Source: a virus. Taken from it: a stretch of DNA of 22,959 bases. How positions within the stretch are numbered: position 1 is the stretch's first letter; every line of letters starts with the position of its first letter. A program made the position numbers and the translations under genes. The stretch lies in the IMG/VR virus record IMGVR_UViG_3300045999_004134, positions 1 to 22,959 of that record, one strand, 5' to 3'. The notes beneath the pieces are model-generated. The model had not been told where the DNA came from. It did no database searches and was given only the letters and a program-made list of their open reading frames with translations. Positions 1-22,959 of this stretch are shown here, in pieces.

Positions 1-66
1 AGAAGAGCAAGGGCTTGGGGGGTTTAGAACTAAGCCTTGGCGCGGATTTACCCCACTCCCGGTCAT
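1..66 (-). CDS. Partial CDS at left edge, probably first gene of the packaging (terminase) module
   Basis: Only the first 22 codons are inside the window, beginning MTGSGVNPRQGLVLNPPSPL. The ATG at 66-64 overlaps the stop of the HNH gene as ATGA, the same stop-start coupling used elsewhere in this genome. GGAG lies one base upstream of the ATG, which is too close for a good Shine-Dalgarno site, so coupling probably drives initiation. The family cannot be read from so few residues. In HK97-like phages an HNH gene commonly sits just before the terminase genes, and no terminase is present elsewhere in the window, so a terminase subunit is the likeliest identity. This rests on position alone. Confidence 0.5.
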   Translation of the reverse strand, partial: MTGSGVNPRQGLVLNPPSPCSS

Positions 67-413
67 ACTCCGGATAGGGGCTTATTACCGCGGCGGCTAT
101 TACAAGATCTATGAGCGGCTAACAGAGGAGATAGGGGATCACCGGGTATTAAGTGATCAGCCGTCCAGGGGTCGTTATGCCTTGGCCCATCGCCGCACAA
201 GTGGCAATAAGTTGCGTTCTCTCGCACTTTCTTAGCCAGCTTCACATAATCACCTGAATACAGCAAGCGTTTTGGTTTGGTCTTGTATTTTCTTTTTGGT
301 CTTGTCGCCTCGATTACCCTAGATCGCTCGACTTGATGTTGATCGCACCGACTAGCGTTAGTGGTTAGCGTGCCGCATTCTAAGCAGGGTCGGGGAAACC
401 GGACGCCGCTCAT
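63..413 (-). CDS. HNH endonuclease, likely packaging-associated
   Basis: The protein has 116 residues. An N-terminal Cys cluster (C10, C13, C23, H26) may bind zinc, followed by a very basic stretch at residues 38-50. The C-terminal half is a canonical HNH fold: C70-x2-C73 knuckle, D86-H87 as the first motif, then H101, C104, N105, R108 and N110. HNH proteins beside terminase genes are known to assist genome cutting during packaging in cos-type phages. The location at the head of the presumed packaging genes supports that role. Start and stop overlap both neighbours as ATGA. A free-standing homing-type nuclease is the alternative, but the compact size and tight coupling favour a resident phage gene. 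Confidence 0.85.
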   Translation of the reverse strand: MSGVRFPRPCLECGTLTTNASRCDQHQVERSRVIEATRPKRKYKTKPKRLLYSGDYVKLAKKVRENATYCHLCGDGPRHNDPWTADHLIPGDPLSPLLAAHRSCNSRRGNKPLSGV

Positions 414-577
414 TCCTTACTTGCCCATCCCTTGCCGTTGAATTGAATTGTGGTGGCTTGGGGTACTCGCCTCATCCGCTCCCCACATTCGGAGCATAGG
501 ATCTCCGGATCGTCCTTGATTGAGTGTGCGACTTGCTTAGTGTGTTGGGCACTATCCCCATAGGTATAAACAGGCAT
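410..577 (-). CDS. FmdB-like small zinc-ribbon protein
   Basis: This is a short gene of 55 codons. The protein opens MPVYTYGD and carries C28-x2-C31-G, then a conserved-looking tail with F46, G48, G50 and W51. That layout resembles the FmdB/CxxC zinc-ribbon family, in which a Cys knuckle precedes an F-x-G-x-GW motif. Only one CxxC pair is visible, so a full zinc site would need other ligands or a dimer. Such proteins are frequent next to HNH and terminase genes in actinophages; their function is unsettled, with regulation suggested. The stop overlaps the HNH start as ATGA. There is no properly spaced Shine-Dalgarno site; the start fits a leaderless promoter instead. Confidence 0.75.
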   Translation of the reverse strand: MPVYTYGDSAQHTKQVAHSIKDDPEILCSECGERMRRVPQATTIQFNGKGWASKE

Positions 578-579
578 AC

Positions 580-1704
580 CTAGAGTTTATAGACTGTTCC
601 GCTAAAAGGCTTGTCTGGGTATAACAAATAGACAGCCAGTCCGGGATCGCTATCATCGCCGTAGTTCTGGCGATACCAGTCTGAGCCATTGTCTAGGGTT
701 GGCATTTGAATCCACCATCTAGATCGGCCAGCCTTGCGCCCAGTTTCTATCACGCGTAAGTGGTGGAAGTGTCCGGTGTTTAGGATCGTGGCTTCGCCTA
801 CTGCCTGATCGCCGTGGCTTTGACCACGCCACCAGTTAGGTATAGCGTCCGGCCGGTTAGCCTGATGGCCGTGAGCTAATCCGATTACTTCGTCATAAAC
901 AGGGATTGCTAGTGACTCATCGTAAGGCTGTGGCTCGAAGAACTTGATGGGCGTGTTGGTTTCCTTAGCCAACTTAGCTAACTGCCTTTGGATGTGGATA
1001 CCCCAGTCGTCTAATGGGTTGCCTAACTTATCTTTTCCACGCCGCCATTGGCAGTGATTAGATCCGACTGCGGCCGCCGTAACATTACCAGTTAGCTTGG
1101 CTAATAGCTTTAGGGTTTCCCATTGAAAGGTTGATTCAAGATCTACCTGCTCCATAAGCGATAAGTCGTTAGTAAATCCTTGGCTAGCGACATTCTCAAA
1201 TCCCTCGATGCTATCCCCAACATTTAGGAACACCGCGGCTTCCGGTTTATGTTGCTTGATGAAAGCCTCTAGCGCTTGCTGTTTGCTTTGGATCCTAGCG
1301 ATTAGATCCGTAGTGTTGCCTCGCGATCCGGTCTTGCCGGTCTGGGTATCTGACCATCCCACGACTATTGTGCATTTGTTAGTTTTTAGTTCGGCCGGCT
1401 TGAAGTTTTTAGCGCGTGACCAAAGTAGCTTTAGATCCTCACCAGTGCTGTTCTTTAGGCGAAAGTGAAACCGATAACTCGTTAGCCACTCACCGTCGTA
1501 TCTTTGCCACTTGCTAGTTCGCGGTGTGCCAACGACTTCGTATAGATCGGCGTCAAATCCGGCTTCGGTTAGGAATTCAGAAAAGTTAGCTGAGCTAGTT
1601 AGGCCGGGAGTAACAGCCGTTCCCTCAGTTCCGTCAAACTCTACTGCTGGCTTGCCGAATGGTTGTTGCTCCATCTTTGGCGCTGGCTCTAGGTTGTCTA
1701 GCAT
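580..1704 (-). CDS. Metallophosphoesterase (calcineurin-like, Mre11/SbcD-type fold)
   Basis: The protein has 374 residues. From about residue 112 it shows the metal-binding motifs of the calcineurin-like fold: D119 (in SDTQTGK, where many relatives have DxH), G163-D164 in GDSIEG, N216-H217 in GSNHC, H278-G-H280, and GHFHH at 311-315. The first 110 residues lack these motifs and look like a separate accessory domain. Family members hydrolyse phosphodiesters; several are nucleases in repair or packaging, others cleave nucleotides. The substrate cannot be inferred here. The gene precedes the zinc-ribbon/HNH genes and follows a small HTH gene. The ATG at 1704 has only a weak Shine-Dalgarno but a well-placed TANNNT box. 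Confidence 0.85.
   Translation of the reverse strand: MLDNLEPAPKMEQQPFGKPAVEFDGTEGTAVTPGLTSSANFSEFLTEAGFDADLYEVVGTPRTSKWQRYDGEWLTSYRFHFRLKNSTGEDLKLLWSRAKNFKPAELKTNKCTIVVGWSDTQTGKTGSRGNTTDLIARIQSKQQALEAFIKQHKPEAAVFLNVGDSIEGFENVASQGFTNDLSLMEQVDLESTFQWETLKLLAKLTGNVTAAAVGSNHCQWRRGKDKLGNPLDDWGIHIQRQLAKLAKETNTPIKFFEPQPYDESLAIPVYDEVIGLAHGHQANRPDAIPNWWRGQSHGDQAVGEATILNTGHFHHLRVIETGRKAGRSRWWIQMPTLDNGSDWYRQNYGDDSDPGLAVYLLYPDKPFSGTVYKL
584..589 (-). promoter_or_regulatory. Candidate leaderless -10 box (TAAACT) for the zinc-ribbon/HNH/packaging genes
   Basis: On the minus strand TAAACT is followed by six bases and then the ATG at 577. This matches the TANNNT-N6-start spacing expected when transcription begins on the start codon itself. 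No -35 element is evident. It lies at the very end of the phosphoesterase gene. Confidence 0.45.
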
Positions 1705-1710
1705 TAGCCC

Positions 1711-1716
1711 AGTCTA
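1711..1716 (-). promoter_or_regulatory. Candidate leaderless -10 box (TAGACT) for the phosphoesterase
   Basis: TAGACT on the minus strand is followed by GGGCTA and then the ATG at 1704, giving the TANNNT-N6-start arrangement. It overlaps the 3' end of the preceding HTH gene, so the promoter would be internal to the operon. Confidence 0.4.
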
Positions 1717-1941
1717 GTTCTTACACCGACAATCGCCGGCTCTGTGCTTGGCTATTGTCGTATCGGAAATTTGTATTCCTCTAGCGCGTAACGCTCTCGC
1801 TAAGGGATTATGCCCCCACTTGTCCGTATCAGCTAAAGCGTCTAGAAGTATGGCTCTATCCTTTGCTTCTAGATCGGCCAGCACTGTTGCGACCTTACAG
1901 GTTAGTAGTCTGTGTGGTGGTGGTGTTAGATCTTCTAGCAT
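1714..1941 (-). CDS. Small helix-turn-helix protein
   Basis: The protein has 75 residues. The body (residues 15-70) looks like a helical DNA-binding unit. A first helix around residues 17-28 is followed by D-R-A-I-L-L-D-A-L, then a probable turn and recognition helix near residues 44-66 (LARALRARG, ISDTTIAKHR). The C-terminus ends GDCRCKN, and the paired Cys may bind metal with C15. Similar small proteins with an 'is-ttI-kHr-g-C-C' ending occur in many actinophages and are labelled HTH proteins; some sit near terminase genes. GGAG eight bases before the ATG supports the start, although it overlaps the upstream gene by about 47 bases. Repressor or terminase-small-subunit-like functions are both possible. 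Confidence 0.65.
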   Translation of the reverse strand: MLEDLTPPPHRLLTCKVATVLADLEAKDRAILLDALADTDKWGHNPLARALRARGIQISDTTIAKHRAGDCRCKN

Positions 1942-2128
1942 TTTCTTTACTCCGCTCTTGTTCCGCTTTGAACTTGCCGCGTCTTAGACCGGTTTGATAA
2001 CCGGCCATGTAGTAATCCTCTAATTCTTGTTCTTTGTTATTTTTATGAACGGCTAGCATTACGCCGAAACCTAGCGCGAACCCTAGCAAAGCGCCCATTG
2101 CGAGCGCAAACATAATTTCAATACTCAT
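1895..2128 (-). CDS. Single-span membrane protein with basic C-terminus
   Basis: The protein has 77 residues from the preferred ATG at 2128. AAAGGG lies five bases upstream of that ATG, better than the in-frame ATG at 2143. A hydrophobic segment at residues 5-25 (FALAMGALLGFALGFGVMLA within it) is one membrane span, followed by a charged, Lys/Arg/Glu-rich cytoplasmic-looking tail and a Thr-rich end. No family is recognised. It is one of four tiny membrane proteins in this segment. Its last 16 or so codons overlap the start of the HTH gene, so the Thr/Gln-rich end may be shaped by that overlap. Confidence 0.65.
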   Translation of the reverse strand: MSIEIMFALAMGALLGFALGFGVMLAVHKNNKEQELEDYYMAGYQTGLRRGKFKAEQERSKENARRSNTTTTQTTNL

Positions 2129-2240
2129 CTTTGCCCTTTTCATTGATCCATCTAATTAGAACTAATAGGAACCAGTAACCAATGTAAACATAAGAAGCTA
2201 CTAGCAAGGCCAACACGCCGACCCAAATCAAGATCTCCAT
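2118..2240 (-). CDS. 40-residue single-span membrane protein
   Basis: The ATG at 2240 overlaps the preceding stop as TAATG, and GAGG lies a few bases upstream. The product is MEILIWVGVLALLVASYVYI followed by GYWFLLVLIRW and a charged tail, so nearly the whole chain from residue 3 to 30 is hydrophobic. That makes one long span or a tight hairpin. The last bases overlap the next membrane-protein gene. No homologous family is recognised. The correct length, the coupling on both sides and the clean topology argue that it is real despite its size. Confidence 0.65.
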   Translation of the reverse strand: MEILIWVGVLALLVASYVYIGYWFLLVLIRWINEKGKDEY

Positions 2241-2572
2241 TAGTCCTCTATCAGTTCGTATGCGTAAGTTTTCACGCTCTGATCAGGCGCAAAACTCAAC
2301 CGAGTTATGTTTAGGCCACAGCGCTCAGTAAGTATCTCTAGCGCTAGCATCCAACTTTTTGAGCCGGTAAAAACTTGCGTGTTGCCCTCCCGGTGATAGA
2401 CCGTAACGGCATAGTTGCCCTCATACCGGCGATCTTCATCGAAAGCCGAGATGTCCCATACTTCGCTATGGGTTAGGCGCGTAACTGGTTTCCGATTAGC
2501 GTCACGCTTGCCGGCCTCATAGCCACAGCAAAAGTGTTCGATACAGTTACAGTCATTATTCGGTTGTTCCAT
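2240..2572 (-). CDS. Hypothetical protein with N-terminal Cys cluster
   Basis: The chosen start is the ATG at 2572, with AGG nine bases upstream; an open frame continues to 2617 but has no better start. The 110-residue product begins MEQPNNDCNCIEHFCCGYEAG, with four Cys and one His within about ten residues, a possible zinc or Fe-S site. The rest looks like a small alpha/beta domain containing a probable beta segment (NYAVTVYHREGNTQVF) followed by a helix (SWMLALEILTERCG). I do not recognise the family. It is coupled to the 40-residue membrane protein downstream through TAATG. Confidence 0.65.
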   Translation of the reverse strand: MEQPNNDCNCIEHFCCGYEAGKRDANRKPVTRLTHSEVWDISAFDEDRRYEGNYAVTVYHREGNTQVFTGSKSWMLALEILTERCGLNITRLSFAPDQSVKTYAYELIED

Positions 2573-2705
2573 TTTTGCGTACCTGCCATTTCTTGTAGAT
2601 GAAGTGCCACTCGGCAAAGACTAAGTAAATTACCGTCAGTCCGATTATGCCGGCGAAGATAAGGCCTAGCGCTACCAAGATTGCTATTGCGTATTCAAAA
2701 ATCAT
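2556..2705 (-). CDS. 49-residue single-span membrane protein
   Basis: The ATG at 2705 overlaps the upstream stop as ATGA. The product starts MIFEYAIAILVALGLIFAGI and continues IGLTVIYLVFAEW before a basic tail. That is one long hydrophobic region over residues 3-31 with a short cytoplasmic-looking C-terminus rich in Lys. It overlaps the start of the Cys-cluster gene by about 17 bases. No family is recognised. It belongs to the set of small membrane proteins encoded in 2118-3945. Confidence 0.6.
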   Translation of the reverse strand: MIFEYAIAILVALGLIFAGIIGLTVIYLVFAEWHFIYKKWQVRKNGTTE

Positions 2706-2893
2706 TTGATCGTTTCGTCCTTTATGTAGTCTTTGATGTCGCCGATGTAGGCGTATTCGCCGTGCTCAGAATCCATAGCTAATTCGTCTAGGATCCGCAT
2801 TACTCTTTTCTCTGCTTCGCGCTTGCCGGCGTCTAGGCCGCTATTGAAAGCGACCACGCTAGACCGGGCAATTAGGTCGTTCAATTCACTCAT
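2702..2893 (-). CDS. Hypothetical 63-residue protein
   Basis: The product is a short, mostly helical and acidic protein. Residues 1-40 are predicted-helix-like (DLIARSS, GLDAGKREAEKRVMRILDEL). It has no Cys, no membrane segment and no motif I can name. AGGG seven bases before the ATG at 2893 supports the start. The gene overlaps the upstream winged-helix gene by eight bases and the downstream membrane-protein gene by ATGA, so it is embedded in a tightly packed operon. The phrase GLDAGKREAEKR resembles the GYEAGKRDANRK phrase of the Cys-cluster protein, which may hint at a shared small-phage-protein family. Confidence 0.6.
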   Translation of the reverse strand: MSELNDLIARSSVVAFNSGLDAGKREAEKRVMRILDELAMDSEHGEYAYIGDIKDYIKDETIK

Positions 2894-3209
2894 CGCTTAT
2901 CCCTAGTCTGTTCACGTTCGTCCAAATAATCGCATTCCGTCCGCTTGCTGTCTTAGCTAGGCGGCCGGAGTTGAATAGATAGTGCTCTTGGGTTAGTTCA
3001 GCGCGGCGCGATCTTACGCCAGATGAGCTAGCCATTGGTGCGTCACCACTAGACATATACCGGCAGTATTGCGCGTAAAGTTCTTCGTCCGTTAGGTATC
3101 CGAACTTGTCGAATAGCCAAAGAATGAATCGCTTTGTTGCGGTTAGGTTGGTTACCGATGCGGCCGCTTCGTGGCTCGTCATCGGGTCAGTCGTTCTTGC
3201 GTGTGGCAT
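2886..3209 (-). CDS. Winged-helix-like phage protein (ARTTDP-type)
   Basis: The protein has 107 residues. It opens with ARTTDPMTSHEAAASV, a signature seen at the N-terminus of a widespread but uncharacterised actinophage family. The middle resembles a winged helix: FILWLFDKFGYLTDEELY as helices, then SGVRSRRAELTQ as the probable recognition helix, and a C-terminal wing ending GRLAKTASGRNAIIWTNV. Such an arrangement suggests DNA binding, probably regulatory. AGGAGAGG a few bases upstream of the ATG at 3209 is one of the strongest Shine-Dalgarno sites here. It slightly overlaps the preceding MerR-like gene. Confidence 0.7.
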   Translation of the reverse strand: MPHARTTDPMTSHEAAASVTNLTATKRFILWLFDKFGYLTDEELYAQYCRYMSSGDAPMASSSGVRSRRAELTQEHYLFNSGRLAKTASGRNAIIWTNVNRLGISDE

Positions 3210-3390
3210 AGTCCTCTCCTGTTAGTACGGTTTTGATAGTTTCTTTTGTTATGAAGATCCGGCGTGGGCCTTTTACGATCGCCGGCAGGTATCCGGTGCG
3301 GATCCAGCGATACACCGTGTTTAGGTGTGCGCCAGTTAGCTCTGCGGCTTCTTTAGGTGTGTATAAATCTTTTGTTAGTTGGTTTCCCAC
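3187..3390 (-). CDS. MerR/excisionase-type helix-turn-helix protein
   Basis: The product has about 67 residues from a GTG at 3390, chosen because AGAAAGG lies eight bases upstream. A GTG at 3432 in the same frame has no good Shine-Dalgarno and would overlap the upstream gene far more. The core reads LYTPKEAAELTGAHLNTVYR, then WIRTGYLPAIVKGPRRIFIT. This is the classic pattern of the helix_turn_helix_17/excisionase family, with an EAA first helix, NTVYRWI recognition helix, G-x-LP turn and RRIFI wing. Phages use these as excisionases or small transcription factors. No integrase is in view, so regulation of early genes is the safer reading. Confidence 0.85.
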   Translation of the reverse strand: MGNQLTKDLYTPKEAAELTGAHLNTVYRWIRTGYLPAIVKGPRRIFITKETIKTVLTGEDYATRKND

Positions 3391-3578
3391 GCGTCTAGCC
3401 TTTCTTTTAGTTCGTTGCGGCACATTAGCCACTCTTGTAGCTTTAGATAACTCTCTTGTAGATTTTCGACATTTAGATCGTGCTTAGCGCGTTCTAACGC
3501 TTCATCTACCTCATTAGCTAGCCGGCCTGAAAGTTGGCTAAGTTCTAGTATGGATTTTGCTTGCTCTAGTTTTCTCAT
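3375..3578 (-). CDS. Hypothetical coiled-coil protein, 67 residues
   Basis: The ATG at 3578 overlaps the upstream stop as TAATG, and AAAGGA sits six bases before it; the open frame continues to 3632 without such signals. The product starts MRKLEQAKSILELSQLSG and is almost wholly helical and charged, with Leu/Ala at coiled-coil-like spacing through residues 3-55. No family is recognised. Its 3' end overlaps the HTH gene by about 16 bases, so the two are probably translated together. Confidence 0.6.
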   Translation of the reverse strand: MRKLEQAKSILELSQLSGRLANEVDEALERAKHDLNVENLQESYLKLQEWLMCRNELKERLDAWETN

Positions 3579-3817
3579 TAGTTGTCCTTTGCGTATTCGG
3601 CCGCTAGTTCGCGACCGGTGAAGATTGCCCATCTAATCCTTTTAGGTTCTGCTAAGTGATCAGGGCAGTATGCGGTGTTAGTTGTTACTGGTTCGGCTTT
3701 GCCGTCATCGAAGATCCGGTAAGTTGTAAAAGTCGAGCTATGGTTCCAAAAGATTGCGTGGCCATCGAAACTACCAACTAACCATTCGTGTTCCATTAGA
3801 TCGGCCAGCGTTTTCAT
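3578..3817 (-). CDS. Hypothetical 79-residue protein
   Basis: The product begins MKTLADLMEHEWLVGSFDGH and contains alternating hydrophobic stretches (AIFWNHSSTFTTYRIFDDG) consistent with a small beta-sheet domain, then a short helix near the C-terminus (GRELAAEYAKDN). There is one Cys and no membrane segment. I do not recognise the family. The start overlaps the stop of the upstream membrane-protein gene as ATGA, and GGGG is present eight bases upstream. The stop is shared with the next start as TAATG. Confidence 0.6.
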   Translation of the reverse strand: MKTLADLMEHEWLVGSFDGHAIFWNHSSTFTTYRIFDDGKAEPVTTNTAYCPDHLAEPKRIRWAIFTGRELAAEYAKDN

Positions 3818-3945
3818 AGCGGCATCCCCAATAGGAGTCGCGCTAACAATTCAGGGATCGCGTGGATTGCTAATAACACTAGAAATACCACGCCGGCCAT
3901 AATCAAGATCCCAACCGGTTTGCGGATCGCGTACCAGATCTTCAT
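3814..3945 (-). CDS. 43-residue membrane protein
   Basis: The product is MKIWYAIRKPVGILIMAGVV followed by FLVLLAIHAIPELLARLLLGMPL. A basic N-terminus (K2, R8, K9) precedes a hydrophobic span over about residues 11-28, then an amphipathic helix. GAGG seven bases upstream of the ATG and ATGA overlaps at both ends support translation. No family is recognised. Holin- or exclusion-like roles are conceivable for a protein of this shape, but nothing in the sequence picks between them. Confidence 0.6.
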   Translation of the reverse strand: MKIWYAIRKPVGILIMAGVVFLVLLAIHAIPELLARLLLGMPL

Positions 3946-4115
3946 TGGGCCACCTCAACTATTGACTTGATTTTGAAGTGTGGGTAGGACTGATTGACTA
4001 TCGCCATGTCTTCTTCTTCTTTAGCAATTAGACTTTTAAGATTTTGCGCTCGAACATCGACGCTCATTTCTACTTTCCTAATCGAATCGTAATAAGTTAC
4101 TTTGAACTTTTTCAT
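3942..4115 (-). CDS. Hypothetical 57-residue protein
   Basis: The product starts MKKFKVTYYDSIRKVEMSVD and continues with a helix-like stretch containing an acidic run (KEEEDMA) and a C-terminal strand (FKIKSIVEVAQ). The beta-beta-helix-beta feel suggests a small compact domain, but no family is recognised. GGAGGT eight bases before the ATG is a near-perfect Shine-Dalgarno site, implying strong translation. Both ends overlap neighbours (TAATG and ATGA). Confidence 0.6.
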   Translation of the reverse strand: MKKFKVTYYDSIRKVEMSVDVRAQNLKSLIAKEEEDMAIVNQSYPHFKIKSIVEVAQ

Positions 4116-4474
4116 TAGGCGTGACCTCCGGCGAACATCATTCTCAATTTGAAATCTAGATTTTCCTGAGCTAATTCTTTTAGCTCGTTGTAAACAGCCA
4201 TTTTTGTTTTAGCTTCGGCGGTTTCTAGATTTGCGTAGCCTTGGATCATTAGCTCATAAAACTCAATGTCTTTTTTGAGTTGGGTCGGAGTTTTGCGACC
4301 GGGAATTTCCTGTTCTTGAATTGAGAGTTTTTGGTCAATTAGGAACTTCGCGTCTTTTAGTGTTTTAGGGTTGCGGCTGATTTGAGAAATCCAACGGCCG
4401 TCAATCCTTTCGATTTGGTAACCTCGGTAGTTGTAAGATCCGCCGCCGGTCATAGTTCTTTTTGCTTTAGCCAT
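4115..4474 (-). CDS. Hypothetical 119-residue basic protein with C-terminal helices
   Basis: The N-terminus is basic (MAKAKRTMTGGGSYNYRGYQ), followed by a short beta-like unit (YQIERIDGRWISQI) and a long helical region from about residue 60 to 112 with repeated Leu/Ala/Glu. AGAAAGGA upstream of the ATG at 4474 supports the start. The 53 bases between this gene and rusA (4475-4527) hold only this ribosome-binding site and Ala/Lys-codon-like debris; I see no terminator or promoter there. The family is not recognised. Position directly after the recombination genes suggests a DNA-metabolism or early host-takeover role, which is inference. Confidence 0.6.
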   Translation of the reverse strand: MAKAKRTMTGGGSYNYRGYQIERIDGRWISQISRNPKTLKDAKFLIDQKLSIQEQEIPGRKTPTQLKKDIEFYELMIQGYANLETAEAKTKMAVYNELKELAQENLDFKLRMMFAGGHA

Positions 4475-4527
4475 CTTTTAGTCCTTTCTTTTGGCTAGTA
4501 ACTACTTTAGCGCGGTTTTAGCCTTTT

Positions 4528-4941
4528 TTAGCTACTTTTAGGCGGCTTTTTTGTATAACTTTTTGATAACGGAAAAATCCGAATAACTACGCTGGGTTCG
4601 CCGTACTGCTTAGCCGCGTGCCACTCGACTATTTGGGCGTCATCTTTTAGATAGCCGGCGTCTATGCTTAGGGCATCCCCGATTGCCCTTTGGAGCTTGT
4701 CTAGATCCGGTGGCACAGTTGGATAATCCCTTTTGGCGCTTTCGGGCTTTTGAAGTTGAAATAGGACTGTGACGCTGACTGGATCGATGTAGCCGGGAGA
4801 ACCCACTTGGTCATTTATGACCTTAGCGATCCGCTCACGCCATTTTTTTAGCTTGGGATTTTTACTAACAATCCGGCCGCCGCCAACGTGGCGCATAGAT
4901 CCCTGCGGTATGGGTTGCCCCGGCACAACGAACTCATCCAT
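4528..4941 (-). CDS. rusA: RusA-family Holliday junction resolvase
   Basis: The protein has 137 residues, close to the usual RusA size of about 120-140. The diagnostic catalytic segment is PPDLDKLQRAIGDAL at residues 77-91, giving D79 and D81 with K82, followed by D100-D101 in LKDDAQIV and K111 in AAKQYG. These match the acidic metal-binding triad and conserved Lys of RusA. The enzyme is a dimeric resolvase that cuts four-way junctions made during recombination or replication. It is coupled to the single-strand binding protein by TAATG and has no good Shine-Dalgarno site, so translation probably depends on reinitiation. The C-terminus is unusually basic (KSYTKKPPKSS), which may aid DNA binding. 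Confidence 0.92.
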   Translation of the reverse strand: MDEFVVPGQPIPQGSMRHVGGGRIVSKNPKLKKWRERIAKVINDQVGSPGYIDPVSVTVLFQLQKPESAKRDYPTVPPDLDKLQRAIGDALSIDAGYLKDDAQIVEWHAAKQYGEPSVVIRIFPLSKSYTKKPPKSS

Positions 4942-5252
4942 TAGAACGGCGCGTTAGCGTCAGCCTTTGCGTTCTTTACTAGCTCAATGTATTCGGCACG
5001 AATTTCTAGGGTCGTGCCTTTAGTGCCATCGCGCTTGTCGTATTTCTTGGTTTTTAGCCGGCCTTTCACAGTCACGCGCTGATCCTTTTCAAATCCTGGA
5101 TCTCCGATAACTGAGAAATAGTCATAGCCGACAGTTTCCCATTGGCCACTTTCATTTTGCTGGCGCTGAGCGTGAGAGATGTCATAGACAGTTCCCCACT
5201 CAAACTTCTTTACTTCGTTGATGTAACCTGAGAACTCAATCTGAATAGCCAT
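4941..5252 (-). CDS. ssb: Single-stranded DNA-binding protein (OB-fold)
   Basis: The protein has 103 residues. The pattern of strands fits an OB-fold: MAIQIEFSGYINEVKKFEWG, then ETVGYDYFSVIGDPGF, KDQRVTVKGRLKTKKYD and GTTLEIRAEYIELV. The phrase RVTVKGRLKTKKY followed by a Lys-rich loop and a strand ending EYIELV is typical of SSB-like proteins. The short C-terminal tail ends ANAPF, echoing the terminal acidic-PF tip that bacterial SSBs use to recruit partners, though this tail is only weakly acidic. Placement between the replication initiator and RusA supports the role. AGGAAGG lies about 11 bases upstream of the ATG. Confidence 0.75.
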   Translation of the reverse strand: MAIQIEFSGYINEVKKFEWGTVYDISHAQRQQNESGQWETVGYDYFSVIGDPGFEKDQRVTVKGRLKTKKYDKRDGTKGTTLEIRAEYIELVKNAKADANAPF

Positions 5253-5523
5253 TTTGGGTTCGTCCTTCCTGTTTTATGTGTTCTGGGTTTATACAATCAC
5301 GATGACCACAAGTGCGGACACCGGGCATGAATAACTTGCCATTGTGGATCGGGTTATCGGCTTCGTCAAAATCGCCGCGCCAAGCTAAGCACACTTCGCC
5401 TTTTCCGTAGCGAATAACATGCTCGACTTTCACGCGACAGTCCCGACAAAGATCACGCTTGCCCGGTCGCTTTGTGGGTAAGTCGCGGTTGATCCCACAT
5501 CGGGAACATACGCGTTCATCCAC
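5236..5523 (-). CDS. Cys-rich zinc protein, HNH-like C-terminus
   Basis: The protein has 95 residues from a GTG at 5523. The N-terminus is a zinc knuckle pair: C6-x2-C9 and C26-x2-C29. The C-terminus carries CGHRDCINPEHI, the ending characteristic of compact HNH endonucleases (C-x-H-x2-C-x-NP-x-H). The middle has WRGDFDEADNPIHNGKLF. It may be a small HNH-fold nuclease or a DNA-binding derivative; a first catalytic His at the expected position is not clear to me. It lies between the replication initiator and ssb. There is no Shine-Dalgarno site, but a TATTCT box sits six bases before the GTG. Confidence 0.65.
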   Translation of the reverse strand: MDERVCSRCGINRDLPTKRPGKRDLCRDCRVKVEHVIRYGKGEVCLAWRGDFDEADNPIHNGKLFMPGVRTCGHRDCINPEHIKQEGRTQNGYSD

Positions 5524-5529
5524 AAACTT

Positions 5530-5535
5530 AGAATA
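5530..5535 (-). promoter_or_regulatory. Candidate leaderless -10 box (TATTCT) upstream of the zinc protein/ssb/rusA
   Basis: TATTCT on the minus strand is followed by AAGTTT and the GTG at 5523. It lies just after the replication initiator's stop. If active it would start a transcript carrying the zinc protein, ssb and rusA. Confidence 0.45.
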
Positions 5536-5541
5536 CTGGAT

Positions 5542-6339
5542 TTAGGCATCATTTTCCACCATTTTAGACTGGGAGAAACATCTCAGACAAAGCGCCGGAT
5601 TAGATCCGTGAGGGCATTTAGGCGGCGGCGCGGCCATCGCGGCGATCGCTTCCTGTTCCTTTAGGTATCTCTCAGACGCTAGGCGGTCTTTTGAAGCCTT
5701 TTCTGCCCTAATCGCGGCTAGATCCTCAACCGACTTCTCTCGTGCCGGCAGAGGCTCGTCTAGCCAGCCCTCGCGGTTTAGCCAAGTGGTCGGATGAGGT
5801 ATAAATTGCGCCGGCGGCAGGTTAGGGTCGTTTGCGAACCGGCGAGCGCCGGCTACGGCGTGGCAACCGTCCTCGGCTAGCTTTAGGAAAGCCTTTCTAG
5901 CGGCGGCCTTGCCGACCTTGCGTGGATAGGCTTCCCAGAACTGATCAAACCAATCGTCATATAGTTTCTTAGTTTCAGTATTCTTAGTATTGTTATTCTT
6001 ATGTATCGGGTTTTCCGATGACGGGAAATCCGATGACGGCAAATCCGATGGGTCAGTAGTCCGCCAAATAGCCTCACCGAACCGGTTAGAGATCCGGCTT
6101 TGGGATCGCTCTAAATAGCCGCCGGCCTCTAGTTCTTTGACCGCCGACCGGATTAGATCCGTGCCGCAATCGTTTGCCCTAGCTAGTTGGCCGATAGAAA
6201 CCGACCAGCCCGGACTATGGCTAAGCAACTGAGCAAGTAATCCAATCGCTTTTAGGCTCAACCGGTTATCCCTTAGCCACGAATTAGGGATTTGGGTGAA
6301 TTGACTATCGAACGCGTGGTTTCCGCGAATTATCGGCAT
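5542..6339 (-). CDS. Replication initiator, winged-helix N-terminus
   Basis: The product has 265 residues from the ATG at 6339, preceded by GAAAGGA. Residues 10-95 form a winged helix typical of phage and plasmid initiators: F-x-Q-I-P-N-x-W-L-R near 14-23, LSLKAIGLLAQLLS and IGQLARAN helices, DLIRSAVKELEAGGYLER as the recognition part. A low-complexity linker (about 98-125) follows, then a DnaD-like or helicase-loader-like helical domain with FDQFWEAYPRKVGKAAARKA and FIPHPTTWLNREGW. The tail has C242, H244, C251 and C254, a probable zinc site. The linker is encoded by 15-base repeats that may be the origin. The initiator would bind there and recruit a helicase, presumably the host's. Confidence 0.8.
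   Translation of the reverse strand: MPIIRGNHAFDSQFTQIPNSWLRDNRLSLKAIGLLAQLLSHSPGWSVSIGQLARANDCGTDLIRSAVKELEAGGYLERSQSRISNRFGEAIWRTTDPSDLPSSDFPSSENPIHKNNNTKNTETKKLYDDWFDQFWEAYPRKVGKAAARKAFLKLAEDGCHAVAGARRFANDPNLPPAQFIPHPTTWLNREGWLDEPLPAREKSVEDLAAIRAEKASKDRLASERYLKEQEAIAAMAAPPPKCPHGSNPALCLRCFSQSKMVENDA
5958..6050. repeat. Candidate replication origin: three 15-base-spaced repeats beside an AT-rich stretch
   Basis: TCCGATG occurs at 6014-6020, 6029-6035 and 6044-6050, exactly 15 bases apart. The surrounding bases are nearly the same in each unit (AAATCCGATGACGG-type). The adjoining 5958-6007 is very AT-rich and includes TATTCTTA twice. Iterons followed by an AT-rich segment inside the initiator gene is the layout of the lambda origin in gene O. 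The repeats also encode a repetitive Ser/Asp/Pro linker, so protein-level repetition is the alternative explanation. Confidence 0.45.
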
Positions 6340-6544
6340 TGGTTGTCCTTTCAAAAGTGCGGTAGGCCATCTCCGCTGTCTTATCTTTAGCCCCACCGGC
6401 ATAGCGGCCGGCGTGATAGTAGATCTTGATTAGCTTTTCATGGTGATCTACTAAGTCCTTATCTGTGAGGATCGCATAGCCGTCTTTCTGTAACGCGACC
6501 TCGCGCATCCATCTAGCTATGCTTTCTATGCTTGTCCTTTTCAC
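6305..6544 (-). CDS. Hypothetical 79-residue protein upstream of the initiator
   Basis: The product begins at a GTG (6544) with AGGAG four bases upstream. It reads as a helical, basic protein: SIESIARWMREVALQKDGYA, then DLVDHHEKLIKIYYHAGRYA and a Thr/Arg/Lys-rich tail. No Cys, no membrane segment and no recognised domain. Its end overlaps the start of the replication initiator by about 35 bases, so the tail may be constrained by that overlap. It could be an accessory to the initiator, judged only from position. Confidence 0.55.
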   Translation of the reverse strand: MKRTSIESIARWMREVALQKDGYAILTDKDLVDHHEKLIKIYYHAGRYAGGAKDKTAEMAYRTFERTTNADNSRKPRVR

Positions 6545-6551
6545 TTCTCTC

Positions 6552-6881
6552 CTAAATAGCTATACGCGTGTAATTATCTAATAGCCTGAACCAAAATCCG
6601 GTGCTCGCGTCATACACCGGCGCGATGTCGGTTCGTTCATAGCGGCTGAGTTTCCAGCCGTAAGCTCTAGCCAACTCAGCCATTTCCGGATCGCTCTCCA
6701 TAAGGGCGTTGATCTCAGCGCACATAGAAATTATGTTTGTAGGATCGCCGGCCGATTTAGCGCCACCCATTCCCCGATTAGCGCGGTGATGGGGAATTAG
6801 GTCATAAAGTCGGCCACAGTGGTAACAACCGCGATCCCTAAACAGGTACTTCTCGAACTCTTGTGGTTTCATTCGTCCCAT
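6552..6881 (-). CDS. HNH-like nuclease or zinc-binding phage protein
   Basis: The protein has 109 residues. C19-x2-C22 in CYHCGRLYDLIPHH is followed by HHRANRGMGGAKSAGDPTN and C53 in IISMCAEINALMESD. The double His after a Cys knuckle, then an Asn-rich loop and a C-x3-N element, resembles the HNH/DUF968-type fold common in phages. The later phrase ARAYGWKLSRYE is typical of the same group. AGGGG six bases before the ATG supports the start. It lies in the early DNA-metabolism operon, and an accessory nuclease role is likely but unproven. Confidence 0.7.
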   Translation of the reverse strand: MGRMKPQEFEKYLFRDRGCYHCGRLYDLIPHHRANRGMGGAKSAGDPTNIISMCAEINALMESDPEMAELARAYGWKLSRYERTDIAPVYDASTGFWFRLLDNYTRIAI

Positions 6882-7087
6882 TCGTTGCCCCTAAACCCTA
6901 TCCGCATTTCGGGGTAATTAGCGTCCTCAACTCGGTCAGCGGTTGCCGTTAGTCCGGTATCTCTATCTAAAGTTTCTTCGGGGCATTCGTGTTGCTTGCG
7001 CCACGCTTTCAATAGCTGTTCCGCTCTCTCGGATTTAGCTTTGAACTTAGCGCCGCAACTACACCTTTCGGAAACTTCTTCAATCAT
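6869..7087 (-). CDS. Small zinc-finger-like protein
   Basis: The protein has 72 residues. C9 and C11 in RCSCGAKFKA, with H33 and C35 in KQHECPEE, make a C-x-C...H-x-C set that could bind zinc around a helix (SERAEQLLKAWRK). The C-terminal 30 residues are acidic and probably flexible. Tiny phage proteins of this zinc-finger shape are common in early regions and often unassigned. The start overlaps the upstream coiled-coil gene by four bases, and the end overlaps the HNH-like gene by 13. Confidence 0.6.
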   Translation of the reverse strand: MIEEVSERCSCGAKFKAKSERAEQLLKAWRKQHECPEETLDRDTGLTATADRVEDANYPEMRIGFRGNEWDE

Positions 7088-7434
7088 CTACCGGCCTGTA
7101 AATAAGTAATTTCTACCATCCGCGCTTGCGTTTGTAACGCGCTTTGCGTTTGGTTGAGCTGTTGGAGTTTAGTCCTAACCCGATTGTATTTGGCTTTGGC
7201 TAATTCCGCCTCTAGCCTCGCGGCTTGGCTTTCTAGCTTGGCTAGGGCTTGGCGATCGCTCACCAATCCATCTATCCTTAGAAAGGCCGTTGCCTCAATC
7301 CTTTCGGCTTCGGACTGTTTGTTAGCTAGTTCTACTTCCGCGTGGTATTGGGCATCTATGCCCTTTTCAGCCTCGCGGCGTATCTCCGCTAGCGCCTGAA
7401 TTATCCGATCCGGCGTTACTATTTCTTCGCTCAT
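7084..7434 (-). CDS. Coiled-coil protein, 116 residues
   Basis: The product is almost entirely helical and charged. After MSEEIVTPDRIIQALAEIR it runs through two long heptad-like stretches (residues 18-50 and 60-108) rich in Ala, Glu, Gln and Lys, including LAKLESQAARLEAELAKAKY. There is no Cys and no membrane segment. Proteins of this shape occur in early actinophage operons next to recombination genes with no assigned function. The gene overlaps the next gene upstream by 68 bases, more than usual, and the ribosome-binding site (GGAA) is weak. Confidence 0.65.
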   Translation of the reverse strand: MSEEIVTPDRIIQALAEIRREAEKGIDAQYHAEVELANKQSEAERIEATAFLRIDGLVSDRQALAKLESQAARLEAELAKAKYNRVRTKLQQLNQTQSALQTQARMVEITYLQAGR

Positions 7435-7585
7435 TTTCCAATTTCATTTCTAGTTGATGAACTCGGAAGAACGCGTGAGTCCAGCCAAACTCTTTAGCTC
7501 GGTAAAGACGCATAGCTAGCTCACGCTGTTCCTCGATGTGAGCAATCAAGATTGCTTCTCTTTGGCTGTCCAATGTTCTGCCCAC
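7367..7585 (-). CDS. Hypothetical 72-residue helical protein
   Basis: The core, LDSQREAILIAHIEEQRELA then MRLYRAKEFGWTHAFFRVHQ, looks like two amphipathic helices. The last 20 residues are Ser/Asn/Gly-rich and lie within the overlap with the coiled-coil gene, so they are probably unconstrained. The start is uncertain: a GTG at 7585 gives the longest product, with GGA directly abutting it, and a TTG four codons later is an alternative with GGAG 11 bases upstream. It overlaps the end of the annealing-protein gene. The family is not recognised. Confidence 0.55.
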   Translation of the reverse strand: MGRTLDSQREAILIAHIEEQRELAMRLYRAKEFGWTHAFFRVHQLEMKLENERRNSNAGSDNSGASGDTPRG

Positions 7586-8094
7586 TCCGTAATCGTGGCT
7601 AGGGTGGCGTCATCCACGCCAGCTTGCCTAGCTTCACTATACAACTTGCGCAGGGGTTCGATACCCTTAGCGGCCTTAGCTTCCGCAACCCAATCGCGGC
7701 TAGGGGTTAGGCCACGCGATACTTTGGCCATCTCCTCACGCGTTACGCGCTTATCGCCGCCGTAATTAGCGTTAGCCAAAGCGCGACCAATCGCGCTGGT
7801 TTCACAGTTCTCCAACGCGCTAGTTTTATTGGCCATACCGTTCTTGCCGTCAATTTCAAAAGCTAGGCCGGTAGATTTTAGATACCAACTGTTTTCTGGA
7901 TAATCTTGCGCAGGGGCATCTTCCCAGATTTCAAACATTGGCAACCAGATCTCCGCTTTGACTACCCAAGTTAGCGCCGCTCGATCTTCCGGCGTTGTTA
8001 GGTTTTGCGTTGTTATCCTGCCGTGAGGGTGATCCGCGTAAAAGCGTTTGATGCGATCTTTTACTTCCTCATAATCATTTGGGTTATAGCTCAT
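7546..8094 (-). CDS. Probable single-strand annealing recombinase (Rad52/Erf-like)
   Basis: The protein has 182 residues. The N-terminal part (Y-x2-V-x-D-R-x4-F-x3-HP near 8-23, then TWVVKAEIW) looks like the first strands of an annealing fold. A strand STGLAFEIDG is followed by TSALENCETSAIGRALANAN at about 91-110. The helix motif (ENxETSAIGRALA) is a signature of phage Erf/Rad52-like annealing proteins and mirrors the Rad52 helix that binds DNA. The C-terminal 50 residues are helical. It lies two genes from a YqaJ-type exonuclease, forming the classic exonuclease plus annealing-protein pair used for phage recombination. AGAAAGGA precedes the ATG. Exact subfamily is not settled by eye. Confidence 0.7.
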   Translation of the reverse strand: MSYNPNDYEEVKDRIKRFYADHPHGRITTQNLTTPEDRAALTWVVKAEIWLPMFEIWEDAPAQDYPENSWYLKSTGLAFEIDGKNGMANKTSALENCETSAIGRALANANYGGDKRVTREEMAKVSRGLTPSRDWVAEAKAAKGIEPLRKLYSEARQAGVDDATLATITEWAEHWTAKEKQS

Positions 8095-8354
8095 TTCTTT
8101 CCTTTCTTTTTAGTTTCGTGTTTTTTAGATCCGTCACGCAAATCCCAATAGAAGATCCCAAGTCCGGTATCGGCTAAATCGCCAATCTTAGTTAGTCGGC
8201 CTATCAAGCCATTTACGGCCGTCATAACCTGCTCAGCGTCCTTTTCATAAGCAAAAGATAATTGACCAAAGGTTTTATTTAGCTCTTTGACCATTTCTAC
8301 CGCGCTTACTTTTAGCGCCCATTCGTAGATTAGTTCTTCTTTAGTTTTCGTCAT
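8091..8354 (-). CDS. Hypothetical 87-residue protein between recombination genes
   Basis: I take the ATG at 8354, because GGAG lies six bases upstream of it; the ATG at 8360 abuts GGAG directly. The product is helical (KEELIYEWALKVSAVEMVKE), then EQVMTAVNGLIGRLTKIGDL, ending with an aromatic strand and a strongly basic tail (KKHETKKKGKK). No family is recognised. The basic tail and position between the exonuclease and the annealing protein suggest nucleic-acid binding or a partner role, by inference only. The stop overlaps the annealing-protein start. Confidence 0.55.
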   Translation of the reverse strand: MTKTKEELIYEWALKVSAVEMVKELNKTFGQLSFAYEKDAEQVMTAVNGLIGRLTKIGDLADTGLGIFYWDLRDGSKKHETKKKGKK

Positions 8355-8721
8355 CGTCATCTCCGGTCTTGCTGTTGTTTATTAGGTCATCTACCTTGCG
8401 CGGCAGGACTACATCTGGGTTGAGTTTGTGGTATTCCTTATCCGTAAGGATCGTGACCAATGACCAGTTTTCGTCCTCGCCAACAGTTAGCCACTTACTC
8501 CTAAGGCCGGCGAACTTTAGTTTGTAGCCGTGATAGACCACCACTTCGTAATCGCCGTTCGGATCATAGCCGCGGTGCGGCGTGGTTCTCTCTAGTGCGA
8601 CGATCTCGCCGGCTATGTTCGTATTCTCGAAATTGTGCCTAACCATAACTACCTGACCAACTTTGGGTTCTTCCGAGTAGAAAGTGTCTAGCACGTCTAT
8701 TAGTCGTTCTGCATTTTCCAT
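8341..8721 (-). CDS. Hypothetical 126-residue protein with beta-barrel-like middle
   Basis: The N-terminal helix (ERLIDVLDTFYSEE) leads into alternating strands: KVGQVVMVRHNFENTNIAG, EIVALERTTP, DYEVVVYHGYKLKF and SKWLTVG. V-G-Q-x-V followed by a G-E-I-V-A strand is what small SH3- or KOW-like barrels look like, but I cannot name a family. The tail is strongly acidic (GDDDDEN), unlike the basic tail of the next gene, so the two might interact. GAAAGGG six bases before the ATG supports the start. It directly follows the exonuclease gene. Confidence 0.55.
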   Translation of the reverse strand: MENAERLIDVLDTFYSEEPKVGQVVMVRHNFENTNIAGEIVALERTTPHRGYDPNGDYEVVVYHGYKLKFAGLRSKWLTVGEDENWSLVTILTDKEYHKLNPDVVLPRKVDDLINNSKTGDDDDEN

Positions 8722-9615
8722 TTATTGCCCTTTCTTTTTTGTTAGATACGGCTTGCCGCCGTTACGCGCAACCCTTATGTATGACGGTGTGTCATAGATA
8801 AGTGCTGTGCGAGCTTTGCCCATCGCGTCCAAAACTGCCGCTTCCGCTTTGCGTAATTCTTTAGTTGCTTCTTCGACCGCTTGCGTAGCGCCGAAATACT
8901 GGATCCCTAGATCGCCTAACTCAACTGCTAGGTCGGGGTCTATGTCCGGATGGCTAGCGCGAACCGCTTGAACGGTTGCCTCGGATCCATCCCACTCCGG
9001 CTTTTGGCCGGTGGCTAAACATTGGCGGAAGATCTGAACGCGCTCAAAATCGTAGTGTTGCCAGATCGGATCGGCCTCAACTAAAAACTCTCGGTAATCT
9101 GAACCGGCGATTAGAACCGCAACACGCGCCTCAAACAAACCCATCGTGGCCATATACCATTGGACTTGCGTGGCGTAATAGCGCGGAACACCCTTTTCCC
9201 AATCGTCCGCAAATCGCGCCGTCTTGATTTCTAGGATGCCTAATTCGCCATTGGCCTTTTCATAGATCGCGTCCGGATTAGCCAACATAAAATCGTGGTT
9301 GTTATTTACCCAAGTTCCAACATCTCGATAGATCTTTAGTTCTGGATGATCGGCTTCAAACCGGTTGATGATCACAGGCTCTAGCGATCTTCCCCAATAC
9401 ATCGCCTCATTGTCGCTGTTGTTAGTTGGTATCAGGCCTAACTTCTTTGCCCATAAAGAATAGGCACTTTCGTATTTGCTTTCACCGGCGATCGCGCCAA
9501 CTTCGGATCCGCCTATTCTGCCCTCGCGCATTTTGTGCCATTCCGGAGATCCGGCTTCGGCGTTACCCATAAGGGTTGCGCTGACCTTTTCTGCTATGCT
9601 GTTTTCAGCCATCAT
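8722..9615 (-). CDS. YqaJ-type viral recombinase exonuclease
   Basis: The protein has 297 residues, normal for the family. The PD-(D/E)XK core is clear: GRIGGSEVGAIAG at 32-44, the GRSLEP element with E79, NPDA with D115, and LEIKTA with E129 and K131, then the Gln pair Q150/Q152 in TQVQWYM. This fold covers lambda Exo-like 5'-3' exonucleases that resect double-strand ends for an annealing protein, here probably the one at 7546-8094. The last 90 residues are helical and lie outside the catalytic core. It is the first gene of the early leftward operon, with AAAGGA before tandem ATG codons and a 175-base control region upstream. Confidence 0.9.
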   Translation of the reverse strand: MMAENSIAEKVSATLMGNAEAGSPEWHKMREGRIGGSEVGAIAGESKYESAYSLWAKKLGLIPTNNSDNEAMYWGRSLEPVIINRFEADHPELKIYRDVGTWVNNNHDFMLANPDAIYEKANGELGILEIKTARFADDWEKGVPRYYATQVQWYMATMGLFEARVAVLIAGSDYREFLVEADPIWQHYDFERVQIFRQCLATGQKPEWDGSEATVQAVRASHPDIDPDLAVELGDLGIQYFGATQAVEEATKELRKAEAAVLDAMGKARTALIYDTPSYIRVARNGGKPYLTKKKGQ

Positions 9616-9637
9616 TTACTTGTCCTTTCTGGTGGCG

Positions 9638-9663
9638 GCCGGCGGTCAGCGTAGATCGCCGGC
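9638..9663 (-). repeat. Inverted repeat in the exonuclease leader
   Basis: GCCGGCG (9638-9644) and CGCCGGC (9657-9663) are perfect 7-base arms around a 12-base loop. On the minus strand the hairpin would end about ten bases before the AAAGGA ribosome-binding site of the exonuclease gene. It lacks a T-run, so it is not a standard terminator. A leader hairpin or protein-binding site is possible. Confidence 0.4.
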
Positions 9664-9746
9664 TTTCTCATTTACTCTAGGGTCGGGGTAGGTCTTTTTC
9701 GGTCTATCCGCCGCGCCGTTAGCGAAAAGTTATTTTCAACGCGCCG

Positions 9747-9777
9747 ATAATAGCCGCCTATTAGCTAAGCCGGTCAG
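9747..9777 (-). promoter_or_regulatory. Weak candidate leftward early promoter
   Basis: On the minus strand CTGACC (9777-9772) is followed after 19 bases by TATTAT (9752-9747). That matches four of six bases of a TTGACA -35 and five of six of a TATAAT -10, but the spacing is long. It overlaps a palindrome that could serve as operator. The 175-base region 9616-9790 is the only sizeable gap without a gene, and it separates the two divergent transcripts. Confidence 0.25.
9748..9763. promoter_or_regulatory. Palindromic operator candidate between whiB and the early operon
   Basis: TAATAG (9748-9753), four bases, then CTATTA (9758-9763) form a perfect inverted repeat. It lies midway between the divergent starts of whiB and the exonuclease and overlaps a possible leftward -10. 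A dimeric regulator binding here could control both directions. No second copy was noticed in the window. Confidence 0.35.
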
Positions 9778-9778
9778 A

Positions 9779-9784
9779 TAGGCT
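9779..9784 (+). promoter_or_regulatory. Candidate leaderless -10 box (TAGGCT) for whiB
   Basis: TAGGCT is followed by six A residues and the GTG at 9791. No Shine-Dalgarno sequence is present at proper distance, and no -35 is obvious. The spacing is identical to that of six minus-strand candidates in this window. Confidence 0.5.
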
Positions 9785-9790
9785 AAAAAA

Positions 9791-10084
9791 GTGAAGCCGG
9801 TAGCGGTCGAGAAGTATCTCATCTTGAACGAGCGCATAATCGCAGAGAACGAGCGCTCAGGCTTTGTGCCGCCGTGCCGATCTAGGCCAAAAGTTTTTTA
9901 CCCCGAAGATTTTTACGAGAACGCCGAACGCGAAGCTATGGAGCAAACCGCTAAGGCTTTATGCGGCCGTTGTTTATTTAGTAACGAGTGTTTAGATTAC
10001 GCGCTAACCGCTAGGGAAACTACTGGCGTATGGGGTGGTATGACTGGCCGCGAGCGCCAAGGATTATTACGTCGGCTTAGTTAG
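9791..10084 (+). CDS. whiB: WhiB-family Fe-S transcription factor
   Basis: The protein has 97 residues, usual for the family. The four Fe-S cluster ligands are C29, C58, C61 and C67, with the family spacing C-x2-C-x5-C after the first Cys. GVWGG at 79-83 is the beta-turn signature, followed by the basic C-terminus (RERQGLLRRLS) expected to contact DNA. WhiB proteins are restricted to Actinobacteria and their phages and act with the host sigma-A subunit; phage copies can alter host septation or superinfection. It is the only plus-strand gene, transcribed against everything else. It ends tail-to-tail with the lysis cassette, the two stop codons overlapping, with no terminator between. The GTG start appears leaderless. 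Confidence 0.93.
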   Translation: MKPVAVEKYLILNERIIAENERSGFVPPCRSRPKVFYPEDFYENAEREAMEQTAKALCGRCLFSNECLDYALTARETTGVWGGMTGRERQGLLRRLS

Positions 10085-10269
10085 TCTTTCTTGAAAGCTA
10101 CCGAAGTTAGCAAGCTAAGCAATCCAGCGCCTAGCGATACCGAAGCTAAACCTGGCCAGTCAATAGCAAATAGGCCGATAGATCCGGAACCTAGAAAAGC
10201 GAGCGCCGCCTGAGCTACTGTCTTGATAGCTCTTTCACCGGCGTATGACCAAAACTCTAAACTAAACAT
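10081..10269 (-). CDS. Holin-like small membrane protein (r1t-type)
   Basis: The protein has 62 residues. It opens MFSLEFWSYAGERAIKTVAQ, where W-x4-ERAIKT-x-AQ is the recognisable start of r1t-type phage holins. Two hydrophobic segments follow (about 20-36 and 42-57: ALAFLGSGSIGLFAID, LASVSLGAGLLSLLTSV), and the chain ends with a short Lys/Asp tail. Holins form membrane lesions that release endolysin at a set time. It is the last gene of the lysis cassette, with AAGGA eight bases before the ATG. Its stop overlaps the stop of whiB on the other strand. Confidence 0.78.
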   Translation of the reverse strand: MFSLEFWSYAGERAIKTVAQAALAFLGSGSIGLFAIDWPGLASVSLGAGLLSLLTSVAFKKD

Positions 10270-10480
10270 CTTCCCGATCCTTACTGATCTTTACATCTTC
10301 GTATGTCGCAAAAGCAGTATAGGCCGTCAAAATAATAGAGATCAAGGCCACGCCGCCAATTATCAACTCACGCGAAACCGAAGTGTCGGAAGCCCAAGTT
10401 GCCGCCCCAAAAATGATCATTGTTGCGGCTAGTGCGAAGCTCATATAGATCAGCCTACGGCGGTGCTTCCAGCTAGGCAT
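10262..10480 (-). CDS. Two-span membrane protein of the lysis cassette
   Basis: The protein has 72 residues. The basic N-terminus (MPSWKHRRR) precedes a first span at about 10-29 (LIYMSFALAATMIIFGAATW) and a second at about 38-58 (ELIIGGVALISIILTAYTAF), then a charged tail. That topology is shared by many class II holins. It overlaps both neighbours (peptidase and r1t-like holin). It may be a second holin or an antiholin to the 62-residue protein; paired holin genes beside the endolysin are common in actinophages. No motif separates these options. The Shine-Dalgarno site is weak, so coupling with the peptidase gene is likely. Confidence 0.65.
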   Translation of the reverse strand: MPSWKHRRRLIYMSFALAATMIIFGAATWASDTSVSRELIIGGVALISIILTAYTAFATYEDVKISKDREDV

Positions 10481-10892
10481 TCTGCTTGTTCATCCAAGCA
10501 ATAGGATCTACCGGAACTTTGCCGCGCACTTCCCAATGTAGGTGAATACCGGTCGAAGCGCCGGTTGTTCCCATAATCCCTAGCTTCTGTCCTTGCTTTA
10601 CGCGATCGCCAGCCTTGACCGCAATAGAGTCTTGCTCTAGGTGAGCCATAAGGTGCGTAACGCCGCTAATACCGCGATACTTTACAAAGTAGCCATAGCC
10701 GCCACCTGGGGCAGTTGATTTACGAGCTTCGATTACTAGGCCATCTTCGGGTGCGATTACGGCAGTCTTAGCGCGGCCAGTAACTAGATCTACGCCGGCG
10801 TGTAGTCGGCGCTTGCCAGTGATTGGATGCTTGCGCCATCCGTAAGGTGAAGTGATTTGGTATTTGCCTTTGACCGGTGCGAGGATCTTCAT
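10473..10892 (-). CDS. M23/LytM-type metallopeptidase endolysin
   Basis: The product has 139 residues from the ATG at 10892, which has GGAG nine bases upstream and an ATGA overlap; an open frame continues upstream without these. It is a bare LytM domain: H31-x3-D35 in HAGVDL, H84 in HLMAHL, and H117-x-H119 in GIHLHWEV, with SPYGWR at 15-20. H31, D35 and H119 are the zinc ligands; H84 and H117 are catalytic. The enzyme cuts peptide cross-bridges in peptidoglycan. No signal peptide or cell-wall-binding domain is present, so export would rely on the adjacent holins. A tail-tip lysin is possible, but the lysis-cassette position favours endolysin. Confidence 0.88.
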   Translation of the reverse strand: MKILAPVKGKYQITSPYGWRKHPITGKRRLHAGVDLVTGRAKTAVIAPEDGLVIEARKSTAPGGGYGYFVKYRGISGVTHLMAHLEQDSIAVKAGDRVKQGQKLGIMGTTGASTGIHLHWEVRGKVPVDPIAWMNKQNA

Positions 10893-11131
10893 TTGAGCAA
10901 GCTCCATAGCGCGGCCACAAAGCCAGTTAGACCAGCGCCTAGCGCCGAGAAAGACAACTTTTCGATCCACTCAAAGCGAGCTAGTTTTTGCTCAACCCTG
11001 TTCATACGGCTAGGTAGATCTTTTAGGTTTTTTAGATCTGCCACAATCTCAATCTGAACTGATTGAAGTTCCAATAGCTTCTCGTAGATGTCTTTTTGCG
11101 TAATCCTTACGCCGGTCGTTTCTTCTGGCAT
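10889..11131 (-). CDS. XhlA-like protein: coiled coil with C-terminal membrane anchor
   Basis: The protein has 80 residues. The N-terminal 50 are coiled-coil-like (DIYEKLLELQSVQIEIVADL, RMNRVEQKLARFEW), followed by one hydrophobic span at about 59-78 (LSFSALGAGLTGFVAALWSL). A cytosolic coiled coil plus a C-terminal anchor is the layout of XhlA/hemolysin-XhlA-type proteins, which assist holins in lysis. It is coupled to the peptidase gene by ATGA and begins the lysis cassette. AGGA six bases before the ATG supports the start. Confidence 0.72.
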   Translation of the reverse strand: MPEETTGVRITQKDIYEKLLELQSVQIEIVADLKNLKDLPSRMNRVEQKLARFEWIEKLSFSALGAGLTGFVAALWSLLK

Positions 11132-11156
11132 TTTAGTTCCTGGTTTTGTTCAGGTT

Positions 11157-11423
11157 CTATGATACAGAGGTAACGCGCACCGCCGAAGTAGCGCCGGATC
11201 CAATCGCGTAAAGGGCATCATCAGCGTCAATTTGAAAGACTGTGGTGTTTGTCTTGCTTAGCTTGATTCCGTTAGCGGTAGTTACCGATCCACCACCAAC
11301 ATAAACAGCGGTGTCACCATCGAAATCGCCGTCCTGTAAATAAACAAGTTTGGCCGAGATGGATGGGCCAGCAACTTCGACCCTAGCGGTGCCGACTGAT
11401 ACGGCTGAGTTAGTTACTGGCAT
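11157..11423 (-). CDS. Small beta-rich virion-associated protein
   Basis: The protein has 88 residues. It is dominated by strands and Gly/Thr/Val turns: AVYVGGGSVTTANGIKLSK, then TVFQIDADDALYAIGSGATS and a C-terminal VRVTSVS. The phrase 'tavYvGg-sVtt-nGi-L' followed by 'd-lYAi--ga-t--vrV' is typical of short phage proteins encoded between tail-fibre and lysis genes. They are probably structural, though function is unproven. The start overlaps the upstream stop as TAATG. The 25 bases after its end lead into the lysis cassette, with only the ribosome-binding site seen there. Confidence 0.65.
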   Translation of the reverse strand: MPVTNSAVSVGTARVEVAGPSISAKLVYLQDGDFDGDTAVYVGGGSVTTANGIKLSKTNTTVFQIDADDALYAIGSGATSAVRVTSVS

Positions 11424-11659
11424 TACGCACCTACGATCGCTAGCGCTTCGGCTTCGGTTAGACCTAGTGCCTCTAGCTTGGCTAGTGCTGATGCTTTAGC
11501 GGCGGCTTTAGCGGCGGCTTCTGCTTCACGCTCGATCCTCTCAGCGTCAGCGGCGGCCTTGTCTATTTCGTATTGGGCTAGTTCTTCTGCGTTCAATGGC
11601 ACATATTCTTCAGTACCATTAGAAACATCTACTACTAGCTTCATTAGTTGTTCGCTCAT
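11423..11659 (-). CDS. Ala-rich helical protein in the tail-fibre cluster
   Basis: The protein has 78 residues. After MSEQLMKLVVDVSNGTEEYV and PLNAEELAQYE it becomes an Ala/Glu/Lys helix (residues 30-57) and ends ALAKLEALGLTEAEALAIVG. The C-terminal ALGLTxxEAxA motif looks like a small UBA-like helical bundle. Proteins with this plan are common next to phage tail fibres and may be chaperones or small virion parts. AGGAAA before the ATG supports the start. The coding strand is repetitive in GCGGC-type Ala codons. Confidence 0.65.
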   Translation of the reverse strand: MSEQLMKLVVDVSNGTEEYVPLNAEELAQYEIDKAAADAERIEREAEAAAKAAAKASALAKLEALGLTEAEALAIVGA

Positions 11660-11666
11660 TTATTTC

Positions 11667-12188
11667 CTAACTTAGTATGTACAATGAGAACACGCTACCA
11701 GCTTTCCAGTTTGGAGAGCCACCCTCTAGGGTCAAATAAACAGAAGTAATAGCCGAAGATACACTCAGATAACCACCCACCATTGCGTTTTGCCCTTGAT
11801 TGTAGTTGTACATACTACTTGCGTTTTGAATGTTGTATGGGGTTGGAGCTACTGTTGCGTAATTGTAAATATGTATTTTGCCAGCACTAGCTAGATCTTG
11901 TTCTCCGTAATAACTAACTCCGTTGATAAGTATAGAATTAGCTTTTGTTTGACTGCTATACCAACTAGTAGTGATACTGCTGTTGTATTGTTCGTTTCTC
12001 ATATAAGAATAATTACTAGAGCTGTCGTTATTTAGTCGCATCCATAATTCAGCCCACGCACCGCTAGTTTGAGCTGATTTGGCGTGATAAATAATCAGTA
12101 AGTCTTTTCCTGTTTGTGGAATGTTAGTCCAAGAAACAGTAGAAGTATTGCTACCTAGAGTTGTTGTGCTTACTAAAGTTGCTGGCAT
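11667..12188 (-). CDS. Tail fibre/tip protein, paralogue 3 of a tandem trio
   Basis: The product has 173 residues from the ATG at 12188 (TAATG with the upstream stop). It begins MPATLVSTTTLGSNTSTVSW, then NIPQTGKDLLIIYHAKSA, and ends VYLTLEGGSPNWKAGSVFSL with a final YILS. Ser/Thr/Asn/Tyr-rich alternating strands suggest a beta-sandwich head. It shares start and end patterns with the two genes upstream. The sequence is distinctly AT-richer than the tail genes before it, for example about 38% GC over 11941-12000 by my count. Receptor or surface-polymer binding is likely by position and composition; no family is named with certainty. Confidence 0.7.
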   Translation of the reverse strand: MPATLVSTTTLGSNTSTVSWTNIPQTGKDLLIIYHAKSAQTSGAWAELWMRLNNDSSSNYSYMRNEQYNSSITTSWYSSQTKANSILINGVSYYGEQDLASAGKIHIYNYATVAPTPYNIQNASSMYNYNQGQNAMVGGYLSVSSAITSVYLTLEGGSPNWKAGSVFSLYILS

Positions 12189-12679
12189 TAGATCGCTAAC
12201 CCCCAAACGCTAACTGTTGTTCCAGTTGTAAACGGAGTTCCAGAGCCGTCACTAAAAATGTCCAATCTAGTTATAGCGTCTGTAATGTTTATTTCTCCGC
12301 CCATAATCCACATATCTTCACTGTCGCTTGCTTGCCCTGTGTAAAAAAAAGATTTCTTTTTAGTGGTTGATGAATAATCATTTATGCGAAGTTGATGACC
12401 GCTTCGATAATTACTGCCAATAGTTTCCATTGCCAGAATTTCAGTCCTGCTAAAAGAGGTCGAAGATGGACTAGAGCCATTGCCGTTGAATACTACCATT
12501 TTGTAAACCCCAGAACTACCGTTGTTATTTACACCAAAATAGGGTCTGCTACTTGCGACATTCGCCATCATAGTAATAAATAAGTGGCCGCTAGTTTGAG
12601 GCAAATTACTAAGCGTGATAGAGGCTGTGCTAGTAGATAGGGTAGTTGTGGTTAGTAATTCATAAGTTGGAGTAGGCAT
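12188..12679 (-). CDS. Tail fibre/tip protein, paralogue 2 of a tandem trio
   Basis: The product has 163 residues from the ATG at 12679 (TAATG). It begins MPTPTYELLTTTTLSTSTAS, then ITLSNLPQTSGHLFITMMAN, and ends SGTPFTTGTTVSVWGLAI. The strand pattern at both ends matches the neighbouring paralogues, while the middle differs (DYSSTTKKKSFFYTGQASDS). That is what receptor-facing domains look like when ends hold the fold and loops diverge. The Shine-Dalgarno site is weak, so expression probably depends on coupling to the upstream paralogue. Lower GC than the tail genes upstream points to separate evolutionary history. Confidence 0.7.
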   Translation of the reverse strand: MPTPTYELLTTTTLSTSTASITLSNLPQTSGHLFITMMANVASSRPYFGVNNNGSSGVYKMVVFNGNGSSPSSTSFSRTEILAMETIGSNYRSGHQLRINDYSSTTKKKSFFYTGQASDSEDMWIMGGEINITDAITRLDIFSDGSGTPFTTGTTVSVWGLAI

Positions 12680-13215
12680 TATTTCCATCCATAAACGCTT
12701 AGGGTGCTACCAGCACCAATGTTGCCACCAGCAAATAATCTCAATGATGAAATTTCAGTAGAACTATACCAGTTACCACCGGCCTGCATTATGCCAGAAG
12801 AATAGCTAGAGCCAGTTACCGTCAATGACTTTTTCAAATCATTTGTTCCGAACATAGGCAACCAAATTTCACATTCGCTACGATAAGTGCTACTGAAATT
12901 TATGATGCCTCTTATTTCGGTAGTGCTAGAACTATTGAAATTGCCAGTGCTGCTTCCAGTTCCGTAATAACCACCCCAACTGTAATTAGTGGTTACGTTA
13001 TTGGGTCTAATTCCTAAGAAATAACCATCCGAACCTGCTGGCCCAGAGAATCTAAACATTAGATGTTTATAGGTTGAGGCGTATGAGCTTAGTCCAGTTA
13101 TTTCAATAGTAGAAGCACTAGAGCCTAAACTGGTCGTAGAAATAAGTTCTACATCGCTACTAACACCAGCCGCCGCCGCTTGACTGTTCAAAATGCCTAA
13201 AAGAATAAAGCTCAT
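12679..13215 (-). CDS. Tail fibre/tip protein, paralogue 1 of a tandem trio
   Basis: The protein has 178 residues. A distinct N-terminus (MSFILLGILNSQAAAAGVSS) precedes the shared opening DVELISTTSLGSSASTIEIT; the shared ending is ISSLRLFAGGNIGAGSTLSV then YGWK. The middle is Gly/Ser/Tyr/Asn-rich (NYSWGGYYGTGSSTGNFNSS). The mildly hydrophobic N-terminus may anchor it to the preceding tail protein; it could be mistaken for a signal peptide, but a virion protein made in the cytoplasm would not need one. It starts two bases after the upstream stop with only a weak Shine-Dalgarno, so coupling is likely. Confidence 0.7.
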   Translation of the reverse strand: MSFILLGILNSQAAAAGVSSDVELISTTSLGSSASTIEITGLSSYASTYKHLMFRFSGPAGSDGYFLGIRPNNVTTNYSWGGYYGTGSSTGNFNSSSTTEIRGIINFSSTYRSECEIWLPMFGTNDLKKSLTVTGSSYSSGIMQAGGNWYSSTEISSLRLFAGGNIGAGSTLSVYGWK

Positions 13216-13217
13216 AT

Positions 13218-13814
13218 TTAGCTCACATTCCCGATAACTCGGTAGTTGTCAGTATCTACGCAAAAGATCGAAATCGCACCATAACGACTGCCGACTGTTA
13301 GTGTTCCGGCTGTTACCGAAGTTCCACCACCAGCAATCGTCGCGCCGTTAGTGGTGATAGCTAGGGCTGTTCCGTCATTGAAGATCTGAACTTGTTGGCC
13401 GATTGGAAAGTCAGTCGCAGTAGATACGGTGATAGTAGCCGCGTTTGTAAATCTTAGATAAGCACCGGCATCTGCGGCGGTGAGCGTATAAGTAGTTGCG
13501 GTAGAAGTTGTTAGTGCTGTTGCGGCGCTAATCGTTACTGATCCCGAAACACCACCGCCAGTCAATCCGTAACCGGCTGTTACCGCCGTAATGTCACCTG
13601 GGCTAGATACATCTGCCCAAGCTGTTCCATAAACCTGCAAAGTTCCGGTGTCTGTTAGATAAGAAACCATACCGGCGCTAGGTGTTCCGAGCGCTGAGGA
13701 TCTTGCGGCACTAGAAGCAAAGACCATAACCGCTTGTTGCATTAGGTAAGTATTTACCTCAGCGGCGGCTAGAACATCACCAGCTGACCATACTTTGTAT
13801 CCAGCACCTGCCAT
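13218..13814 (-). CDS. Minor tail/fibre-base protein
   Basis: The protein has 198 residues. The opening GYKVWSAGDVLAAAEVNTYL, then MQQAVMVFASSAARSSALGT and MVSYLTDTGTLQVYG, is a familiar start for actinophage tail-fibre or tail-tip structural proteins. The remainder is Ala/Thr/Gly-rich with repeated strands (ATTYTLTAADAGAYLRF, GQQVQIFNDGTALAI), like a fibre shaft or beta-sandwich. It probably links the minor tail protein to the three tip paralogues downstream. AAGGAGAAAG upstream of the ATG is a strong ribosome-binding site. Confidence 0.78.
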   Translation of the reverse strand: MAGAGYKVWSAGDVLAAAEVNTYLMQQAVMVFASSAARSSALGTPSAGMVSYLTDTGTLQVYGTAWADVSSPGDITAVTAGYGLTGGGVSGSVTISAATALTTSTATTYTLTAADAGAYLRFTNAATITVSTATDFPIGQQVQIFNDGTALAITTNGATIAGGGTSVTAGTLTVGSRYGAISIFCVDTDNYRVIGNVS

Positions 13815-13827
13815 TGTGTCTTTCTCC

Positions 13828-15057
13828 TTAGAACGCTAACGCGTGTCCGCTATCCAGCTTACCAAAGACCGGATCGTCTAATACTAGCAGAGCGAAATCG
13901 AGTGTCGAGAAGCCCAGCGTGACGGTATGAACAATCGGGTCAATACCGCTGTCTATGCGGATAATCTCCGCGTATTTACTTATAGCTGGCGCAACCCCAC
14001 CTGGCGTGAATTTGATCTGAACAACGTCGCCAATTTCTAGGCCGAGAATGTCGTTTTGTTGGACGCTAGGTAATTGGTCTAATTGGATACTGACTTCTTC
14101 AAATCGGTATTCAGGTTTGCTGTATTTCTGAGCGTAATAAATAGATAGCTCAGTTACCGCATCTGGATCGCTCATTAGCAAGCCGGTCACAGTCAGGTTT
14201 CTAACACCATACTCACCGGCGGAATCAGTATCCACCGACAAAGCTGTTCCGGCGGCTACTGAGCCAATTTCTATTTCGTTGTATAGAAGCTCAGATCCAT
14301 AAACAACTTTCATACCGTAGTAAGGGATACCGGTGCCGTCGTCAGCTAGGGTCACCCCACCGCTAGTTGGTGCGGTGCGGCGATCGCGGAACACCACGTG
14401 GCCATTACCGCCTACGAACAACGAACCAGGTTCGCTAGCCTCAACAGTTTTTAGGTAATCTAAAACATTGGTTGCGTCCGGTATAACATCAGCGCCTAGA
14501 TCTTGAATACCAGTTTCAATAGATCTTTCTGAGATCGGCCAAGCTACATCGGCGCTAGAAAGGATGGCGTTGATACGCTCACCGGTCTTTTGCGGTGTGG
14601 CTGTGCCGCCGGTTAGAGTTTGCGTAGTAAAGAAGCTAAAAGCATCTGAACAAGCGGCGCTAGCGGTATTGTCATTGTTCGGGTCATAGTTGAGGTTCCA
14701 GTCATCAACCACTCCCCAGAAAATGTAATTACCAGCAGACCTTATGCGTATAGACCGACGAGGAATAATCTGGCCGTAATAAGGACTGGCCTCGTATTCG
14801 GGATCGAAAGTGCGGTCTTGATTATTGAAAACGACATTCGCCAATCCTGTTTCATAAGTATCTAATTCGCGGTTCTTGCCTCGCGCGATACTTATGGACT
14901 TGACCTTATTGGTAACATCATAGAAAAGCGTTCCGGCCAATACCCAATCCGGATCGTCTAGCTTCCCCGATACTGGATCGTCTAAACGCAAAAATGGGCC
15001 ACGACCGGTATCAGTCAGATCGAAACCAATTTCTACTAACGGCTGTGGTACTGGCAT
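13828..15057 (-). CDS. Minor tail protein (tail tip)
   Basis: The protein has 409 residues. It directly follows the tape measure, where distal-tail or tail-tip proteins are encoded. Residues 55-150 look like a conserved tail-tip domain (SISIARGKNRELDTYETGLA, NNQDRTFDPEYEASPYYGQI, FWGVVDDWNLNYDP), of the kind that seats in the distal ring. The middle resembles the gp27-like hub fold. An unusual feature is LDDPVSGKLD at 25-34 repeated as LDDPVFGKLD at 393-402 near the C-terminus. TAATG overlap links it to the tape measure; there is no good Shine-Dalgarno site. Confidence 0.82.
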   Translation of the reverse strand: MPVPQPLVEIGFDLTDTGRGPFLRLDDPVSGKLDDPDWVLAGTLFYDVTNKVKSISIARGKNRELDTYETGLANVVFNNQDRTFDPEYEASPYYGQIIPRRSIRIRSAGNYIFWGVVDDWNLNYDPNNDNTASAACSDAFSFFTTQTLTGGTATPQKTGERINAILSSADVAWPISERSIETGIQDLGADVIPDATNVLDYLKTVEASEPGSLFVGGNGHVVFRDRRTAPTSGGVTLADDGTGIPYYGMKVVYGSELLYNEIEIGSVAAGTALSVDTDSAGEYGVRNLTVTGLLMSDPDAVTELSIYYAQKYSKPEYRFEEVSIQLDQLPSVQQNDILGLEIGDVVQIKFTPGGVAPAISKYAEIIRIDSGIDPIVHTVTLGFSTLDFALLVLDDPVFGKLDSGHALAF

Positions 15058-17666
15058 TAGATGGCGGCTCTCTGAGTCCTGATAGCACCACCGGCACCTA
15101 CATACTGGCTAATAGCCTTAGAAATGTTGCGGCCTACCTGTGCGTCGGATTGGGTTTGATCGGTTTTCACGTATTGGTAGATGATAACTTGCTTTGGAGG
15201 TTGTGGTGTTATTGGGGCAACCGGCGTAGTTGGTACTACTGGTGTCGGTATTTCCGGTGTAGGCAACTGAGCCGCTAGCGCTACTTCTTTGTATTTAGCG
15301 ATTAGCTCGTCTAGCTTCAACATAAACTTATCTACCGTAGTACCCATCGCACCATAAATACCATCAAATTCTGCTAGATCTTCTTTCAGGGTTTCTTTGA
15401 TCTTTTCTAGCGAGGCCACTAACGCGTCATTGGCTTCTGTTAGCGCTAGATCAAACTTTTCTTGTTGATCTATTAGCGCCTCGGTAAGCTCAATTTGCGT
15501 AGTGGCGTACAGATCCTTTAGCTCTTGTGTGGCTAGACCTTGCTTGCCATAGATCGCCGCTGAAAGGGTATCCATACCGGTATTGGCGGTAGTTTCTACC
15601 TCTAAGAAAAGTTTCTTTAGCTCGGCTTGGGTTTCCGGGGTGCTCTTTAGGATCGCCGCCGCTAGTTCGTTACCGGTATCTGTGCCAGCTTGAACAATTT
15701 GCTCGATGAAAGTCTGTGAGAAGCCGGCTGCGTTGAGTTCTCCGGCGTTCTTTAGTAGATCGCGCTGGCCTTTTAGCTTGTCGGATAGGCCTTTGACCAG
15801 ATTAGCCACAGAACGCGTATCCTCGACCTGAAATAGATCGGTAAGGGAAATAGTCCCAGCGCTTCTGAAAGCGTCTGTAAGCCGCCTACGTGACTGCTCA
15901 GCTATGTCTGCCAGGCGCTTGCCGAAGTCTAATTCGATCTTCTCTACCGTTTTGGTGTTATCTAGGCGTAGCTTGGTAGTCGTATCGTTGTATTGTTTTT
16001 GCGCGGCCGTTAGATCTTTTTGCGCACGCTTGATTAGATCTTGAACCTTTTTGAAAGCTTCTTCTCGCTCACGCTTAGCCTTAGCCGCCGCGCTTTCGCC
16101 GCCGCCACCAAATAGATTGGGGGTCGTAGTGGTTGTCGTTGTTTTAGCGTTAGGAGCCGTAAAGCCCATAGCGGCATTTCTAAAGCGGTTGAGTTCGCCA
16201 GCGGTGCTAGAAATTTCATTCTTTAGGCCGGTTAGCTTGATGTTGTTGAACCGGTTGATCTCGCCGTTAGTACCGGCGGCCATTATGCCCATACTCTCTA
16301 GCTGAGCGGTTACGCTAGCGATACCATCACGAGCTAGTTCTTTATTGGCCTCGGTGCCGTTTTCTAGCGCGTATTGGTATTGGCCGAGTAGTCGTTTTAG
16401 ATCTTCTACGCGGCGAGCTTGCTTGATCTGGGCTTCGGTTAGACCCTCGGTATTGACCTTAGATCCATAAACCTCATTTGAATAATCGGCTAGCGACTGA
16501 ACAAAAGAAGCCGCACCGATAGCGAGCGCCGCCCAGGGCAATAGTTTTAGCGCGGTAGTTAGTCCGGTAGTGGCTACGGTAACACCGGCAGTCTTGGCCG
16601 CCATAATCTGTAAGGCCGCGTTGTATAGCGCCGTGGTAGTTGTCGCGACTTTAGTAACGACAACGAAACCACCAATCGCGATAACAAGGTTGGCGATCGC
16701 CTCACGATTAGCAACCACAAAGCCGACAAAATCAACAAAGCCTTTGACTAGATCTACTAGAGCCTGAGCTAGATCCTTGATGGTTTGAGTTCCTTGTGGC
16801 GAAGCTAGCCAATTAGTAAAGTCTTGGATTGCCGGTAATACTGACTCACGCAAAATAATTGCGACTTGTTCAGCGGCCGCGCCTAAGCCTTGTTCTAGCT
16901 CAGGGGTAATCTTTATGATTTCATCTGTAAAATCTTCAAATACCGGCAAAAGTTGTGCGCCAACAGTTTCTAGAATGTTCTCGAAAGCCAGCTTCATCCG
17001 GTCACTAGCCTTAGCGGTTGCCTCAGCTGTTCCGCCAACCTGTGTTTCGATTGCGCCGAGGATTAGATTCTGAGCCTCTAAAATCTTTCCGGATTCAACT
17101 AGAACCTTGATCTTTTCTTTTTCTTGTGCTGTGAAAGTTACGCCGGATCGCGCTAGGGCAGTAATTCCCTTGATTGGGTCTTGTAGCGCTTTACCGAGCT
17201 GAGTGGCGTTGCTTTCAGCGGATCCGAAACCGGCGGCCGCTAGATCTAGTGCGGCCATAGTTGCGCGGTCGAAAGAACCACCAACATTGTCGGCCGTCTT
17301 AGCTAGCTCTTTGAAAGTGAGTAGTTTCGCCTGAGTTGCCTTGATAACTTCACCATCAACACCAACTAGAACTTCGTTCTTTTCAGCAAAGTCAATTAGT
17401 CGCTGAGAAACTTTGGCGGTTTCCGCGCCAAACAGGTTCATAGACTTAGCTACCTGTTCCAACCTGTTGTTGGCTTGCTGGACATTTTGAGCGGCAGAAA
17501 TTGAGTCAGCGCCGAACTTGACTAATCCGATACCTACGGCGGCAGTAGCGACACCAACGGCGGCTAGCGCTTTCTTAGCTTTGTCACCAAAGTTAGCTAG
17601 TTCTTGTTGTGCCTTTTTGAGGCCTCTTTGGTCATACTCGGCCGCGATCTTTATGCGTATAGCCAT
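15057..17666 (-). CDS. Tail tape measure protein
   Basis: This is the longest gene, 869 residues. The N-terminus (IRIKIAAEYDQRGLKKAQQE, LANFGDKAKKALAAVGVATA) and its repeated helices are typical of tape measures. Hydrophobic segments around 40-55, 315-345 and 375-395 would help the released protein cross the host membrane. A basic low-complexity part near 500-540 (AAAKAKREREEAFKKVQDLI) separates the N-terminal half from a coiled-coil half. A Pro/Thr linker (PTPEIPTPVVPTTPVAPITP) precedes the C-terminal end. No peptidase or lysozyme domain is visible. By the usual rule of about 0.15 nm per residue the tail would be near 130 nm. Confidence 0.93.
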   Translation of the reverse strand: MAIRIKIAAEYDQRGLKKAQQELANFGDKAKKALAAVGVATAAVGIGLVKFGADSISAAQNVQQANNRLEQVAKSMNLFGAETAKVSQRLIDFAEKNEVLVGVDGEVIKATQAKLLTFKELAKTADNVGGSFDRATMAALDLAAAGFGSAESNATQLGKALQDPIKGITALARSGVTFTAQEKEKIKVLVESGKILEAQNLILGAIETQVGGTAEATAKASDRMKLAFENILETVGAQLLPVFEDFTDEIIKITPELEQGLGAAAEQVAIILRESVLPAIQDFTNWLASPQGTQTIKDLAQALVDLVKGFVDFVGFVVANREAIANLVIAIGGFVVVTKVATTTTALYNAALQIMAAKTAGVTVATTGLTTALKLLPWAALAIGAASFVQSLADYSNEVYGSKVNTEGLTEAQIKQARRVEDLKRLLGQYQYALENGTEANKELARDGIASVTAQLESMGIMAAGTNGEINRFNNIKLTGLKNEISSTAGELNRFRNAAMGFTAPNAKTTTTTTTPNLFGGGGESAAAKAKREREEAFKKVQDLIKRAQKDLTAAQKQYNDTTTKLRLDNTKTVEKIELDFGKRLADIAEQSRRRLTDAFRSAGTISLTDLFQVEDTRSVANLVKGLSDKLKGQRDLLKNAGELNAAGFSQTFIEQIVQAGTDTGNELAAAILKSTPETQAELKKLFLEVETTANTGMDTLSAAIYGKQGLATQELKDLYATTQIELTEALIDQQEKFDLALTEANDALVASLEKIKETLKEDLAEFDGIYGAMGTTVDKFMLKLDELIAKYKEVALAAQLPTPEIPTPVVPTTPVAPITPQPPKQVIIYQYVKTDQTQSDAQVGRNISKAISQYVGAGGAIRTQRAAI

Positions 17667-18271
17667 TAGTTATCTTTCTGCGCTATGTAAGTGGAAGTTT
17701 CTTGACCAAATTCTTCAATGATCCGAATAATTTTCTTTTGAATATACGGCATACGGCGAACCAATGCCTGAAAAGCGTAACGACCTGGCTTAGGAGTGTG
17801 ATTAGCCGGTAGGTGATTATTTAGCATTTTCACGAAAGCCGAGCCTTGGCCGCGTTGTGCAGTAACAATGTTGTTCTTAGAACTATTGACGCGTGTGAAA
17901 GTTCTAGAAACACCGCCCACTCTAGGTGCGTTGATGCCAGCTAATTCGGCGTAATCGAAACCAAACTTCTGATTACGGCCAGTAGCTTTGATAGCAATTA
18001 GTAAGTTCTTGCCGCCGGATAACTTATCAATGTCCACAGTTGCCTCGTTCCAAGCAGAACGGCCAAAGTGAAAGAAACCGGTATTTCTAGCCTGCTTTAG
18101 TAGTGGCGTGGTTTCCTGAATAACCCGGACAACCTTGGCGCGATCTTCTTCTGTGGCGGCTCGCATACGATTACGGAGCCTGGGAACTAGCGACTTATCG
18201 AACTTGTTGAGTTCGCGAACGGCCGCTTGTAGGCCGATAATCTCAATTTTTGTATCTAGTTGCTGTTCCAT
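17666..18271 (-). CDS. Unassigned tail-region protein between chaperone and tape measure
   Basis: The protein has 201 residues and is basic. Residues 1-60 are helical (GLQAAVRELNKFDKSLVPRL, RNRMRAATEEDRAKVVRVIQ), the middle has mixed strands and aromatic residues (NTGFFHFGRSAWNEATVDID), and the end has helices (YIQKKIIRIIEEFGQE). The general look recalls HK97 gp10-type neck/tail-completion proteins, but such genes usually lie upstream of the major tail gene, so this is tentative. The 26-base gap before it carries no Shine-Dalgarno site; a TACAAT box six bases before the ATG suggests a leaderless start. It is coupled to the tape measure by TAATG. Confidence 0.6.
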   Translation of the reverse strand: MEQQLDTKIEIIGLQAAVRELNKFDKSLVPRLRNRMRAATEEDRAKVVRVIQETTPLLKQARNTGFFHFGRSAWNEATVDIDKLSGGKNLLIAIKATGRNQKFGFDYAELAGINAPRVGGVSRTFTRVNSSKNNIVTAQRGQGSAFVKMLNNHLPANHTPKPGRYAFQALVRRMPYIQKKIIRIIEEFGQETSTYIAQKDN

Positions 18272-18277
18272 AAAACT

Positions 18278-18283
18278 ATTGTA
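18278..18283 (-). promoter_or_regulatory. Candidate leaderless -10 box (TACAAT) before the 201-residue tail gene
   Basis: TACAAT on the minus strand, one base from the TATAAT consensus, is followed by AGTTTT and the ATG at 18271. It lies in the 26-base gap between the frameshifted chaperone stop and the next gene, where no ribosome-binding site can be seen. Confidence 0.5.
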
Positions 18284-18297
18284 GCGCTAGCAAAAAA

Positions 18298-18701
18298 TTA
18301 GTTTTTTGGCGGTAAAGCTCTAGCAACTAGGTAACGGTAAATAGTCCAAAGCATACGATCATCTAGCGCAAGTAGTTCGCGTGGGCTGATGCCGGTTTCT
18401 ACGGCGATACTGGCGATATACCAGTGCGCTGAACTATCGCCTAGCCCTTTGATTTTGGGTCAGCATCACCAGCGCCAACTGTTTCAATCTTTTCTAACCA
18501 CTTCTCAAAAGGATCAGTAGTCGCACCAGTTCTTTTCTCTGAGTGCCAAGCTAGGAAATACAGGTAACTTACTTTGGGATCGTTGCCCAAAGAAGCGATA
18601 GAAACACCAAATTTTTCTTCAAATGCAACCATGTCGGCGGCGTTGGCAATAATGTCTTTGCCAACACCACCGTCATAGTCAATGTGTAGGTTTATTCTCA
18701 T
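18298..18701 (-). CDS. Tail assembly chaperone, -1 frameshifted long form (GT-type)
   Basis: Ribosomes slipping back one base at CCCAAAA would read on from the unshifted frame into a second frame that stays open to the TAA at 18300-18298. The joined product has 134 residues. The extension reads IKGLGDSSAHWYIASIAVET, then GISPRELLALDDRMLWTIYR and YLVARALPPKN. TGISPRELL-x-LD-x-RMLW is the recognisable signature of the downstream (T) part of siphovirus tail chaperones. The short and long forms together bind the tape measure and recruit tail-tube subunits. Four of the seven Leu codons in the extension are CTA. No start codon or ribosome-binding site of its own is needed. Confidence 0.88.
18441..18701 (-). 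CDS. Tail assembly chaperone, short form (G-type)
   Basis: The unshifted product has 86 residues: MRINLHIDYDGGVGKDIIAN, then ADMVAFEEKFGVSIASLGND, and ends GAGDADPKSKG. The stretch V-A-F-E-x-K-F-G followed by YLYFLAWHSEKR is typical of the N-terminal part of tail chaperones (FExxFg...l.yLaw.a..r). It stops four codons past the slippery site. It lies between the major tail protein and the tape-measure region, the standard place. The start has no Shine-Dalgarno site; TACGAT lies six bases upstream of the ATG. The frame also supplies the first 83 residues of the long form. Confidence 0.88.
   Translation of the reverse strand: MRINLHIDYDGGVGKDIIANAADMVAFEEKFGVSIASLGNDPKVSYLYFLAWHSEKRTGATTDPFEKWLEKIETVGAGDADPKSKG
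18453..18459 (-). promoter_or_regulatory. Programmed -1 ribosomal frameshift site (CCCAAAA)
   Basis: The heptamer reads C-CCA-AAA in the chaperone frame, an exact X-XXY-YYZ slippery sequence, at codons 82 and 83. The zero frame stops four codons later, and the -1 frame is open for 51 more residues with a chaperone signature. I did not find a compelling downstream stem-loop or pseudoknot by eye. Confidence 0.9.
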
Positions 18702-18707
18702 ACGAGT

Positions 18708-18713
18708 ATCGTA
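18708..18713 (-). promoter_or_regulatory. Candidate leaderless extended -10 (TGA-TACGAT) for the tail chaperone
   Basis: TACGAT is followed by ACTCGT and the ATG at 18701 on the minus strand, and is preceded by TGA, so it qualifies as an extended -10. It lies in the 18-base gap after the major tail protein stop. Confidence 0.5.
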
Positions 18714-18719
18714 TCAGAT

Positions 18720-19133
18720 TTACGCGGTGCCGTAGGTAACTGGGCCAGTTGTTGGGAAAGTCACCGAGAAAGTGGCTAGGTCGCCAACGGCACCAGAAAT
18801 AGGGGTAAAGCTATTTACTAGAACAGTTGCGGTGTACTTAGGGGTAGCTGAGCTAGCCGCAGTACCGTTCGCCGCGATCAGGGTTACAGTTCCGATTGTG
18901 CCGACTAGATCCTGGAAAAGTCTAGATACAGCACCAGTTCCGTAATCGTGGTGGAAGTCTAGGGAAACTGTTCCCGACTTTAGCCCACCGATAACTTCAG
19001 TCCAGCCTGAGCTTCCGAAGTCAGTAACATCAACTTCAGCGGCGTTGATAACTAGCTCTGCTCTAGCTACGGATCCGCTGATGTCTCCGCCGTTGAAAGT
19101 GACAGTTGTTCCTGTCGCTACGAACTTTGGCAT
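18720..19133 (-). CDS. Major tail (tube) protein
   Basis: The protein has 137 residues. VDVTDFGSSGWTEVIGGLKS, then GTVSLDFHHDYGTGAVSRLF, is the characteristic core of actinophage tail-tube proteins of the lambda gpV-like fold (D-x-TDFGSSGW...iGGLKsGtvsldF). Strands and Gly/Thr turns fill the rest, ending in TFPTTGPVTYGTA. It is the tube subunit that polymerises around the tape measure. AAGGAGA before the ATG is a strong ribosome-binding site, in keeping with high output. It is followed by the tail chaperone, as expected. Confidence 0.9.
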   Translation of the reverse strand: MPKFVATGTTVTFNGGDISGSVARAELVINAAEVDVTDFGSSGWTEVIGGLKSGTVSLDFHHDYGTGAVSRLFQDLVGTIGTVTLIAANGTAASSATPKYTATVLVNSFTPISGAVGDLATFSVTFPTTGPVTYGTA

Positions 19134-19145
19134 ATGGTTTTCTCC

Positions 19146-19547
19146 TTATACATAAACAGCGACTTGAAAATCTGCCGCCAGGTAAGTTTGGTCATTTAGT
19201 GTTATTGCTCCCACGTTTGGCATAGATTCGCAGACTACATCGCTAACTACTCCGCTGAGGGTTCTGTTCGATTCTACACCCACTTTGACGCTTGAACTGC
19301 CGACTGGGTTTACATACAGATCTAGGGTTCTTTGAGCGTGTCTTTCACTAGCGCGGCCAACTATCACCTGAACAGTGAAGTTGTATTTAGCACCGAAGCG
19401 CATGTCTGTATGGTAGTCAATGCTACTGAGCGCGATCATAGCCATTGGCGGTTGAGGATTGTCTATGACTTCTTCGGCCACGCGCAATCCTGAAATAGTG
19501 GCTAAGTTAGCGCCTAACCCATCTCTAATCGCGGACAGATCTGCCAT
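19146..19547 (-). CDS. Probable tail terminator/neck protein
   Basis: The protein has 133 residues. An N-terminal helix (LSAIRDGLGANLATISGLRV) is followed by alternating strands and a C-terminal ADFQVAVYV strand: the alpha/beta layout of tail terminators such as lambda gpU-like proteins. The stretch MRFGAKYNFTVQVIVGRASE, then RHAQRTLDLYVNPVG, is consistent with that family. It lies between the head-tail connector and the major tail protein, the usual location. AGGA eight bases before the ATG supports the start. A head-closure protein is the alternative. No separate head-closure gene is seen between the connector and this gene. Confidence 0.6.
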   Translation of the reverse strand: MADLSAIRDGLGANLATISGLRVAEEVIDNPQPPMAMIALSSIDYHTDMRFGAKYNFTVQVIVGRASERHAQRTLDLYVNPVGSSSVKVGVESNRTLSGVVSDVVCESMPNVGAITLNDQTYLAADFQVAVYV

Positions 19548-20141
19548 TTACGCCATCCTAATCCGGCGATACGGCGCGAGGATAGAAGCAACATCTGGGT
19601 CAATACGGCTAACCCTAATCACACCGATTTCTCCGACACCGGCTACGCCAAGCGGTGAGTCATAGCGCTTGTATTGGCGCTGGCTAAGAATGATACAGGC
19701 TTGCTTTATTTCGCTAGGAACAGTTGCCCAACCGAAAGTTCCTGTGACTTCAACAGTTGCTTCGCCACCGAAAGTTGGAAAAAGATAATCACCACGAGCG
19801 CGGATCTGCGTGTAACTAACATTTAGACCACCAGCGATTCCGTTCAGCGGCTCTAGCTGATAATCGCTAGCCGCCCAAGTCGTATCGTAAGTTCCGTCTA
19901 TGTCGCTTTGAGTTTTGAGCGTAGTCAAACTGACTAGATCGTCAATTTCAGTAATGTAACTATCATTCGGGGTATAAACCCTAGTAGCAGTTGTTGTATA
20001 AAACCGGCGCTGACAATGTCCGTCTATTTGGCGAGAGGCTGACTCGATCGCAGTTTCAATCAAAGTATCATCGACATTATCGGAAATGCGCATAGCGGCC
20101 TTGACCTGCGCGAGAGTTGCGTAACCATTAGTAATTGCCAT
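19548..20141 (-). CDS. Head-tail connector (gp6-like)
   Basis: The protein has 197 residues. It begins MAITNGYATLAQVKAAMRIS, then DDTLIETAIESASRQIDGHC and RRFYTTTATRVYTP. A helix pair with DxxLIExAIExASRxIDxxC, followed by R-F and a strand-rich part, is the hallmark of HK97 gp6/SPP1 gp15-type connectors that form a ring under the portal. The C-terminal helix (SEIKQACIILSQRQYKRYDS) then GVAGVGEIGVIRVSRIDPDV and APYRRIRMA is also usual for actinophage members. AAGGAG six bases before the ATG is strong. In most siphophages this gene directly follows the capsid gene, but here three sugar-metabolism genes are interposed. Confidence 0.85.
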   Translation of the reverse strand: MAITNGYATLAQVKAAMRISDNVDDTLIETAIESASRQIDGHCQRRFYTTTATRVYTPNDSYITEIDDLVSLTTLKTQSDIDGTYDTTWAASDYQLEPLNGIAGGLNVSYTQIRARGDYLFPTFGGEATVEVTGTFGWATVPSEIKQACIILSQRQYKRYDSPLGVAGVGEIGVIRVSRIDPDVASILAPYRRIRMA

Positions 20142-20151
20142 CGGGATCTCC

Positions 20152-20583
20152 TTAGAGGTCTATTGTAGCGCGTAATCTTCTTTTGATTTCGGTGCTACTT
20201 ACGCCGGCGGTATAGGGGATGTAAGCCAATCCGATACCGTTAGCCTCTAGCCAATCCACATCAAAATTCATTTGCTTTAGATAATCTTTCCGTAACCAGT
20301 CTGTTCCGATTATTACTAGATCTGGCATTACGGATTTGATAGCCGGCTTACTATCTGCGCCGCCGGTGTTTGGGATAACTCTATCAACATAACGACACGC
20401 GGCTAACACGTGAAGTCGCTCGGTATAAGTCATTACCGGCGGTTTGCCTTTGTAGGCCTCAATGAACTCATCGGTATTTAGCGACACAACGACTTTGCCT
20501 AATTGGGCACAGCGTCTCAAAAACTCGGCGTGACCTAGATGAAATAAATCAAAAGTTCCGCCGGTGTAAATCCTCAATCCCAT
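20152..20583 (-). CDS. TagD-like cytidylyltransferase
   Basis: The protein has 143 residues, usual for the glycerol-3-phosphate cytidylyltransferase group. GGTFDLFHLGHAEFLRR at 8-24 contains the nucleotide-binding H15-x2-H18 motif. VSLNTDEF follows, then IIGTDWLRKDY, and AGVSSTEIKRRL at 126-137 occupies the place of the RTxGISTT motif. The family transfers CMP or a similar nucleotide to an activated alcohol or sugar phosphate, giving CDP-glycerol or a related donor. Its two neighbours are glycosyltransferases, so the three genes probably make and attach a surface sugar or polyol. GGAGAG before the ATG supports the start. The precise substrate cannot be read from the sequence. Confidence 0.85.
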   Translation of the reverse strand: MGLRIYTGGTFDLFHLGHAEFLRRCAQLGKVVVSLNTDEFIEAYKGKPPVMTYTERLHVLAACRYVDRVIPNTGGADSKPAIKSVMPDLVIIGTDWLRKDYLKQMNFDVDWLEANGIGLAYIPYTAGVSSTEIKRRLRATIDL

Positions 20584-21245
20584 CTGTTCTCTCTCCGCCT
20601 ATCTAGCCGCCAGCCCCATACCGTATTGTCGTTGCTTATGGTCTTAGCGTAATGGACTTGCTGATTGCGCTGAAAAGTCGCGGCGTTGCGATCTTGATAG
20701 CCGCTGTTTAGGGTTGAGCTGTTATCGTGATGGACTACCGCGTCTATCGTGTGGAACGGCACTTTGAAGTGTTTTAGCCGGCGCTCGTAATCGTCATCGT
20801 CAAAGTAGATCGGGTAAAAGATTTCATCCCATAAACCGGCCTTAGAAACGGCCGTAGCGGTCGGAATAACGCAAGACCAAGCAGGGGATACCCTAACGAA
20901 ATTGAACGCGTCTAATCGCCTCTCAGCGGCTATGGTGGCCAAAGCACCCGGCTCGAACCAACTATCGTCATTAGGTAGAACCCAGTAATCGGCGTATGGG
21001 GTTGATTTGATAATTAGGTTCCAAGCGCCGTTAGCGCCTAGACCATAGGGAACTTCTATGTGCCATAGCTTTTCTACGCAGTCCGGCTTGCTAGGTGTCC
21101 AGCTTTTAGTGCCGCTGTTATTTACTATGACTAGGTGTTCGATCGGATAATCAAGCGAATTTAGTAGCCGTTGAGCTAAGTCAAACCGACTAAGAACCGC
21201 AAACCCTACTACTGGGATAGGAGTTTTTTGAGTGTCGGCATCCAC
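20574..21245 (-). CDS. GT-A (family 2-like) glycosyltransferase
   Basis: The product has 223 residues from a GTG at 21245. IPVVGFAVLSRFDLAQRLLN begins a Rossmann-like sugar-nucleotide fold. NNSGTKSWTP follows, then GLGANGAWNLIIKSTPYADY and VLPNDDSWFEPG, whose DD at 93-94 stands for the DxD metal-binding motif. YFDDDDYERRLKHF later in the chain could provide the catalytic base region. The GTG has no good Shine-Dalgarno sequence, but a TGA sits just upstream in frame, so no earlier start exists in this frame. It overlaps the upstream glycosyltransferase by 37 bases and the downstream cytidylyltransferase by 10, as one transcription unit. Confidence 0.75.
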   Translation of the reverse strand: MDADTQKTPIPVVGFAVLSRFDLAQRLLNSLDYPIEHLVIVNNSGTKSWTPSKPDCVEKLWHIEVPYGLGANGAWNLIIKSTPYADYWVLPNDDSWFEPGALATIAAERRLDAFNFVRVSPAWSCVIPTATAVSKAGLWDEIFYPIYFDDDDYERRLKHFKVPFHTIDAVVHHDNSSTLNSGYQDRNAATFQRNQQVHYAKTISNDNTVWGWRLDRRRENRWD

Positions 21246-22420
21246 GCTTCAAACCAAACCTTTTCTACATCGAAGTCTTTAGCGAACTCACGCGAAACTT
21301 GACTACGGCCTTTACCATGAGCGTATGCCTGTTCAAGCGCACTAACTATTGAGGGCACTTTCGGGATCTGCCACCAAGCCTTTTGAGCGCTATCCCATTG
21401 AGGTTGGCCATCCACTAGCCATCCATCAGTAGAAACTAGATCCTCGCTAGCCGCCCATCCGGATCCAATGACCCTAGTGCCGCAAGACTGTGCTTCCATA
21501 GTCGGCACACCAAATCCCTCGCCCATACTAGGCGCTAGCAAAACATCCATACCCGAATAGAGTGCGGCCATCATTTCATCGCTCACGCCGTATCGGTAAT
21601 CGCGAGGATCCGGAAACATTACATCGTCTTTAGATAATCCACAGGCCGAGATAAGTTCTAGCAAGTTCCAACCAGAGGCGAACCCTAGTGGTTCGGTGTG
21701 TAAATACAGAACCGCGTCCGGGTGCTTTTGCTTGAAAATAGAGAAAGCAAGAATGTTCTCACTATACGACTTTCTATGAACTAGGCCGCTAGCCTTATTT
21801 GCCGCGACCATTCCGACTACAAACTTATCTTTAGAAGCAAAGTATTCTTCTATGTTTTGTCCGTTCGGCAACTCAGTCCGAGGCTTGAACACTTTAGTAT
21901 CTATGCCGTGAGGTATGTAGGAGTGGTCAATACCTTTTTGCGTTAGCAGTTTAGATCCGTTAGGTGCCATAGTTAGCGGATGAACATTCGGCCGTTGTAG
22001 CCACGCTTCTACTAAAGGTGGAAGTGTTATGTGGTCAATCGGTACCCAACTAGCAATCTGCCTTATGTCGGCAAACTTAGGTGAATTGAATACCCAAACA
22101 TCAAACAGGGTAATCATTAGGTCTTTTAGATCCGGGTGCTGGCTTGCCCAATGTAAGTGATCACCGGGCGCAACATCGTTGCTATAACCATCGAAGCCGC
22201 GAGGGAAATGCGGCACTTTTCCGTAAGGAGTATTTAGATCCTCAAAGCGGCCATCTAATCCATAGTTACTTAGCGCGGCTACTTCTAATCCGTGACGCTT
22301 CAAGCGTTCGACTACGAGCTTTGATTGAACTCCGTAGCCAGTAGGCACTCCGGGACTGTTAGACCAAAAGGTAACAGCGCCGGATAATTTCTCTGTTTTG
22401 CGTGGGTCATTTGTGGGCAT
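21209..22420 (-). CDS. GT-B (family 4-like) glycosyltransferase
   Basis: The product has 403 residues from the ATG at 22420. A GTG at 22465 would put the start inside the capsid terminator and was rejected. The N-terminal half has SPGVPTGYGVQSKLVVERLK, typical for the acceptor-side domain of GT4 enzymes. The C-terminal half has LAPSMGEGFGVPTMEAQSCG then TRVIGSGW, the E-x7-E type donor-sugar site. It is likely to use a nucleotide sugar donor. It is the first gene of the sugar module lying between capsid and connector genes. TATGCT six bases before the ATG suggests a leaderless transcript that begins right after the terminator. Confidence 0.87.
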   Translation of the reverse strand: MPTNDPRKTEKLSGAVTFWSNSPGVPTGYGVQSKLVVERLKRHGLEVAALSNYGLDGRFEDLNTPYGKVPHFPRGFDGYSNDVAPGDHLHWASQHPDLKDLMITLFDVWVFNSPKFADIRQIASWVPIDHITLPPLVEAWLQRPNVHPLTMAPNGSKLLTQKGIDHSYIPHGIDTKVFKPRTELPNGQNIEEYFASKDKFVVGMVAANKASGLVHRKSYSENILAFSIFKQKHPDAVLYLHTEPLGFASGWNLLELISACGLSKDDVMFPDPRDYRYGVSDEMMAALYSGMDVLLAPSMGEGFGVPTMEAQSCGTRVIGSGWAASEDLVSTDGWLVDGQPQWDSAQKAWWQIPKVPSIVSALEQAYAHGKGRSQVSREFAKDFDVEKVWFEAWMPTLKKLLSQ

Positions 22421-22426
22421 AGCCAC

Positions 22427-22432
22427 AGCATA
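22427..22432 (-). promoter_or_regulatory. Candidate leaderless extended -10 (TGC-TATGCT) for the sugar module
   Basis: TATGCT on the minus strand lies six bases before the ATG at 22420 and is preceded by TGC. It follows directly on the T-run of the capsid terminator, so transcription would restart as soon as the capsid message has ended. Confidence 0.5.
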
Positions 22433-22434
22433 GC

Positions 22435-22481
22435 AAAAAAGAAACCCGGAGAGAGCTACCCACACACAAGCTCTCTCCGGG
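22435..22481 (-). terminator. Strong intrinsic terminator after the major capsid gene
   Basis: CCCGGAGAGAGCT (22445-22457) and AGCTCTCTCCGGG (22469-22481) are perfect 13-base arms around an 11-base loop. On the minus strand the stem is followed by TTTCTTTTTT (22444-22435). It lies 18 bases after the capsid stop codon. In the opposite direction the T-run is weaker (TTTTATT), so the main use is leftward. Confidence 0.92.
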
Positions 22482-22499
22482 AGTTTTATTCTTTAGGGA

Positions 22500-22959
22500 T
22501 TAGCTAGCCGCACCCTTGAAGAACTTCACGTGACCGCTGTGGGTCAGGTTTCCATCTACGCGCATTAGCACGCGGAAGGTAGTTACATCGGTGTTGAAAG
22601 CGTAGTCCGCAGACTGAGCGATCTGGAGACCGCCGGCCATACGAACCTTGTAGCTTGGTAGGTGACCGAAGATCACAGACTTCGCGTTGGTCGCGGTGTC
22701 TGCCATCGCAGGGTTTTCTACTACGCGGAAACCAGCAAAGGTGTCTGGCTGTCCAACGCCAACTTGGTATAGGTAGTTACCAGCGGTGTCTTTGAGCTTG
22801 CGCATCTTTCCTAGTGAGGATCCGTTGAGCATAAAGCCAACACCCGGTAGTCTGCGAGCCGCGCCGTCTAGAGAGTAGGCGAGGTCGATTAGGTTGTCAG
22901 CGGTAAATGCGCCGGATACTCCGGTGCCACCAACTAGAGCAGAACCAGCGGCAGTTACT
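22500..22959 (-). CDS. Major capsid protein (HK97-type), C-terminal part
   Basis: The gene is cut by the right edge; 152 residues are visible in an uninterrupted frame to the TAA at 22502-22500. The visible part has GAFTADNLIDLAYSLDGAAR, then FMLNGSSLGKMRKLKDTAGN and YLYQVG. It continues with GFRVVENPAMADTATNAKSV and IFGHLPSYKVRMAGGLQIAQ. These are the HK97-fold P- and A-domain signatures (dLidLaysl..., lkDtaGnyLy..., fGhl..Y.vr). The usual family length is about 280-400 residues, so about half is missing. The terminator directly downstream means a discrete end for this abundant message. Confidence 0.9.
   Translation of the reverse strand, partial: VTAAGSALVGGTGVSGAFTADNLIDLAYSLDGAARRLPGVGFMLNGSSLGKMRKLKDTAGNYLYQVGVGQPDTFAGFRVVENPAMADTATNAKSVIFGHLPSYKVRMAGGLQIAQSADYAFNTDVTTFRVLMRVDGNLTHSGHVKFFKGAAS

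Follow-up and report, generated by a model that had tools for sequence, protein, structure and literature searches.

The gap between the major capsid gene and the head-tail connector of the phages described here is a slot for interchangeable cassettes of glycan genes. In addition, the terminator hairpin located at the end of the capsid message has an apical loop with complementarity to the start regions of two other genes of the same phage, the first glycosyltransferase of the cassette and the tail assembly chaperone, and the loop and these start regions vary together, a relationship that the original prediction for this DNA had missed. We consider it reasonably probable that, alongside this slot, the capsid 3'UTR hairpin constitutes a base-pairing regulator of the chaperone and of the glycan cassette; it probably acts as a repressor. 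The window analysed is a stretch of 22,959 nucleotides (IMG/VR record IMGVR_UViG_3300045999_004134), from a large, uncultured phage group whose hosts are probably aquatic actinobacteria.

Gene organization of the window

On the minus strand of the window, the capsid gene is followed by a terminator hairpin, a predicted promoter of the form TANNNT-N6-ATG, a GT-B (GT4-like) glycosyltransferase gene, a GT-A glycosyltransferase gene, a cytidylyltransferase-like gene and the connector gene. The 5' end of the capsid gene is lost at the contig end. The features of this region are the following:

22500..22959, minus strand: HK97-fold major capsid protein, C-terminal 152 aa (PF05065, E 1.2e-29; TIGR01554, E 2.4e-35)
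22445..22481, minus strand: capsid terminator hairpin with a 13-bp stem and an 11-nt loop, T-rich run after it, -25.6 kcal/mol; proposed base-pairing regulator
22458..22468, minus strand: apical loop TGTGTGTGGGT, complementary to the GT-B and chaperone starts, with co-variation in relatives
22427..22432, minus strand: -10 element TATGCT of the predicted leaderless promoter, with the GT-B ATG (22420) six bases downstream
21209..22420, minus strand: GT-B (GT4-like) glycosyltransferase, 403 aa, ATG start, first cassette gene (PF13692/PF00534, PHROG 2170)
20574..21245, minus strand: GT-A glycosyltransferase, 223 aa, GTG start, 37-nt overlap with GT-B (PHROG 29879)
20152..20583, minus strand: cytidylyltransferase-like nucleotidyltransferase, 143 aa (PF01467, E 1.3e-18)
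20162..20167, minus strand: -10-like TACAAT of a putative separate connector promoter, then a short leader with GGAG
19548..20141, minus strand: head-tail connector, right edge of the cassette slot (PHROG 442, PF05135)

The original prediction of a cassette for sugar modification in this position is confirmed, all its described parts being found on this strand. Its supposed placement in the structural operon does not hold, since a promoter of its own is predicted for the module and the connector likewise has a -10 element; module and connector are separate transcription units.

Enzymes of the cassette

The first enzyme is assigned to the GT4-like GT-B glycosyltransferases by PF13692/PF00534 matches above cut-off together with a GT-B fold. 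The best PDB match of its structure model (pLDDT 93.9) is 3oy2 (E 8e-17, TM 0.73), a glycosyltransferase of the chlorovirus NY2A, but at 17% identity. Chlorovirus capsids are glycosylated. For the second enzyme, the model (pLDDT 94) has a GT-A fold with PDB matches to AvpGT, WrtF, GlfT2 and SunS; the gene gave no Pfam family at E 0.01, Glycos_transf_2 included, and no NCBIfam family. The third protein belongs to the cytidylyltransferase-like superfamily, with a PF01467 score of 68 bits against a gathering score of 21 and an HLGH sequence that we take to be the HxGH motif of this superfamily; its PDB matches are 3elb, 2b7l, 1coz and 5x3d. It had been called TagD-like, and glycerol-3-phosphate had been named among the substrates to assay. 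The cytidylyltransferase-like fold stands, but the protein reaches 79.5 bits with TIGR01518 (TagD), below the glycerol-3-phosphate cytidylyltransferase equivalog cut-off of 165.4, which supports neither TagD membership nor glycerol-3-phosphate as a likely substrate.

A cassette slot between capsid and connector

To count slot contents, we used loci anchored on the connector or on the capsid gene, taking the best 80 of 591 and of 586 candidates, respectively, and excluding loci seeded on the cassette. A full slot was missing from 34 (connector) and 29 (capsid) of the 80 loci per anchor, and removal of identical slot sequences only gave 39 and 48 distinct slots; the two anchored sets overlap, sharing contigs. 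In these best-80 sets, GT-B was present in 30 of the 39 connector-anchored slots (5 empty) and in 46 of the 48 capsid-anchored ones (2 empty). The genes behind it are interchanged and comprise other glycosyltransferases, epimerases, UDP-glucose dehydrogenase and methyltransferases. Moreover, cassettes are swapped between loci with flanks at least 85% identical at the DNA level, as for L231 and L232, whose flanks are 99.6% and 95.3% identical. The original prediction would have been refuted, in its own terms, by no co-occurrence of the three genes in relatives; GT-B, GT-A and the cytidylyltransferase-like gene are contiguous in this order in 12/39 and 18/48 distinct slots (best 80 candidates per anchor), so that it survived this check. 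The cassette of the window is one of several, forming its own unit from the predicted leaderless promoter.

The order capsid, GT4, GT2, neck is also found in the Pontimonas phage phiPsal1 (MG835450), the only isolate-linked relative, whose capsid end and GT-B are 64% and 52% identical to those of the window. Unlike the window, phiPsal1 has a methyltransferase on the other strand, no cytidylyltransferase and no loop match of at least 7 bp.

Terminator hairpin and promoters

The hairpin is followed by TTTCTTTTTT, and this G+C-rich stem-loop with its U run is an intrinsic terminator. In a local stem scan of the best-80-per-anchor sets, a hairpin with a T-run was scored in 73 of 80 occupied and 5 of 7 empty slots; since it is present in empty slots too, the terminator is to be assigned to the capsid gene. 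For L264, one of the five empty slots scored, the call is weak and is not the obvious hairpin of this locus. The hairpin matched no Rfam family at gathering score, with 0 matches in 6 sources.

The terminator and the leaderless promoter had both been proposed before, and both recur in relatives beyond what chance would give: hairpins are kept there and TANNNT lies exactly 6 nt before the ATG in 104 of 132 GT-B genes, an arrangement that points to leaderless transcription. A TANNNT-N6-ATG arrangement also precedes the connector in 56/119 relatives, and for the chaperone TANNNT with a gap of 6 was counted 20 times in 92 loci.

The second gene matched by the loop, whose start lies ∼3.8 kb from the hairpin, encodes a siphophage G/GT-type tail assembly chaperone, with an in-frame -1 slippery heptamer in all 87 of 87 distinct chaperone genes:

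18708..18713, minus strand: TACGAT of a possible leaderless promoter, six bases ahead of the chaperone ATG
18441..18701, minus strand: short form of the tail assembly chaperone, encoded between the tail tube and tape measure genes; second target gene of the loop
18298..18459, minus strand: chaperone -1 frameshift extension, slippery CCCAAAA at 18453-18459

The terminator loop matches two start regions and co-varies with them

In the window, the apical loop matches the following sites:

22412..22419, minus strand: loop target TGCCCACA at the GT-B mRNA start, offset +1 from the A of ATG, 8 bp with 1 G-U
22399..22407, minus strand: second GT-B match to the same apical loop, ACCCACGCA
18683..18691, minus strand: loop target ACCTACACA in the chaperone mRNA, offset +10 from the A of ATG, 9 bp with 1 G-U

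The best local duplex of the hairpin with the GT-B start has an energy of -15.9 kcal/mol, and that of the loop with the chaperone -15.0 kcal/mol. Among the relatives, loop and target change together, as in GTAGGTT/AACCTAC, CTAGGTT/AACCTAG, GCAGG/CCTGC, GTAGGGT/ACCCTAC and GGTTGAT/ATCAACC. In the first set, which pools all loci including the cassette-seeded ones, a match of at least 7 bp was found at 68 of 101 GT-B starts versus 6/101 and 8/101 internal controls, and at 59 of 73 chaperone starts versus 7/73; at other gene starts the counts were 9/95, 12/90, 2/82, 9/80 and 2/59. Fresh loci, seeded on connectors of three clades of the discovery set and hence new sequences rather than unrelated phages, gave 28/63 for GT-B (control 0/63) and 42/47 for the chaperone (control 7/47), the GT-B counts retaining some mis-called starts (e.g. 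L402 at -55). An 8-mer scan of the loci placed 76 hits at GT-B starts and 87 at chaperone starts, with another 79 spread over the rest of the coding strand; a further 387 lay on the opposite strand, where most are expected to be the loops themselves.

For the permutations and the later pairing analyses, hairpins were taken from RNAfold; the permutations likewise pooled the loci, cassette-seeded ones included, related loci are non-independent and the permutations leave ancestry in. With this limit, the computed duplex energy with GT-B starts was -11.30 for own loops versus -9.04 for permuted loops (sd 0.21; 89 clusters; 0/10,000), and with chaperone starts -11.43 versus -9.64 (sd 0.20; 80 representatives; 0/10,000). 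Compensated loop changes numbered 39 of 91, against a permuted mean of 9.9 and a maximum of 21, and on the GT-B tree the loop type changes 21 times.

Such complementarity might result from conserved protein N-termini or from a common translation-enhancing motif, the match of the loop being accidental or due to a host partner in common. The chaperone N-terminus MKINLQI is indeed widely conserved, its match being partly fixed by the conserved amino acids N-L-Q, and both genes most often carry the form AACCTAC. Against this explanation, which we regard as very unlikely, the reading frames differ, and the permutation result is equally strong among loops without GTAGGTT (45 representatives, -10.63 versus -8.46, sd 0.28). 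Moreover, the chaperone Leu codon tracks the loop, with CTA in 45/50 genes facing GTAGG-type loops and CTG in 5/5 facing GCAGG (background 22% and 17%), and the match is found upstream of the ATG where the chaperone protein differs (L113, L244, L273, L274, L058 and L014). The loop match is also kept across long gaps between capsid and GT-B (651 nt in L108, 522 in L172, 675 in L423 and 998 in L439). Matches that persist over gaps as long as 998 nt, and that move upstream of the ATG when the protein is a different one, operate at the level of nucleic acid.

The element could belong to the DNA, the inverted copies serving as half-sites, either for a phage repressor or in an invertible promoter. 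The promoter is flanked by inverted repeats, and operator half-sites would co-vary too. This is nevertheless a scarcely credible reading, slightly below the preceding one: one copy forms the top of a hairpin whose remaining stem varies (TGTRGGT near capsid ends lies on stems of at least 12 in 56/62 cases, versus 2/186 elsewhere), the spacing ranges from a few tens to 998 nt, and the third copy is found kilobases off, within or immediately ahead of the start of a coding sequence. The invertible promoter was set aside, no inverted versions having been noticed among 142 listed regions.

A pairing in cis deserves more weight, although we still find it improbable. The loop would fold onto the GT-B start as a pseudoknot in read-through transcripts, insulating GT-B from capsid read-through, and would make a long-range contact with the chaperone in the same transcript. 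Only a few tens of nucleotides do indeed separate the hairpin from the GT-B start in most loci, but the match is kept over gaps of 155-998 nt, and L265 and L272 have a second hairpin in between. The chaperone site is kilobases off, often behind further promoters, and its match is kept in 6 of 8 loci that have no GT-B. A local pseudoknot as the sole explanation was rejected because the matches survive long insertions.

The pairing in trans that we prefer has its own boundaries. Its matches are short (7-11 bp), and in silico cofolding of hairpin and target did not give the loop-target duplex as the minimum-energy structure. Many GT-B starts have no match of at least 7 bp (33/101 in the first set, 35/63 in the fresh set), so that GT-B is not a general target. 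Neither match is present in some clades (10 of 65 loci with both genes; 5 of 47 in the fresh set), and phiPsal1 likewise has no loop match of 7 bp. L254 was counted as a 6-bp GT-B match, though its hairpin region holds TGTGTAGG opposite CCTACACA.

Proposed mechanism and known systems

We propose that the apical loop of the hairpin ending the capsid message would base-pair where ribosomes bind the chaperone mRNA and, in many phages that carry a cassette, at the equivalent site of the GT4 mRNA as well. Capsid mRNA would build up late in infection, making the 3' hairpin available, either within the mRNA or cleaved off; it may then bind the chaperone and GT4 starts in trans and block their translation. 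Chaperone and glycan enzymes would thereby be kept low relative to capsid. On a broader formulation, to which we give about even chances, the capsid mRNA is a trans-acting riboregulator whose loop is a co-evolving 'address' silencing chaperone translation, and glycan cassettes entering the slot join this regulon by acquiring the address at the start of their first gene.

IS10 RNA-OUT and plasmid antisense loops are encoded opposite their targets and are fully complementary to them. As in those systems, a hairpin loop faces the 5' end of an mRNA at the start codon. Unlike in RNA-OUT, the hairpin is encoded elsewhere, on the same strand as its targets, and the match is 7-11 bp; hairpin and targets lie on one strand at different places, which does not fit a cis-encoded antisense RNA. 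An mRNA 3' end co-varying with target starts is instead the sequence signature of a 3'UTR-derived base-pairing RNA. One such RNA, according to part of a review (PMC9438474), is s-SodF of Streptomyces coelicolor; here too, the 3' end of an mRNA matches another mRNA, which 3'UTR-derived RNAs repress. Unlike in s-SodF as described there, the terminator itself supplies the seed with its apical loop, the message is that of a phage capsid, two targets lie in the same phage and co-variation is fast, all of this known from sequence. Base-pairing regulation by phage RNAs is also described for DicF, which resembles a terminator, and STnc6030 (PMC12197685); the word 'capsid' occurs 0 times in that review of phage and prophage small RNAs, and no capsid 3'-end element is named in the sections available to us.

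Function of the cassette

We lean towards the view that the cassette decorates capsid or tail with a lineage-specific glycan. A virion role is plausible from the fixed place behind the capsid gene, the serotype-like swapping and the fold match to 3oy2. Virion glycosylation, with glycan on the capsid and phage-encoded glycosyltransferases, is known from the mycobacteriophages Che8 and Rita (cited in the accessible part of PMC11256854); the present phages resemble them in encoding glycosyltransferases, known here from genes. In Maravista, a relative, that text places the genes near the 3' end of the genome, whereas here a swappable cassette lies directly behind the capsid gene.

The enzymes may instead modify the host surface, for superinfection exclusion or receptor masking, which we consider possible though rather unlikely. 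This is a known role of phage glycosyltransferases and, in the sections available, one option proposed for Nanopelagicales phages carrying such genes (PMC10202952); likewise, hosts such as Pontimonas are described as rich in wall glycosyltransferases (part of PMC6106888). On the other hand, the constant position next to the capsid gene, together with a proposed regulator shared with a tail-assembly gene, suggests late, virion-linked timing, and phiPsal1 is judged lytic, so that lasting host conversion matters less there. Protection of phage DNA by sugar-modified bases, an option the same sections of PMC10202952 suggest for related freshwater phages, is the least probable explanation of all those weighed here: no base-hypermodification family was found among the scanned ORFs of the window, many of which have no family, the terminase-portal part lying outside the window.

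Implications

It is a long-standing question how head, tail and modification proteins encoded by adjacent genes are kept in balance by tailed phages, answered mostly by gene order, ribosome sites and frameshifting. If our proposal is true, head production would be linked to tail assembly and virion glycosylation by an RNA feedback, and a terminator loop co-evolving with two start regions would be an RNA answer to this question. The cassette slot would provide phage particles with a serotype-like system, for which near-identical phages already offer swaps made by nature. Finally, the loop code could predict which genes are under capsid-message regulation in uncultured phages.

Organization of the glycan cassette

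The window, 22,959 bases long, is a complete IMG/VR record that ends inside the capsid gene; it covers a siphophage tail region and genes for recombination, replication and lysis. Module order and positions were re-derived on the - strand, and the coordinates of the original prediction proved correct:

22500-22959, - strand, capsid C-terminus
22445-22481, - strand, hairpin
21209-22420, - strand, GT-B
20574-21245, - strand, GT-A
20152-20583, - strand, cytidylyltransferase-like gene

On the same strand, these are followed by the connector, tail terminator, tail tube, an 86-aa gene, a 201-aa gene and the tape measure. A MerR/excisionase-like small protein (3187-3432) and an HNH protein (63-413) are encoded near the left end; no integrase was present among the scanned window ORFs.

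GT-B matched Pfam group-1 profiles above cut-off. The best PDB match of its model (pLDDT 93.9) is 3oy2, a glycosyltransferase of a chlorovirus, with MshA and sucrose-phosphate synthases next; a phage RfaG-type enzyme came closest in the viral structure library. GT-A fell into no Pfam family in the profile search, and its model (pLDDT 94) has a GT-A fold near AvpGT, WrtF, GlfT2 and SunS. The third protein is a cytidylyltransferase-like enzyme; ethanolamine-phosphate and glycerol-3-phosphate cytidylyltransferases are among its closest solved structures. Its score falls far short of the TagD equivalog cut-off. Relatives of this protein (about 50-55% identity) occur in 63 Streptomyces phage records, e.g. 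Jay2Jay; the GT-B and GT-A of the cassette had no match in any Streptomyces phage.

A variable slot between capsid and connector

The frequency of glycan genes in the capsid-connector slot was determined from connector- and capsid-anchored loci, to avoid the bias of cassette-seeded searches; the two sets overlap. With the connector as anchor, the 39 distinct complete slots comprised 30 with GT-B, 4 with GT-A but no GT-B and 5 empty ones; with the capsid as anchor, GT-B was present in 46 of 48 and 2 were empty. The contiguous GT-B, GT-A and cytidylyltransferase trio accounted for 12/39 and 18/48, respectively. Alternative contents include GT4-like and GT2-like enzymes, MptE-like proteins, NAD epimerases, UDP-glucose dehydrogenase, methyltransferases and a TOD1/MUCI70-like protein.

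Nearly identical flanks can enclose differing contents. The flanking DNA of loci L231 and L232 is 99.6% and 95.3% identical, and the slot of L231 ends in an epimerase, that of L232 in a cytidylyltransferase and an ORF of methyltransferase size that clusters with the methyltransferase of L204. Slot contents likewise differ between near-identical flanks in L169, L191, L193 and L195, and 15 of the 29 flank pairs at least 85% identical are listed as different, some by ORF length alone. In L007, a close relative of the window, the capsid end and connector share 97% protein identity with those of the window; its GT-A is merely 37% identical and the cytidylyltransferase is absent. The slot thus looks like a serotype-like cassette site. 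In L113, an HNH endonuclease gene (3055-3561), possibly a homing element in the cassette site, lies between cytidylyltransferase and connector, and L112 and L114 have ORFs of the same length.

Among named phages, Pontimonas phage phiPsal1 alone has close relatives of GT-B as well as GT-A; it accompanied a marine Microbacteriaceae strain at low level, and its authors judged it lytic (PMC6106888). The cyanophage Mae-JY09 of Microcystis has a GT-B relative (35% identity; L003 5016-6200) two genes behind its capsid gene, and the slot position may therefore be older or convergent.

Transcription units

The leaderless GT-B promoter of the original prediction is well supported statistically, since 104 of 132 GT-B genes have a TANNNT that ends exactly six bases upstream of their ATG. 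About half of the relatives' connectors (56/119) carry the same TANNNT-N6-ATG arrangement, a candidate leaderless promoter for the tail genes; the window connector has TACAAT (20162-20167) and a short leader. The cassette is therefore probably a transcription unit of its own. Empty slots have the hairpin behind the capsid gene as well, so it belongs to that gene.

The capsid hairpin loop matches the GT-B start

Hairpin stems vary freely and loops far less: TGTRGGT was associated with a stem of at least 12 pairs in 56/62 cases near capsid ends and in 2/186 elsewhere. In many of the listed regions of relatives, the loop sequence is the reverse complement of how the following gene begins; the frame of the matching site changes, its position is sometimes before the ATG, and deviating loops occur with deviating targets. 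Duplex energies of RNAfold loops and fixed start windows were compared between true and permuted loop-start pairs. The mean was -11.30 vs -9.04 (sd 0.21) in 89 GT-B clusters and -10.59 vs -8.66 (sd 0.33) in 42 clusters at 70% identity, and 0/10,000 permutations were as low in either case. For compensation, target sites were picked for their resemblance to the consensus, without regard to their own loop, and a row was kept only if each side had at least 5 of the 8 consensus letters. Compensated loop deviations numbered 39/91 (99 rows) against a permuted mean of 9.9 and maximum of 21, and 17/41 (34 rows) against 7.0 and 14. On the tree of 87 GT-B proteins the loop type has to change 21 times, which makes several of the switches separate events. 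The clades of L126, L209, L216 and L052 have different loops and no GT-B match. In L265 and L272 a second terminator-like hairpin lies between capsid hairpin and GT-B, which still matches the first loop.

The tail assembly chaperone as a proposed second target

A scan for further loop matches pointed to the 86-aa gene that follows the tail tube. All 87 distinct versions of this gene have an in-frame -1 slippery heptamer with extension, the hallmark of the tail assembly chaperone; in the window (18298-18701) these are CCCAAAA and a 53-codon -1 reading. As with GT-B, the chaperone start and the capsid loop co-vary:

Loop and chaperone-start partners
CTAGGTTG with CAACCTAG
GTAGGGT with ACCCTAC
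GCAGG with CCTGC
GTAGGTC with GACCTAC
GCGTAGA with TCTACGC
GGTTGAT with ATCAACC

This region is partly protein-conserved, but its Leu codon tracks the loop (CTA 45/50, CTG 5/5). In loci with a different protein start, the match precedes the ATG, closely in L113, L244, L273, L274 and L058 and at a greater distance in L014.

Matches of at least 7 bp with at most one G-U were counted in 110 non-redundant rows of 142, and were found at 68/101 GT-B and 59/73 chaperone starts.

Loop matches at control positions
Inside GT-B: 6/101 and 8/101
Inside chaperone: 7/73
Connector starts: 9/95
Tail-terminator starts: 12/90
Tube starts: 2/82
GT-A starts: 9/80
Cytidylyltransferase starts: 2/59

Among 65 loci with both genes, both matched in 42, the chaperone alone in 11, GT-B alone in 2 and neither in 10. 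The count was replicated with the same RNAfold loops, windows and threshold on 63 of 209 new loci, none of which reached 85% identity with an earlier row in the stretch behind the capsid gene. Matches occurred at 28/63 GT-B starts (control 0/63) and 42/47 chaperone starts (control 7/47), with none at connectors (0/63) or tubes (0/52), and both permutation tests gave 0/10,000. The GT-B rate was lower than in the first set; L423 and L439 kept matches across 675 and 998 nt, respectively.

For the window's own loop, TGTGTGTGGGT, the possible pairing partners are TGCCCACA at the GT-B start (8 bp with one G-U) and ACCTACACA in the chaperone (9 bp with one G-U); the lowest local duplex energies are -15.9 and -15.0 kcal/mol, respectively. 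Loop-target pairing was not the minimum in a plain cofold of hairpin and target, which is either a point against pairing or a sign that folded-hairpin interaction modelling is needed; plain cofolding cannot represent a loop contact as an interaction with a folded hairpin. In phiPsal1 (L002 6910-6985 and 10817) the loop has TCATAC, complementary to GTATGA at the chaperone start codon and to ATGA of GT-B; with at most 6 bp and 4 bp, respectively, it falls below the 7-bp threshold and is suggestive.

Glycosylation target and a possible regulatory circuit

Among putative glycosylation targets we rank the virion first and the host surface second. Mycobacteriophage virion glycosylation is already known (cited in PMC11256854), and freshwater actinophage glycosyltransferases have been interpreted as DNA protection or superinfection exclusion (PMC10202952). 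Phage DNA is an unlikely target here, because no base-modification family was found among the scanned ORFs of the window, which is part of a genome.

Loop and targets are complementary and co-vary, independently of frame and distance. The loop would pair with its targets as RNA in trans and, by blocking the start region, repress them, with a regulation that may be timed late. The literature search found no title or abstract in which the loop of a capsid terminator regulates phage genes, which is weak evidence as most subscription literature lay outside the search. The chaperone match is kept in 6 of 8 loci without GT-B; the chaperone is therefore probably the older target, whose circuit the glycan cassettes joined.
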